A stretch of 57,919 nt of DNA from Bacteroidia bacterium (GTDB lineage: Bacteria > Bacteroidota > Bacteroidia > JADZBD01). A program made the position numbers and the translations under genes. Location: positions 1 to 57,919 of the forward strand of contig JADZBD010000021.1 of assembly GCA_020852255.1 (NCBI GenBank), in the 5' to 3' direction. The stretch's first letter is position 1. Each line of letters starts with the position of its first letter. The notes beneath the pieces were generated by a model that ran no database searches, was not told the DNA's origin, and saw only the letters and a program-made list of their open reading frames with translations. This document shows positions 1-57,919 of the stretch, piece by piece.

Positions 1-77
1 ATTTAGGCGCATTTCGAACCGTAAAAATAAATTCGGTAATTGCTGAAATCGCTCGATTATCAGGCAGTTTTGGGGAA

Positions 78-122
78 GAAGAAAAGGGACTTCCCCCTTT
101 TTTAAGTTGGAAGTCCCTTTTT
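78..122 (-). terminator. Intrinsic terminator after tRNA-Ser
   Basis: A 13-bp inverted repeat (82-94 pairing with 109-121) lies directly downstream of the minus-strand tRNA. On that strand it is followed by a T-rich run (TTTTCTTCTT). Placement and T-tract fit a Rho-independent terminator. The bases left of it (1-77) hold no feature I can support. Confidence 0.8.
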
Positions 123-123
123 G

Positions 124-208
124 CGGAGAGGGTGGGATTCGAACCCACGTTACCTTGCGGTAAACACGCTTTCCAAGCGTGCTCGATCGGCCACTCTGAC
201 ACCTCTCC
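124..208 (-). tRNA. tRNA-Ser(GGA)
   Basis: The reverse complement folds as a class II tRNA: a 7-bp acceptor stem GGAGAGG/CCTCTCC, a D arm, an anticodon loop CTTGGAAAG giving anticodon GGA (serine, UCC/UCU codons), a long variable arm typical of tRNA-Ser, and a T arm with loop TTCGAAT. CCA is not encoded. The only downstream element is the terminator, so it looks monocistronic. Confidence 0.95.
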
Positions 209-333
209 GTATTTTCTTTCAGGCAAAAAAGGAAGGCGAAATTACTCATTTTAGGGAAATTTCACGAGTTTCTAATCCCTTAATAATGAGCAGAGAGGAG
301 GGAGTTTCTTAAGGACTTGGACATAAAAGAACC

Positions 334-362
334 TTGATTATCAAATTATTCCATTACCTTTG
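334..362 (+). promoter_or_regulatory. Bacteroidota promoter of the DEAD-box helicase gene
   Basis: A -33 type TTG (334-336) is followed, after 18 bp, by TACCTTTG (355-362), a perfect match to the Bacteroidota -7 element TAnnTTTG. Transcription would begin near 367 and give a leader of about 150 nt before the helicase ATG at 519. Confidence 0.75.
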
Positions 363-518
363 CAGCGCTTCTCCGGAATAGCTGGGTTCATGCACACGCA
401 ACCCGGTATGGGTGATACCTCCCTTCGATTAAAACCTCCAAGGCAGTTTCCTGAAAAGTAAAAAGAGTCCGCTCCTTTTGAGCGGTTATCAATATTTATT
501 TAAATAACTAAACCGATT
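363..518 (+). other. Long structured 5' leader of the helicase mRNA
   Basis: No ORF of note lies here. Three hairpins can be seen: GGGTT/AACCC (384-388 with 400-404), GGTAT/ATACC (405-409 with 415-419) and CCGCTC/GAGCGG (469-474 with 480-485). The last is followed by a U/A-rich stretch up to the start codon. Leaders of RNA-helicase genes are often autoregulatory or temperature-responsive in other bacteria. That role is inferred here, and no known riboswitch class was recognised. The stretch 209-333 upstream holds nothing I can name. Confidence 0.4.
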
Positions 519-1652
519 ATGAATTTTAATGAACTGAATCTGCATCCCGTTATCCTGAAGAACCTGGAGCGGGAAAAGTACACACAACCAACACCCATCC
601 AGGAAAGGGCTATTCCACTCCTTCTGCAAAAGCGCGATCTGTTCGGATGTGCGCAAACAGGTACCGGAAAAACAGCGGCCTTCGCCCTTCCTATTCTTCA
701 GCATCTGAACGAACATCCGGCTCCGGGCGGACCTCGTCCCATCCGCGCACTTATCCTGGCCCCAACCAGGGAACTGGCTTCACAAATTCATGAGAGCTTC
801 GTAGTGTATGGAAAAGATCTTCCTGTCCGTCATACGGTCATCTTTGGCGGGGTCGGACAAAATCCGCAAGTGGATAAAATCCGTAAAGGTGTGGATGTAC
901 TCATTGCTACTCCAGGCCGCCTGCTCGACCTGATCGGACAGGGTTTTATCAAGCTGCATAAAGTGGAGCATTTTGTTCTGGATGAAGCGGATCGTATGCT
1001 GGATATGGGTTTTATCAAAGATATTCGCCGTATTGTATCCCTGCTTCCCCATCGCAGAAATTCACTCATGTTCAGCGCTACGCTCCCCGAAGAGGTGAAA
1101 CACCTCGTGAAGGAGATCCTGCGTACGCCTGAATTTATAAGCGTAACCCCCGTGTCTTCCTCCGCTTCACAGATTGACCAGCTCGTATATCATGTGGAAA
1201 AGGATAAAAAACGGGAACTGCTGCAGCATCTCTTCCGGAACATGGACATTGAACATGCGCTGGTGTTTACACGTACCAAAAGAGGTGCTGACCGGGTTTC
1301 CAAATTCCTGAACCGCGAAGGGATTCGTGCGGAAGCAATTCATGGCGACAAATCTCAAAGCGCACGTGAGCGGGCCCTGAAAGTATTCAAGGACCGCAAG
1401 ATCCGTGTTCTCGTTGCAACGGATATTGCTTCGCGCGGTATTGATGTGGATCAGCTGAGTCATGTAATCAACTTCGAACTTCCGGAGCAGGCAGAAACCT
1501 ATGTGCATCGGATCGGCCGAACCGGCAGGGCCGGTGCTTCCGGTCAGGCCATCTCTCTTTGTTCTTCCGAGGAAAAAGACCTGCTGAAAGACATCCATAA
1601 GCTGATCAAGAAGCAGCTGAACGTTGTAAGCGAACATCCGTTCCGGAAATAA
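519..1652 (+). CDS. DEAD-box ATP-dependent RNA helicase (RhlE type)
   Basis: ATP-dependent RNA unwinding and remodelling protein of the cytoplasm, 377 aa. All core motifs are visible in order: Q motif (residues about 3-35, with PTPIQ), Walker A AQTGTGKT (45-52), PTRELA (82-87), TPGR (131-134), DEAD (155-158), SAT (186-188) and HRIGRTGRAG (330-339). The protein stops soon after the helicase core, without the long basic tail of many RhlE proteins, so it is a minimal two-RecA-domain enzyme. RhlE-type helicases act in ribosome assembly, RNA decay or cold adaptation; which applies here cannot be read from sequence. It is preceded by a 150-nt structured leader and followed after 24 bp by the desaturase gene. 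A helicase plus desaturase pair would suit a cold-response unit, but that is inference. Confidence 0.95.
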   Translation: MNFNELNLHPVILKNLEREKYTQPTPIQERAIPLLLQKRDLFGCAQTGTGKTAAFALPILQHLNEHPAPGGPRPIRALILAPTRELASQIHESFVVYGKDLPVRHTVIFGGVGQNPQVDKIRKGVDVLIATPGRLLDLIGQGFIKLHKVEHFVLDEADRMLDMGFIKDIRRIVSLLPHRRNSLMFSATLPEEVKHLVKEILRTPEFISVTPVSSSASQIDQLVYHVEKDKKRELLQHLFRNMDIEHALVFTRTKRGADRVSKFLNREGIRAEAIHGDKSQSARERALKVFKDRKIRVLVATDIASRGIDVDQLSHVINFELPEQAETYVHRIGRTGRAGASGQAISLCSSEEKDLLKDIHKLIKKQLNVVSEHPFRK

Positions 1653-1676
1653 TCGAACTGAAGTAGCGGTTAACGT

Positions 1677-2747
1677 ATGGAGAACAGAAGCACTTTTTCC
1701 CAAAATCGACCGGAATTCTCAAGGGAACTGCGACGACGGGTAGATGATTATTTCCGCCGAAATAACATCACCCCTTTCGGAAACTGGAAAATTCATGTGA
1801 AGGCAGGAGTGCTTCTCTGTTCGGCTCTGGTCATTTATCTTTTTCTCATTTTTGATGTACTGCCCTTGTGGGGAGCGCTCGTGGGTACGGTGCTGCTGGG
1901 ATGTACGTTCGCCTCTATTGGATTTAATCTGATGCATGAGGGAGCGCACGGAAGCTATAGTAAATACAAATGGCTGAACGAGTTTATGGCTTTTACACTC
2001 AATGTAATGGGAGGAAACGCAGCTATCTGGAAGCAGAAACACAATAACGCTCACCATACTTATACTAATGTGCAGGGGCACGACAGTGATATTGACATTG
2101 AACCCTGGATCAGATCAAACAAGGGTCAGAAACGCAGGTGGTATCACAGGTATCAGCATATTTACGGACTCTTCCTGTATTCGTTCACCTACCTCGTATG
2201 GGTGTTCCGGCAGGATTTTTCAAAATATTTTACCGGGAAAATTGCGGAAGCTTATTCCATGAGAAAATTACCGCCGGGTGAGCATCTTGTCTTCTGGTTG
2301 AGCAAATTGCTGCATTTTATGATCATTCTGGTGATCCCCATTTTAATGCTCGGCTGGAAAGAAACGCTGATCGGATACATCATCTTCTCACTCAGCGTAG
2401 GTTTTGTGCTGGGTATCGTTTTCCAGCTGGCACACCTGGTGGAGGAAACGGAATTTCCCGTAGCTGATGCGCAGGGTGAGATAAGCAATGAATGGACCAT
2501 TCACCAGCTGGAGACCACTTCCAATTTTTCTACGCGCTCTAAACTGATGTCGTGTTTGCTCGGGGGATTAAATTTCCAGGTAGAACACCATCTCTTTCCG
2601 AAAATCTCGCATGTTCATTATCCTGCCGTAAGCAGACTGGTGAAGGAGGTATGCATGGAATATAATGTGAGATATAATGAACAGCCTACCTTGTACTCTG
2701 CCCTTCGTTCTCACCTGAGGTATCTCCGGTCAGTCGGAAACGGGTAA
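1677..2747 (+). CDS. Membrane fatty acid desaturase
   Basis: Di-iron acyl-lipid or acyl-CoA desaturase of the inner membrane, 356 aa, which introduces a double bond into fatty acyl chains. The three histidine clusters are HEGAH (87-91), HNNAHH (122-127) and QVEHH (301-305). The Gln in the third box is typical of the front-end/linoleoyl-CoA desaturase-like branch. No N-terminal cytochrome b5 domain is present. Hydrophobic segments lie around 42-80, 160-178 and 208-255. The gene starts 24 bp after the helicase stop, probably in the same transcript. Its 3' end overlaps the convergent CPBP protease gene by 18 bp. Regiospecificity cannot be assigned from sequence. Confidence 0.92.
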   Translation: MENRSTFSQNRPEFSRELRRRVDDYFRRNNITPFGNWKIHVKAGVLLCSALVIYLFLIFDVLPLWGALVGTVLLGCTFASIGFNLMHEGAHGSYSKYKWLNEFMAFTLNVMGGNAAIWKQKHNNAHHTYTNVQGHDSDIDIEPWIRSNKGQKRRWYHRYQHIYGLFLYSFTYLVWVFRQDFSKYFTGKIAEAYSMRKLPPGEHLVFWLSKLLHFMIILVIPILMLGWKETLIGYIIFSLSVGFVLGIVFQLAHLVEETEFPVADAQGEISNEWTIHQLETTSNFSTRSKLMSCLLGGLNFQVEHHLFPKISHVHYPAVSRLVKEVCMEYNVRYNEQPTLYSALRSHLRYLRSVGNG

Positions 2748-3662
2748 GGGTGGTTTTTTCCGAAGCAGCATAAGACAGGCAAGCATTACCAGTGTCCCGC
2801 CCAGCAGTCCCAGCCAGTCGCTTCCCGAACTGCCGTAATGCTCAATCTCCTCACCGAGTGTTCCCTTTTGAATCAGGTAATTGACAAGTACTCCCGTTCC
2901 GTTATTGACAAAATGCGCGAGGATAGGCGCCCATAGCGAACCGGTCCAGTAAAACATGTATCCCATCAGGGCTCCCAGCAGCAGCCTCGGAACCAGTCCC
3001 AGAAACTGGAAATGAAGAACTGAAAACAATAAAGCGGTCAGCCAGATGGCCCAGTGAATATTTTTTGTCCAGCGAGCAAGTATGGGCTGCACACTTCCCC
3101 TGAAAAAGATTTCTTCTGCCACTGCCGCGGTAACCGCTACCACCCCCATATTGATGAACAGATCACCCGGACCATCGCTGCGCAGAAAAGCACGTGTCAG
3201 GTTCTCGGCGTCTTTCTCCATCTTCAGCAGAATTTCCGGAAGCGGAAGCATGGCATTGAGCTCCGCCACAAAGGCAACCAGGGGCATGGTAGCAAGAACG
3301 CAAACTGCAATGATAAGTACAGTGGCAGGCGGGAACGCCCGGTTCAGCAGAAGTGAGGGCAGTACCGGTTCCCGCATGATGAGCTTATACACCACTGCGG
3401 GTACCAAAAAAGTGATGATGGCAGCAAGAAACTGTCCTGCCTTAAGATACCCGATGGTTTTTGGATCACCCGCTCCTGAAAACGCTTCCGGATCAATTAC
3501 ATTTAATCCCGCCCCGGCAATAAGCAACACCGCAACGGTGATCTGTGAAATCAGGTATCCTCCGCCAAAAAGCCCCATCAGGATGCCGAAACGGCTCACC
3601 GGGTCCTGATTCTTCCGCTGAAGAGGGGTTTGGCCGTCAATAAGCGTTTGTTCCTGATCCAT
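2730..3662 (-). CDS. CPBP family intramembrane glutamic endopeptidase
   Basis: Polytopic membrane protein of 310 aa, CAAX-protease/bacteriocin-processing (Abi) family. Family motifs are EEIFFRG (Glu183, Glu184, Arg188), a His in FSVLHFQF (His217), and HFVNN (His250, Asn254), the expected active-site set. Hydrophobic segments occur around 27-50, 75-93, 112-132, 170-182, 205-240 and 284-300. The open frame extends further upstream to 3872, but that part lies antisense to dusB and is low in hydrophobicity. The ATG at 3660-3662, between the divergent genes, is the sensible start. Substrate unknown; relatives include prenyl-protein, toxin-maturation and anti-sigma processing proteases. Confidence 0.88.
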   Translation of the reverse strand: MDQEQTLIDGQTPLQRKNQDPVSRFGILMGLFGGGYLISQITVAVLLIAGAGLNVIDPEAFSGAGDPKTIGYLKAGQFLAAIITFLVPAVVYKLIMREPVLPSLLLNRAFPPATVLIIAVCVLATMPLVAFVAELNAMLPLPEILLKMEKDAENLTRAFLRSDGPGDLFINMGVVAVTAAVAEEIFFRGSVQPILARWTKNIHWAIWLTALLFSVLHFQFLGLVPRLLLGALMGYMFYWTGSLWAPILAHFVNNGTGVLVNYLIQKGTLGEEIEHYGSSGSDWLGLLGGTLVMLACLMLLRKKPPLPVSD

Positions 3663-3677
3663 TTGCTTCGTATTTGG

Positions 3678-3685
3678 TAATTTTG
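3678..3685 (+). promoter_or_regulatory. -7 element upstream of dusB
   Basis: TAATTTTG matches TAnnTTTG exactly and ends 11 nt before the dusB ATG at 3697. No convincing -33 TTG at the usual distance was found. It sits in the 34-bp gap between dusB and the divergent CPBP gene. Confidence 0.5.
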
Positions 3686-3696
3686 TACTGATTCGG

Positions 3697-4671
3697 ATGG
3701 TTAAGATAGGAAAAATTGATCTTGGTGCTTTTCCGCTGCTGCTGGCGCCCATGGAGGATGTGAGTGATCCGCCGTTCCGGCATGTTTGCAAGCAAAACGG
3801 GGCTGATCTTATGTACACCGAATTTATTCCCGCCGCCGGACTCATCCGTGATGCCCGTAAGAGCCTTATCAAACTGGAGTTGGAAGAAGCGGAACGTCCT
3901 GTGGGTATTCAACTCTACGGTTCCGAGATTCATGAAATGGAACGTGCCGCCCGCATTGCACAGGAAGCCGGCCCGGATCTCATTGATATCAATTACGGAT
4001 GCCCGGTAAAAAAAGTGGCCTGCAAAGGTGCGGGGGCAGGATTGTTGCAGGATATTCCCAAAATGGTGAAAATGACTGAGGCCATTGTCCGGATCACCGA
4101 CCTGCCGGTGACTGTAAAAACCAGATTGGGGTGGGACATGAGCACGCTGAATGTGGTTGAAGTGGCAGAACGTCTTCAGGATGCGGGGATCGCCGCCATT
4201 ACCATTCACGGAAGAACACGGGCTCAGTTATACAAAGGCGCAGCCGACTGGGCGCTGATCGGCGAGGTGAAGAATAATCCGAGAATGCGTATTCCTGTAT
4301 TCGGGAACGGAGATGTGGACTCTCCTCAGAGAGCACTGGAAATGAAGAGCCGGTACGGTGTGGATGGTGTAATGATCGGAAGAGCATCTATAGGTTATCC
4401 CTGGATTTTTTCGGAGATCAAACATTTTCTCAAAACAGGCGAATTGCTTCCGCCGCCTTCGCCCTCGCTGCGTACGGATGTGTGCATCGCTCATCTTAAA
4501 CGGTCCTGCGAGTGGAAGGGTGAGGTACTGGGCGTACTCGAAATGCGCCGGCATTATGCGAACTATTTCAAAGGCCTGCCCAACGGCCGCGACCTGCGCA
4601 ATCGCCTGGTGCACGCAGTTTCCATGGAGGATATCATCGGCATTCTCACGGACTGGAAGACGGCCGCCTGA
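3697..4671 (+). CDS. dusB: tRNA-dihydrouridine synthase, DusB type
   Basis: FMN- and NADPH-dependent enzyme reducing uridines in the tRNA D-loop to dihydrouridine; cytoplasmic, 324 aa. Visible family features are APMEDVSD near the N-terminus (residues 17-24, FMN site), INYGCPVKK with the catalytic Cys102, VKTRLGW (140-146), TIHGRTR, and FGNGDV and MIGRASIGYPW (phosphate-binding loops of the TIM barrel). The C-terminal half is the helical tRNA-binding domain. Length is normal for the family. It is transcribed alone, divergently from the CPBP protease, and converges on the SET-domain gene two bases past its stop. Confidence 0.93.
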   Translation: MVKIGKIDLGAFPLLLAPMEDVSDPPFRHVCKQNGADLMYTEFIPAAGLIRDARKSLIKLELEEAERPVGIQLYGSEIHEMERAARIAQEAGPDLIDINYGCPVKKVACKGAGAGLLQDIPKMVKMTEAIVRITDLPVTVKTRLGWDMSTLNVVEVAERLQDAGIAAITIHGRTRAQLYKGAADWALIGEVKNNPRMRIPVFGNGDVDSPQRALEMKSRYGVDGVMIGRASIGYPWIFSEIKHFLKTGELLPPPSPSLRTDVCIAHLKRSCEWKGEVLGVLEMRRHYANYFKGLPNGRDLRNRLVHAVSMEDIIGILTDWKTAA

Positions 4672-4673
4672 AA

Positions 4674-5060
4674 TCAGGACTCTTTCCAATAGTCGGCGCC
4701 ATAATCCACCAGAATTTCTGAGTTAGGAGAAATTTCGCGTACGGCTACAATATGAGGCACACCCTTAATGTTACGGTACACACAGTTGTTTTTCATTCCC
4801 TTTTTTTTGTTCGGACCATTCGCATCGTTGGCGTAGCGGGCCATTTCTTTTTTTGTGTGAGCGGCATCCACACAGTTTGAGTTGGAAACATAGTACAGGT
4901 AAGGGGCGTAATCAACATTTTTTCCGTAACGGCGGATAGCTCCCTTCCAGGTCATTTTCTCCCCTTTGTATTCCACAATGATGTCATTTCTGCGAATGCG
5001 GGAAGTGGTGAACAGACCCTTGCCTGCTCCGGGGATACGCGATTTTCGTACTACGAGCAT
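4674..5060 (-). CDS. SET domain-containing protein (putative protein lysine methyltransferase)
   Basis: Small protein of 128 aa made almost entirely of a SET fold. It begins with KSRIPGAGKGLFTT (the usual SET start, GxGxGLF-like), has ARYANDA at 74-80 in the place of the pseudoknot motif RFxNH, and ends with EILVDYGADYW (115-125), matching the E-L-x-x-D-Y-G closing motif with the catalytic-site Tyr. SET enzymes transfer methyl groups from SAM to lysines. Pre-SET and post-SET cysteines are absent, as in other bacterial versions. Substrate unknown. It lies 15 bp downstream of the TPR-PP2C phosphatase gene on the same strand and may be its last cistron. Confidence 0.85.
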   Translation of the reverse strand: MLVVRKSRIPGAGKGLFTTSRIRRNDIIVEYKGEKMTWKGAIRRYGKNVDYAPYLYYVSNSNCVDAAHTKKEMARYANDANGPNKKKGMKNNCVYRNIKGVPHIVAVREISPNSEILVDYGADYWKES

Positions 5061-5075
5061 AAAGCAGAGAGGGTT

Positions 5076-7049
5076 TTACTGAAGCCGGAATCCCATCACG
5101 AGCACATCATCTACCTGCTGGAGGTCTTTCTTCCAGTCGTTGAATGCGATATCGAGGCGCGTTTTCTGCTCCTGAAAACTTAGATCGTGAATGCGGAGAA
5201 GCAGATCCGCGAAGGGTTTGTACTTGAATTTTTTTCCTGAAGGACCTCCGAACTGGTCGGCATAGCCGTCGGAAAAGGCATACACACTGTCGCCGGGAAG
5301 GAGACGTACCTGTTGTGTACGGAAAGCCTGCATTTCGCCTGCATGTATTCCCACGGGCATTTTATCGCCCTTGAATTCTTCCAGTTTGCCATTCCGGATC
5401 AGCCATAGCGGATTATTGGCTGCCGCAAAGCTGAGTTGGTCGCGGTCCAGCACCATCAATACCATGTCCATTCCGTCCTTTTGTTCCTCCTTGCTGCCCT
5501 CCGGGTTCAGCGCAACAATCACCTCTTCACGCAATTTATTCAGAATCTTTCCAGGATCGTGCATTCCCCGGTTCACAACCAGTTCATTCAGCATGCTTAC
5601 ACCGATCATGCTCATGAATGCGCCCGGCACCCCATGCCCCGTACAATCGGCCACCGCAATGAAGAGTTTACCGAATTTTTCGGCAGCCCAGTAAAAATCA
5701 CCGCTAACAATGTCTCTCGGACGATTGAATATAAAATAATGAGGGATGTTTTTTTTCAATTCACCTTCGGAGTTCAGCAACGCCTTCTGAATGCGCTCGG
5801 CGTAATTGATGGAATCGGTGATCTCTTTATTTTTCTCCTCAATAACGTTCTTCTGAAAAAGGATTTCTTCGTTGAACCTGCTTAAACGGATATTACTTTC
5901 TTTTCGGTCACGTGAAATGCGGTAAACCATTATCAGAATTACCAGAGTGAGCAGTGCGCCGCCGGCTGCAGCCCAGGAAATGAACCGCTGACGCTTCATC
6001 TGTTCCTGAACCACTTCATCTTTGGCTTTCTGCATGATCTCCTGCTCGCGTTGTTTTTCAAGGAATTTATAGGTAAGTTCTGTTTCGGTGAGCTTTTCGG
6101 CATTGCCCTGTTCCGCTACGCTGTCAGAATAGATCTTGAAGAGCTCATAATGTTCCAGTGCCCGCCGGTGATCTCCTTTGATCTTGTACAGCGAGGAAAG
6201 TCCTTCATGTATTTCTATAAAGTCTTCCCAGGAATTCATTTCCTGTGCCAGCTGAAGAGCCGCGCGGAAACAATACTCGGAACTGTCCGTCTTCTTCTCT
6301 TTCAGGTATAACTCTCCCAGCGATGAAAGGCAGATCGTTTGCCCCTGGATATCGTTCAAGTTACGAAAACCTTTGATCGCCCTCCATTGGTAACTTTTTC
6401 CCAGCTCGTACTGACCCAGATCAATGTAAACGTTTCCGATGTTCCCCAGTGTGCCGGCATTATAATGCCCCGGGGAATTTTCTGTCATCTTGTATACCTC
6501 AAAATACAGAGAAAGCGCTTTCTCGAAATCCTTTTTGGTATAGTAATAATTCGCCTGGTAGGTTTTGATCGCGCCCATATAATCCTCCTTGCCTCTCTGA
6601 TGCGCTACACGCTCGGCTTCTTCAAAATACTGTATGGATTTTTCATTCTGCGGACTTTCCAGGAACACCGAACCGATCATGATCAGGCTTTGGATTTGTT
6701 CGTGGTGGTAACCCTTCATTTTTGCAATGGTCAGGCTGCGCTGAAGATGGTGCAGGGCGGCCGCCCGGTTTCCCAGCAGGTTAAAGCACCGGCCTATCCC
6801 GAAAGTAGCATTGCAGAATTCTTCCGATAAGGTATCCTTTCCCCATAACCGGATGGCCGAGGAATAATCCTCCATCGCTTCATCGTATTGCCCGATGAAC
6901 GTCAGCTGGTCTCCGCGGGTACAGTATAATCGTGCCTTTTTCATGCCGTCCTGCTCCGCGGCGATAAGCCGCGAGAGGCTGTCGGTCACGGGACTTGCGC
7001 CGAGGCAGGCTGAAAGGCAAAAAAGAAACAGGAAAAGGCGAATTTTCAT
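5076..7049 (-). CDS. TPR and SpoIIE/PP2C-type serine phosphatase, membrane bound
   Basis: 657 aa. N-terminal signal sequence (1-20), TPR-type helical repeats (about 35-310), one membrane span (about 356-377), a helical linker, and a C-terminal SpoIIE/PP2C phosphatase domain (about 435-655). Metal-binding acidic residues are visible in DIVSGDFYW (Asp451) and [11 protein letters not shown] (Asp468), and later in SDGYADQFGG. The topology puts the TPR sensor in the periplasm and the phosphatase in the cytoplasm. Such proteins dephosphorylate anti-anti-sigma (STAS) partners or other Ser/Thr phosphoproteins; no STAS or RsbW-like kinase is encoded in this window. The linker motif DSINYAERIQ (412-421) is shared with the two other phosphatases here. 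An alternative reading of the N-terminus is a lipoprotein (LSAC, Cys15). Confidence 0.9.
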   Translation of the reverse strand: MKIRLFLFLFCLSACLGASPVTDSLSRLIAAEQDGMKKARLYCTRGDQLTFIGQYDEAMEDYSSAIRLWGKDTLSEEFCNATFGIGRCFNLLGNRAAALHHLQRSLTIAKMKGYHHEQIQSLIMIGSVFLESPQNEKSIQYFEEAERVAHQRGKEDYMGAIKTYQANYYYTKKDFEKALSLYFEVYKMTENSPGHYNAGTLGNIGNVYIDLGQYELGKSYQWRAIKGFRNLNDIQGQTICLSSLGELYLKEKKTDSSEYCFRAALQLAQEMNSWEDFIEIHEGLSSLYKIKGDHRRALEHYELFKIYSDSVAEQGNAEKLTETELTYKFLEKQREQEIMQKAKDEVVQEQMKRQRFISWAAAGGALLTLVILIMVYRISRDRKESNIRLSRFNEEILFQKNVIEEKNKEITDSINYAERIQKALLNSEGELKKNIPHYFIFNRPRDIVSGDFYWAAEKFGKLFIAVADCTGHGVPGAFMSMIGVSMLNELVVNRGMHDPGKILNKLREEVIVALNPEGSKEEQKDGMDMVLMVLDRDQLSFAAANNPLWLIRNGKLEEFKGDKMPVGIHAGEMQAFRTQQVRLLPGDSVYAFSDGYADQFGGPSGKKFKYKPFADLLLRIHDLSFQEQKTRLDIAFNDWKKDLQQVDDVLVMGFRLQ

Positions 7050-7114
7050 TGGGAACGTGAAGTTACGTTTTTCCCGGGAGTCTGTGGTAGGAAATTACTA
7101 AATTCGTCCTCCTT

Positions 7115-8860
7115 ATGCACAGAACTCACCATTGCGGAGAACTGCGGATCAGCGATCTGGGAAAGAAGATCACGCTCGCCGGCTGGTTGTACCGTTCCCG
7201 CGATCTGGGCGGTATGACTTTTATTGACCTGCGCGACCGTTACGGAATAACACAGCTGGTGTTCAATATGGACAGCTCACGACCGCTTTGCGAAAAGGCA
7301 CGCGGACTGGGAAGAGAATTTGTCATTAAAGTAAACGGAATTGTAACGGAAAGAAGCAATAAAAACCCACGGATTCCTACCGGTGATATTGAAATCATTG
7401 TGGAATCACTGGAGGTGCTGAATGAAAGCAAAACGCCTCCTTTTACCATCGAGGATGATACCGATGGCGGAGATGATCTGCGCATGAAATACCGTTACCT
7501 CGACCTTCGGCGTGAGAGTGTAAGGAAGAATCTGGAACTGCGTGCAGCACTGGCTGCAGAAACACGGCACTACCTGAATAATCAGGGATTTCTGGAAGTA
7601 GAAACGCCGGTGCTTATCAAATCTACACCGGAGGGCGCAAGGGATTATGTGGTTCCATCGCGGGTGAATCCCGGACAGTTTTACGCTCTTCCGCAGTCAC
7701 CGCAAACTTTTAAACAGCTGCTCATGGTGAGCGGCTTTGATAAGTATTATCAGATCGTTAAATGTTTCCGGGATGAGGATTTACGCGCCGACCGCCAGCC
7801 GGAATTTACCCAGATAGACTGTGAGATGAGTTTCGTTGAGCAGGAGGATGTGCTGAATATGTTTGAAGGGCTCGTACGTCATTTATTTAAAAAGGTCAGG
7901 GGGGTAAACATCCCCGCCATGCCACGTATGACGTATGCTGAAGCAATGAGCAGGTATGGCAGCGATAAACCGGATATCCGGTTTGGAATGACCTTCGTGG
8001 ACATGAATGATAGTGTGAAAGGGAAAGGGTTTAAGGTGTTTGACAATGCCGAAGCAATCATTGGTATCAATGCATCCGGTTGTTCTGAATATACACGTAA
8101 ACAATTAGATGAACTTACTGAATGGGTGAAGCGCCCTCAAATTGGGATGAGCGGATTGATCTACCTCCGGTATGCTGCAGATGGTTCTTTGAAGTCTTCG
8201 GTAGACAAGTTTTTTCCCCCCGAAGAATTAAAGAAATGGGCCGAAGCCTTTTCGGCAAAACCCGGAGATCTCATCCTGGTCCTCGCAGGGGAACTTTCCA
8301 AAACCCGGAAGGCTTTATCTGAACTGAGATTGGAAATGGGCAACAGGCTGGGTTTACGCAAGAAGGATGAATTCTCCTGCCATTGGGTCATGGATTTTCC
8401 CTTACTGGAATACAATGATGAGAGTAAACGCTGGCATGCTATGCACCATCCATTTACTTCGCCAAAGCCTGAGGACATACACCTACTGAATTCTGATCCG
8501 GGAAATGTAAGGGCCAATGCTTACGATATGGTCATCAATGGGGTGGAAGTGGGAGGAGGTTCTATCCGGATCCATAACCGAGATCTGCAGCAAAAGATGT
8601 TTTCCGTGCTGGGATTCACCCCTGAACAGGCACAGGAACAATTCGGATTTCTTATGAGCGCCTTTGAATATGGAGCTCCTCCTCACGGCGGAATTGCCTT
8701 CGGCTTTGACCGCCTGTGTTCACTTTTTGGCGGAGCAGAAGGCATTCGCGACTTCATTGCATTCCCGAAAAATAATGCAGCACGGGATATGATGATCGAT
8801 GCGCCTTCGGCGATTGACACCAATCAATTAGATGAATTGGGCATTGCACTGAAGAAATGA
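7115..8860 (+). CDS. aspS: Aspartyl-tRNA synthetase
   Basis: Class II synthetase charging tRNA-Asp, 581 aa, the normal length for the bacterial type. An OB-fold anticodon-binding domain comes first (1-110), then the catalytic core with motif 2 ([18 protein letters not shown]), a bacterial GAD insertion in the middle, and motif 3 near the end (GIAFGFDRL). A promoter-like TAAATTCG (7099-7106) ends only 8 nt before the ATG, so the leader is very short. The stop codon overlaps the start of the next gene by 4 bp (ATGA), coupling it to a TPR-PP2C phosphatase. Confidence 0.97.
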
Positions 8861-10725
8861 CGGAAAGCACCAATACTTACAAGGCTGAGATAAGTGAATT
8901 CTTTCAGGAAGCCATGAAAGTAAGGAATGTGGATCCGGATCGCAGTTTGCTGATACTCAACAAGGCTTTATCCATTGCTAATGAGGCTAAAGACGGGGTT
9001 CTGGAAATAGGCTGTTATATACGCATTGCTCTTACTCATCAGGCTTCTTCTAGGTTTGCGGAGGCAATCCGGGTGAACGGTCAGGCACTGGATAAGAGCA
9101 TTGAAATTGGTAATGAAGAATGCATATCGGATAGTTATTCCGGGTTTGGCAATGTGTATTACTACCTCGGTGACAATGAACGGGCATTGAGATATCATCT
9201 GGACAGTTTAAAAATTCGCGAAAAACTGGGTAAGCTGAATAAGATTGCTTCCACGATTAATTCTGTAGGCGTGGTATATGCAACCATGGCCAACTACCCG
9301 CTGGCTGAAAGTTTTTTTAAACGTTCACTTTCTATGCACCGCAAATTGCATGAACCCGGTGGAATATGTATGGCATTGAACAATATCGGATTGGCTGCTC
9401 TTGAACAGAAAAGGTATGGGGAAGCAATTTCTGTACTTAATGAAGCGCTATCCAATGCTGATTTGTTTGTTGAGAAGCTGCCGAATGACACCAGGCTTAC
9501 AGAAATCCTAACTAATCTTGCCGATACTTATACTGAAATGGGCCGGCCGGAACAGGGCAGGCAGCATATCATGCGGGCCCATGAGCTCTTGAGGGGAAGA
9601 AAAAACATTGCGGAAGGATCATCGCTGGCAGCATTAGCGCGTTTCCATAAGGCCATGGGTGATTTTGAAAACGCAAAAACGATTTGCAGGGAGGCTATTG
9701 AGATATTTGAAGCATTAAAGCTGAAGGTTCAATGGGCGAAAGTGCTAAAGTTGCTAGGTGATATAGAGATGGATGCCGGAAATCCGGTCATGGCTATGGA
9801 ATATACCAGAAAGTATATTCAATTAACGGAGGAATTGCATAAGGAGGAAATGCTAAAGAAAACCAGGAATCTTTCACTGATCTTCGAATCAGAAAACCTG
9901 CGAAAGGAAAGCGAGATCAATTACCTGAAAAATGTAGAGCTTAAAAAAGCTTATGATGAGATTGGGGTCATTAACCAGAATCTTACAGACAGCATACAAT
10001 ATGCCCGGCATATCCAGGAGGTGGTATTTAACAAACATCTGGTTAGTTTTAAATCGCGTTTTGCCGGTTCGTTTTGTCTGAGCCTTCCGAAGGATATCGT
10101 ATCCGGAGATTTTATGTGGTTCCATGATTTCGGAGATCATGTAATAATGGCTGTGGCCGATTGTACAGGTCACGGGGTGCCGGGCGCTTTTTTAAGCATG
10201 CTCGGTAACGATCTGATCAGCAAAGCCGTGATAGAAAAGCAGATCCACTCCCCGGAGAGGGTGGCGGAATACCTGCATCTGTCGTTGCGTGAGTATTTCC
10301 CAGAAAAGGAACTGGCCCCCAAGCAGGGCATGGATCTGCTCATCGTTCGTTTAACCCGGAATGGGGCACTTTCCTGGGCAGGCGCGCGAGGGCATGGTTT
10401 ACTGCTGATGGAAGGCGAGTTCCCGAAGGAGATGTATGGCGACCGGATCTTTTTGGGAAGTACCCTGGTGCATGATTTTCAGTTATGGGAAGCCCGGATG
10501 GAGCGGGGAGACCGCTTGTTTTTATATACCGATGGCTGGACGGATCAGAAGGGGAAGGAAGGCCGGAAATTTGGGAAAGCGGGACTTAAATTGGTTTTGG
10601 AAGCAGGTGGCCCGCTTCCGGAAATGGAAGGCCGCCTTAGAAATAGAATGGAGGAGTGGAGGCAGGACCGTGTTCAGCTGGATGATATGATGCTGCTGGG
10701 AATGGAATACGGCACACGCCGCTAA
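8857..10725 (+). CDS. TPR and SpoIIE/PP2C-type phosphatase, cytoplasmic
   Basis: 622 aa with no signal peptide or membrane span. Tandem TPR repeats fill about residues 10-330, followed by a coiled-coil linker (330-390) containing [10 protein letters not shown] (378-387), and a SpoIIE/PP2C domain (about 400-620). Active-site acidic residues are visible in DIVSGDF (Asp418) and [11 protein letters not shown] (Asp435), and in TDGWTDQ. It resembles the 5076-7049 phosphatase but lacks the signal peptide and membrane span, so it should sense a cytoplasmic cue. Its ATG overlaps the aspS stop by 4 bp. Function beyond protein phosphatase cannot be stated; no partner protein is encoded nearby. Confidence 0.9.
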
Positions 10726-10745
10726 ACTTTTCCGTTAGAATTTTG

Positions 10746-10753
10746 TACATTTG
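10746..10753 (+). promoter_or_regulatory. -7 element upstream of the coiled-coil gene
   Basis: TACATTTG, a perfect TAnnTTTG match, ends 22 nt before the ATG at 10776. Its position rules out the longer reading frame that opens at 10743, because the element would lie inside that frame. Confidence 0.6.
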
Positions 10754-10775
10754 TGCCCTCAATTTAAAACCTACC

Positions 10776-11663
10776 ATGGAACAAGGAACCAAGAAGAATA
10801 ATACCGTAACCATTCTGGCGGTAGTGCTGGTGCTCTCTCTGATCGGGAATATCACGTTGTTCGTGACCAAGAATCAGCAGCAGGAGGAAATGCAGGCACG
10901 CATTGATACAGTGTATATTGAAAAAACGAAGGTGGAGAAGGAACTCGCGCTCACCGGAGCTGAATTAGACAAATACATGGGCATCAGCGATTCACTGGAT
11001 AAAGTAGTTGCGGAAGGCAAGAATCAGATCGCCACGCTCGAAGACGACATCAAAAAATTAAAAGGACAGGTAAAGAAGGATGCATCCAAAAAGAAGGAAC
11101 TTCAGGCTAAGATTGACGAGTTAAATGCCCTGGTGGAATCCTATCTTGAAAAAATTGACCAGCTGATTACGGAGAACCAGTTGCTCAAAACGCAGAACGC
11201 GGATCTCACAACGGAAGTGCAGGAGATGACAGAGCAGAATAAGAATTTGCAGGGAAAGGTGAATGTGGCCGCGCTGATCAAAACAGAATATGTAAAACTG
11301 TCTGCACTTAAAAAGAAGGTGCTGGGAGATGATTTTGTTGAAACATCCCTGGCAAAGAAAGTGGATAAATTCAAAGTGTCTTTCACCTTACTGCCCAACG
11401 GACTGGCGGAATCCGGAGATAAGAATGTTCATATTCGGATCATCGATCCCAATGGAAAAGTGCTGGGAGGGGGAACATTCAATGCCGGTGATACTGGTAC
11501 ACCCACCGATTTTACCGCAACCGTGATTATACAGTATGATAAAGGCGGAAAGGCAAGCGGAGCCGTGGAGTATGCGGGAAGTGATTTTAAATCCGGTAAC
11601 TACAAAACCGAGATATACATTGATGGCATCCTGAGCGGCGGCGGCGGAGTGGTGCTGAAATAG
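10776..11663 (+). CDS. Membrane-anchored coiled-coil protein with C-terminal beta domain
   Basis: 295 aa, no recognised family. One membrane span near the N-terminus (about 11-30) is followed by a long, highly charged coiled coil (about 35-180, many E/K/L heptads) and a compact C-terminal region rich in beta-type sequence (about 195-295; GKVLGGGTFN, GNYKTEIYIDG). With the N-terminus inside, the rod and globular tip would project into the periplasm. The start at 10776 was chosen because a promoter element sits just before it. A strong terminator follows 21 bp after the stop, so the gene is monocistronic. A role as envelope spacer or scaffold is only a guess. Confidence 0.75.
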   Translation: MEQGTKKNNTVTILAVVLVLSLIGNITLFVTKNQQQEEMQARIDTVYIEKTKVEKELALTGAELDKYMGISDSLDKVVAEGKNQIATLEDDIKKLKGQVKKDASKKKELQAKIDELNALVESYLEKIDQLITENQLLKTQNADLTTEVQEMTEQNKNLQGKVNVAALIKTEYVKLSALKKKVLGDDFVETSLAKKVDKFKVSFTLLPNGLAESGDKNVHIRIIDPNGKVLGGGTFNAGDTGTPTDFTATVIIQYDKGGKASGAVEYAGSDFKSGNYKTEIYIDGILSGGGGVVLK

Positions 11664-11684
11664 CAGGAAGCTGGAAAATACTGA

Positions 11685-11714
11685 GGCTGCCGGAAACGGC
11701 AGCCTTTTTTTTTT
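11685..11714 (+). terminator. Strong intrinsic terminator
   Basis: Perfect 8-bp stem GGCTGCCG/CGGCAGCC (11685-11692 with 11697-11704), GAAA tetraloop, then ten consecutive T. It ends transcription of the coiled-coil gene just before the convergent gene that ends at 11725. Confidence 0.95.
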
Positions 11715-11724
11715 GACGCAGGCT

Positions 11725-13170
11725 TCAGGACAGCGAGAGCCTGCTTGCTATCCAGCCGGCGAAATCAAATTGCTTGTTCGCCTCATCGCCGGTAAAACGG
11801 GATCGCTCAGCCTGAAGAACATGCCATTTTTCGCGAAAAGCAGATTCGTTTTCCCTGCGTTCGTACGCCAGATTCAGCAATTCCGAAAAATGAGTATAGA
11901 AGCTGAATTGCGGATATTTTCTCAGCAAACGCCGCAGTCCGTGATACCTGCTTTCAAATAGCACGTCGCCGCTTTCATACAGAATCACCAGATAGAGTAA
12001 ACGGGAGGTTATGGATAGTTCCGGGCGAATCTTGCCGATCTTTTCTTCGTTGAATATCCTGTTCAGAAAGCGGGATGCTGAACGAAGATCGCCTCCGGAC
12101 AATGCGACAGAGGCCATCATAAACAATACATCGAATACAAGCGGACTAAAGGAGACCGGAGTGGCCGCCAGTGTTTTTTCAATGGAACGTAAAAAATACA
12201 TGCCCTGCTGAGCCTGCCCGGTTTTGTAGTGAAGAAACAACTCGTTCTCGGAAGTGTTCAGGAACATGATCCTGCCCAGCGTAATATTGCGCACCCCGTA
12301 TTTGTCCATAAAATTCCGCTGTTCCGAAAGCATTTTTCCCGCCTGATCATACATTCCCAACCTGAATGTAACGTTCAGGAGGTTGTTCATATTCAGATGA
12401 TATATCCCGGGAAGATCACGGATAAATACCGGCGCCGCCTCCATCACGTCTTTTACGGCAATATAGGAATCATACCGTGCCTGGTGATCTCCTTCTGCAG
12501 TGGCCAGCAGACCGAGAGTGGAGTGAAAGTAATACGAGGTCCAGAAACTACCGAGTTCGGCAGGTATCGGCTCGTGCCGGCGGAGCTGCTGTTTGTATTC
12601 CGCAATGCCGGCAGCATCCAGGTTGCCCTTTTCAATCCGGATCTGAACACGAAAGGCCAGCTGCATCAGGACGTATTGAAGCCGTAAGATCTCATTCATT
12701 CGAAGCTCCTCCTTCATGTTCTCCTCCAGCTTCGCCTCATCCTCATTCTTAATGTGAATGATTGTTTCCCACCGGAGAAACATCAGCAGGAAAGGATAAA
12801 GCTCCTGTAGATAGGCACTCTTCTTCGCTTTTTGAATCCTCTTCATGCATTGCCGGAATAAGCCCCTCTTATATAATTGCTCAATCTGAACCAGCAATGC
12901 AGAATGCCTCGCAAGATAGGTGTCCTCACGGTGAAAGACAGCCAGACTGTCAAGCACCGATTCATGCAGATAGTTTTTTGCTGCCGCGTAATGTTTCTGA
13001 TCTCCACACAACGCATCTTCCCTGTACACCTCCTGCGCCGCAATTTTGTTGAACAAACGCAAATAGTCGGCAGTGCGCTCTCCGTGCCTGCCAGAGAAGA
13101 TGGTAAAGAACCGGCGTTCCGGGCGGTTCAGGCTGTGAATCAGTTCGTGCAGTTCAGGACTGGCTTTCAT
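11725..13170 (-). CDS. Uncharacterised large helical-repeat protein
   Basis: 481 aa, not recognised. No signal peptide and no membrane span, so probably cytoplasmic. The sequence is almost wholly alpha-helical, rich in Arg, Leu, Phe and Tyr, with the spacing expected of degenerate TPR-like helix pairs (for example around 95-130 and 190-260). An N-terminal stretch ELIHSLNRPERRFF is distinctive and could serve as a search key. The gene stands alone: its left neighbour converges across a terminator, and the SprB-repeat gene on its right diverges across an AT-rich gap. No function is proposed. Confidence 0.75.
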   Translation of the reverse strand: MKASPELHELIHSLNRPERRFFTIFSGRHGERTADYLRLFNKIAAQEVYREDALCGDQKHYAAAKNYLHESVLDSLAVFHREDTYLARHSALLVQIEQLYKRGLFRQCMKRIQKAKKSAYLQELYPFLLMFLRWETIIHIKNEDEAKLEENMKEELRMNEILRLQYVLMQLAFRVQIRIEKGNLDAAGIAEYKQQLRRHEPIPAELGSFWTSYYFHSTLGLLATAEGDHQARYDSYIAVKDVMEAAPVFIRDLPGIYHLNMNNLLNVTFRLGMYDQAGKMLSEQRNFMDKYGVRNITLGRIMFLNTSENELFLHYKTGQAQQGMYFLRSIEKTLAATPVSFSPLVFDVLFMMASVALSGGDLRSASRFLNRIFNEEKIGKIRPELSITSRLLYLVILYESGDVLFESRYHGLRRLLRKYPQFSFYTHFSELLNLAYERRENESAFREKWHVLQAERSRFTGDEANKQFDFAGWIASRLSLS

Positions 13171-13314
13171 GAATTGAATATAAAATTAGGTATTTTAGAT
13201 GTATGATAATATAGCTACTTAAATATCTGAAAAACAGAGATATAAATTATAAATAAGACTTTTTGATGTATTATAATGATGACTTTTTCGTATGGAACCC
13301 TTTCCGGGGGGGTC

Positions 13315-13322
13315 TACATTTG
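13315..13322 (+). promoter_or_regulatory. -7 element upstream of the SprB-repeat gene
   Basis: TACATTTG, matching TAnnTTTG, ends 23 nt before the chosen ATG at 13346. The intergenic region to its left (13171-13314) is very AT-rich up to about 13290 and holds no other gene. Confidence 0.55.
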
Positions 13323-13345
13323 GTACGATCATAAAACCGTATCCC

Positions 13346-16300
13346 ATGCTGTTACGTCTCATCCTTCTCTCGCTTGCTGTGTTTCTTTTCACCGGTAGTA
13401 AGGCCGGAAGCTGGACAAGCGACTGGAGCAACCCGAAAGTATTTATTGAGAATAAGGGACAGTTCCGGCTGCCATGGGAAAAACCCGGAATGCCTTCTGA
13501 AGTTCTCTTTGGTGTTGATGATGGCGGAACAATGATCTATTTTACCAGGAAGGGCGTTTCCTACACTTTTTTCAGCAGGAGCAAAGACCACGTGGTACTG
13601 GATAAGTCGCAGTACAAAACCTTAGAAGAATATAAAGCCGCTAAGGCGAAATATAAAATGATGTCGATTTCTGATGCGGTACACATGCATTGGAAAGGAG
13701 CATCCGGAGATGTGATGCTGGAAGGCCAGTATCAGAATTCACTTACGCATACCTATTCTATTTCGGTTAACGGAGTGAACAAAGAGATTTCCGGCTTACG
13801 GAGTTTTGACCAGATCGTTTATAAAGGCCTGTATCCGGGAATAGACGTAAAATATTCTTTTCATCCGCAAACCGGATTGAAGTATGATCTGATTCTCTGG
13901 CCCGGTGCCGATGCCTCTTTGATTCGTATGGTTTATGAAGGGATGGACGCCTTGAGTCTTGATGGGAAAGGAAATCTGAAGATTATGACTCAGTTCGGGG
14001 TGATGACCGATCATGCCCCGCTCACCTATTATCCGGGTGAAAAGCACCTTCAGATTCCTTCTGCATATTCCGTCAATGAGAACGTAGTCTCTTTTCTATT
14101 GGGAGAATACGACAAAACCAGAAAACTCATCATAGATCCATGGACCGTTACACCTGCTTTCCCAAACAGTGGAAAAATATGGGAATGCGAAAAAGATGCT
14201 GCAGGGAATGCATATATCTATGGTGGAGACACACCCATGCGCTTAAGAAAATATAATTCCACGGGTACTCTGCAGTGGACTTATAATACAACCTGGGATA
14301 CAGCAGGGTATTGGGTTGGTACATTCATTGTAGACCAGGCCGGTAATTCATACATCACCTCCGGATCGAATGGTGAGATCCGGAAGGTGAATACCGGTGG
14401 CGCCTCGGTGTGGTTTAACAATCCCAATGGTTTATTTGGCCCTATTTACGAATACTGGCACCTCACTTTCAATTGCGACGAAACTGTTTTGGTCTGCGGA
14501 GGAATGCGTGCGCAAAGTGCGCTCAGCATCAATAGTTATCGCGGAGCCATCATGAACATAAACCTGAACACCGGGGCAATCATCGGTACGCCGCTAACGG
14601 TCGGTTGGATGCAGGGATTGAATATTAAGGAGGTACGCACCATCTGCTCTTCCCCTAACCAAAACTATTATTTTCTTACCCTGGATTCCATCGGAATGAT
14701 GACCAACACACTCACTCTCGGTTGGAAGTCAACATCAAATTACAATTTCGCATACGGGATTCCGAATTACGGTGTAACCAACCAGGGAATTTCTGCTATC
14801 CGGGCAACCGCTAATTTTATATATACTCAGAACGGCACAACTCTTCACAAGCGGAATATTGCAAATGGAGCCATAGTGGCCACCGTTGCCATTCCGGGCG
14901 GCGGTTCTTCTACTATTCCTATTGTTGGTGGGAATACTCCGCATAACAGCGGTCTTGACCTTGACAATTGTGGAAACGTATATGTGGGATCCACCACAGG
15001 AGTCCATAAGTTTGATGCCAACCTTAATTTACTGGGATCGGCTCTTACTACCAATGCCGTATACGACGTTGCAGTTTCTCCTTCGGGTGAGGTATTGGCC
15101 TGTGGCAACGGATTTTTCTCTTCTATCAATACGCTCGCACCCTGTGGAGTGGTAACACTCACCTGTTCCTCTAATCCCCTGAGTATTTCCACTTCTCAAA
15201 CCAATCCGCTTTGTAACGGACAATGTACCGGAACTGCAACTGTGAATGCAACCGGAGGAACAGCTCCTTATACCTACACTTGGTCCCCTTCCGGCGGAAC
15301 CAATGCAACGGCCACAGGCTTGTGTGCAGGAGTGTATACGGTTACTGTTACCGATGCCGGACCTTCCACTCTTACCGCCACCGTTACCATTACGCAACCA
15401 ACCGCACTCACTTCTTCTGTTCAGTCACAAACCAATGTCCTCTGTAATGGAGTGTGTTCGGGTGCGGCAACCATTACTGCATCTGGTGGTACAGGTACAT
15501 TAACATATTCCTGGGCGCCCAGTGGTGGAACTACTGCCAGTATCACCGGAAGGTGTGCAGGCACATACACGTGCACCATCACCGATGCAAACGGATGTAC
15601 ACGTACGCAAACGGTAACCATCACCCAGCCTCCGGTTATTACCGCCAGCGCAAATTCTACTCCTGCAACCTGTGGAAATAATAACGGAACAGCTACAGCA
15701 ACGGCATCCGGTGGCACCGGAACCCTCACCTATGCCTGGGCACCCAGCGGTGGAACCAACGCCTCCGCTACCGGGTTGGGAGCCGGAGTTTATACGGTCA
15801 CGGTCACCGATGCAAATGGGTGCACGATGACTGCAACCACTACGGTGACCAGTTCGGGTGGCCCAACGGTTACGCTCAATACACAAACCAATGTTCTATG
15901 TAATGGAAACTCCACTGGTTCTGCTACCGTGAATGTGACCGGAGGAAATTCGCCTTATACGTATGCATGGACTCCTTCCGGCGGAACTACAGCCACGGCA
16001 ACAGGCTTGGGTGCAGGAACCTATACCGTTACGGTTACGGATGCAAGCAGTTGCTCTCAGACGTTTACCGTTACCATTACGCAGCCAACGGCATTAACCG
16101 CCACCACTTCTTCAACGAACACCACCTGCACCGGAAATACCGGTACTGCATCGGTCTCTCCCTCGGGGGGAACCGGTCCGTATTCCTATTCCTGGGCTCC
16201 AGGCGGAGGCACCAATGCCAACGCAACAGGCCTTAGTGCCGGAACGTATACTGTTACAGTAACGGATGCTAACAACTGTACGTTTACCGTTACTGCAGCG

Positions 16301-17743
16301 GTTGGTACTACCAACGGACCTACTGTTACATTAGCTACTCAGGCCAATGTTTCCTGTAATGGCGGATCTAACGGAAGCGCAACGGTGAGTGTTACCGGTG
16401 GAACTTCTCCATATACATATTCGTGGGCCCCTTCGGGTGGGACAAATGCTACTGCTATCGGACTTGCTGCGGGTACATACACCGTTACGGTCACAGATGC
16501 GAATAACTGTATTCAGTTATTTGTGGTTACTATCACTCAGCCTGCTGCACTCAGTATTACCACAGGCTCAACCAACACACCCTGTGGTTCATCAACTGGA
16601 ACCGTTTCTTCCAACGTAACCGGAGGAACCGGCCCCTATTCCTACCTCTGGCTGCCCGGTGGTGCTACTACCAGTAACGTTTCCGGATTGGGAGCCGGAA
16701 CCTATACCGTAATTGTTACGGATGTAAATGCCTGTTCAATGTCAGCAACTGCCACAGTTGCTAACCTGAATGGTCCAAGCGTTGCTGTTACGTCTTCTGG
16801 TAATGTTACCTGTAACGGCATGAATAATGGATCAGCCACAGTGAATGTTACCGGAGGAACATCTCCTTATACCTATGTGTGGAGCCCGTCCGGAGGTACC
16901 TCAGCAAGTGCAACCGGGTTAATTGCGGGTACATATACAGTAACGGTTACTGACGCCAACGGATGTTCTAATACCATAACAGTTACCATCACACAACCTG
17001 CTGCATTGGCACTTACCCTGAATGGCTCGAATGCCACTTGCGGAAATCTGAACGGAAGTGTTACATCGTCTGTTACCGGCGGAACTTCTGCCTATACCTA
17101 CAGCTGGCAACCCGGTGGTGCTACTTCTTCGGGAATCAGCGGACTGGGAGCGGGAACATATACTTGTATTGTAACGGATGCCAATGGCTGTACCAGTTCT
17201 GCAGTTTCAATTATAACTGCTTCCCCCGGACTGACAGTATTAATTTCTAATGATACCACCATCAGTGCCGGACAAACCGTTCTGTTAGTTGCAGCTGGAG
17301 GTACTTCTTATCTTTGGTCACCTTCGGGAGGACTGAGTTGCATTACCTGTGCAAATCCGGTTGCCAGCCCAACAACTACTAGTACCTATACTGTAATTGT
17401 TACAGATGTGAATGGATGCACCGGAGTTGCTACTGTTACAGTGAGTGTATTGAATCAGTGTGGTGATAATGGGGTATTTTTTATTCCGGATGCGTTCTCA
17501 CCGAATGCAGATTTGATGAATGATGTTTTATATGTAAGAGGTGGTGGAATATCAGAGTTCTATTTTGCTGTTTATGACCGCTGGGGTGAGAAGGTGTTTG
17601 AAAGCACGGATCCGAACATAGGATGGGATGGGAATTATAAAGGAAAAGCATTGGATCCCGGAGTATTTGTTTTTTATTGCAAAATTACCTGCTATGCCGG
17701 AGAAGAAATCATTCAAAAGGGCAATGTCACACTCTTCAGATAG
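13346..17743 (+). CDS. Giant SprB-repeat surface protein with type B T9SS sorting domain
   Basis: 1465 aa, exported by Sec then by the type IX secretion system. Order: signal peptide (1-20), an N-terminal domain of the DUF7948 kind (about 35-265, starting FIENKGQFR), a beta-propeller-like region (about 265-610), nine SprB repeats of about 75 aa (about 615-1290; each with CNG, TGG..PYTY.W.PSGGT, AGTYTVTVTD), a tenth degenerate Ig-like unit, and a CHU_C/gliding-motility C-terminal domain (about 1374-1465; FIPDAFSPN, YDRWGEKVF). SprB in Flavobacterium is a mobile gliding adhesin; here an adhesin role is inferred. The ATG at 13346 is preferred over the frame opening at 13292 because it begins the signal peptide and follows the promoter. 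The PorP/SprF-type partner follows 20 bp downstream. Confidence 0.92.
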   Translation: MLLRLILLSLAVFLFTGSKAGSWTSDWSNPKVFIENKGQFRLPWEKPGMPSEVLFGVDDGGTMIYFTRKGVSYTFFSRSKDHVVLDKSQYKTLEEYKAAKAKYKMMSISDAVHMHWKGASGDVMLEGQYQNSLTHTYSISVNGVNKEISGLRSFDQIVYKGLYPGIDVKYSFHPQTGLKYDLILWPGADASLIRMVYEGMDALSLDGKGNLKIMTQFGVMTDHAPLTYYPGEKHLQIPSAYSVNENVVSFLLGEYDKTRKLIIDPWTVTPAFPNSGKIWECEKDAAGNAYIYGGDTPMRLRKYNSTGTLQWTYNTTWDTAGYWVGTFIVDQAGNSYITSGSNGEIRKVNTGGASVWFNNPNGLFGPIYEYWHLTFNCDETVLVCGGMRAQSALSINSYRGAIMNINLNTGAIIGTPLTVGWMQGLNIKEVRTICSSPNQNYYFLTLDSIGMMTNTLTLGWKSTSNYNFAYGIPNYGVTNQGISAIRATANFIYTQNGTTLHKRNIANGAIVATVAIPGGGSSTIPIVGGNTPHNSGLDLDNCGNVYVGSTTGVHKFDANLNLLGSALTTNAVYDVAVSPSGEVLACGNGFFSSINTLAPCGVVTLTCSSNPLSISTSQTNPLCNGQCTGTATVNATGGTAPYTYTWSPSGGTNATATGLCAGVYTVTVTDAGPSTLTATVTITQPTALTSSVQSQTNVLCNGVCSGAATITASGGTGTLTYSWAPSGGTTASITGRCAGTYTCTITDANGCTRTQTVTITQPPVITASANSTPATCGNNNGTATATASGGTGTLTYAWAPSGGTNASATGLGAGVYTVTVTDANGCTMTATTTVTSSGGPTVTLNTQTNVLCNGNSTGSATVNVTGGNSPYTYAWTPSGGTTATATGLGAGTYTVTVTDASSCSQTFTVTITQPTALTATTSSTNTTCTGNTGTASVSPSGGTGPYSYSWAPGGGTNANATGLSAGTYTVTVTDANNCTFTVTAAVGTTNGPTVTLATQANVSCNGGSNGSATVSVTGGTSPYTYSWAPSGGTNATAIGLAAGTYTVTVTDANNCIQLFVVTITQPAALSITTGSTNTPCGSSTGTVSSNVTGGTGPYSYLWLPGGATTSNVSGLGAGTYTVIVTDVNACSMSATATVANLNGPSVAVTSSGNVTCNGMNNGSATVNVTGGTSPYTYVWSPSGGTSASATGLIAGTYTVTVTDANGCSNTITVTITQPAALALTLNGSNATCGNLNGSVTSSVTGGTSAYTYSWQPGGATSSGISGLGAGTYTCIVTDANGCTSSAVSIITASPGLTVLISNDTTISAGQTVLLVAAGGTSYLWSPSGGLSCITCANPVASPTTTSTYTVIVTDVNGCTGVATVTVSVLNQCGDNGVFFIPDAFSPNADLMNDVLYVRGGGISEFYFAVYDRWGEKVFESTDPNIGWDGNYKGKALDPGVFVFYCKITCYAGEEIIQKGNVTLFR

Positions 17744-17763
17744 TATTAATTGAAAAAAGTCAC

Positions 17764-18795
17764 ATGAAAAAAATATTAATATCCGCAACGTGTCTGATTG
17801 CCTTCCTCCATTCCGGAAGTCAGGACATCCATTTTTCTCAGATCAACGAAACACCGCTGGTGCTCAACCCTGCTTCTGCCGGAACAGGTTCTGCTTTCAG
17901 GGGGATAATCAATTATCGCGATCAGTGGAGGAGTGTAACAGCACAGTCCTACAAAACATTTGATGTTTCTGCCGATTTTGAATTGCGTAAAAAGGAATGG
18001 AAAAGCGGATACCTGGGTGGAGGGCTTGTTGTATTTCATGATAAGGCAGGCACTTCGCAGTTTTCTACCTTGAACGCTTCTCTTTCACTTTCAGGAATAG
18101 TTATGGTAAATAAGCAGAACCGGTTCTCAGTCGGTTTGTCGGGTGGATTCGGACAACGCAGTTTTGTGACCGACGGTTTGAAATGGGACAGCCAGTACAA
18201 CGGGCAATCCTACGACCCGAATTTACCCTCTAATGAGATGTTTACAGGAAGTAAATTCAGCTACGGAGATTACGCTGCAGGCGTACAATGGTTGTTCGGG
18301 GAGGGGGAGAGGTACATTACAGCGGGAGATGAGTTCAAAGCTAATTTTGGTGTTTCGGTGTTTCACCTGAATCAGCCAAAGCAGGCGTATACATCAATTG
18401 TGGAGAAAATGGAAATGAAATTATTGTTCTCCGGTGGTTTTGCAAAGGGTCTTGGCAATTCTCCCATAGCGGTAGCTCCCAGCTTTATGTATGCCATGCA
18501 AGGACCTACTGCAGAATTGTACATTGGATCAATGGTTAAATATAAATTCCGGGAAGATTCCAAATACACCGGCTTCAAAAAGGGAGCCTCTTTCTCCGTG
18601 GGCGGATTTTACCGGAGCGCGGATGCCATGGTGGGTGTGCTACAATTGGAAATTGCGCAGTATTCGATCGGGTTCAGTTACGATTTTAACACCTCGGATC
18701 TCCGGACGGCCAGTGATGGCAAGGGAGGGTTTGAAATTTCCCTGCGCTTCAATAGTTCTAATCCGTATATCTACAAGAGTTCTTCCAGTTTCTAA
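17764..18795 (+). CDS. PorP/SprF family type IX secretion outer-membrane protein
   Basis: 343 aa. Signal peptide at the N-terminus, then the family hallmark QDIHFSQINETPLVLNPASAG-like opening (read in parts: HFSQ, LNPA), followed by amphipathic strands of an outer-membrane barrel. PorP/SprF proteins attach type B-sorted T9SS cargo such as SprB to the cell surface, and the immediately upstream SprB-repeat gene is the obvious cargo. The ATG at 17764 starts the signal peptide; the longer frame from 17677 would overlap the adhesin gene and is not credible. Its 3' end overlaps the convergent YfiR-like gene by 4 bp. Confidence 0.92.
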   Translation: MKKILISATCLIAFLHSGSQDIHFSQINETPLVLNPASAGTGSAFRGIINYRDQWRSVTAQSYKTFDVSADFELRKKEWKSGYLGGGLVVFHDKAGTSQFSTLNASLSLSGIVMVNKQNRFSVGLSGGFGQRSFVTDGLKWDSQYNGQSYDPNLPSNEMFTGSKFSYGDYAAGVQWLFGEGERYITAGDEFKANFGVSVFHLNQPKQAYTSIVEKMEMKLLFSGGFAKGLGNSPIAVAPSFMYAMQGPTAELYIGSMVKYKFREDSKYTGFKKGASFSVGGFYRSADAMVGVLQLEIAQYSIGFSYDFNTSDLRTASDGKGGFEISLRFNSSNPYIYKSSSSF

Positions 18796-19313
18796 ACCGG
18801 CAGCCCCAGCTTTGAAAGGGCAGATGGCATCTTCAGTCCGTTCTGCTCAAGCACGGCCTGGTTAAATTCGAATTTCAGGGTGTCATCATCCATCGTCACA
18901 AAACTCATGGCTGCTCCTTTGCGTGCCTGACCTTCCCGTTCTCCCACCAGTAATACCGGCTTTCCCTTGATCTTCTCTGCAATGGACTTCGTCATGCTGC
19001 TTTTTCCCGGAGGTACATACACCAGCTGGCACTGAAGCGCCTCATCGGCCGTGCTGATTTTTTTGATAATGATGGGCCGCCCCTTCGCTTTTTTTGCCTT
19101 GGCCATGCTCTCCAGTTCTTTGATAATGGGCGAATCTCCCACCACGCCAATCACAAAATCCTGCCCGGTAGATGGCCATTCGATGTATTTGATAAAATTG
19201 TAAATGAACAAGCTGTAAGACTTGTATTCCTTATCCTGAGCCGAAAGGGAGACAGCGCCTGTGCACAGAAGCGCCAGGATCAGCAAACAGCGGTAGGAAT
19301 AGTGGATCCTCAT
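18792..19313 (-). CDS. YfiR family periplasmic protein (DUF4154)
   Basis: 173 aa with a Sec signal peptide (1-25, ending SLSAQ). The body has the YfiR layout: a helix with FIYNFIKYIEWP, then FVIGVVGDSPI, LVYVPP and KPVLLVGE segments, and the closing FEFNQAVLEQNGLKM. In Pseudomonas, YfiR is the periplasmic repressor of the HAMP-diguanylate cyclase YfiN. Here it overlaps the TonB-dependent receptor gene by 4 bp (ATGA), so the two are made together, and a HAMP-PP2C sensor is encoded divergently just beyond. A regulator that links receptor and sensor in the periplasm is inferred. Confidence 0.87.
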   Translation of the reverse strand: MRIHYSYRCLLILALLCTGAVSLSAQDKEYKSYSLFIYNFIKYIEWPSTGQDFVIGVVGDSPIIKELESMAKAKKAKGRPIIIKKISTADEALQCQLVYVPPGKSSMTKSIAEKIKGKPVLLVGEREGQARKGAAMSFVTMDDDTLKFEFNQAVLEQNGLKMPSALSKLGLPV

Positions 19314-21352
19314 TTCGCCTTGTTTTTCCCTCCGATGTCCATATTGAACCTGAATATAAATTCCCTCCCCGGCCCGGGCAGCGGCGCATGATATCCGTTG
19401 TACGGCTGAATGAAAAGCATGCCGGAATTCAGCAGATCATAGCATCCTGCACTCACAAAGATGCCGTCACCGATCCGGTACCGCAGGTTAAGGTGAATAT
19501 TTAATGAGGGATCGAATACAGAAAGTACTGATTCGCCCAGCGAATCTACTTCCGTGTAGCCATATCGCTGACCCAGGAAAACGCCGGAGAGATCTGCCGT
19601 AAGGCGGGAGGTGAGCTCCACCGATGCATTGAGTGCTAATTTATGCCGGGCGAACGATAAAAGATAACTTTCATCTTCTTCAACATTGAAGTCAGCGGCG
19701 CGACCTTTTCCTTTGGCCGTGTACATAGAATAGGAGACAGTAATATGACCGTATTTATTCTTAAAACGGTACTCTGCTTCGGCACCCATTGTACCTGTTG
19801 AAGAGCTGTCGTTCATGTAATTGTCGGTACCCAGCGAATCGTCATAAAAGTAAATGATGGGATCAAGGGTATATATATCGAAGAAGTTCAGCGTAAGCAG
19901 GTGTTGCTTTTTGATCTGGTATCCCAGTTCGAACTCGGTAATGGTAGTCATCTCCGGAAGTATGCCACCCTCCGGTCCCAGATTAATGTTTTCAATGCTG
20001 GGAGCACGGAAGGAATTGCTGTAGAGGAGTTTGAAATTAAACTTTCCCAACCGCTTGGTTAGTCCCACCCTTGGAACAAAGGCTGCTCCGTATTCGCTGT
20101 GAATATCGTACCGGGCACCCAGTATCAGATTAACGAAGCGGGTGCGCACCAGCCCCTGAAAGAAATAGGCCTGGTTCAGGTATGAAACAGCAGAAGATCC
20201 GTTAGAGAAAAAGGAAGAATCGGTTTTGTCTTGAGCGCTGTCGGTATACACTTCCCCGCCGGCAGAAATATTGATCTTGCGTGTGGGATTCCAGGAACCG
20301 AGCAGGTGAAGCGCTGAACGGCTGCAGTGTTTATTATAGGCAGATGTGAGCGAATCTTCTGCTGTTGTTCTCCAGGGAATTTGGGTTTTATGTGTTATTT
20401 TTCCGGTAAAGGAGATTTTTTCGCTGAACTTCCGTTCATATTTCAGTTCACCGAACCGGGAAATAAAATCCTCGCGGTAGGCAGAATCCTGCGCCAGGTC
20501 ATATCCGTCCCGCACACTCGTACGCAGGCGGTCGGCCATGAACCGAAGCGACCATCCTTTATAACTCACCCCGGCCTGTAAATTTCCGGGAGTCAGATCT
20601 GAATTCCCGTACATCGGATACGTGTTTCCGAAAATATCTGTATAGGCGGATGTACTGCGATGACCGTTTCCGAAGTATCCTGCTACTTTCCACTCCAGGT
20701 CTCCTGTTTTGTTACCTGCGTAAATATTGAAATTGCTTCTTCCGAATTTACTGCCCATTATGCCGGCGTTAATAGACGCTCCCATACCGGCGATGTCACC
20801 TCCGCTTCGGGTTACAATATTGATCACGCCGTATTCAGCGAAACCGCCAAACATGGCGGACCCCGGGCCGCGGATAATCTCAATTTTTTTTATTTGGTCT
20901 ACCGGATAGTTATTTCCAAACTGCGTGGTGGCAAACATGATCTCATTCATCTCAAAACCGTCCAGCAGCACCAGCACCTTTCCCTCGTGTCCCCAGTTTC
21001 CGCGCATACTTATACCTACCACCCCTTCTACGTCCATCCCGAACTGTATGCCGGGCACAAGCAACAGTACATCCATAAGATCCCTTGCGCCGGAATTGCG
21101 TATTTCTTCGGCTGTTATCAGGCTGATGATGTTGGGAGATTCCCGTGTGGAAAGCGGTTTTTTAGACGCCGCAGAGATCAATTCATTGATCAGCGTCTCC
21201 AGCTCACTGGGAACACCGTGCGCCTTCAGGTTCATTAGTTGTTCCAGCGACATCTCGTAAATGTCCAGACTGTCACTTTTAAGCGTATCCTGAGCGGTGA
21301 TGCCCACGCTGAATAAAAGACCGAGTAGTACCGGTAAAAAGTGCTTATTCAC
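19310..21352 (-). CDS. TonB-dependent outer-membrane receptor
   Basis: 680 aa. Signal peptide (1-20), a short N-terminal segment, plug domain (about 60-185, with NIISLITAEEIRNSG, LLLVPGIQF, VLVLLDGFEMNE, EIIRGPGSAMFGG, GVINIVTR) and a beta-barrel to the C-terminus, which ends in alternating aromatic strands. It lacks the carboxypeptidase-regulatory domain of SusC proteins and no SusD is nearby, so it resembles siderophore/cobalamin-type receptors. Pairing with YfiR and a HAMP sensor suggests a signalling as well as, or rather than, a transport role. The start is GTG at 21352; a TACATTTG promoter element ends only 4 nt before it. Confidence 0.9.
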   Translation of the reverse strand: MNKHFLPVLLGLLFSVGITAQDTLKSDSLDIYEMSLEQLMNLKAHGVPSELETLINELISAASKKPLSTRESPNIISLITAEEIRNSGARDLMDVLLLVPGIQFGMDVEGVVGISMRGNWGHEGKVLVLLDGFEMNEIMFATTQFGNNYPVDQIKKIEIIRGPGSAMFGGFAEYGVINIVTRSGGDIAGMGASINAGIMGSKFGRSNFNIYAGNKTGDLEWKVAGYFGNGHRSTSAYTDIFGNTYPMYGNSDLTPGNLQAGVSYKGWSLRFMADRLRTSVRDGYDLAQDSAYREDFISRFGELKYERKFSEKISFTGKITHKTQIPWRTTAEDSLTSAYNKHCSRSALHLLGSWNPTRKINISAGGEVYTDSAQDKTDSSFFSNGSSAVSYLNQAYFFQGLVRTRFVNLILGARYDIHSEYGAAFVPRVGLTKRLGKFNFKLLYSNSFRAPSIENINLGPEGGILPEMTTITEFELGYQIKKQHLLTLNFFDIYTLDPIIYFYDDSLGTDNYMNDSSSTGTMGAEAEYRFKNKYGHITVSYSMYTAKGKGRAADFNVEEDESYLLSFARHKLALNASVELTSRLTADLSGVFLGQRYGYTEVDSLGESVLSVFDPSLNIHLNLRYRIGDGIFVSAGCYDLLNSGMLFIQPYNGYHAPLPGPGREFIFRFNMDIGGKNKAK

Positions 21353-21356
21353 GTTT

Positions 21357-21364
21357 CAAATGTA
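21357..21364 (-). promoter_or_regulatory. -7 element of the receptor-yfiR operon
   Basis: On the minus strand TACATTTG is a perfect TAnnTTTG match, with TTTT 19 bp upstream in the -33 position (21384-21387). Only 4 nt separate it from the GTG start, implying a leaderless or nearly leaderless mRNA. Confidence 0.65.
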
Positions 21365-21399
21365 GGGTAAAAGGACTAAGATGAAAATTGATTCGACCA

Positions 21400-21418
21400 G
21401 TAGGGTGAATGATCCTAC
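21400..21418. promoter_or_regulatory. Possible operator between divergent genes
   Basis: Inverted repeat GTAGG-9 nt-CCTAC, in the 114-bp gap between the receptor operon and the HAMP-PP2C gene. The motif GTAGGGT appears a second time at 21362-21368 overlapping the receptor -7 element. Short, so it may be chance. Confidence 0.25.
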
Positions 21419-21466
21419 CAATGTGTGAATTCAATTGAGAAATTTGACTAATTTGCATCCAACGGC

Positions 21467-23230
21467 ATGAGTTTCAGACTCTTTAATACCGGTTTTCCGG
21501 GCATCAACAGGGCGCTTCTGCTCATCATGCTGATCGTGGCAGTAAATGCGCTGATCAGCTATTTTACTATTCGTAAGAATAACTCGGAAGTTACACATCT
21601 TGTCAGTGTGATGAATCCATACCTGGAAGCACTGGATGAGTTTAACCTCATGACTACCGAAAGTAAAATGTATGCCACCAACTGGGTATATGTTCAGGTG
21701 GAAGAAAAGGATAAAGACAAACTGAAGTCCATTCATCAGACCGGTTACCCCCGCCTGAAATCAGTGCTGCTTGAACGGGTAGGAAATATCGGACGGGAAG
21801 GGGAGGAGCAGCGACTAAAATCCATCATGAAGGAATTCGAGAAGCTGATCATCGCCGAACAGTTGGTGATGGTGAAACTCTCTTCTTTTGACGAGTATGA
21901 GGATGCTACACGAAAATTCCAGGCAGAGGATATGATGGAATCCCAGATTATTCCCATGGCCGACACCATACGTACCCACCTGGAATCGCTGATTGGCAGC
22001 AACAGGTCGTTTGCAGAGAATAAGAAGAGCGAAGTTATTGCTTCCTCCAATTCATTGCGCATCACACTTATCTCCGTGTCGCTTGCTTTACTGGGAGCAG
22101 TTATACTGGGATTTCTGTTCATTTCCCGTTCTATCCGGAAACCGGTTTTGAAAATGAAGGAGGTGGTGGGTAATCTTTCGAAGGGCGAATTAACAGAAGG
22201 CCATCTCGCCGTGAGTAAGGATGTAATCGGGGAGATGACAGGTTCTATCAATATCCTTTCGGATAATTTCCGGAAGACTTCCGAGTTCGCCACCGAGATC
22301 GGGAAAGGAAATTTTGATGCAACGTTCGAGCTGTTGGGGAAAAATGATCAGCTGGGAAGCGCGCTCATGGGTATGAAGGAGAGCCTGAAGGCCTATTCCG
22401 AGGATCTGGAATCGCAAGTGGCCGAGCGCACCCGCGAGCTCCTCGAGAAAAGCGCAAAACTGGAACTGGCTTATGGTGAAATTCGTGATTCCATTCAGTA
22501 CGCCAAACATATTCAGGAAGCTATTCTTCCTTCACGGGAACTGATAGACAGGATATTCCGGCAGTCGTTCATCTTCTATAAACCGAAAGATATTGTCAGC
22601 GGCGATTTTTACTGGTTCGCACAGAGAGAGGATGAAGTGGTAGTGGCTATTGTTGATTGTACCGGTCATGGTGTTCCGGGCGCATTAATGACGGTCATCG
22701 GAAGCTCCCTGCTTAATCAGATTGTGAATATTATGGGGATCACCGAACCCGGTCTTGTTCTCCGGAACCTGGACGAGAAAGTGATTGAAACGCTCAAACA
22801 ACAGGGCGGCAATTTCAGTAACGACGGAATGGATCTGGCCCTGTTTCGTTATAATCTGTCGAGCGGGAAGATGGAGTTTGCGGGAGCCAAGCGATCCCTG
22901 TTTCATTTTACTGCAACGGATGTTAAGGAAATCAAGGGCGATAAATTCCCTATCGGTTCCACTCAGTATGGAGATCAGAAGCGGTTTACTACGCAGCCGG
23001 TCAATATCCGGGAAGGAGATGTGATCTATATGTTCTCGGATGGCTACCAGGATCAGTTTGGCGGCATGGCGGGAAAGAAATTTATGCTTAAGCGATTTAA
23101 AGAGATGCTGAAAGAGATTTACCGCATGAAGATGCCTGATCAGCTGCTGGTACTGGAACAGGAAAATGCACAATGGACCGGTAATTCGGAGCAAACGGAC
23201 GATATCCTGGTGATGGGAATCCGGTTTTAG
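21467..23230 (+). CDS. HAMP sensor with SpoIIE/PP2C phosphatase output
   Basis: 587 aa inner-membrane sensor. First membrane span about 16-34, a periplasmic helical bundle about 35-197 (four-helix chemoreceptor-like), second span about 198-220, HAMP region about 221-280, coiled coil about 305-350 with DSIQYAKHIQ (341-350), then a PP2C domain (about 365-587). Active-site acidic residues are in DIVSGDFYW (Asp380) and [11 protein letters not shown] (Asp397); FSDGYQDQFGG follows. Signal binding outside should switch phosphatase activity inside. It is divergent from the receptor-yfiR operon, the gene company YfiN-type sensors keep. A -7-like TAATTTG (21449-21455) lies 11 nt before the ATG. Confidence 0.9.
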   Translation: MSFRLFNTGFPGINRALLLIMLIVAVNALISYFTIRKNNSEVTHLVSVMNPYLEALDEFNLMTTESKMYATNWVYVQVEEKDKDKLKSIHQTGYPRLKSVLLERVGNIGREGEEQRLKSIMKEFEKLIIAEQLVMVKLSSFDEYEDATRKFQAEDMMESQIIPMADTIRTHLESLIGSNRSFAENKKSEVIASSNSLRITLISVSLALLGAVILGFLFISRSIRKPVLKMKEVVGNLSKGELTEGHLAVSKDVIGEMTGSINILSDNFRKTSEFATEIGKGNFDATFELLGKNDQLGSALMGMKESLKAYSEDLESQVAERTRELLEKSAKLELAYGEIRDSIQYAKHIQEAILPSRELIDRIFRQSFIFYKPKDIVSGDFYWFAQREDEVVVAIVDCTGHGVPGALMTVIGSSLLNQIVNIMGITEPGLVLRNLDEKVIETLKQQGGNFSNDGMDLALFRYNLSSGKMEFAGAKRSLFHFTATDVKEIKGDKFPIGSTQYGDQKRFTTQPVNIREGDVIYMFSDGYQDQFGGMAGKKFMLKRFKEMLKEIYRMKMPDQLLVLEQENAQWTGNSEQTDDILVMGIRF

Positions 23231-23253
23231 GCACGACTACTCTTTTCACTCGC

Positions 23254-23928
23254 TCAGCTTCCCACTACGCTCCCGTCATGCAGTGTAATGATCCGGTCTG
23301 TCTTCCGGGCGAAATCCATATCGTGTGTCACTACCAAAATGGTTTGCCTGAATTCGGTCTTAAGTTGCTGGAAAATATTAAACACGAGTTCCGTATTCTT
23401 CGAATCCAGGTTTCCTGTGGGTTCATCTCCGAAGATGATCAGCGGATCGTTAATCAGCGCCCGGGCAATGGCAACCCGTTGCTGCTGCCCTCCTGAAAGC
23501 TTGTTCGCCTTCTTCACAGCCTGATCCTTTAGTCCGAGTATGTCCAGCTTCTGCATGGCCCTTTCTGTAATCTCCTCCTCGCTGAATTTTCCGAGTTTCA
23601 AAGCGGGCAACATAACGTTTTCAAGTACGGTGAATTCATTGAGCAGGTAATGAAATTGGAATACAAAACCAATCTTTTCATTTCTCAGTTCAGAAAGGCG
23701 GTTCTTGCTGAGTTTGGAAAGATCTTCTTCTTCAAAATAGATACTGCCTTTATAATCGGTATCCAGGGTGGAAAGTACATACAAAAGAGTGGACTTACCG
23801 CTTCCGGAAGAGCCTACGATAGAGGCAAATTCTCCTTTTTCCACCGTAATGTTAATATCCTTCAGTGCCTGGAATTCCACAGGGTCATGAAAGAATTTGT
23901 CCAGGTGTTCTGTCCGAAGTAAACTCAT
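23254..23928 (-). CDS. ABC transporter ATP-binding protein (LolD/MacB type)
   Basis: 224 aa ATPase subunit. Walker A GSSGSGKST near residue 40, Q-loop FQFHYLLNEFTVLENV, signature LSGGQQQR, Walker B LIIFGDEPTGNLD and the H-loop THD are all intact. The sequence is of the LolD/MacB class that powers FtsX-like mechanotransmission permeases rather than classical import. Last gene of the efflux operon; it overlaps the permease gene by 4 bp. No terminator was seen in the 23 bp before the convergent HAMP-PP2C gene. Confidence 0.93.
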   Translation of the reverse strand: MSLLRTEHLDKFFHDPVEFQALKDINITVEKGEFASIVGSSGSGKSTLLYVLSTLDTDYKGSIYFEEEDLSKLSKNRLSELRNEKIGFVFQFHYLLNEFTVLENVMLPALKLGKFSEEEITERAMQKLDILGLKDQAVKKANKLSGGQQQRVAIARALINDPLIIFGDEPTGNLDSKNTELVFNIFQQLKTEFRQTILVVTHDMDFARKTDRIITLHDGSVVGS

Positions 23929-25187
23929 TTTGCCCGGATAATATCAATGGCATCCACTTTGGAAGCTTTACGTGCTGGAATATAACCCGCTACTGCGGTT
24001 GCTATAAGACCAAACAGGTATGCAAATGCATAAAAAGCGGGTGTGGAATTGAAGGTGAGGTATTTCGTTGAAATAAAACCTTTGATATCCATCTCGATGC
24101 TCCCGATTACTTTTTGAAGGGTAAAGCCAAGCAGCAAACCCAGTAATCCTCCCACGATCCCGATAATCATGGATTCGGTAAGAAAAATTTTCATCACATC
24201 GCGGTCCTTATAACCGATGGCCTTGAGAATGGCGATGTCGGGAAGTTTTTCATAAATGATCATCATCAGAATATTAAATATTCCAAACCCTGAAACGATA
24301 AGAATGGATGCGATGATCAGATAGGTAACCATATTCTGGATCTTGAATACACTGAATACGTTCGCGTTCGCTTCTTTCCAGTCCATGGCACGGTAGCCAA
24401 ACTTTTTTTCATAATGACGGGCAAGGATCTCCGCTTTGTCAATATCCTTCAGGCGAATGTTAATATCGGTAATATACGCCCCGTCTACCTGTAACAACTT
24501 CTGTGCATTGCGTAAATTGATATAAGCCCTCGATTTGTCCAGTTCGGTAAGCCCCGATCGGTTGATGCCTACCACTTTCATCTCCAGTGTTACTCCCAGC
24601 GGTGAAATAACCGTGATATTGTCTCCCATGTGCGCCGCCAGAAGGTCTGCCAGTCCCTCGCCGAGAATAATCCCGTTGGGAACTGTCTGCAGTTTCTGTG
24701 TGCTGCCCTGCACCATGTAATCCTCCACATTGAAGATTACATTCTCTTTCAGTATGTCAACCCCTGACACTCTCCCCGAAACCTGTGCAATTCCTACCTT
24801 GAATATCGCCTGTGAGCCCAGAAACGGTGATACGCCCAACACTTCCTTGTCTTTTTCAAGGATCTCCATAATCTGGTATCCGTCTTTTACCCGCGGCTGT
24901 TCTTCCTTAGGTTTCTGATTATTCACTACCTGCCAGGCCTTGCTTTGTGGTTCGTGAATGGAAAGAATGGAAGGACGGTTTTTTTTCGCTTCGTTATATA
25001 AGCGAACACTGGCGGTAGTGCTGATGGTCTGGTCAATGAATGTTTTTTGAAAGCCACTCATTAACCCTCCCTGGAAAATAAATATGGCGATCCCAAATGT
25101 TACACCCAGCATAGCCACAATGGTTTGCCTCCTCTTTGAAAGAAGATGCGTGAGGGCAATGCGCAGTACCGGGCTCTTTTTGTTCAA
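23925..25187 (-). CDS. FtsX/MacB-like ABC transporter permease
   Basis: 420 aa with the MacB/LolC layout: one membrane span near the N-terminus (about 18-38), a large periplasmic domain (about 40-280), and three C-terminal spans (about 288-312, 333-358, 388-408) carrying the FtsX signature. It partners the downstream ATPase, and with the adaptor encoded upstream forms a MacAB-like mechanotransmission machine. The lipoprotein-release function (LolCDE) is an alternative, but the adjacent adaptor and TolC argue for efflux. Start and stop overlap both neighbours by 4 bp. Confidence 0.9.
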   Translation of the reverse strand: MNKKSPVLRIALTHLLSKRRQTIVAMLGVTFGIAIFIFQGGLMSGFQKTFIDQTISTTASVRLYNEAKKNRPSILSIHEPQSKAWQVVNNQKPKEEQPRVKDGYQIMEILEKDKEVLGVSPFLGSQAIFKVGIAQVSGRVSGVDILKENVIFNVEDYMVQGSTQKLQTVPNGIILGEGLADLLAAHMGDNITVISPLGVTLEMKVVGINRSGLTELDKSRAYINLRNAQKLLQVDGAYITDINIRLKDIDKAEILARHYEKKFGYRAMDWKEANANVFSVFKIQNMVTYLIIASILIVSGFGIFNILMMIIYEKLPDIAILKAIGYKDRDVMKIFLTESMIIGIVGGLLGLLLGFTLQKVIGSIEMDIKGFISTKYLTFNSTPAFYAFAYLFGLIATAVAGYIPARKASKVDAIDIIRAK

Positions 25188-26275
25188 GGTTTTATGACCT
25201 CTGAGGTTTCTTCCAGGCCTGCAAGGATTTCCACAAACTGAAGATCCTCCGCACCCTTCTTCACCGTTACGGTATCACCGGAAGCTAAGATGACTTTTCC
25301 TGTGCCGAGCAGGCACTCGCGGGGAATCACCAGAATAGAAGTCTTGCGGGCCACAATAATATTTGCTTCCACACTCATGCCGGAGAAGATTTTCACTTCC
25401 GTTCCGGGATCTATTCCGGCAAGCACTTTGGAAGTTTTGTTGTTCTGGGATATGCGCGGGTAAATCTCCCGGATCTTTCCGGTGAAGGTCTTGTCTTTAT
25501 AAGCGTCAATCATGTATAACACTTCCTGATCCTGTTCCAGCAGGGCAATGTCGGTTTCGTCAACGCTCAGTTCTACATAAAAACCGGTGGTGTTGCCGAT
25601 CTCCAGTAATGCCAGTTGTGTTCCCACCAGCTCACCTTCTTTCGGTATCACATCATACACGGTGCCGTTTACACCTGAAACCAGTGTGTAATCGCTGCGA
25701 TTCGATACCTGTGCATCGTACTGAACCTGCGCATTTTTATACTCTGTCAGCAGCCGGTCGCGGGTTGCATAAAAGTTATTCGACGCTTTCAGATAATTCT
25801 GGACTGAGATCTCAAATTGTGTTTTTGAAGCATCCAGCTGTAGCTTTGAACCGGCGTTCTCTTTATAAAGGTTCTGGTAGCGCTGGTAATTGACCGAGTC
25901 GAGTTCATACTTCGCGCGGGCTGAGGCAAGGTCCTGTTTCAGGGCTTTCAGCAGGGGAGAATCATCCGACGCGTTGCGCCCGGCCAGTTCCAGAAGGTTT
26001 TTCGCCGCGGTAACATTCAGCTCACTCACTTCGCTTTTTATAGTGATCAGCGCCTGTCCCACCCGTATGCTGTCGCCCACCTTCACATGAATCTTTTCCA
26101 CGTACCCGGGCAGTTTGCTGTAAACCTTATATCCGTTTTCAGGAAAGATCTTCCCTGAAGCATACACAGCCTGCACCAGGTCGCGTCGAACGGGAGTTAT
26201 CACCTCTCCTTTTCTGCCGCAGGATACCAGCAGCAGAATGGTAAGAGGGAAGAGCAGAAATTGTTTCGTCATCAT
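25184..26275 (-). CDS. Periplasmic adaptor lipoprotein (MacA/HlyD type)
   Basis: 363 aa. Lipoprotein signal with lipobox LVSC near residue 19, a lipoyl-like half-motif (VEKIHVKVGDSIRVGQAL), a helical hairpin (about 100-190) for docking on TolC, the second lipoyl half (GTVYDVIPKEGELVGT) and beta-barrel/proximal domains. It lies between the RND pump gene and the MacB-like permease gene with 4-bp overlaps on both sides, and most likely serves the ABC permease, since the RND pump has its own adaptor further upstream. Confidence 0.88.
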   Translation of the reverse strand: MMTKQFLLFPLTILLLVSCGRKGEVITPVRRDLVQAVYASGKIFPENGYKVYSKLPGYVEKIHVKVGDSIRVGQALITIKSEVSELNVTAAKNLLELAGRNASDDSPLLKALKQDLASARAKYELDSVNYQRYQNLYKENAGSKLQLDASKTQFEISVQNYLKASNNFYATRDRLLTEYKNAQVQYDAQVSNRSDYTLVSGVNGTVYDVIPKEGELVGTQLALLEIGNTTGFYVELSVDETDIALLEQDQEVLYMIDAYKDKTFTGKIREIYPRISQNNKTSKVLAGIDPGTEVKIFSGMSVEANIIVARKTSILVIPRECLLGTGKVILASGDTVTVKKGAEDLQFVEILAGLEETSEVIKP

Positions 26276-29200
26276 TTTTTAAATATCCTTAAAACCGGCA
26301 CTAACAGCGGAACGTAACGTAAGCCCCCCGGCATTCCGAAATGTGTGAGCGTTGCGATGGCTTTTTGTTTTCCGCTTTCCATGATCAGGTACAGTGCAGG
26401 CACAATAATCAGCGTAATGATCGTTGCGAAACCAAGCCCGAAGATCATCGTCCAGGATAAAGGCCCCCAGAAGGCCACACTGTCTCCGCCGAAGAATATT
26501 TTCGGATCACCGGTGCTGAACAGTGACGCGAAGTCAATATTGAATCCCACAGCAAGGGGAATAAGTCCCAGAATGGTAGCGGTGGCGGTCAGGATCACGG
26601 GCGTCATACGGGTTTTCCCGGCTTCCACAACCGCGGCGGTTATCTCCCTTCCTTCGGCCCGGAGCACATCGGTAAATTCAACCAGGAGTATACCGTTACG
26701 AACTACAATGCCGGCCAGGGCCACAATTCCAACCCCTGCCATGATGGTGGAAATAGTCCATCCTGTAATCGCATAGCCCAGGCAGAATCCGATGATGCTT
26801 AGCACAATCTCTGAAAGAATGAGGAAAGGTTTACCAAAGGAGTTGAACTGTGTTACAAGAATCATAAAAATCAGCCCCAGCGAGATCAGCAGTGCGTTGC
26901 CAAGAAATCCCATGGTCTCGGCCTGTTCTTCCTGCTCCCCGGTCATGATGATCTGTACGCCGGGAGGTGCATTGAAACGCTTCACTGCTTTTTCAACATT
27001 TGCTACCACCGAGAAGGGGTCAAAATCTTTCAGCACGTTGGAGGAAAGGGTAACCACGCGTTTTTGAGATTTACGCTTGATACCGCCGAAGGTATAATCG
27101 TAATAAATATCCACGAAGGCTGAAAGAGGTACATTACGGATCATCCCACCCATATTCATATCGCGGTAGGTAATGGTGATGTTCTTCAGCTTGTCAATTT
27201 CATTGCGCTGATCGAAGCGGTAGCGGAGCTGAATGGGAAACTCTTCATTGGCTTCTCTGTATTTGCTGGCTTCTTTTCCAAAAACGGCATTGCGGATTTC
27301 CATGCCGATCTGGGCTGTGGATATTCCTTCACGGTTAGCACGTTCTCTGTTGATATCGAATACCAGTTCGGGTTTGTTACTTTGCAGATCACTCTTTAAC
27401 TGTTCTACTCCGGCAATTTCCAGCGAATCGAGGTAGCGTTTTAACCGGGCGGATGCTTTGGTAAGTACGTCGAACTCTTCTCCGCGCACTTCAATGGTAA
27501 TGGGCTTGGCTACGGGCGGTCCGTTTTGTTCTTGTGTTACTGTTATTTCCGCACCGGGGAGTCCCTTCAGCGCGTCACGCACATCTTTCAGGAAAGGTGA
27601 GGTGGAAACGCCGTGCCGTTCGGAAAAGCGAACGAAAGCTACCGCCAGGCGTCCTTTATTCGGATATTGCCCCTGGTCTTCGTCGGCGGGATCCGTTACA
27701 CTGATCGTAACATTGGTGATAATGGAAGTAATCAGATCCTTTTTGCCTTCAAATACTCTGTTCACCCGTCCCTCTACTTCTTTCATTACCTCGTTCGTGC
27801 GCGCAGGGTCGGTGCCTACGGGTAAACTTACATATACATAAATGAAATTAGGGTCGGAGGAAGGAAAGAAAACCACATCGGGTTTCCGTAAGGCAACTGC
27901 AATAATACTAACAAAGAATAAACCAATTGTGAATCCGATAATTCTCCACGGTTTACGGATGGCGGCACTCAGGATGCGTGCGTACTTTTCCTGTACGGCC
28001 GGCCAGGTTTTTTCCTGAAACCGGTATACAACGGAGGCAAGCACAAATTTGTAAAACAAATGCAGCAGAAGCACCGTAAAGGTAAACAGACCGAGACCGG
28101 TGTTTCCGGCCAGGAGGAAGAGGAGGGCGAGGGAGGAGAAAACAATAGCAATCACTTTCGTGCCTTTCGTCCACTTCTTCTTCGGCGCCCCGTCCTCGTG
28201 CTTTCCCATAAAATCCACTGCGAACACCGGATTGATGATATAGGCTACGAAGAGCGACGCAAGCAGGGTAATGATCAACGTGATGGGAAGATAGAACATG
28301 AATTTCCCGATCATTCCGGTCCAGAAGGCGAGGGGTACAAAAGGCGCCAGCGTGGTTAGTGTACCGGACAGCACCGGAAGGAAAACTTCACCCGCAGCCG
28401 CTTTGGCAGCTTCTGCAATTCCGGTTTTTCTCTGTTTATAAATGCGGTGTGTGTTTTCAATGACCACAATGGCATCGTCTACTACAATACCCAGCGCCAG
28501 CAGGAAAGCGAAGAGTACGATCATGTTCAGTGTGAAACCGAGCCCGGGCATCACAAGAAAGGCAATGAACATAGACAGGGGCACCGACAGGGCTACGAAG
28601 AAGGCATTCGTGGCACCCATGAAGAACATCAGGATCACCAGCACCAGCACAAAACCGATGATGATGGTATTGATGAGATCGTGCAGCGTTACCCTGGTCT
28701 GATCTGCCTGGTTATTGGTGATAACCATGTTCAGGTCGCCCGGAACGGTTTTTCCTTTCAGATCAACGATGAGTTGTTCTATATTATCGGATGCGCTGAT
28801 GAGATTTTCACCGGCACGTTTCACAACGTTGAGAGTAATCACATTCTTGCCGTCGAGCCGTGCATAGCTTTCCTGTTCCTTGAATCCGTCTACTATTTCG
28901 GCCACATCTCGGAGATAGATATGCCCTCCGGCCTGTGAATTCACCACAAGGTTCTCCAGCTGCTCAATGGAGGTGAATTGTCCTTTCACACTGATCGTTC
29001 GCTGCTGACCGTCCATCTTAACGGTACCTCCCGAAATATTCATATTCTCAAAGGCGATGGCTCTTTCAATGTCGCCCATGGTCAGCTGGGTGGCTTTGAG
29101 GGCATTCATGTCAATGTTGATCTGAATCTCGCGGTCCAGCGCACCGATCATATCCACACGGCTGATCTCCTTCATGCTTTCCACACGGTCTTTTACCTCT

Positions 29201-29709
29201 TCGGCGTAGTTTTTCAGCTGGGCCAGTGAATAGTTCCCTGAAATATTCACGTTCATAATAGGGAACTCGGAAAAATTCAGTTCGAAGATGGTGGGCTCCG
29301 CCGGAAGGTCCTGCGGCAACTCCGTGCGTGCCTTGTCTACTGCGTCTTTTACTTTCGACTTGGCGGAAGCCATATCAAAGTCGGAGTTGAACTCCACCAC
29401 CACGGTACAGTAATCCTGAAAACTCTGGCTCGTCATTTTCTTGATCCCGGAAACGGCTTTCAGCTGTTTTTCCAGCGGTTTAGCCACCAGGTTCTCCATG
29501 TTGGCAGGGGAGGTACCCGGATAGATCACCGAAATGTAAAACTTCGGAATCTTGATCTCGGGGAAATTTTCTTTGGGCAGGGCCTGATACGCCATCAGAC
29601 CGGCAAGGGTAATGATCACCGTGAAGATATAGATGCTGATCCGGTTATCAATCGCCCAACTCGAGGGCCTGAACTCTTTTTTCAAAAGGTCTTTCATAGG
29701 ATCGCTCAC
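26272..29709 (-). CDS. RND family efflux pump (AcrB type)
   Basis: 1145 aa inner-membrane proton antiporter. Two homologous halves, each with a membrane bundle and a large periplasmic loop. The proton-relay pair is visible in LALGIVVDDAIVVIEN in membrane helix 4. The opening is a cytoplasmic lead then a first span and YQALPKENFPEIKIPK, standard for AcrB/CzcA-like pumps. The protein is longer than AcrB (about 1050 aa); part of the excess is an insertion with two extra hydrophobic stretches before the second half (around 505-560). Flanked by adaptor genes on both sides with 4-bp overlaps. Substrate class (drugs, metals or lipids) cannot be decided. Confidence 0.93.
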   Translation of the reverse strand: MSDPMKDLLKKEFRPSSWAIDNRISIYIFTVIITLAGLMAYQALPKENFPEIKIPKFYISVIYPGTSPANMENLVAKPLEKQLKAVSGIKKMTSQSFQDYCTVVVEFNSDFDMASAKSKVKDAVDKARTELPQDLPAEPTIFELNFSEFPIMNVNISGNYSLAQLKNYAEEVKDRVESMKEISRVDMIGALDREIQINIDMNALKATQLTMGDIERAIAFENMNISGGTVKMDGQQRTISVKGQFTSIEQLENLVVNSQAGGHIYLRDVAEIVDGFKEQESYARLDGKNVITLNVVKRAGENLISASDNIEQLIVDLKGKTVPGDLNMVITNNQADQTRVTLHDLINTIIIGFVLVLVILMFFMGATNAFFVALSVPLSMFIAFLVMPGLGFTLNMIVLFAFLLALGIVVDDAIVVIENTHRIYKQRKTGIAEAAKAAAGEVFLPVLSGTLTTLAPFVPLAFWTGMIGKFMFYLPITLIITLLASLFVAYIINPVFAVDFMGKHEDGAPKKKWTKGTKVIAIVFSSLALLFLLAGNTGLGLFTFTVLLLHLFYKFVLASVVYRFQEKTWPAVQEKYARILSAAIRKPWRIIGFTIGLFFVSIIAVALRKPDVVFFPSSDPNFIYVYVSLPVGTDPARTNEVMKEVEGRVNRVFEGKKDLITSIITNVTISVTDPADEDQGQYPNKGRLAVAFVRFSERHGVSTSPFLKDVRDALKGLPGAEITVTQEQNGPPVAKPITIEVRGEEFDVLTKASARLKRYLDSLEIAGVEQLKSDLQSNKPELVFDINRERANREGISTAQIGMEIRNAVFGKEASKYREANEEFPIQLRYRFDQRNEIDKLKNITITYRDMNMGGMIRNVPLSAFVDIYYDYTFGGIKRKSQKRVVTLSSNVLKDFDPFSVVANVEKAVKRFNAPPGVQIIMTGEQEEQAETMGFLGNALLISLGLIFMILVTQFNSFGKPFLILSEIVLSIIGFCLGYAITGWTISTIMAGVGIVALAGIVVRNGILLVEFTDVLRAEGREITAAVVEAGKTRMTPVILTATATILGLIPLAVGFNIDFASLFSTGDPKIFFGGDSVAFWGPLSWTMIFGLGFATIITLIIVPALYLIMESGKQKAIATLTHFGMPGGLRYVPLLVPVLRIFKK

Positions 29710-30821
29710 TCCGGTTTAACTTTTATGACATCACCTCCGTTTAGTTCCTGGAACCCCGTGACTATAAGACGGTCTCCTTCCTTGAGTCCCTGCGTTACTT
29801 CGATCCGCCCCCTGTATTTTTTCCCCGTAAGAATCACCACTTTCTTCGCCGTGTTGCCGTCTGCCACCATCACGTATTCCGTTCCGTCTTCTCCTTTCAT
29901 AATCACCGAGGAGGAAATCACAATGCCCGGGGCGGGCGACACATAATCGGCGATACGCAGCACGGCAATCATGTTGGGATGATATTCTTTTTTGTTGTCA
30001 AGCATCATTTCCGCCGTAAAGGTCCTGTTCAGGGGATTGATAACGCGCGCGGCATAACTCAGTTTGCCGGTCACGGAATCTTTCATATCCGGAAAATAAA
30101 CGAACACCTCATTGCCGGTTTTCACTTTCCCTGCGTACGACTCGGGCACTTCTGCTTTTACTTTCATGCCGTTAAAGTTCACTACGGTTACCACCGGCAT
30201 GCCCGGGCCAAGCATTTGTCCCACCTTCGCATATACTGCATCAATGGTTCCGTCTATCGGCGAAGTGATGCGGGTGAGTTCGAGCTGCTCCTGTAACGAC
30301 TGCATTTTTTTCTCCAGTCCCTCTTTCTGACTCTTTGCGGCGAGGTATTGTACTTCCGTGCCAATCTTCTGATCCCAGAGGTTCTTTTGTTTCTCATACA
30401 GTGTATTCGCGAGGTCCAGCGCGGTTTGCAGCTCAGCGATTCCTTTCAGAATGATCTTGCTGTCGGTTTCCGCCAGCAGCTGTCCTTTATTTACCTGCTG
30501 ACCTGCCTTTACCAGCACTTTCGTTACGTTTCCGCCGATTTCCGCAGAGAGCAGAATGTTTTCTTCTGCGTCTACCATGCCCTGCACTTCCACGTAATTG
30601 CGGAAAATCTCCGCCTTCAGGGTTTGTACCAGCACCAGATGTCCGTGATCCGCAGTGGAATCGGTTCCGTTGCTTTTGAGTTGCGCTTCCAGTTCACGGA
30701 TGGCGGTCTCAATTTCGGCTTTTTTAACTTTTAATTGGTCCAGTTCAGCCTGCGGATCTGATGTGCATCCGGCCAGCAGCAATGACAGTGAAAAGAAGGC
30801 GATGGAAATGTTCAGATTCAT
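29706..30821 (-). CDS. RND efflux periplasmic adaptor lipoprotein
   Basis: 371 aa. Lipobox LAGC (Cys about 19) followed by a coiled coil with many Glu/Lys (about 25-50), then the two lipoyl halves (NVTKVLVKAGQQVNKGQLL and GTIDAVYAKVGQMLGPGMP) around an alpha-hairpin (about 125-190), and the beta-barrel and membrane-proximal domains. Placed between tolC and the RND pump, so it is the pump's own adaptor. The extra N-terminal coiled coil after the lipid anchor is a common Bacteroidota feature. Confidence 0.9.
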   Translation of the reverse strand: MNLNISIAFFSLSLLLAGCTSDPQAELDQLKVKKAEIETAIRELEAQLKSNGTDSTADHGHLVLVQTLKAEIFRNYVEVQGMVDAEENILLSAEIGGNVTKVLVKAGQQVNKGQLLAETDSKIILKGIAELQTALDLANTLYEKQKNLWDQKIGTEVQYLAAKSQKEGLEKKMQSLQEQLELTRITSPIDGTIDAVYAKVGQMLGPGMPVVTVVNFNGMKVKAEVPESYAGKVKTGNEVFVYFPDMKDSVTGKLSYAARVINPLNRTFTAEMMLDNKKEYHPNMIAVLRIADYVSPAPGIVISSSVIMKGEDGTEYVMVADGNTAKKVVILTGKKYRGRIEVTQGLKEGDRLIVTGFQELNGGDVIKVKPE

Positions 30822-30826
30822 AACGG

Positions 30827-32176
30827 TTATTTAAGAGTTCCTTTTGCTTTTTCTAATTCGAGTTTGGATATATAATAATCGTAAAGAGCAGAGAAGTAAT
30901 TCGTCTGCGCCTCACGGTAGGAGGTTTGGGCGTCAATCACTTCCAGGTTAGAGCCTACACCCTGGTCGTATTTCTTTTTGGAAACATCATAGACGTTTTT
31001 GGCCAGTTCCATATTTTTTTTCTGGGTGGTCAGCGAAAGAATCGCATTGTTGTAGTTTACGGCCGCAGCTTTTACTTCCAGACGGATGGCATTCTCGAGG
31101 TTTTTAATAGTGTTTTCTGTGATCATCCGGTTGATCTTCGATTGCTGCATGCGGTAGTACTTCTGCCCGCCGTTGAAAATGGGAACGTTCAGCGTTACTC
31201 CAACAATGGTCATGGGATACCAGTCGTGCCCGTCACTGAAATCAAAGAAATCAAACTCATTGCGCTGGGCGGTAAGGTTAAAAGTGCCATAGGCAACAAG
31301 GCTGGGGAGGTAGGACATTTTGTGGCGGCGCAACTCCAGCGTATTCAGTCGTAACTGCGATTGCATCAGGGCATATTCGCTTCTTGCGCCGAAATCCGGA
31401 TTCGGCCCGTCCGGAGTTTCGGGCTGTGGCGAATCCACCGGGTCCAGTTTGTCCTTCAGCTCAATGGGCTGGGTAACATCCATGCCCATCTGGAATTTCA
31501 GGAGCGCCTCGGCAATACCGATCAGTTTTCCCACCTTCTCCTGCTCGGTAACCAGGTTGTTGTAAATAACTTCCACACGGTCCACATCAATTTTTTCTAC
31601 AAAGCCGTTCTGGTGAAGCACACGGGTGTCATCCAGCAGTTTTTTAACTTTTTCCGCATTGGCCTTCAGCAACTCAAGTCTTTCCCTGTTCACCAGCACG
31701 GAATAATACGCTTTGCTCACGGCCAGCGCGGTCTCCACCCGTGCACGTTCAAGATTTTTCCGGGCCAGCGAATTGAATTCCGAAGATGCCTGCAGCGCTA
31801 TCAGATAGTCGGAACTGAACAGCAGCTGCGATACGTTGATGCCCGCATTCGCATTGTATTGCAAACCGAATTTAACGGGGATGTATGTGCCCGGAGGCAG
31901 CATGAAAAATTCACCGGGCATCAGCTGCGTGGGAATATCAAGATAATCCTTTATGTCAAAACTCCCGCTGATCTGGGGAAGCCCCATCCCGGTTACTTCT
32001 TTTTGCTTCGCCCTGTTAAGCTGCTCTTCCAGCTGGGCGTTCAGTACACTGTACTGATGTGTATAAGCGAATTCTACCGCCTCTTTCAGGGTGAACGCCT
32101 GCTGGGCAGTGAGTACGGGTCCGGTGAGTAACAAGATCCAGAGGATCAGCTTCCGTGTGGTCATGTGTTTATTCAT
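30827..32176 (-). CDS. TolC family outer-membrane efflux channel
   Basis: 449 aa. Signal peptide ending LTAQQ, then two outer-membrane efflux protein repeats with long alpha-helical stretches (for example around 125-200 and 335-445) and the usual closing YDYYISKLELEKAKG. It supplies the outer-membrane duct for the pumps encoded downstream and lies 5 bp before the RND adaptor gene. The ATG at 32176 overlaps the tetR stop by 8 bp; an ATG at 32164 also gives a good signal peptide and cannot be excluded. Confidence 0.9.
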   Translation of the reverse strand: MNKHMTTRKLILWILLLTGPVLTAQQAFTLKEAVEFAYTHQYSVLNAQLEEQLNRAKQKEVTGMGLPQISGSFDIKDYLDIPTQLMPGEFFMLPPGTYIPVKFGLQYNANAGINVSQLLFSSDYLIALQASSEFNSLARKNLERARVETALAVSKAYYSVLVNRERLELLKANAEKVKKLLDDTRVLHQNGFVEKIDVDRVEVIYNNLVTEQEKVGKLIGIAEALLKFQMGMDVTQPIELKDKLDPVDSPQPETPDGPNPDFGARSEYALMQSQLRLNTLELRRHKMSYLPSLVAYGTFNLTAQRNEFDFFDFSDGHDWYPMTIVGVTLNVPIFNGGQKYYRMQQSKINRMITENTIKNLENAIRLEVKAAAVNYNNAILSLTTQKKNMELAKNVYDVSKKKYDQGVGSNLEVIDAQTSYREAQTNYFSALYDYYISKLELEKAKGTLK

Positions 32177-32780
32177 CTTCAGCAACCTGCTTGTATTTAT
32201 TAATGAGTTTGTGTCCTTTCAGCGTGCAGATCCCGTACAGGAAATGTTCCAGCAGGGCAACCTGGATCTCGAGCAAGCTATGTTTGCACGGTGGAAAAAC
32301 GGCGGGATTAAATCCCATCTCCACCTGCTCGATCCGCATTCTCGCCATAATGTGGGTGTTCACATCCGGCCTCACCGTTCCTTCCGCTTTCCCGTCTTCA
32401 ATATTTTTTTCAATCACCCCCAGCATAAAGCTGTTCTTGAAATCTGTAAATATCTTCCAGGCTTTGGGATGGTATTTTTGAAGATCATAAAATACGGAGG
32501 GATTCATCCGCGAGAACATCTCCGTCATGTGCCGCATGATACCGAAGACCTGTTCGATCATATTGCGGTCCGGACTGCAGATGGTACAGATCTCCTGTTT
32601 ATCCCAGGTTAGCTTGGCTTCCATCAGCGCCGTAACAATCTCGTCCTTGTCAGAGAACGACTGGTAAATGGTTTTTTTCGACATGCCCAGGTGGTTGGCA
32701 ATGTCATCCATCGTTACCGAGCGGATCCCGTTCCGGAAGAAGAGTTCCTGCGCCCCATGTAGTATTCTTTCTTTGGTCAT
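32169..32780 (-). CDS. TetR family transcriptional regulator
   Basis: 203 aa. N-terminal helix-turn-helix with SVTMDDIANHLGMSKKTIYQSFSDKDEI (about 21-48 in pieces, ending in the conserved KKTIYxxFxxKDE), followed by an all-helical ligand/dimer domain. First gene of the efflux operon, so it probably autoregulates the whole cluster. A 10-bp inverted repeat overlaps its promoter. The inducer is unknown; the C-terminal domain diverges too far to guess it. Confidence 0.92.
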   Translation of the reverse strand: MTKERILHGAQELFFRNGIRSVTMDDIANHLGMSKKTIYQSFSDKDEIVTALMEAKLTWDKQEICTICSPDRNMIEQVFGIMRHMTEMFSRMNPSVFYDLQKYHPKAWKIFTDFKNSFMLGVIEKNIEDGKAEGTVRPDVNTHIMARMRIEQVEMGFNPAVFPPCKHSLLEIQVALLEHFLYGICTLKGHKLINKYKQVAEDE

Positions 32781-32796
32781 ATTCCTGCTGACAATG

Positions 32797-32837
32797 CAAA
32801 ACTATGGAAACAATAAACACGCGCAGAGTTTCCATAG
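32797..32837 (-). promoter_or_regulatory. Promoter and putative TetR operator of the efflux operon
   Basis: On the minus strand TAGTTTTG (32804 to 32797) is a perfect TAnnTTTG -7 element 16 nt before the tetR ATG. A perfect 10-bp inverted repeat, CTATGGAAAC (32802-32811) and GTTTCCATAG (32828-32837) with a 16-bp spacer, overlaps the element's edge. Binding there would block transcription, as expected for TetR autorepression. Confidence 0.6.
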
Positions 32838-32890
32838 AAATTTTATTCTCCTGTTAATCAGCAGGTTAATATTAGGTGTTAAAACACGCA

Positions 32891-32921
32891 AATAAAAAAG
32901 GCCTCCTTTTCGGGAGGCCTT
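32891..32921 (-). terminator. Intrinsic terminator after the secreted propeller gene
   Basis: 9-bp stem AAGGCCTCC/GGAGGCCTT (32899-32907 with 32913-32921), followed on the minus strand by a run of T. It ends transcription of the gene that stops at 32943. Confidence 0.9.
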
Positions 32922-32942
32922 AAGCAGGAGGCAGAAGCGGTT

Positions 32943-35900
32943 TTAGTAGGTGATAACCTTTTTGTATGCATCGGCTTTTCCGTTGGAAACTTCCAGCATA
33001 TAGATGCCTTTTCCGGAAGCGGAAATGTTGATCTGCCGGTGGTAATTTCCGGAAAAATCTCCCATCTTTTCTTCAAAGACCACCTGTCCGATGGAATTAT
33101 AAATTCGGATCGTGTAATCGTCTTTCGCCAGGGTTTCAAAGTTCAGTTCAAACTGGCCCTGGCTCGGATTAGGGTAAAGCTGGAAACTTCCGGCGGCAAA
33201 CAATTCTTCCACCGATGAACAGGTATACACCGTTCCGGTTACGGGTGTACGGCCGGTATTACATACGATATTGGTGTAATTCCAGTCGTAGAAGAAGTAA
33301 TAGTAACCGGGACTTCCGGCGTTGCTGTTCGTAATGTTCACGCTGGGAGAGGTGTAAGGATACACTGCACCGGAGGAATTCCGGTAGAGGTCTACTAATC
33401 CGCGGCATTTAATAAAATAATTGTTTCCGGGATAAATGGGAATATCCAGGATCACCGCTGTGGGAGTAGAAGGTGATGCAGGAATGAATACCGTAGTGTC
33501 CTTGTAGAGATTTCCGTTTCCGTCCAGTATCTCAATGGTTCTGTTACCGGCGGAGTTGGAATAAACGGCTACGGTATTGAGTACGATGGGACTTAACACA
33601 TCAAAGTACTGTCCGCGGATATCGTTGGCTACGAACATGGCGCCCGCTCCCATCGTGTTATTCAGTGGTCCAACCTGTCCGATACTGCCGTTCGGGAACG
33701 TTTCATCCACATACCAGGTTGTGGTGGCAGTGATGTTGGGATTATACGTAGGTCCGGTATTCACCTGGTTTCCTCCTCCCGGCGCATCCCACCAGCGAAG
33801 TGTTCCGCCGGAACCCGAGGCGGTGAGATTCACAATACCTCCGGGTGAACACACTGAATCACCCACAGTGGTTGGATTCGGATTGGTGCTGGAAGCGATG
33901 GTGATGTAATTTGTCTTCGTTTCTGTGTCCGTTCCGTTGGAATTGGAAACCGTAAGTGTTACGGTATAAGTTCCCGGGGTATTGTAATATACCAGCGGGG
34001 GATTCTGTCCGTTGAACGACGATGGTGTTCCGCCGGGGAAACTCCAGTTCCAGGACGTGGGAAGGAACGGAGAGTAGTCCGTGAACTGTATGGCAGTACC
34101 CGGACAATCAATTAATTTATTAGCGGAGAAATTCGCGATGGGAGCTTCACTGCCGGGAGTATAGAATGATGATTCCCAAACACCGCGTCCGTAAGTGGAT
34201 GCGCGCAGTTTATTTCCTGCATAGTAGATCTCGATCTGAGTAACCACCACATTGGGGAGTCCTCCGCTGAACGGCTGCCATACGCTCATGGTTCCGTCAA
34301 CGTAATAAACGCCGGCATCTGTTCCGATGTAAACACCGTCGTTCGTACCGTTATGGTAGGTGATGCAGTTTACCGGAATGTTGGGTAGTCCGCCCGACAT
34401 ATTGGTCCAGGTGGCACCCTGATCGGTGGTTTTTAAAACTTTGAGTGTATTGGTGAAACCCGAGAAAGTAACCCATACTTTGTTCGCATCTGTATTATGG
34501 CAGGCAATATAGGAAATGCTGCCGCCGGGAAGTGAGGTAACCTGTGTCCAGCTGCCTCCTCCGTTGGTTGTTTTATAGAGTGCGCCGCCTTTGGCTGCCC
34601 ATACCACCTGTGTATTGGAAGGTGCAATGGCAATAGCAGAAATGGTGCTGGTTCCGGGAATATTTCCCATCACCGTCCAGTTCTGGCCCCCGTTGGTGCT
34701 GCGCCACATATTTACAAATCCGGCATAGAGTGTGCTTCCGGTGGTAGGACTTTCTTTCCAGGGTGTTACCCAGGCTCCTGTTTCCGTGATGCCGGTATTG
34801 GCACCCGACCAGGAAGTACCTCCGTTGGTAGAGCGGTTGAGAGATCCGTCGTACTGCGATCCCCACATATTATTATTGTTGAACTGGGAAATGAAACAGA
34901 GCATGCCATCGCCTCCCATCACTTCTGCCCAGGAACCGTTGTAGCGGTTCGTTCCGTTATCCTGCCATCCGGTGAGAAGCAGGTTGGCAGTGGTAGCCGA
35001 CTGACCGAATCCATACATCTGGGAAATAGCCAGATCATTTCCGAGGTCTGTCCATGAACCGCCGCTGTTGGTAGTAACATAAACACCTCCGTCGCAGGCC
35101 ATGTAATAGGAAGTTCCGCTGACAAAAACAATGTCGTGATAATCTACGTGCGTACCAAAGCCGTTCGAACTCCAGGAGGTTCCGTTATTGGTGGAACGCA
35201 GGAACTGTGTTTGTCCGCCAATCACAATTTCACTGGCACTGGTGGGCGAAGCGTCAATGCAGAGGTCGTACCACTGCTGGTTTCCGATATTGGGTGTGCT
35301 GGGTTGTGTAAAGCTGGCTCCGCTGTTGGTGGAATAATAGAACCCTTCGGTTCCGTAGTTAGGAGCAGGAAGTCCTGCAATGATATATACCTTGGTAGGA
35401 TCTGCTTCTGTAACCGCAATCGCCATGCGTGAGCAGTTGGCGGCGGTGGGAAGCGGGCTTCCGGTGATCAGGTTCCAGGTTACTCCGTTATCGGTGGAGC
35501 GGTAGAACTGGTTGCCGGCAGCGTAAACCGTATTCGGATCGCCGGGTTTGAATTCCATGTCCTTGAAAGATCCGGTAGTGGAAATGTTCCAGGTTGCTCC
35601 GGCATCGGTAGAACGGTAAATGCCTCCGGAAGTGGCCACCAGCAGGATATTGCTGTTGGTGGGATGGATCATCACTTTACTCATCATCCGGATCTGTGAA
35701 GTCACAAACGTGAGTCCGGTGGTATTCCAGGTTTGTCCGCCGTCGGTGGACTTAAGAAGTCCCACAGAATAATTATCCCCCGCGTCGCCGTCGCCGGTGG
35801 CGAGGTACATAATTTGAGTATTGCTGGGATCAATAGCCACATCGGTACATCCGATCACGAAGGGCAGCTGGTCGGTATTGGTGGTCCAGTTCTGTCCGCC

Positions 35901-36380
35901 GTTGGTAGATTTCCACAATCCGCCGGAAGGAGAGCCTGTCCAGAGGATCTGGGAATTATTCGGGTCAACCCGGATGAAATTACAACGGCCGTTCCCTCCA
36001 CCGGAGGGAGTGGTTTGCGGTCCTACAAAAGTCCAATTCCCGGCCTGGAATCCTCCGGTCTGCTGGCGGTAATTTTGCATTTCCATCCACACGGCGGCGG
36101 GATTGAAACGTTCGCCGGTAGCAGAAACGCGCGGAGCGTGGAACCATTCCCAGCGTTTGTATTGTTTATATCCTGGAATTTTAACCGGGTCGGAGCCGTT
36201 AGCCGAGCGGTAGGTGGAGATGTAATCATTTTTGTACGCGTTGAACGTAGCCTGTACGTCAAAGAAATTCGCGTTGGGGTCCTGCATTTTGCTTACCCAG
36301 TCGTGCACCTGCTGAGCCGAGAGGGTGCCGCTTAGGACAACTGCGAAGCAGAACATCGCGAAACGTGAAAGATTTTTCAT
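32943..36380 (-). CDS. Secreted BNR/VPS10-like beta-propeller protein, type A T9SS sorting domain
   Basis: 1145 aa. Signal peptide (1-23, ending LSAQQ). A propeller region (about 95-760) with eleven Asp-box-type repeats of the form S-T-[ND]-x-G-x-x-[WF], such as STNGGQNWT and STDAGATWN, as in sialidase and VPS10 folds. A PKD domain (about 765-850), an Ig-like region and a C-terminal type A T9SS sorting domain (about 1065-1145, beginning FQLYPNPSQG and closing KKVITY). Sialidase catalytic residues were not identified, so an enzymatic role is not claimed. The ATG at 36380 begins the signal peptide; the frame opens earlier at 36458 but that leader looks non-coding. Confidence 0.9.
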   Translation of the reverse strand: MKNLSRFAMFCFAVVLSGTLSAQQVHDWVSKMQDPNANFFDVQATFNAYKNDYISTYRSANGSDPVKIPGYKQYKRWEWFHAPRVSATGERFNPAAVWMEMQNYRQQTGGFQAGNWTFVGPQTTPSGGGNGRCNFIRVDPNNSQILWTGSPSGGLWKSTNGGQNWTTNTDQLPFVIGCTDVAIDPSNTQIMYLATGDGDAGDNYSVGLLKSTDGGQTWNTTGLTFVTSQIRMMSKVMIHPTNSNILLVATSGGIYRSTDAGATWNISTTGSFKDMEFKPGDPNTVYAAGNQFYRSTDNGVTWNLITGSPLPTAANCSRMAIAVTEADPTKVYIIAGLPAPNYGTEGFYYSTNSGASFTQPSTPNIGNQQWYDLCIDASPTSASEIVIGGQTQFLRSTNNGTSWSSNGFGTHVDYHDIVFVSGTSYYMACDGGVYVTTNSGGSWTDLGNDLAISQMYGFGQSATTANLLLTGWQDNGTNRYNGSWAEVMGGDGMLCFISQFNNNNMWGSQYDGSLNRSTNGGTSWSGANTGITETGAWVTPWKESPTTGSTLYAGFVNMWRSTNGGQNWTVMGNIPGTSTISAIAIAPSNTQVVWAAKGGALYKTTNGGGSWTQVTSLPGGSISYIACHNTDANKVWVTFSGFTNTLKVLKTTDQGATWTNMSGGLPNIPVNCITYHNGTNDGVYIGTDAGVYYVDGTMSVWQPFSGGLPNVVVTQIEIYYAGNKLRASTYGRGVWESSFYTPGSEAPIANFSANKLIDCPGTAIQFTDYSPFLPTSWNWSFPGGTPSSFNGQNPPLVYYNTPGTYTVTLTVSNSNGTDTETKTNYITIASSTNPNPTTVGDSVCSPGGIVNLTASGSGGTLRWWDAPGGGNQVNTGPTYNPNITATTTWYVDETFPNGSIGQVGPLNNTMGAGAMFVANDIRGQYFDVLSPIVLNTVAVYSNSAGNRTIEILDGNGNLYKDTTVFIPASPSTPTAVILDIPIYPGNNYFIKCRGLVDLYRNSSGAVYPYTSPSVNITNSNAGSPGYYYFFYDWNYTNIVCNTGRTPVTGTVYTCSSVEELFAAGSFQLYPNPSQGQFELNFETLAKDDYTIRIYNSIGQVVFEEKMGDFSGNYHRQINISASGKGIYMLEVSNGKADAYKKVITY

Positions 36381-36421
36381 GGGCTTGATTTTGGTTTTGG
36401 TCTTGGTCTTTTTAAGGTTAG

Positions 36422-36453
36422 TAAATGTAGGGCAAGGATTCGGGAGATGCAAA
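36422..36453 (-). promoter_or_regulatory. Promoter of the secreted propeller gene
   Basis: Minus-strand TTTG (36453 to 36450) and TACATTTA (36429 to 36422) are separated by 20 bp, matching the -33/-7 arrangement apart from the final base. It lies 41 nt upstream of the chosen ATG. Confidence 0.55.
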
Positions 36454-36546
36454 TTCAAAGGCGCCGTTCATCCCAATTGTCTTTAACCTACTGATTGTCA
36501 GGGAAGAGTTGTAGAAAGTGGAATGCAATAGAAACCTGAAAACTGC

Positions 36547-36554
36547 TATATTTG
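36547..36554 (+). promoter_or_regulatory. -7 element upstream of tRNA-Ala
   Basis: TATATTTG matches TAnnTTTG and ends 15 nt before the mature tRNA 5' end. It would also drive the GIY-YIG gene that follows without an intervening terminator. Confidence 0.6.
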
Positions 36555-36569
36555 TTTCCCGAAAAAAAT

Positions 36570-36646
36570 GGGGGATTAGCTCAGCTGGCTAGAGCGTTTG
36601 CATGGCATGCAAAAGGTCATCGGTTCGACTCCGATATTCTCCACCA
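36570..36646 (+). tRNA. tRNA-Ala(GGC)
   Basis: Complete cloverleaf: acceptor GGGGGAT/ATTCTCC (with G-U pairs), D arm GCTC/GAGC, anticodon stem TTTGC/GCAAA with loop ATGGCAT (anticodon GGC, alanine GCC), variable AGGTC, T arm ATCGG/CCGAT with loop TTCGACT, discriminator A. CCA is encoded (36644-36646). The 3' half is repeated downstream on the far side of a nuclease gene. Confidence 0.95.
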
Positions 36647-36662
36647 AAGAAGGTTTGATCAG

Positions 36663-36914
36663 ATGCCCTTCATTGTATACATCTTGTATTCTGAGTCCTC
36701 AGACAAATACTACACTGGTCATACTGAATTTCAGGAAAATAGAATCTTCCGACACAATAATTCCGGTAGCAGATCTACAAAACATGCCAAAGACTGGGAG
36801 TTGAAGTATAAGGAGGAGTTTCCAACTCGATCTGAAGCAATGAAGCGTGAGAGGGAAATAAAAAAGAAGAAAAGCAGGAAATATATTGAAAGAATTATCG
36901 GCCAAGCTGGCTAG
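36663..36914 (+). CDS. Small GIY-YIG nuclease-like protein
   Basis: 83 aa, a single minimal GIY-YIG domain of the UvrC/SLX1-like small type. Visible: VYI (5-7) and YTG (17-19) in place of GIY and YIG, the Arg/His/Asn cluster ENRIFRHNN (25-33), a Trp-centred strand DWELKYKEEF, and the catalytic-Glu helix EAMKREREIKKKK (58-70). The start at 36663 lies 16 nt after the tRNA-Ala CCA; the longer frame through the tRNA is spurious. The last codons and the stop TAG lie inside a copied tRNA D-loop (AGCTGGCTAG, 36905-36914), so the gene is wedged between a tRNA and its partial duplicate. No separate promoter is evident; it would be released by tRNA 3' processing. Mobile or homing nuclease is inferred. 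Confidence 0.8.
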   Translation: MPFIVYILYSESSDKYYTGHTEFQENRIFRHNNSGSRSTKHAKDWELKYKEEFPTRSEAMKREREIKKKKSRKYIERIIGQAG

Positions 36915-36967
36915 GCGTCCCGCGTGAAACGCGGGAAGGTCATCGGTTCGACTCCGATATTCTCCAC
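36905..36967 (+). pseudogene. Partial tRNA copy 1 (D-loop to 3' end)
   Basis: Begins with AGCTGGCTAG, identical to the tRNA-Ala D-loop (36583-36592). It continues with a replaced anticodon arm (TCCCGCGT-GAA-ACGCGGGA, 36918-36936, a perfect 8-bp palindrome), then 32 nt (36936-36967) identical to tRNA-Ala 36613-36644, covering the variable loop, T arm and acceptor 3' strand. The 5' acceptor strand and the 5' half of the D arm are missing, so it cannot fold as a tRNA. The loop would read GAA, but a working tRNA-Phe is excluded. Confidence 0.85.
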
Positions 36968-37326
36968 AATGAATATGAGTTCAGAGTTACAGCAACTCAA
37001 ATAGAGTTTATAAAAAAGTGATGAAGAGTAGGATTTTTTTAAACAAGGAATTCCCGGTGAATGCCAGAGCGCCCCGAGACATCGGGGAGGTCATCGGTAT
37101 TCTTCACACAAATTGAAAGGGTACAATATGATTTTTTGTTTTTGCACTAATGAAGATATGACTGTTTCTTTGGCGCGGGGTTTTTTTACTGCCAATTAAG
37201 CATGTTGCAATTTTCTTCCTGACCCGGGGAACCGAACAGGGCATGTTCTTCGATGAATCCTTCTTTTTACAGCCTTAACTTCCCACCTATTTACCTGATT
37301 ATTAGGGTAGTTTCTTTAAAAATTTG
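36968..37326 (+). other. Intergenic stretch before the polysaccharide locus
   Basis: About 360 bp with no supported gene. It holds the second partial tRNA copy (37066-37107) and leads to the wza promoter. No nuclease ORF remnant is recognisable between the two partial copies, and no further hairpin terminator was identified. Confidence 0.6.
37066..37107 (+). pseudogene. Partial tRNA copy 2, more degraded
   Basis: Starts AGAGCG as in tRNA-Ala, then a palindromic arm CCCCGA-GACA-TCGGGG (37072-37087), then AGGTCATCGGT (37088-37098) and ATTCTTCAC, close to the tRNA-Ala 3' end. Most of the T loop and the 3' side of the T stem are deleted. Weaker than copy 1, but the order of shared blocks is the same. 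Confidence 0.65.
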
Positions 37327-37334
37327 TACATTTG
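37327..37334 (+). promoter_or_regulatory. -7 element of the polysaccharide locus
   Basis: TACATTTG, a perfect TAnnTTTG, ends 6 nt before the wza ATG (37341). The predicted transcript start falls at or within a few bases of the start codon. Confidence 0.65.
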
Positions 37335-37340
37335 CGCCCC

Positions 37341-38147
37341 ATGACCCGGAAGGTATTTACGGCACCGGCTGTTATTATCACATTGATAGTTAGCATCTTA
37401 GTTCCCTCCTGTGTCAGCCGCAAGGATGTAGCCTACTTTCAGCCGAAAGAGCACTCCGGAGATTCGGAAAAAACAACGGTTCAAACGCAGTTCGTACATA
37501 AGCTCGGAAGCGGGGATATTCTCGGCATCATGGTGGCTTCCTTAAGCCCCGAAGCCAGCGCTTTATTCAATCCCTTCCCGGCAGTACTCAATAGCACAAT
37601 GAACCAGACCAACCAAACCAATGCCCCTGCGGCTGCCACAGGATACATGGTAGACCTGGAGGGAAATATTACCATCCCGCTCATCGGTAAACTCAACGTG
37701 AAAGGATACACCACCGCTCAGCTTACCGATACACTGAGCATTAAACTGATCAAGTATCTGAAAGAACCTACAGTGAGTGTTCGCGTGCTGAATTTCCGCG
37801 TTTCTATTATGGGAGAGGTCAACCGCCCTTCTGTTTATACTATTCCCAACGAAAAGATTACCCTTCCGGAAGCCCTGAGCCTGGCGGGTGATCTCACCAT
37901 CTACGGGAACCGGAAGAACATCCTGGTTATACGTGAGGTGAACGGACAAAGAGAATTTGCACGTATAGACCTCACCAAAAGAGATTTTTTTAATTCGCCG
38001 TATTATTATCTGCAGAGCAACGACCTTGTGTATGTAGAACCCGGCAAGGGAAAGTATAATTCTACCGACCGTACGGTTCAGCTGGCACCCATTGTGATCA
38101 GCAGTTTAACCCTGATGACCCTTATTTATTCTGCTTTTGTACGATGA
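37341..38147 (+). CDS. Polysaccharide export outer-membrane lipoprotein (Wza type)
   Basis: 268 aa. Lipoprotein signal with lipobox VPSC (Cys24), a poly-export domain (about 50-150, with GDILGIMV, GYMVDLEGNITIPLIGKL) and one SLBB domain (about 155-225; SIMGEVNRPSVYTI). It ends with a hydrophobic helix (about 247-266), perhaps the membrane-crossing helix of the octameric pore. It is shorter than E. coli Wza, typical for Bacteroidota. A TTG start at 37332 is possible but lies in the promoter element, so ATG 37341 is preferred. Overlaps wzc by 4 bp. Confidence 0.92.
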   Translation: MTRKVFTAPAVIITLIVSILVPSCVSRKDVAYFQPKEHSGDSEKTTVQTQFVHKLGSGDILGIMVASLSPEASALFNPFPAVLNSTMNQTNQTNAPAAATGYMVDLEGNITIPLIGKLNVKGYTTAQLTDTLSIKLIKYLKEPTVSVRVLNFRVSIMGEVNRPSVYTIPNEKITLPEALSLAGDLTIYGNRKNILVIREVNGQREFARIDLTKRDFFNSPYYYLQSNDLVYVEPGKGKYNSTDRTVQLAPIVISSLTLMTLIYSAFVR

Positions 38148-40465
38148 GCAACGGAACCGGACCAGCTATTGATCCCCGCTTCCAGGGCGAACGGGAAGAG
38201 GAACCGGTGAACCTCCGCGAGCTGGTGTTCAGGTACCTGGCCTATTGGAAATGGTTTGTGGTATCAGTGATCGCCTGTGTTTTCTGCGGATATGTTTACC
38301 TCCGATATTCTCCCGTGAAATACAGCATTAAGGCCTCCATCCTGGTAAAAGATGAGAAGAAAGGCATAGGGCAGGATGCTATGCTGAAGGAACTGGACAT
38401 TTTCGGATCCAATAAAGTAGTGGAAAATGAAATGGAGATCTTGCGCTCCTTTACACTGATGTCTAAAGTAGTTCATGACCTGAACCTGAATATACGGTAT
38501 TACTCAAAAAAGAAGGTAAAGGACTCTGAGATCTATAATAACTGTCCTGTGCTGGTGGAGTTGGTGGGAGATTCAGGTGATGGATTTATAGAACCGATTC
38601 ATCTGCATATTGTGGGCGGAAAAACCGTGGAGTTGGATGGTAAACCGGTAGAGCTGAACAAAGAAATAAAGCTGCCCGAAGGAATCATAAAGATCAATCT
38701 TACAGGAAAGGATGTTACGGCGGAAGATATTGTTGTTCGGATACAGTCCGAAGAAAGCATGACCGAAGCCCTCTTGCTGGAATTAAAAGTAGAACCCAGC
38801 AGCAAGATGTCCACCGTGCTGATGATGAGTATTGAGGATAATATGTCACAACGGGGAGTAGAGGTGCTGGATTACCTCATTAAAGCTTACAACGAGGCCT
38901 CCCTGGAGGATAAAAACAAAGTGGCCTCCAACACCCTGGTATTTATTGAAGAACGTTTGCGCCTGCTCAGCGGAGATCTGAACAAGGTAGAGCAGAGCGT
39001 GGAGGAGTTTAAATCCAAAGAAGGCATCACCAATATATCGGAGGAGGGCCGCTTGTTTTTACAGAGCGTGCAGGAAAACGATATGCAGATCTCCCAGGCA
39101 AAAATTCAACTGAGTGTTCTGAACAGTGTGGCGGAGTATGTGAAGAAGAAGGACAACCAGCCGGGCACTGTTCCTGCCACGCTGGGCATCTCGGATCCTA
39201 CGCTGCTGAGCCTGATCGCGCAGTTATCGCAAACGGAGCTGCAGCGGGAGCGGACCCTGAAATTAACAAGAGAGGACAATCCCCTGGTGCTGGCGCTGGA
39301 CGATCAGATCCGCATGCTGAAGAAGAGCATCCTGGAAAATATTGAAACATTAAGAAAAAACATCAATCTCACCCTGGAGCAGTTGGGGAACCAGAATGCG
39401 AAACTGGAGAGTTTCATCCGCAGCATCCCTGGCAAGGAGCGGATACTTGTGGACATTACACGCCAGCAGGCCATCAAGAACAACCTGTATATTTTTCTTC
39501 TGGAGAAGCGGGAAGAAACCGCCTTGTCTTTTGCATCTGCAGTATCGGACAGCAGAACCATTGATTCCGCGCGCAGCACCTCGCTGCCGGTAAAGCCGGT
39601 TCGCAAGGTGGTGTATCTCCTGTCCTTTGTACTGGGACTCGCATTGCCTTTCGGCGCCATTTACATTTCGGATCTGTTCAACGACAAAGTGCGGAGCCGT
39701 GAGGATATTGCAAGGGCCACGCATGCGCCGGTGATAGGTGAGATCTCCTTTGCAAAGGATGCGGAGGGTATTATTGTAGATCCGAAGAGCCGCACGGCGG
39801 TGGTGGAGCAAATAAGGGCATTGCGCACGAATCTGGCCTTTTCAGGTGCCGGGAGCAAAGTGCAGAGCATACTGTTCACCTCCGGCATGAGCGGGGAGGG
39901 CAAGTCTTTCATCTCTTTAAACCTGGGCGCGGGCCTGGCCATGACGGGGAAGAAGACAGTGATATTAGAGCTGGACATGCGGAGGCCGAAGATCCACAGA
40001 AGCCTGAATTTAAGTGCAGAGAAGGGCCTGAGCAATTACCTGATTGGTGCGGCGCATGCGGAGGAGATTATTCAGCAGGTGCCGGGGCACGAGAACTTCT
40101 ATATGATCCCCTGCGGACCGGTGCCCCCAAATCCGGTAGAGATACTGCTGAACGGCAAGATAGAGGAGCTGATAGAGGAGTTGCGCAGGAAGTTCGATTA
40201 CATCATTATAGATACACCGCCCATTGGCATTGTAACGGATGCGCAGATTCTGGCAAAGAGTGCAGACGTAACCATTTACGTTTTACGTCACAATTACACA
40301 CCCAAATCGAACCTGCTTATGCTGGAAGAGCTCTACCGGGGACAGAAATTTCACAACCTGCATTTAGTCTTTAATGCCATCAAAGAGGGCTCAAGATATG
40401 GGTATAAGTATGGGTATGGATATGGATATGGTGGATATGGGGTTGACGAAAAGCAGAAATCTTAG
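38144..40465 (+). CDS. Wzc-like chain-length regulator and tyrosine autokinase
   Basis: 773 aa. N-terminal Wzz domain with first membrane span (about 33-54), a long periplasmic coiled region, second span (about 487-508), then a cytoplasmic BY-kinase domain. Walker A SGMSGEGKS (580-588), Walker A' VILELDMRRP (about 605-614) and Walker B YIIIDTPP (about 686-693) are intact. The tail has seven tyrosines alternating with glycine (SRYGYKYGYGYGYGGYG), the autophosphorylation cluster. It controls polymerisation and export with Wza. The gene keeps the higher-GC composition of the flanks, while the next gene begins the AT-rich core. Confidence 0.95.
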   Translation: MSNGTGPAIDPRFQGEREEEPVNLRELVFRYLAYWKWFVVSVIACVFCGYVYLRYSPVKYSIKASILVKDEKKGIGQDAMLKELDIFGSNKVVENEMEILRSFTLMSKVVHDLNLNIRYYSKKKVKDSEIYNNCPVLVELVGDSGDGFIEPIHLHIVGGKTVELDGKPVELNKEIKLPEGIIKINLTGKDVTAEDIVVRIQSEESMTEALLLELKVEPSSKMSTVLMMSIEDNMSQRGVEVLDYLIKAYNEASLEDKNKVASNTLVFIEERLRLLSGDLNKVEQSVEEFKSKEGITNISEEGRLFLQSVQENDMQISQAKIQLSVLNSVAEYVKKKDNQPGTVPATLGISDPTLLSLIAQLSQTELQRERTLKLTREDNPLVLALDDQIRMLKKSILENIETLRKNINLTLEQLGNQNAKLESFIRSIPGKERILVDITRQQAIKNNLYIFLLEKREETALSFASAVSDSRTIDSARSTSLPVKPVRKVVYLLSFVLGLALPFGAIYISDLFNDKVRSREDIARATHAPVIGEISFAKDAEGIIVDPKSRTAVVEQIRALRTNLAFSGAGSKVQSILFTSGMSGEGKSFISLNLGAGLAMTGKKTVILELDMRRPKIHRSLNLSAEKGLSNYLIGAAHAEEIIQQVPGHENFYMIPCGPVPPNPVEILLNGKIEELIEELRRKFDYIIIDTPPIGIVTDAQILAKSADVTIYVLRHNYTPKSNLLMLEELYRGQKFHNLHLVFNAIKEGSRYGYKYGYGYGYGGYGVDEKQKS

Positions 40466-40529
40466 CAATTCGTTCTCAATGAAAGAGGACACAGAGAAGT
40501 TATAGTAAAGTGTAAAGCGAAACTTTATC

Positions 40530-41771
40530 ATGAACCTTTCCTATTTGTTGGGTAACTATAAGGATGCCGGGTATTACTTTTTAGGAACTATGGTTCAGGT
40601 GTGTTTTTCATTCCTTGTGCAACCTGTATATTCTTCATATCTCTCAGCAGAAGATTTTGGCATCCTAGGCTTCTTTGATTCGTTAAAGGGCCTGTTATTA
40701 CCCATTTTTATTTTCGGGATGCCTCAAGTGTTTCTAATGAAATATTATAATAATTCCGCACAAGAGAACCGAGTAATCTTCAAGAACATGATTTTTTTCT
40801 ATTTTTTTGGTTCTCTGGTGTTATCTGCCATTGTATTTCCAGCGTGTTATTCGTACTTCGATTTGACTGCCGTTGGAATTCCCTTCTTACCTTATATTGT
40901 TTTTATGTTGCTTTCTATCATCTTTGATAACATAAAAATGATGATTTTGTTGCATTACCGAATCGAAAAGAAATCTTCTAAATATTTTCTCTTCTCGGTA
41001 GTATTTACCGCATTTAATTTTGCTCTAGGTTTGTTATTTGTTGCGGAGTTTGAATGGGGCATCTTAGGAAGATTTGCTGCGCCTCTTGTCACAAACCTTT
41101 TGATGCTTCCAATTTGCTTGATTGCCATTAAGCAATGGACGGCAGGGCAAATTGATTATCAAATTATTCTCAGACTTTTCAAGTATGCCATTCCGTTAGT
41201 TTTATCTGGGGTTGCTTTTGTGATTCTTCCAAACATGGATCGAATTTTTTTAGAGACTGAAAATGATCTTAATGAGCTGGGGCTGTATAGTTTAGCAATT
41301 ACGATAACAAATATGTTTAACCTTGGGATATCAAGTTTACAGAATGCATTTGAGCCGGATATTTTTAAGGCGGCAAATTCGAGAGAGGGAGGGGCAATTC
41401 TGAGAATATTTGGATACACATTTATACCCAGTATTATCGGGATGGGCATTTTTATTATTTTCTCTAGCGAAATTATAGGATACCTTACTAGTCAGAGATA
41501 TTTGGGAGCGGTGAAATACGCAAATCTGTTAATTGTGGGGGTGCTGATAATGAGCATTTTTTACTTTTTTGACAAGACTATTTTGGCATTGCAAAACAGA
41601 AGGGCAAGTTTGTTTAATAATCTGGCCGGAGCAGCTTTAGGCCTTCTCGTGTATTATTTTTTTATTAGTAGGTATCATTTTTTGGGAGCAGCGCTGGCAA
41701 AAATCTTCATCGGTGTGTTTATGAGCATCTTTTCGGGGTTAATTGTATATCTGCAACTTAGCCATCGTTGA
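40530..41771 (+). CDS. Oligosaccharide flippase (Wzx-like)
   Basis: 413 aa, strongly hydrophobic, about twelve membrane spans, polysaccharide-synthesis/MATE-like fold. The N-terminus (YLLGNYKDAGYYFLGTMVQV, FLVQPVYSSYLSAEDFG) has the typical Wzx opening. It would flip lipid-linked repeat units across the inner membrane. First gene of the AT-rich block. Its TGA stop overlaps the next gene's TTG start. Confidence 0.9.
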   Translation: MNLSYLLGNYKDAGYYFLGTMVQVCFSFLVQPVYSSYLSAEDFGILGFFDSLKGLLLPIFIFGMPQVFLMKYYNNSAQENRVIFKNMIFFYFFGSLVLSAIVFPACYSYFDLTAVGIPFLPYIVFMLLSIIFDNIKMMILLHYRIEKKSSKYFLFSVVFTAFNFALGLLFVAEFEWGILGRFAAPLVTNLLMLPICLIAIKQWTAGQIDYQIILRLFKYAIPLVLSGVAFVILPNMDRIFLETENDLNELGLYSLAITITNMFNLGISSLQNAFEPDIFKAANSREGGAILRIFGYTFIPSIIGMGIFIIFSSEIIGYLTSQRYLGAVKYANLLIVGVLIMSIFYFFDKTILALQNRRASLFNNLAGAALGLLVYYFFISRYHFLGAALAKIFIGVFMSIFSGLIVYLQLSHR

Positions 41772-42760
41772 TTGTGGAAACTGCTGTACTCTTATTAACA
41801 TATAATCGGCCTATTTACACAGAACGGTTATTTGAAGTGCTTAGGAAACACGAGATTCGGGATCTATTTGTTTTTAATGATGGCCCTAAGGGTGATTCGA
41901 TGGAGGATAGGAAAGCTCGGGAGGAAATTATCCGCTTAGTAGCGACATGTGATTGGGAGTGTAATATCAGATGGTATTTGCCCGAAAGGAACATGGGTTG
42001 TGGTGAGGGAGTTTCGTCAGCAATAGACTGGGCATTCAACTTCACTGAGGAATTAATAATATTAGAGGATGATTGTATCCCCAACGATTCGTTTTTCAAC
42101 TATTGTAGAACAATGTTGGAAATGTTTAAACATGATGAAATCGTAATGCATATTTCCGGTTCGCGATGGTCCGAAGATTACAGGAATGTTCAGGACTTTT
42201 ATTTTTTTAGCAAATACGCACATGTTTGGGGGTGGGCAACATGGAAGCGCGCTTGGAAACTTTATGATTACAAACTTCGATCATGGAGTGAAATGGATGA
42301 ATCAAATTTTAAAGCAAAATTTTTCAAAGATGAATATAGATATTGGCAAAGTATATGGGACATGCTAATTGGGGGATCTGAGAACATTAATACCTGGGAC
42401 TATCAATGGCAATTTTGCATTCATAAATATGGTGGTATTTGTGTGACTCCTGAGGTGAACTTGATATCAAATATTGGCACGGAGGGAACGCATACAACGG
42501 AGGGCCGAGATCTCTCATATTATAATCGAGCCACATTTCGATTAGAGTTCCCTAGTTGTATACCCAAATATCAATTGGAGAATAATAACTTCTTTGACAG
42601 ACACCATTTTAATAAGCATATCAATAAACGAAAAACTTTAGCGAAACGAATAAATAATAAGTTGAGGAGGTTTATTAGAAGGAAATTTAAAAGCCTTATT
42701 GGAGTGAGAAATTTAAGCGATGTGAATGAACTGCCTTTGCAAAACAGGCGATCAAAATGA
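41768..42760 (+). CDS. Glycosyltransferase, GT-A fold
   Basis: 330 aa cytoplasmic or membrane-associated transferase. Opens with AVLLLTYNRPIYTERLFEVL, and has a nucleotide-sugar acidic motif EDDCIPNDSFF around 100 and a WGWATWKRAWKLYD stretch around 152-165, seen in sugar transferases annotated as GNT-I/alpha-1,3-mannosyltransferase-like. The start is TTG at 41768 (TTGA overlap with the flippase stop); GTG at 41774 is an alternative. The C-terminus is very basic. Donor and linkage unknown. Confidence 0.82.
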   Translation: MIVETAVLLLTYNRPIYTERLFEVLRKHEIRDLFVFNDGPKGDSMEDRKAREEIIRLVATCDWECNIRWYLPERNMGCGEGVSSAIDWAFNFTEELIILEDDCIPNDSFFNYCRTMLEMFKHDEIVMHISGSRWSEDYRNVQDFYFFSKYAHVWGWATWKRAWKLYDYKLRSWSEMDESNFKAKFFKDEYRYWQSIWDMLIGGSENINTWDYQWQFCIHKYGGICVTPEVNLISNIGTEGTHTTEGRDLSYYNRATFRLEFPSCIPKYQLENNNFFDRHHFNKHINKRKTLAKRINNKLRRFIRRKFKSLIGVRNLSDVNELPLQNRRSK

Positions 42761-42866
42761 TGTTAATTTAACCTAACTCTCTTACTAATACTGTCCAGCG
42801 AATCCGAAGCGAAGACAAGAACGAGACAAATGTGGGGCGAGTGGTTATTGATAGCAAATATTGTCA

Positions 42867-44135
42867 ATGATGAGAATTCTTTGGTTTACAAACACACCTT
42901 GTTCATATTATGAAGGCATGGAGACATCTTCAGGCTCCGGGGGATGGATGACTTCATTAGAGAAGGAAATCAAGAATCAAAAGGGAATACAGCTGGGAGT
43001 ATGTTTTATCTCCCGCAAGCAGGAAAGTTATAAAAGAGTAGATAGCGTACAGTATTTCCCCATCAGAGATGGTTATTCTGGTACTAAGATCGGCCGTTGG
43101 TTGGTTAGAAGATTTGATCTGGAGAATGATAGCTATATCCTTGAGCGGGCTATGGAAGTTATAAATGAGTTTCATCCGGATATTATTCATGTGCACGGAA
43201 CTGAAAATTGTTTCGGCTTGCTACGAGCGCGATGCAAGATTCCAATGGTTATTTCAATCCAGGGAGTACTGAATGAATTGTTACCCGTATTTCTGGGTGA
43301 TGTTGCAGCAAAGAAGCTAAGAGCATTATCAAAGATAAAGAATCAACTTCTCGTAAATGACATTCTAAGTCGTTGGCGTAAATTTAAGCGTAACTCTTAT
43401 AGGGAAAGGCGAATATTTTCTTTTAATAAGTACTATATCGGCCGGACTGAGTATGACCGGAGCCTGGTCAACAGCTATTCTCCCGGAGCATTTTATTTTC
43501 ATGGAGAGGAGTTGTTGCGTCCGGTATTTTATATGAAGTCATCTGAAAGAATTGCGCCGCTGAAGAGGCTGGTATTGTGTACTATTATTGGTGATAATTT
43601 GTATAAGGGCTATGATAGAATATTGAAGATGGCAAAAATATTGAAGGATCGTAATATCAAGTTTGAGTGGAGAGTAATTGGAGTTAGTGAGAAATCTGAG
43701 AGTGTTTATGTCACAGAGAAATATTTTAAACTTGCTCATTCTGAGCTGAATATTCAGCTACTCGGTTCGCAGACAGATCGGGAAATTGCTAGTCAACTCT
43801 CGGAGGCAATGGTGTACTGTCATAGCAGTTATTTAGAAAACAGCTCTAATGCATTATGTGAGGCACAAATATCGGGCCTTCCGGTTATCGCATTTGATAA
43901 TGGCGGATCTTCTTCCATCATTACTAACGGAACTGACGGAATACTAGTCAGAGAGGGAGACTGTAAGTTATTTGCGGAAGAGATAGTTAGATTGTCCGAG
44001 GACGAGAACAGGTGTAAATCACTGGCAATGATGGCACAAAGGCGGGCAATGGAAAGGCATAATAGGACTCGAGTTGCACATGAATATATCGGGATATATA
44101 ATAATATTAGAGTTAGTCAAAGTGATTTGGATTAA
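42867..44135 (+). CDS. Glycosyltransferase family 4
   Basis: 422 aa GT-B-fold enzyme. N-terminal domain starts MRILWFTNTPCS and contains PDIIHVHGTENCFGLL. The C-terminal Rossmann domain has YKGYDRILKMAKIL and the donor-binding region SSYLENSSNALCEAQISGLPVIAFDNGGSSSII (read in parts), with the E-x7-E-like pattern. Two tandem ATGs (42867 and 42870) are both possible. The 106-bp gap before it holds nothing recognisable. Confidence 0.9.
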   Translation: MMRILWFTNTPCSYYEGMETSSGSGGWMTSLEKEIKNQKGIQLGVCFISRKQESYKRVDSVQYFPIRDGYSGTKIGRWLVRRFDLENDSYILERAMEVINEFHPDIIHVHGTENCFGLLRARCKIPMVISIQGVLNELLPVFLGDVAAKKLRALSKIKNQLLVNDILSRWRKFKRNSYRERRIFSFNKYYIGRTEYDRSLVNSYSPGAFYFHGEELLRPVFYMKSSERIAPLKRLVLCTIIGDNLYKGYDRILKMAKILKDRNIKFEWRVIGVSEKSESVYVTEKYFKLAHSELNIQLLGSQTDREIASQLSEAMVYCHSSYLENSSNALCEAQISGLPVIAFDNGGSSSIITNGTDGILVREGDCKLFAEEIVRLSEDENRCKSLAMMAQRRAMERHNRTRVAHEYIGIYNNIRVSQSDLD

Positions 44136-44222
44136 AGAAAAGGTTTGTAAGACAATTTTGATTAATTCAGGTTGAATTACCCTATTCTAATTAGTGTGAA
44201 CTGAAAGAAGTTGGATTTGATT

Positions 44223-44232
44223 TACACGTGTA
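44223..44232. promoter_or_regulatory. Perfect 10-bp palindrome upstream of the carbamoyltransferase gene
   Basis: TACACGTGTA lies 35 bp before the carbamoyltransferase ATG in a 131-bp gap, followed by a related ACCCGTGT. It could be a regulator site; no known motif was matched. Confidence 0.2.
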
Positions 44233-44266
44233 TTACCCGTGTTTTAGAAAATTTAAAATATAGAAA

Positions 44267-45973
44267 ATGATAGTTCTGGGAGTACATCAGGGACATGATT
44301 CATCAGCCGCTATAGTTAAGGATGGTCAAATAGTAGCAGATGTTCAGGAGGAAAGATTCGCAAGGGTTAAACATTCGGCAAATGCTCCGATTCATGCCAT
44401 TAATTATTGTTTACGACATGCCGGATTGAAAGATATAAACGAAATAGATTGTATCAGCGTTGCAGCTGACACCTGTTCTGTGGAACTTATTCGATTATTT
44501 GGATTAAAGGAGAATAGCAGCAAAGTAAATGAGATGGCAAAGCGAATCGGAAGAAGGATTTTACGAATGCCACCTAGATTATCTGAGTTAAAGCCACCTT
44601 TATATTTTTCATCATTTAGAATTATTGAAGCTGAAAAGATTAAAAATTACAATCACCATTTAGCTCATGCAGCTAGTGCTTACTTTACAAGAAATAATGC
44701 CAAGAAGTGTCTGATATTTACTGTGGATGGCGCAGGGGATAGAATATGTACCGCAATATGGCAGGGGGAAGGCAACGAAATTAAATTGTTGAAGTGCTAT
44801 GATAAAGAGGCAGCTATTGGCTGGGCATATAGTATTGTCACAGAGGGCTTGCACTGGATCCATGGGGATGGAGAAGGGAAAACCATGGGACTGGCGCCGT
44901 ATGGAAATTTTGAGTTATGCGAAGGCATACTTGATGATTATTTCCCACAATTTGAGAATGAGAGATTGATCAAACCCTCAAAATTGGGAAAATCATATTA
45001 TTGGAGTGAAAGCGGATCAATGCAATTTCATTTGGATGAAGCATACGAGGCTGAGAAATTAATTTTGAAATACGGGAGGGAGAATGTTGCCGCAGAAGCG
45101 CAGCGCAAATTGGAGGAGTGCGTTATGCATTTGGTGTATGGCTGGGTTAAGAAAACAGGCATTAACAGAATTGCATTCGCAGGAGGAGTCATGCTGAATG
45201 TGAAGTTAAATCAAAGAATTTGGAACAGCCGGCGTGATTTAATTGTAGAGCAGCATGTATACCCTAATCCGGGTGATTCTGGGCTCGCGGTAGGCGCAGC
45301 ATTTCTTGAATATTACCGGCATCATAAGTTTAACGGCTATAAATTCGACAATCTTTATTTAGGGCCTGAGTACAGTAATGAGGAAATTGAGAAAGTACTT
45401 AAAATTAGAAAGGTAAAATATACTTTTGTAGATAATCCGGCGAAGCTAGGTGCTGAACTGCTTGCAAAGGATCAGATTATTGCATGGTTTCAGGGCAGAA
45501 TGGAGAGCGGTCCACGCGCACTCGGTAACAGGTCTATTTTAATGAGTCCTTTAAAAGCTGCGAACAAGGATATAATAAATGCTTCGGTAAAGTTCAGGGA
45601 AGGTTTCAGGCCGTTTTGCCCCTCATTAACTTATGAAAGCAGGCATGAATACCTTAAAGACTATAAAGATGAATTTTTTATGATTACCTCATATGATGTT
45701 ACTGACCATAAAAGGGAGAAGATACCTGCGGTTGTTCACGTGGATGGCACCTTGCGTCCTCAAATGGTGCAGAAAGAGACGAATCCAAGGTACTGGGAAT
45801 TGATTAATGAATTCGGCAAGTTAACCGGGGAGACAATCGTACTTAACTCCTCATTTAATGTGATGGGAGAGTCCATTGTGAATACTCCACAGGAGGCAAT
45901 CAGATGTTTTTATGATTCGGGGGTTGATGCATTAATTATAGGGAATTATTATTTAAAAAAGGGGGATCATTAG
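44267..45973 (+). CDS. Carbamoyltransferase, NodU/CmcH family
   Basis: 568 aa enzyme that uses carbamoyl phosphate to carbamoylate a sugar hydroxyl. The N-terminal Kae1-like domain starts with GVHQGHDSSAA and contains the metal-binding NHHLAHAASAY (about 128-138) and DGAGDR. The C-terminal YrdC-like part has FQGRMESGPRALGNRSIL (about 408-425) and ends with the conserved NSSFN and GNYYL. It would decorate the polysaccharide or a sugar precursor. Full length. Reading through the stop gives about 23 in-frame codons (see findings). Confidence 0.92.
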   Translation: MIVLGVHQGHDSSAAIVKDGQIVADVQEERFARVKHSANAPIHAINYCLRHAGLKDINEIDCISVAADTCSVELIRLFGLKENSSKVNEMAKRIGRRILRMPPRLSELKPPLYFSSFRIIEAEKIKNYNHHLAHAASAYFTRNNAKKCLIFTVDGAGDRICTAIWQGEGNEIKLLKCYDKEAAIGWAYSIVTEGLHWIHGDGEGKTMGLAPYGNFELCEGILDDYFPQFENERLIKPSKLGKSYYWSESGSMQFHLDEAYEAEKLILKYGRENVAAEAQRKLEECVMHLVYGWVKKTGINRIAFAGGVMLNVKLNQRIWNSRRDLIVEQHVYPNPGDSGLAVGAAFLEYYRHHKFNGYKFDNLYLGPEYSNEEIEKVLKIRKVKYTFVDNPAKLGAELLAKDQIIAWFQGRMESGPRALGNRSILMSPLKAANKDIINASVKFREGFRPFCPSLTYESRHEYLKDYKDEFFMITSYDVTDHKREKIPAVVHVDGTLRPQMVQKETNPRYWELINEFGKLTGETIVLNSSFNVMGESIVNTPQEAIRCFYDSGVDALIIGNYYLKKGDH

Positions 45974-46055
45974 AATTTTATAAAAGGGGAAGAGTTGGGC
46001 GATCTGGAGTGGAAACCAAGCAAAAAGATTGAAAAGATTTCCTAAATATAATTGA

Positions 46056-47510
46056 TTGACTAGAAAAACTAAATGGGGCCTAAATGTTAAGAACATAGGC
46101 ATCAACGTTTCTTTGATTGCGTCATATCTTTTATTTGGCTATATATTTAGAGATTTTATTGCTATTTTCTCTTCGATCATTTTTATATTTCTATTAATAA
46201 CAAAAAAGACAGAGTATTTACTTTTATTTCTTGGAATTGTTTTTTGCTGTGTCAATTTCTTTGTTGGGCAGAATTACATTCAGGAATCAACACTTACAAA
46301 AGTGTTAATAAATCCGAAATTATTTCTTTTTATTGTATTGATCGCCAAAAGCAGGGTAGGTTGGTATGTCAGACGTTTTGATAAAATGCTATTGGCATGG
46401 ACGTTTATTCATATTACAATAGTAACATTAAGTGATGTATACAATGATAAGATAAATTTAAATGTTCTTTTGCAACCAGCTGCCGTATACGCTTTTTTGA
46501 TACTAAGAAATATTCATATCGAGAACAAGACAGGTAAGGTAATTGATTTTTTAGTTGCAGTCGGTATTATTCAGATTGTTATATCATTCATGCAGTTTAG
46601 CGAAATTATTGACGCCCCAATGACTATAATGGAAGATGGTGAAGGATATTTCTTATGGACTGCCGGCTTAGACGATGCAGCATCCGGCACTTTTGGTGCA
46701 GCCTGTTCAAGTCTTACTTCTTGGTTTTGTTCAGCGTTGTTTTTAACTTTATTGGCGATTGGAATAACTATATCGAATCATATAACTGTTTGGATTGGAT
46801 TATTTTTTCTAATGCATTATGCTTTTATAGATTCGAAAACAGCACTTGGTGTTTCTATTGCTATGACGGTATTCTTCATCATTAGGTTGATTAGAAAAGG
46901 AAATTTGAAGCATAGGTATTATTTTGTCATTCCGACAGTAATTATTGGTATTGCAATAATGTCCTATGCGATTGATAAGTATTATACAAGTATAGGAACA
47001 AAAGAAGATTATAAGGAATTGGTCACAAAATCAATCTCGGGAGTCACTCAACACTACAAGGAATGGGGCAAAATTGTTGGATTCGTGAATATTACTGAAG
47101 AACATCTTCGAGAGGATCCAATGAAGATATTATTAGGATATGGTCGCGGTAATTATAGATACAATGGAAATATGGGAAGGATAGAAGCAATGGATACCCC
47201 AGTCATGCAGTATAGTAATTTTACTCGAAGCAGATCTTCTCTGATTTCATCATACGCACAGATTGGTATTTGTGGATTAATAAGCAATATTTTTCTTCTG
47301 ATTTTAGTTATTCGTTATATTAAATCTATGAAATTCCATACATATTATGGTGCGAGCTTTCTTATTGTTTTCCCTGTGATAATTATCAGTACAATTATAT
47401 TTATGTTTCTTTACTCCGGAATACAATTCAACGATATCTTTTTTGTTTATTTTCTTTGCCTTGCAGGTTCAGTTTGTGGCGATGAATTAAATCGAGCAAA
47501 GGCTTTTTAA
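46056..47510 (+). CDS. O-antigen/polysaccharide polymerase-like membrane protein (Wzy-like)
   Basis: 484 aa with about ten to twelve hydrophobic spans and a larger polar loop around 310-390, the general layout of Wzy polymerases. Sequence conservation in this class is low, so the call rests on topology and on its place in a Wzx/Wzy-type locus that otherwise lacks a polymerase. The frame has no ATG near its N-terminus; TTG at 46056, directly after an in-frame TGA, is the likely start. The upstream gap (45974-46055) has no gene except a short readable extension of the previous frame. Confidence 0.75.
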   Translation: MTRKTKWGLNVKNIGINVSLIASYLLFGYIFRDFIAIFSSIIFIFLLITKKTEYLLLFLGIVFCCVNFFVGQNYIQESTLTKVLINPKLFLFIVLIAKSRVGWYVRRFDKMLLAWTFIHITIVTLSDVYNDKINLNVLLQPAAVYAFLILRNIHIENKTGKVIDFLVAVGIIQIVISFMQFSEIIDAPMTIMEDGEGYFLWTAGLDDAASGTFGAACSSLTSWFCSALFLTLLAIGITISNHITVWIGLFFLMHYAFIDSKTALGVSIAMTVFFIIRLIRKGNLKHRYYFVIPTVIIGIAIMSYAIDKYYTSIGTKEDYKELVTKSISGVTQHYKEWGKIVGFVNITEEHLREDPMKILLGYGRGNYRYNGNMGRIEAMDTPVMQYSNFTRSRSSLISSYAQIGICGLISNIFLLILVIRYIKSMKFHTYYGASFLIVFPVIIISTIIFMFLYSGIQFNDIFFVYFLCLAGSVCGDELNRAKAF

Positions 47511-47564
47511 TTTAGAACGATTGAGAAATAATACAGAGAAATGAATTTAGTCTAGATAGAAGAT

Positions 47565-48443
47565 ATGATATATTTTTGTATTCCTGTTCATAATAGAGTT
47601 GAATTCACACTCAATTGTCTTGAGAGTATCTATAAATATTGCAGCGTGCCATTTCTTGTCGTTATTTGTGACGATGGTTCTACTGATGAAACACTGAGAA
47701 AAGTTAAGTTAAATCATAGTGATGTTATTGTATTGGAAGGTGATGGTAATTTATGGTGGACAGGAGGAATAAATAGATGTATTTCATACATTTTAGAATT
47801 AGATAATATTGACTTTGATCGAGATTATATATTCACATTCAATAATGATGCGTTATTGCTTCCTGAAACAATACCGAATTTACTTCAGCATTTGAAAAAG
47901 TATCCTTATGCAATCATTGGGTGTGTGAATTTATTTGCAAATAGTAGTAATAAAATTGAACCATCAGCAATCGTCAAGCGGAGAAAATGGGGGTTGAATA
48001 GATTGAGCCAAAAGCATCAATGGGGAGAGTTATTTTATACCAGTGAGAATCTTTTAGAAGTTGAGGCTCTTTCGGGTAAGGGAGTTATTATTCCAGTTTC
48101 TGTTTTCAAAAACCATGGATTATATAATCAGGAAATGTTGCCACATTATCATGCTGATACTGAATTTACAATCAGGATGAGAAGGCATAATATAAGAGTA
48201 TTTTTGTCACTAACTGCTTGTATTAAGTCATTTCAACATGAAACTGGTTTATCATTTGCAGGGGACACTCCTAGCTTCATTATGTTTCTGAGAAGCTTCT
48301 TCAGCATTAAATCAACACGGCATTTACGTTCTATATATAATTGGAACAAATTGATATACGGAAATGGGTTTATACTCTGGTTTTTTCTTCAACTGGTAGG
48401 GATATTTAAGGGGTATATTATAAGAAGGGTTCGAAATCGTTAA
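47565..48443 (+). CDS. Glycosyltransferase family 2 (paralogue A)
   Basis: 292 aa GT-A enzyme. Opens FCIPVHNRVEFTLNCLESI, with VICDDGSTD (about 36-44), GDGNLWWTGGINRC (about 62-75), FNNDA as the metal-binding acidic motif (about 93-97) and LPHYHADTEFTIR near 205. It closely resembles the next gene, sharing at least ten sequence blocks in the same order. Rhamnosyltransferase-like GT2 is the nearest description I can give; donor unknown. Confidence 0.9.
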   Translation: MIYFCIPVHNRVEFTLNCLESIYKYCSVPFLVVICDDGSTDETLRKVKLNHSDVIVLEGDGNLWWTGGINRCISYILELDNIDFDRDYIFTFNNDALLLPETIPNLLQHLKKYPYAIIGCVNLFANSSNKIEPSAIVKRRKWGLNRLSQKHQWGELFYTSENLLEVEALSGKGVIIPVSVFKNHGLYNQEMLPHYHADTEFTIRMRRHNIRVFLSLTACIKSFQHETGLSFAGDTPSFIMFLRSFFSIKSTRHLRSIYNWNKLIYGNGFILWFFLQLVGIFKGYIIRRVRNR

Positions 48444-48453
48444 AATATGTAAG

Positions 48454-49368
48454 ATGGTATATATATGCATTCCCGTACATAATCGAATCGAATATACTTT
48501 AGAATGTATCTCCAGTATTAGAGCCAAAGCTAAAGTCTGTTTTACTATTGTAATATGCGATGATGGGTCAACGGATGGAACCTCTAATATATTAAGGGAG
48601 AATTTTCCTGAAGGTGTTTTATTAAATGGGGATGGTAAATTGTGGTGGACAGGAGGAATGAATCGATGTGTTGAGTATGTGCTTGAGCATTCTCTTGATA
48701 CAGCGGATGTTGTATTTTCGATGAATAATGATGCAGTGATTGACGATAGAACATTCAGCTCTTTATTGGATGCACACCATAAGTCGCCCAAAGCAATCAT
48801 AGGTTGTGTTAACCTCTTCTATAATGAACGAACAAAAATTGAACCTTCCGCTACACGGAAAACTCGAAGGCTTGGAATTCCCTTTTATCTGATCTACAAT
48901 AAATGGGGAGAAGATGTGAGAAAGTACCAAGGCTTGCATGCGGTTCATGGACTATCTGGAAAGGGGGTTCTGATTCCAATCAGTGTTTTTAGAAAAATCG
49001 GTTTGTATAACCAAGAGAAATTGCCACATTATCACGCTGATACGGAATTTACAATCCGGGCCACTAATGTCGGGATTCCAGTATATATTAGTTATGAATC
49101 TCGGGTGTATTCACATCAAAAAGATACGGGCTTGGCTTCAAAGGCAAATAAGCCAGAAATTGGTGTTTTTGTTCGCAGTTTTTCCAATATAAAGTCAACA
49201 CGTCACTTAAGAAGCCTTTCGAATTCTTGTAAGCTAATATATGGACCTGTATGGCATCGATTTTATTTCTTTGCACATCTGGCAGCTATCTTAGTCGGAT
49301 TTGGACAGCGGTATTGGAAATATAAATTATCCATAGATGGACGTCATCAGAAACCTGAGGCAGTATGA
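48454..49368 (+). CDS. Glycosyltransferase family 2 (paralogue B)
   Basis: 304 aa, tandem paralogue of the preceding gene 10 bp upstream. Shared blocks: CIPVHNR, VICDDGSTD, LWWTGG.NRC, NNDA, IGCVNLF, KIEPSA, LSGKGV, GLYNQE, LPHYHADTEFTIR, IKSTRHLRS. The C-terminus is longer and more basic than in paralogue A. Two related transferases may add consecutive sugars of the same kind. Overlaps the next start by 4 bp (ATGA). Confidence 0.9.
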   Translation: MVYICIPVHNRIEYTLECISSIRAKAKVCFTIVICDDGSTDGTSNILRENFPEGVLLNGDGKLWWTGGMNRCVEYVLEHSLDTADVVFSMNNDAVIDDRTFSSLLDAHHKSPKAIIGCVNLFYNERTKIEPSATRKTRRLGIPFYLIYNKWGEDVRKYQGLHAVHGLSGKGVLIPISVFRKIGLYNQEKLPHYHADTEFTIRATNVGIPVYISYESRVYSHQKDTGLASKANKPEIGVFVRSFSNIKSTRHLRSLSNSCKLIYGPVWHRFYFFAHLAAILVGFGQRYWKYKLSIDGRHQKPEAV

Positions 49369-50558
49369 GGATTCTGATCTCACATTATTCAATTGTTGAC
49401 CAAAGTGGGTTTGGAAGAACCTTTATGTTAGCAAGAGAATTGGTGAGATTGGATCACCAAGTAACCCTACTAACATCTTTAAGCTCTTTTAGTTACCTCT
49501 TTCGACTTTTCAAAGTAGAGGAGCGAGAAGGCGTCAAGATAATTGCCTTCAATGACATCGTGCCTAACTCTATGAGAAGACTTGGATTTGGTGTTCTTGT
49601 TCCAATGCTCAAGTTTTTATATTCCGTTACTAATTCGTTTGATATTTTTCATACAGATTCAGGTCATCGTCCTTCCGGTGGCCTTCCGTTTTTGTTTCGA
49701 AAAGTTTTCCGTTCCACTGTTTATAGTTCAGAGTGGTGGGACTATTTCGGGAAGGGTGGACTTTATGATACCAGGAAGGGGTTAAAAAAGATATTTATTG
49801 GAGGACACGATCTCAGATTTGAGGCATACGATAAAAGAAAAGCTGATGGGCTTGTTTGTCTCTCCTATGCAATGAGGGAGCGTGCCATCAATCTTGGGAT
49901 TGATGCCGCTAAAATAATTGTTTTGCACGGTGGTGCAGATGTTCGAGGAATTTCTTTTTCCCCAGAGTCAGACCTTAGGCAAGATTTCAAGATTTCTTCG
50001 GAAACCCTAGTTTTTGGCTTTGTTGGAATGGATGATCTGGAGTTTGAAGATGTTTCGCTTTTTTTGGACGTCATACAAGAAGTGGCACAGGAAGAACGTA
50101 AGGAAATAGCCTTTCTAACTACGGGCGAAAAGATCAATTTTGAGCATAAGGGATTAAGTATGGGAGCTTTAAGAATATTGAATTTTGGATGGGTTGGTTA
50201 TGAGAAGCTCTCTGAAATATTGGAAATGGCGGACTTTTTTATTCTAACGCAGACCAATAGCTTGAATAATAGTTTGAGATGGCCCAATAAAATTGGAGAT
50301 TACTTTGCTGCTGGTAGACCAGTGATTGCGAATGATTATGGAGAGATCAGTACGTTGATTCGTGATTTTCCTTCAGGGTTCATATTGACAGATCTTGATA
50401 GGGTAGAACTTAAGCGTGTGATACAGTATTGTTTAGGGAATCGGTTCGATCTCTCTAGGAGAATCAGTATTCGAGCATATGCCGAGAACTCTATGAGTTG
50501 GAGCATAAGAGCAAGGACCCTGTTAGAATATTTTATTTCGATAGCTTCTCATAGATAG
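49365..50558 (+). CDS. Glycosyltransferase, GT-B fold (family 1/4-like)
   Basis: 397 aa. N-terminal Rossmann start RILISHYSIVDQSGFGRTFMLAREL, middle KADGLVCLSYAMRERAINLGI, and a C-terminal domain with GFVGMDDLEFEDV and the donor-site segment SLRWPNKIGDYFAAGRPVIANDYGEI. The fold and the late Pro-x-K-x-x-D/E-Y pattern fit family 4-type retaining transferases. Acceptor and donor unknown. Translationally coupled to the previous gene. Confidence 0.87.
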   Translation: MRILISHYSIVDQSGFGRTFMLARELVRLDHQVTLLTSLSSFSYLFRLFKVEEREGVKIIAFNDIVPNSMRRLGFGVLVPMLKFLYSVTNSFDIFHTDSGHRPSGGLPFLFRKVFRSTVYSSEWWDYFGKGGLYDTRKGLKKIFIGGHDLRFEAYDKRKADGLVCLSYAMRERAINLGIDAAKIIVLHGGADVRGISFSPESDLRQDFKISSETLVFGFVGMDDLEFEDVSLFLDVIQEVAQEERKEIAFLTTGEKINFEHKGLSMGALRILNFGWVGYEKLSEILEMADFFILTQTNSLNNSLRWPNKIGDYFAAGRPVIANDYGEISTLIRDFPSGFILTDLDRVELKRVIQYCLGNRFDLSRRISIRAYAENSMSWSIRARTLLEYFISIASHR

Positions 50559-50571
50559 ATCCGGGTAGAAA

Positions 50572-51792
50572 ATGAATAATAGCGACTTACAACAGAGCCT
50601 TCAAAATTCAATGAGTGGTTTCTTGCTGTGGAAGGAGAGGTATGGTGATACTTCATTTGATCGATATGATTTTTGGGCTTCCCGGATTGGAAAAATTTCA
50701 AAGAGACTTTTTTATCGAAACAAGTATTTGGGTCTTCCCTTTGCCGGATTAGGTTTCTTTCTGGAGAATATTACTCCTAGAGTGCAGGCGATTTTTTCAA
50801 ATCGTAATCATCAACCGATAGGAGACGCACATTATGCAATTGGATTTCTGAATTTATATTCCATTCGGAAGGAAGAGAAGTATCTTAAAGAAGCTGAACA
50901 TTATCTGACAATTTTGTTAGAATCAAAGATTACAAAGTTCGGTGGCTTTGGCTGGGGCTACACTTTTGGTTGGCAACAATCAAAGGACAATTACTGGCCC
51001 GCGGGGACACCTTTCAATACTGTTACGCCCTATGTTTATTGGGCTTTTAAGAATCATTATGAACTTACTCTATCGGAAAGTAGCCTGGAAATCATGGCTG
51101 AAATAGCTCGTTTTACCTGTATTGGCGTTAACAAGATGACTTTGCCAAATGGGTCGACATCTAGTAGTTACAGCCCGATTAGTAAAGATTACGTGGTAAA
51201 TGCAAACGCATACAGGGCGGCAGTGTTGCTTGATGCATATGAGTTATTTAAGGTCAAGGAATACAAGTCTGAGGCGGAAGAAAACCTTGATTTTATTCTG
51301 CAAGCTCAACAGAGGAGCGGGGCCTGGTACTACGACATGAACCCTGACGTGAGCTCTTTCATAGACTATTTCCATACTTGTTTTGTTCTTAAAAACCTGG
51401 TGATTTGTAACAAATATTTGCCTTCAGAGCGGATAGTACGTGCAGTAACTTTAGGGTATGCGTATTTTCTAAGGGAGTTACATTACGATAATGGTCGGCC
51501 TAAACCATATTCAAAGCAAAAGTATCTGAAATTTAGAAAATATGAGATGTACGATTATGCTGAAGGTATTTCATTAGGGATACTTATGGAGCCTATTATA
51601 CCGGGATCTCTGAAGAGAGCTGAGTGGCTTGCGCAGGACTTAATTTCAAATTTTCAACTTCAGGATGGGCATTTTGTAACTAGGGTTTCCACATTCGGTA
51701 CGAGGAACACCGTTCCATATCATCGATGGCCGCAAGCTCAGTTGTTCAGCTCTCTTTCTTACCTTGATAAAAAATTGGTATGTGTGGATTAG
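50572..51792 (+). CDS. (Alpha/alpha)-barrel protein of the polysaccharide locus
   Basis: 406 aa, no signal peptide or membrane span. Repeated helix pairs with aromatic, Gly-rich turns (GFGWGYTFGWQQ around 123-134, TPYVYWAFKNHYEL, GAWYYDMNPDVSSFIDYFHTCFVL in parts, YDYAEGISLGIL) give the pattern of an (alpha/alpha)6 toroid, as in six-hairpin glycosidases, C5-epimerases and terpene-cyclase-like folds. Catalytic residues were not identified. Comparable proteins occur in other exopolysaccharide loci, but I cannot name an activity. Its 3' end overlaps the asparagine synthase-like gene by 13 bp. Confidence 0.65.
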   Translation: MNNSDLQQSLQNSMSGFLLWKERYGDTSFDRYDFWASRIGKISKRLFYRNKYLGLPFAGLGFFLENITPRVQAIFSNRNHQPIGDAHYAIGFLNLYSIRKEEKYLKEAEHYLTILLESKITKFGGFGWGYTFGWQQSKDNYWPAGTPFNTVTPYVYWAFKNHYELTLSESSLEIMAEIARFTCIGVNKMTLPNGSTSSSYSPISKDYVVNANAYRAAVLLDAYELFKVKEYKSEAEENLDFILQAQQRSGAWYYDMNPDVSSFIDYFHTCFVLKNLVICNKYLPSERIVRAVTLGYAYFLRELHYDNGRPKPYSKQKYLKFRKYEMYDYAEGISLGILMEPIIPGSLKRAEWLAQDLISNFQLQDGHFVTRVSTFGTRNTVPYHRWPQAQLFSSLSYLDKKLVCVD

Positions 51793-53645
51793 CAGGAATT
51801 CTGAATTTAGACGAGACCCTCGCAAGCAGGACTGAATTGGAATTACTAATGAGGGGAATAGCTCATCGTGGACCCGATGACTCTGGTGTTTTTGTTTCTG
51901 ATAATGTTGGCCTTGGTTTTGTTAGGTTAAGCATAATTGATCTGTCGGCTCTGGGTCATCAACCTATGTTTAGTGAGGATGGTGATTTAGTATTATTGTT
52001 CAATGGAGAGATTTTCAACTACCTTGAATTGAAGGTCGAGTTAGAATTGAGGGGGGTAAAGTTTCGAACCAAAACAGATTCTGAAGTATTGCTGAAGGCT
52101 TATATACATTGGGGGGAGGAATGTCTGGATAAATTTAATGGAATGTGGTCGTTTGTTATTTATTCTATTAAACGTAAATATTTATTTGCAGCTCGTGACA
52201 GATTCGGTGTTAAGCCATTCTATTATTATTTCAGTAAGAAGAAGTTTGTTTTTTGTTCTGAAATTCCTCCGATACTAAAGGTAGTAAAGACTCCTATAGT
52301 CGCAAATGATCAAATAATATATGACTATTTGGTGCATAGTCGCACGGATCATACTGAGCGAACATTTTTTTCTGAGATTCAAAAGCTTCAACATGGAGAA
52401 AAACTGATTATTGAGGGCGGGGTAGTTTCCATTAGAAAATGGTATGACTTGGAAAGGGCTGTTAAAGATGCAAGGGGATTTAGCAACGATTCCGAATACC
52501 TGGAATCGCTTACTTCATCCATTCAATTAAGACTTAAAAGTGATGTACCCGTGGGAGTTTGTTTAAGTGGCGGTCTCGACTCTTCTTCAATAGTTTCAAT
52601 TATTGTTTCAAAACTTAGGAAAGATGATCTGAGCACCTTTTCTGCTATTTATAACCAAGGTGATGTAGGCAATGAAAGTGAATACATTAATGAATACAGA
52701 AATATTGTAAAATCAATGTTTTTTACCAGCCCCGGGAGTACAAGTTTGCTTAGGGATGCCGGTTTATTTATTAAGGCTCATGGGGAGCCTGTTCCAACTA
52801 CAGGTCCCTATGCTCAGTATAAAGTAATGGAGTTAGCAAGGAAACATGTCATCGTGACGCTAGATGGACAAGGAGCGGATGAAACACTTGGGGGTTACCA
52901 TTATTTCTATGGATATTATTTTAGGGAATTGTTTCTAAGATTAAGATTATTTAGTTTGTTCAGGGAGATAGGTAGTTATATTTCTAAGCATAAAAGTTTA
53001 AAGGGCTTAAAAGCATTTATTTTCTTTTTTCTCCCAGGAACGATTAAGACAGGTTTTTTGTTGAAAAGGGCTAATTGGGTCAAAGCCTCCTTCTCAAAAA
53101 AGTATTGTGGAAGTAATGTTTTGGTTGACAAGTTGTATAGTGCAAGTTCACTTCGAAAGGCACTTCTTTATCATTTTGAATATAAACTTGAGCACTTACT
53201 AAAGTGGGAGGATCGAAATTCCATGGTTTTTTCGATAGAGGCTCGAGTCCCATTTCTTGACTATAGACTTGTCGAGCGAACCCTTGCTACCGCTCCCGAT
53301 CTCATTATTAGAAATGGAACAACAAAATTTATCCTAAGAGAGGCTTTAATTGGTTTGCTACCTGAAAAAATCAGACAGAGACGTGATAAGATCGGATTCG
53401 GATCACCATCAGATGAGTGGTTCAGGAGTTCTGAGTGGAAGGAATTTATCTATAATCTTCTTGCAAGTGAATCTTTTAGTTCTAGAGGCTATATTTGTAA
53501 TAAAAAGGCACTACTACTATATTCAAAGCACTTAGAAGGAAGAATCAATATTGCAAACGATATTTGGAAATGGATTAATCTCGAACTTTGGTTTAGAGAA
53601 TTTATCGATCCTTTCGCTGAACGCAAAAAGGTAAATGATGAGTGA
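51780..53645 (+). CDS. asnB: Asparagine synthase (glutamine-hydrolysing) family amidotransferase
   Basis: 621 aa. Glutaminase domain with catalytic Cys2 (MCGLAGILN), HRGPDDSGVF and LLFNGEIFNYLEL; synthetase domain with the pyrophosphate loop LSGGLDSSS (about 262-270), DGQGADETLGGYHYF and EARVPFLDYRLVE. Full length. In polysaccharide loci such enzymes often amidate uronic acids or other sugar carboxylates rather than making free asparagine; that reading is inferred from context. It overlaps the next gene by 11 bp. Confidence 0.93.
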   Translation: MCGLAGILNLDETLASRTELELLMRGIAHRGPDDSGVFVSDNVGLGFVRLSIIDLSALGHQPMFSEDGDLVLLFNGEIFNYLELKVELELRGVKFRTKTDSEVLLKAYIHWGEECLDKFNGMWSFVIYSIKRKYLFAARDRFGVKPFYYYFSKKKFVFCSEIPPILKVVKTPIVANDQIIYDYLVHSRTDHTERTFFSEIQKLQHGEKLIIEGGVVSIRKWYDLERAVKDARGFSNDSEYLESLTSSIQLRLKSDVPVGVCLSGGLDSSSIVSIIVSKLRKDDLSTFSAIYNQGDVGNESEYINEYRNIVKSMFFTSPGSTSLLRDAGLFIKAHGEPVPTTGPYAQYKVMELARKHVIVTLDGQGADETLGGYHYFYGYYFRELFLRLRLFSLFREIGSYISKHKSLKGLKAFIFFFLPGTIKTGFLLKRANWVKASFSKKYCGSNVLVDKLYSASSLRKALLYHFEYKLEHLLKWEDRNSMVFSIEARVPFLDYRLVERTLATAPDLIIRNGTTKFILREALIGLLPEKIRQRRDKIGFGSPSDEWFRSSEWKEFIYNLLASESFSSRGYICNKKALLLYSKHLEGRINIANDIWKWINLELWFREFIDPFAERKKVNDE

Positions 53646-54381
53646 GCCTAGGCTTTTTGGATATGTATTATACCGAGAATCTCGGGATCAACTTCTGAAT
53701 GAAATTGATATGCGAATTTCAGATAGCCGGTTCTCGGCAATTATTTCCTTAAATACGCTTAAGCTGTATCTCGGAGAGAAGAATCCTGAATTAAAAGATT
53801 GTTTTGACTCAGGCACGCACATTATTCCGGATGGTCAGTCAATGGTAATAGCTGATTATTTGATTAATTGTAAAAGAATTTCTGCCATCTCTGGAGCAGA
53901 GCTTATGGTTGCTTTAATAGCAAGGGCTGAAATGATGAAGTATAGGTTATTTTTTCTTGGGGCAGAGGAGAGCTTGCTACTTAAAGTAAGGAATAAACTC
54001 AAGTTAGAGTTTCCATGGCTTTATCTCAATTCCATGTTTCAACATGGATTTTATAAAATCGAAGATGAAGCGGAGGTAATAGAGCGAATAGCTAAAGCTA
54101 GCCCAGATATTTTATTCGTAGCTTTCGGATCTCCTCGAAAGGAAAGATTTATTATTACGAATCAATCTAGGCTTAATACTAAGGTATTAATGGGAGTAGG
54201 CGGAAGTTATGAGTATTTCGTGGGAGAGATAAAATTGGGGACAATTGCAAAGCGATTGGGTTTAAGATGGTTTGTACGATTAATTAACGATCCAAGAAGA
54301 TTGTTTATAAGGTATTTTAAATGTAATTCGTATTATATTTTCGCAGTCATAAGGGAACTCTTCTTTAGAGTAACTCGCTGA
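53635..54381 (+). CDS. WecG/TagA/CpsF family glycosyltransferase
   Basis: 248 aa GT-E fold transferase. Visible signature: ISLNTLKLYL near 40, then IPDGQSMVIADYL (about 62-74) with the catalytic Asp, LFFLGAEESLLLKV, ADPDI-like KASPDILFVAFGSPRKE (in parts) and GVGGSYEYFVGE. Such enzymes add ManNAc or a related sugar to a lipid-linked acceptor as an early step. Tandem ATGs at 53635 and 53638; the overlap with asnB means coupling. Last gene of the AT-rich core. Confidence 0.92.
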   Translation: MMSEPRLFGYVLYRESRDQLLNEIDMRISDSRFSAIISLNTLKLYLGEKNPELKDCFDSGTHIIPDGQSMVIADYLINCKRISAISGAELMVALIARAEMMKYRLFFLGAEESLLLKVRNKLKLEFPWLYLNSMFQHGFYKIEDEAEVIERIAKASPDILFVAFGSPRKERFIITNQSRLNTKVLMGVGGSYEYFVGEIKLGTIAKRLGLRWFVRLINDPRRLFIRYFKCNSYYIFAVIRELFFRVTR

Positions 54382-54419
54382 GACGTCCATATATATCGAA
54401 GACGCGAATAATTTTTCCT

Positions 54420-54427
54420 TACCTTTA
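54420..54427 (+). promoter_or_regulatory. -7-like element upstream of the sugar transferase gene
   Basis: TACCTTTA differs from TAnnTTTG only at the last base and ends 5 nt before the ATG at 54433, again implying almost no leader. It would give the initiating transferase its own transcript, separate from the AT-rich core. Confidence 0.45.
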
Positions 54428-54432
54428 CACCC

Positions 54433-55464
54433 ATGCTGGCAGCCATTGAAAAAGAGAGTGGCTATGAGGTGGATACGTTTCTTCGGGTTCACTTTAGAGA
54501 GGATATTTCCCATTCCGCACAACTCAGAACGAATAACTCATTTACGGTTGCCCAAATAGAAGGCAACTGCAATTCTATCGTCAACCTGAACCGTGTAAAT
54601 GACTGCCGTTTCATAAATAAAATGTTCGAGGCGGTAAATGAAAAGCTATCGCTGGGCGGTCTCTATGCAGGATGCTTTGAGAATTATTCAAACAGGAGAA
54701 AGCGAAAAGGAATAAATAAGATTCCCGTATTGAGGGGGATCTATTTCTTTAACGAGTTTTTATTCATGCGCGTTTGTCCCAAAGTATGGGGACTCAAAAA
54801 GATTTACTTTCTTTTAACAAAGGGTCGTAGCCGTCTGCTCTCCAAAGCGGAGGTGCTGGGTCGCCTGGTCTGCTGCGGTTTTAAAATCAATAGCGTTGAA
54901 AATATCAACGGCCTGGTGTACTTTGTTGCTGAAAAGGTGAAAACGCCTGCCTATGATATGTCCCCGTCATACGGACCAATTTATCGTATGCGGCGGGTTG
55001 GAAAGCACGGAAAGATCATCGGGGTATATAAATTCCGGACGATGCATCCTTACGCGGAATATCTGCAGGACTATGTTATATCCCTTAACGGTTACAATGC
55101 CAAAGGGAAACCGGCAGATGATTTTCGCCTGGCACCCTGGGGCAAATTCATGCGCAAGTACTGGTTGGATGAACTGCCCCAGCTGATCAATGTGTTGAAA
55201 GGAGAGATGAAGATCATGGGTGTTCGTCCTCTCAGCGAAACCCGCTTTAATGAATTCCCGCCGGCAATGCGGGAGCTAAGAAAGAAATATAAACCCGGTT
55301 GTATCCCTCCTTATGTGTCACTGAATATGCCGGATCATGAAGGGAATATTATTGCCGAAAGAATATATCTTTCAAAAAAGAAAAAGAGTCCCTTCACAAC
55401 TGATTTGCTCTTCACAGCTAAAGCACTGTTTAATATTCTGAGCAACCGGATAAGAAGTGCATAA
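54433..55464 (+). CDS. Sugar-phosphate transferase with N-terminal methyltransferase-like domain
   Basis: 343 aa. C-terminal bacterial sugar transferase domain (about 175-343): YKFRTMHPYAEYLQ (about 197-210), LAPWGKFMRKYWLDELPQLINVLKGEMKIMGVRPL (about 235-269, in parts), and KYKPGCIPPY. This family transfers a sugar phosphate onto undecaprenyl phosphate to start each repeat unit. The N-terminal part (about 1-170) resembles the C-terminal half of a SAM methyltransferase fold but has no SAM-binding glycine motif. No classical five-span N-terminus is present; a hydrophobic stretch at 103-113 may insert into the membrane. Composition matches the genome flanks, not the AT-rich core. Confidence 0.88.
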   Translation: MLAAIEKESGYEVDTFLRVHFREDISHSAQLRTNNSFTVAQIEGNCNSIVNLNRVNDCRFINKMFEAVNEKLSLGGLYAGCFENYSNRRKRKGINKIPVLRGIYFFNEFLFMRVCPKVWGLKKIYFLLTKGRSRLLSKAEVLGRLVCCGFKINSVENINGLVYFVAEKVKTPAYDMSPSYGPIYRMRRVGKHGKIIGVYKFRTMHPYAEYLQDYVISLNGYNAKGKPADDFRLAPWGKFMRKYWLDELPQLINVLKGEMKIMGVRPLSETRFNEFPPAMRELRKKYKPGCIPPYVSLNMPDHEGNIIAERIYLSKKKKSPFTTDLLFTAKALFNILSNRIRSA

Positions 55465-55489
55465 AAAAAGCCCCGGGGACCAGGGCTTT
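55461..55489 (-). terminator. Intrinsic terminator between convergent genes
   Basis: Stem AAAGCCC/GGGCTTT (55467-55473 with 55483-55489). On the minus strand the stem is followed by a run of T that reaches the sugar transferase stop codon. It serves the minus-strand barrel gene; on the plus strand the T-tract is only three bases. Confidence 0.75.
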
Positions 55490-55513
55490 CGAAATGGAGG
55501 TATTGTAACTTTC

Positions 55514-56170
55514 CTAATCCTTAATCTTCTCGATCATCCTTTGCGACCACTTAATGAATGTGTCGCTGGTATACATTCTGCCGGGTAATCCGCCGAACTT
55601 ATACACCACGCCTACGCAATGCTGGAAGTGATTGCCGCCCCGGCGGTAAAATGCCCATTTACCCAGTGTTTCTGTAGAGAGGGCGATATCTTTTGTAATC
55701 CATAGGTGGAATCCTATTCCTAAATTGTGTGTTGAACCGGTCAGGCGATCCTTGAATAAATCAGAAACTTTAGTGGTGTTATGATACCCATACCCAACAT
55801 GTACATACGGATCAAACCAGGCCGTTTCACCAAACAGATAATTCAAATCGTACTTCATCTTCGCGTCTATTGCATAGTAATCACGAATCTTCGCATTGAT
55901 CTCGTTATTGATGATCTTTCCAGTAGTGTATTGGTTGTACGTAAATGCAAGATCCACACTGATCCCTAACTGAAACATCTTTTCAATCGAAAGCCGGGTA
56001 GGATAGTATTTATAGTACCAGGTCTCCGATGGCTTGAAAAACTGAACATTGTCGCCGTCGTTCTCCACCACGTTCCAGGATAAGCCTGCAATGTAGGGCG
56101 TGGTCTTCCACTGCCCGTATGCGAAAGCGCTGAAAAAAATGGCTAATGCGCTGAATAATACCTTTTTCAT
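55514..56170 (-). CDS. Small outer-membrane beta-barrel protein
   Basis: 218 aa. Signal peptide ending FAYGQ, then alternating hydrophobic/polar strands with aromatic belts (for example LAFTYNQYT, FDPYVHVGYGYH, HNLGIGFHLWI, QHCVGVVYKFGG). The plan is that of an OmpA-like eight-stranded barrel without the peptidoglycan-binding domain. The C-terminus is a short amphipathic helix. The ATG at 56170 starts the signal peptide; the frame extends to 56236 but that part looks non-coding. Function not assigned. Confidence 0.8.
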   Translation of the reverse strand: MKKVLFSALAIFFSAFAYGQWKTTPYIAGLSWNVVENDGDNVQFFKPSETWYYKYYPTRLSIEKMFQLGISVDLAFTYNQYTTGKIINNEINAKIRDYYAIDAKMKYDLNYLFGETAWFDPYVHVGYGYHNTTKVSDLFKDRLTGSTHNLGIGFHLWITKDIALSTETLGKWAFYRRGGNHFQHCVGVVYKFGGLPGRMYTSDTFIKWSQRMIEKIKD

Positions 56171-56200
56171 AAGCTCTGTTTCTGTCCCCGAAAGGAATGG

Positions 56201-56231
56201 CAATGTTAGTGATTTATTGGCTCCTGACCAA
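56201..56231 (-). promoter_or_regulatory. Promoter of the small barrel gene
   Basis: Minus-strand TTG (56231 to 56229), a 20-bp spacer, and TAACATTG (56208 to 56201), one mismatch to TAnnTTTG. It lies 30 nt upstream of the chosen ATG. Confidence 0.45.
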
Positions 56232-56272
56232 GTCAAAATGCTGCCATAAGTGATTGATATTCAGATAAGTCA

Positions 56273-56299
56273 ATAAAAAAGGCCTCTGAAAGAGGCCCT
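56273..56299 (-). terminator. Intrinsic terminator after the second SprB-repeat gene
   Basis: Stem GGCCTCT/AGAGGCC (56281-56287 with 56291-56297), GAA loop, followed on the minus strand by TTTTTT. It lies 21 bp downstream of the gene that stops at 56320. Confidence 0.9.
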
Positions 56300-56319
56300 T
56301 CTTATTGATAATCAGTTCG

Positions 56320-57919
56320 TTACTTGATCACGCTCACATGCCCCACAAACTGGTGCTTGCGGCCAAAGATATCGTGTAATACTACCTTCCACACATATAC
56401 GTCTTCCTGCACAATCTCGGAACCTCCGTTGGCCGTTCCGTCCCAGGGCCTGCCCCATACGTCGGTCTGCCAGATCAGATTGCCCCAGCGGTCAAAGATC
56501 CACATTTCGAACTTGTCCCTGTCTATTCCGATTCCCTCGGGTACCCAGGCCTCGTTAAAGCCGTCACCATTGGGTGTAAAGGCATTGGGCGCATAGAAAG
56601 TGAAGTCGTCAGTGATCACAATAATCATCGAATCCTGATCGGTACATCCCCACTGGTTGGCTACTACCAGCGTTACCAGATAGGTTCCCGTGTCGCCGTA
56701 AGTGTAAGAGGGATTCTGCAGGGTGGAGGAACCGTTCTGGAAATCACCAAAGTTCCAGTTCCACTGGGTAGCTCCCTGACTCTGATCGGTGAAATGTATG
56801 GTGGGATCCAAAATGGAGGTGGTCGTGGGCGATGCAGTGAAGTCAGCCACCGGCAGCGGCCATACATCAATGTAGTTGTTAATGGTAAGGGTGTTCACAC
56901 AACCATTGATGTCGGTCACGGTGAGCGTTACGTTGTAAGCTCCCGGAGTGTAGTAACATTCCGAAGGACTGAGCGTGGTGGAGGTGTTGGAGTTACCAAA
57001 GTCCCACAGCGCAGTGGCGGCATTGGGTGTGGTGTTGGTAAATGTTACACAGAAGGGCACGCATCCTGCTGTGTCGGAGGTCCAGGAGATCACCGGCAGG
57101 GGATTTACAACAACGGCTACGGTATCTGTTGCACTGCAACCATTGGCATCGGTTACGGTTACAGTGTAGGTGGTGCTCTGTGAGGGCGTCACCGTCTGGT
57201 TCTGTCCGTTCATATTACCGGGATTCCATACGTAGGTGTAGGGCGCAATGCCTCCGCCTCCGGTGGCCGTGATATTGGCACTGGCACCAATACAAATGGT
57301 AGATCCCGCACCCGGTGTTACCGTTACAGCCGTGGGCTGTGTTATGGTGATGGTAGCACTCACGGTACATCCCATGGCGTCGGTAACAGTAACAGTATAG
57401 GTTCCGGCAGCAAGACCGTTTTCCGTAGCGTTGGTTCCTCCTGAACTCCACAGGTAAGTGTAAGCGGGTGTTCCTCCGGCAGCCGTTACGGTGGCTGTTC
57501 CGGTGTTGCCTCCGTTACAAATCACGGGAGTCATTACGGTGGAAGCGGTTAAGAGCGGCGGCTCGGTGATGGTGACCGTTGCTGTTGCAGTACATCCGTT
57601 GGCATCGGTGACAGTTACAGTATATGTTCCTGCAGAGAGTCCTGTGCCCGTAGCACCGGTTCCTCCAAAGGGACTCCAGTTGTAGGTGAAGGGAGCGGTT
57701 CCTCCTGTTACTGTTACGGTGGCATCTCCGTTATTGCCTCCAAAGCAACTTACGTTGGTCTGAGCGTTAATGGCTGCCTGCGGCCCCGGTGCATCCGGCA
57801 CAAAGGCAGTGGCAGTAAGTGTACAACCGTTGGCATCGGTAATGGTCACGGTGTAGGTTCCGGTAACAAGACCGTTTTCTGTGGCGTTGGTTCCTCCTGA
57901 ACTCCACAGGTAAGTGTAG
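56320..57919 (-). CDS. SprB-repeat/PKD protein with type B T9SS sorting domain (5' end outside window)
   Basis: Partial: the frame is open to the right edge, so at least 533 aa are seen and the N-terminus is missing. From the visible start: SprB repeats (GGTNATENGL, AGTYTVTVTDANGC units, CNGGNTGTATV), an Ig-like repeat, two PKD domains (TALWDFGNSNTS and TQWNWNFGDFQNG), and a CHU_C type B C-terminal domain (FYAPNAFTPNGDG, FDRWGNLIWQT, closing FVGHVSVIK). A GTG at 57849 is only an internal codon; the repeat continues upstream of it. Probably a T9SS-exported adhesin, like the 1465-aa protein at 13.3 kb. Confidence 0.92.
   Translation of the reverse strand, partial: YTYLWSSGGTNATENGLVTGTYTVTITDANGCTLTATAFVPDAPGPQAAINAQTNVSCFGGNNGDATVTVTGGTAPFTYNWSPFGGTGATGTGLSAGTYTVTVTDANGCTATATVTITEPPLLTASTVMTPVICNGGNTGTATVTAAGGTPAYTYLWSSGGTNATENGLAAGTYTVTVTDAMGCTVSATITITQPTAVTVTPGAGSTICIGASANITATGGGGIAPYTYVWNPGNMNGQNQTVTPSQSTTYTVTVTDANGCSATDTVAVVVNPLPVISWTSDTAGCVPFCVTFTNTTPNAATALWDFGNSNTSTTLSPSECYYTPGAYNVTLTVTDINGCVNTLTINNYIDVWPLPVADFTASPTTTSILDPTIHFTDQSQGATQWNWNFGDFQNGSSTLQNPSYTYGDTGTYLVTLVVANQWGCTDQDSMIIVITDDFTFYAPNAFTPNGDGFNEAWVPEGIGIDRDKFEMWIFDRWGNLIWQTDVWGRPWDGTANGGSEIVQEDVYVWKVVLHDIFGRKHQFVGHVSVIK

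Follow-up and report, generated by a model that had tools for sequence, protein, structure and literature searches.

A small nuclease gene lodged between a tRNA gene and a partial copy of that same tRNA poses the question of what kind of element duplicates the 3′ part of a tRNA without an integrase, and by what means it could spread. The arrangement lies in the window, the 57,919-nucleotide stretch of DNA analysed here, from a Bacteroidia bacterium (assembly GCA_020852255.1, contig JADZBD010000021.1; forward strand).

The tRNA-Ala locus of the window

An intact tRNA-Ala(GGC) gene with encoded CCA occupies positions 36,570–36,646 of the forward strand (ARAGORN; 62 bits with the Rfam tRNA model). 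Sixteen nucleotides separate its end from the start of an open reading frame of 83 amino acids on the same strand (36,663–36,914, ATG start; Pfam GIY-YIG, E 5.5e-15), whose product, P0001, is hardly more than a GIY-YIG domain. Then follows a pseudo-tRNA, copy 2 (36,892–36,967, same strand), made up of a D-arm remnant, a hairpin and a copy of the tRNA-Ala 3′ end. By repeat comparison, the 32 nucleotides at 36,936–36,967 are an exact copy of 36,613–36,644 in the tRNA. The palindromic hairpin, TCCCGCGTGAAACGCGGGA, stands in place of the anticodon arm of copy 2 (36,918–36,936, forward strand), as judged from the sequence, its fold and its relatives; it is perfect, TCCCGCG-TGAAA-CGCGGGA, its end is the start of the exact tRNA copy, and relatives of the element have a hairpin at the equivalent position. 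The TAG stop codon of the GIY-YIG gene (36,912–36,914) is at the same time the TAG of the copy 2 D arm, and the last codons of the gene are also inside that arm.

Copy 3 (37,048–37,109, ends approximate, forward strand) is a decayed, gene-less pseudo-tRNA that matches less well and has a hairpin of its own, CCCCGA-GACA-TCGGGG (37,072–37,087), in the place equivalent to that of the copy 2 hairpin. The tRNA, the gene 16 nt from it, the 32-nt repeat and the third copy had all been reported in the first-pass annotation and are confirmed. To that annotation the graded decay of the copies also suggested repeated insertion, for which it is poor evidence here; copy 3 is better read as a gene-less pseudo-tRNA, since this form occurs in other genomes. 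Two or three tandem hairpin-bearing pseudo-tRNAs resembling copy 3, with no GIY-YIG gene, are present at each of L242 (G209:C4:22189-22420), L231 and L245.

ARAGORN calls copy 2 a tRNA-Phe, yet a second working tRNA was rejected on its Rfam score, 24 bits against a cut-off of 29; to the eye, copy 2 is without a 5′ acceptor strand. Chance was likewise rejected as the source of the 32-nt repeat: controls were empty, and the arrangement recurs in many other genomes with tRNA-specific sequence. A frame open from 36,552 to 36,914 crosses the tRNA and continues into the GIY-YIG gene (MFPEKNGGLAQLARAFAWHAKGHRFDSDILHQ...), a likely source of protein annotations that derive from tRNA.

Association with tRNA genes in Bacteroidota

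When GTDB genomes were scanned for relatives of P0001, 80 loci came up, mainly in Bacteroidota with a few in Ignavibacteriota, Marinimicrobia and Cloacimonadota, and these together with six loci of the window genome form a set of 86. A GIY-YIG domain lies at most 150 nt downstream of a called tRNA in 47 of the 86, and at many of these loci the gene is followed by a copy of the neighbouring tRNA's 3′ end. It is the neighbour that is copied: a Val copy goes with tRNA-Val, and likewise for Arg, Met and Ser. Alignments reveal a recurrent order of intact tRNA, often a terminator-like stem-loop, GIY-YIG ORF, D-arm remnant, hairpin and tRNA copy, the last being mostly the final 28–34 nt of the adjoining tRNA. 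At about half of 83 loci the gene ends within the copy's D arm, its stop codon 7 nt ahead of the hairpin.

The subfamily (E ≤ 1e-12) was found in 69 of 148 evenly drawn Bacteroidota genomes. A tRNA adjoins 60 of the 69 loci sampled from them, which takes the association well beyond the single locus on which it was first noticed: 51 genes are less than 350 nt downstream of the tRNA and nine just upstream, with none in reach of the other nine, some of which are near contig ends. The loci were taken from the stronger matches, and the figures accordingly apply to the core of the subfamily. More than 15 anticodon types are represented among the tRNAs concerned. At 30 of the 51 loci the final 20 nt of the upstream tRNA are copied after the gene (opposite strand, 0 of 51). 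The outcome that the first-pass annotation had named as refuting its proposal, GIY-YIG genes with no tRNA association elsewhere, is thus not the one observed. There are also mirror layouts, in which a copy of the 5′ half is followed by the gene and then by the intact tRNA (Arg-CCT, Pro-GGG and Val).

Terminators bear on whether the arrangement serves expression rather than movement. In a regulatory or processing module the nuclease would be expressed from the tRNA promoter and by way of tRNA processing, with the pseudo-tRNA as an mRNA 3′-end signal or as a decoy for a nuclease acting on tRNA. The window has just its 16-nt gap with no terminator-like stem-loop between tRNA-Ala and gene, and read-through from the tRNA is therefore possible there; the window pseudo-tRNA also folds more stably than shuffled versions of it (z −2.65). 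Such a module is nonetheless extremely unlikely, given that in many relatives tRNA and gene are separated by a terminator-like stem-loop and T run, that the mirror layouts place the gene upstream of the intact tRNA, and that GIY-YIG enzymes are mainly DNA nucleases. Even with the window lacking a terminator, the earlier suggestion that the nuclease is expressed through tRNA processing is on account of these relatives not favoured.

The genome from which the window comes has two further members of the subfamily, which fall in other parts of the protein tree. At one (L002, G000:C7:51229-51444) a small GIY-YIG gene directly behind tRNA-His(GTG) has after it a copy of that tRNA's 3′ end with a hairpin; at the other (L005, G000:C20:53001-53165) the gene is directly behind tRNA-Met(CAT), and a hairpin-bearing pseudo-tRNA is just upstream of that tRNA. 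In Flavobacterium caseinilyticum six GIY-YIG units are in tandem with a period of about 358 bp (L134, G002:C24:34487-36489), each followed by a hairpin-bearing tRNA fragment, and no intact tRNA is called in the stretch.

Empty alleles, occupied alleles and the two 3′ ends

Presence and absence of the gene at one and the same site, with empty relatives, is a feature of homing genes, and it is seen at the tRNA-Ala loci of Flavobacterium. Among 70 tRNA-Ala(GGC) loci compared in a sample of the genus, 16 have the gene, 12 of these with the partial copy, and all 54 gene-less loci have neither gene nor copy (Fisher p 1.7e-10 for the association of gene and copy, a value that ignores the relatedness of the loci). 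The first-pass annotation had named partial copies in relatives that never have the gene as evidence against its proposal; in Flavobacterium copies come only with the gene, and gene-less pseudo-tRNAs are found elsewhere. Its comparison of occupied with empty tRNA-Ala genes succeeded in Flavobacterium rather than at the window's own locus: L158 and L164 differ from the syntenic empty L193 by an insertion of 356 nt, position 357 after the tRNA meeting position 1 of the empty allele, and L199 differs from L216 by 364 nt. L197 has two tandem units.

The inserted block of about 360 bp in these pairs contains the GIY-YIG gene and no integrase, and insertion by an integrase was rejected on that ground. 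Insertions by tyrosine integrases typically duplicate a tRNA 3′ end, and the likeness to tRNA-integrating islands and prophages goes further: there, too, the tRNA is restored on insertion into its gene, and part of its 3′ end is left behind as a copy. Unlike those islands, however, the element has no integrase, measures some 360 bp and has mirror versions with copies of the 5′ half. That it is the remnant of an island after loss of the integrase was already disfavoured, and is barely credible for so compact a block with this one gene, of a family recurring at many tRNA types.

Which of the two 3′ ends is foreign can be read from the same pairs. The right-hand copy of L158 has the T stem (ACCGG/CCGGT) and the terminator of the empty L193; the left tRNA differs from it in T stem (ATCGG/CCGAT, internally paired) and terminator, and its CCA is encoded. 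The right terminators are like those of empty relatives at nine or more occupied loci, while several left terminators are like those of other elements. From L158 and the terminators it follows that the inserted unit consists of a tRNA 3′ patch, terminator, GIY-YIG gene and hairpin, and that the partial copy represents the 3′ end displaced from the host gene; in these relatives a foreign 3′ end is fused to the host gene and the native end displaced. The left terminator of L158 and L164 is also like the native terminator of a relative, L212, which is possibly of the donor lineage. At L199 the left anticodon stem differs from that of empty relatives, possibly through co-conversion.

Tandem duplication would hardly yield terminators and T stems that are foreign on the left and native on the right. 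This tells against an ancient and essentially immobile pair of tRNA and nuclease, whose copies would stem from tandem duplication with gene conversion and whose absence would signify loss. Related hosts do often have related genes at the same tRNA, tandem units are common and the left and right flanks are nearly identical at some loci, all in keeping with immobility, but the empty alleles bear no trace of copy or gene and more than 15 tRNA types are used. An immobile pair, too, was already disfavoured, and is very unlikely.

Empty and occupied alleles, tRNA-specific copies and protein lineages that follow tRNA type together lend strong support, on sequence grounds, to the proposal of the first-pass annotation that this is a mobile module targeting tRNA genes with no integrase. 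For the window locus a syntenic empty allele was not found. Only one other genome of its family was found; it has a tRNA-Ala with neither gene nor copy, though its context differs from that of the window, and the insertion model is accordingly applied to the window only by analogy. If the analogy with relatives holds, the last 31 or so nucleotides of the window tRNA-Ala would be part of the inserted element, and the pseudo-tRNA at 36,892–36,967 would be the displaced 3′ end of the host.

The enzyme, the hairpin and the mode of movement

P0001 has the domain and the catalytic Tyr, Tyr, Arg, His/Tyr and Glu of the GIY-YIG superfamily: none of Y6, Y17, R27, H31 and E63 varies among 53 homologues (48–69% identity), nor does a basic C-terminal motif. 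The median dN/dS is 0.11 (56 pairs with moderate dS), and some GIY-YIG copies are broken by stop codons. Low dN/dS with broken copies means selection accompanied by decay, as expected of a selfish gene, and with the empty alleles it amounts to the cycle of selection, decay and loss known for homing genes. The protein tree, from 85 columns and poorly resolved, groups by tRNA type, with 33 changes against a shuffled mean of 71. The predicted structure of P0001 (pLDDT 81.5) is nearest to UPF0213 (1zg2) and then to Slx1 and I-TevI, with weak E-values; a profile search likewise gave a likeness to UPF0213 and Slx1 at least equal to that to I-TevI. No match was obtained with PADLOC defence families, NCBI-named families or, with P0001 as query, viral contigs, and PHROGs gave nothing better than E 0.019; an origin in phage or plasmid was rejected, there being no match with the query used.

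At the level of sequence, then, insertion relative to empty alleles, a foreign left and a native right 3′ end, tRNA-specific lineages and a conserved nuclease under purifying selection are established for relatives. From these we infer cleavage of tRNA-gene DNA, repair-driven copying, a role for the hairpin and the extension to the window locus. The reading that fits best, and is probably correct, is a minimal element of about 350 bp, free of integrase and specialised on tRNA genes, which would move by homing. The GIY-YIG enzyme would cut or nick, inside the tRNA, the tRNA gene of an element-free allele, and repair would copy the element in, with tRNA sequence at both of its ends as homology. 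The element would bring its own tRNA 3′ end, from position 43/44 to 73 or about 31 nt, along with a terminator in many relatives. Fusion of the host's 5′ part to this 3′ patch would leave the tRNA intact, while the original 3′ end, pushed downstream, would become the partial copy and keep its native terminator. The palindromic hairpin in one arm of the displaced copy probably spoils its tRNA function and possibly its function as a target.

Homing leaves a gap in self-protection. In occupied alleles the displaced copy is broken by the hairpin, but the left tRNA is intact and so is still a complete target. Also to be counted against homing are the little room that a GIY-YIG domain of about 80 aa has for a separate specificity domain, the occurrence of some pseudo-tRNAs without the gene, and the poor resolution of the tree.

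The gap would vanish if the enzyme, as Slx1 does with branched DNA, recognised structure. In the donor it would then cleave the cruciform or hairpin formed by the pseudo-tRNA, and the freed end would switch template into tRNA genes; the hairpin would be the working end of the element and intact tRNA genes would not be cleavage targets. This hairpin-based mechanism is the main rival to homing. In its favour are the hairpin's presence in nearly all elements despite sequence variation, the tandem occurrence of gene-less hairpin pseudo-tRNAs, and an enzyme whose profile and model are like UPF0213 and Slx1 at least as much as I-TevI. It is still unlikely: protein lineages specific to a tRNA type suggest sequence specificity for tRNA, the sequence of the hairpin is not conserved, and the resemblance to Slx1 is weak and confined to the catalytic domain.

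The hairpin is in the anticodon arm of Ala, Val, Pro, Lys and Arg elements, and in the T arm of Asp, Gly and Ser elements; it is near universal among them and variable in sequence. At L016, L017, L033, L041, L062 and L070 the T arm of the displaced copy is broken by a second palindrome, and palindromes seem to enter tRNA arms repeatedly. When hairpin-bearing pseudo-tRNAs were sought blind to the gene, 18 of 395 genomes matched (reversed control, 0), with the gene also at about 11 of 20 distinct pseudo-tRNA loci; most of the others are gene-less with a called tRNA next to them, which in some cases may be no more than a call on the pseudo-tRNA. The hairpins as REP-like repeats throughout the genome are not the main story, as sites are few: TCCCG-N8-CGGGA has only eight in the window genome, several without an internal palindrome, and a tighter hairpin pattern has 3–30 per genome in 12 genomes.

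REP/RAYT systems also link a small nuclease gene to palindromes and have gene-less derivatives, but their enzyme is of another class, and here the hairpins are in tRNA copies beside the parent tRNA. With GIY-YIG homing endonucleases of the I-TevI type the element shares catalytic fold and residues and the presence or absence of the gene at a fixed site; it differs in having neither intron nor separate DNA-binding domain and in its putative target, a tRNA gene. UPF0213/YhbQ offers the nearest solved structure and is of similar size, yet the UPF0213-like genes of the same genomes form a separate branch, often between repeated palindromes and not beside tRNAs. These small genes (h0, h1, h6, h7, h10, h19, h26, h45, h46 and h54, in genomes G001, G002, G003, G006, G007 and G009) lie between direct repeats that consist of REP-like palindromic sequence, such as CATTGCGAGGAACGAAGCAA, possibly a second association of nuclease and repeat.

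The closest precedent, by analogy of logic, is the mobile ORFs of fungal mitochondria that replace the 3′ ends of genes. There the host gene is joined to a foreign 3′ end that arrives with the ORF of a homing-type endonuclease; its native end comes to lie further downstream, and insert-free relatives match this displaced end (PMC3630166). Examples are the hybrid atp6 of Allomyces macrogynus and atp6, atp9, cox2 and nad3 of Glomus, the Glomus atp9 mobile ORF encoding a GIY-YIG enzyme (PMC3630166). In contrast to these, the host genes here are bacterial tRNA genes, the enzyme has about 80 aa, the element about 350 bp, and a hairpin is in a tRNA arm of the displaced end. No bacterial element of tRNA and GIY-YIG gene is described in the literature searched; preprints and most subscription papers were outside its scope and novelty is thus unproven. 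The chances are about even that a widespread and undescribed class of bacterial selfish element is represented, in which an enzyme of about 80 aa homes into tRNA genes, the 3′ half of the tRNA serving both as repair patch and as a portable arm of homology, lineages retarget between tRNAs, and an occupied allele is marked by the palindrome in its displaced copy. The portable 3′ half would then make flanking homology with the recipient unnecessary.

If homing is the correct reading, the element would be among the smallest autonomous mobile elements, a single enzyme of about 80 aa in about 350 bp, and its survival in essential tRNA genes across the phylum would be due to its carrying its own repair patch. 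It would extend the strategy of the fungal mitochondrial ORFs to the tRNA genes of bacteria. Many small ‘GIY-YIG’ genes of Bacteroidota would be explained by it, as would some of the false tRNA calls and of the tRNA-derived protein annotations in that phylum. With lineages specific to tRNA type, change of target by a homing enzyme becomes directly testable.
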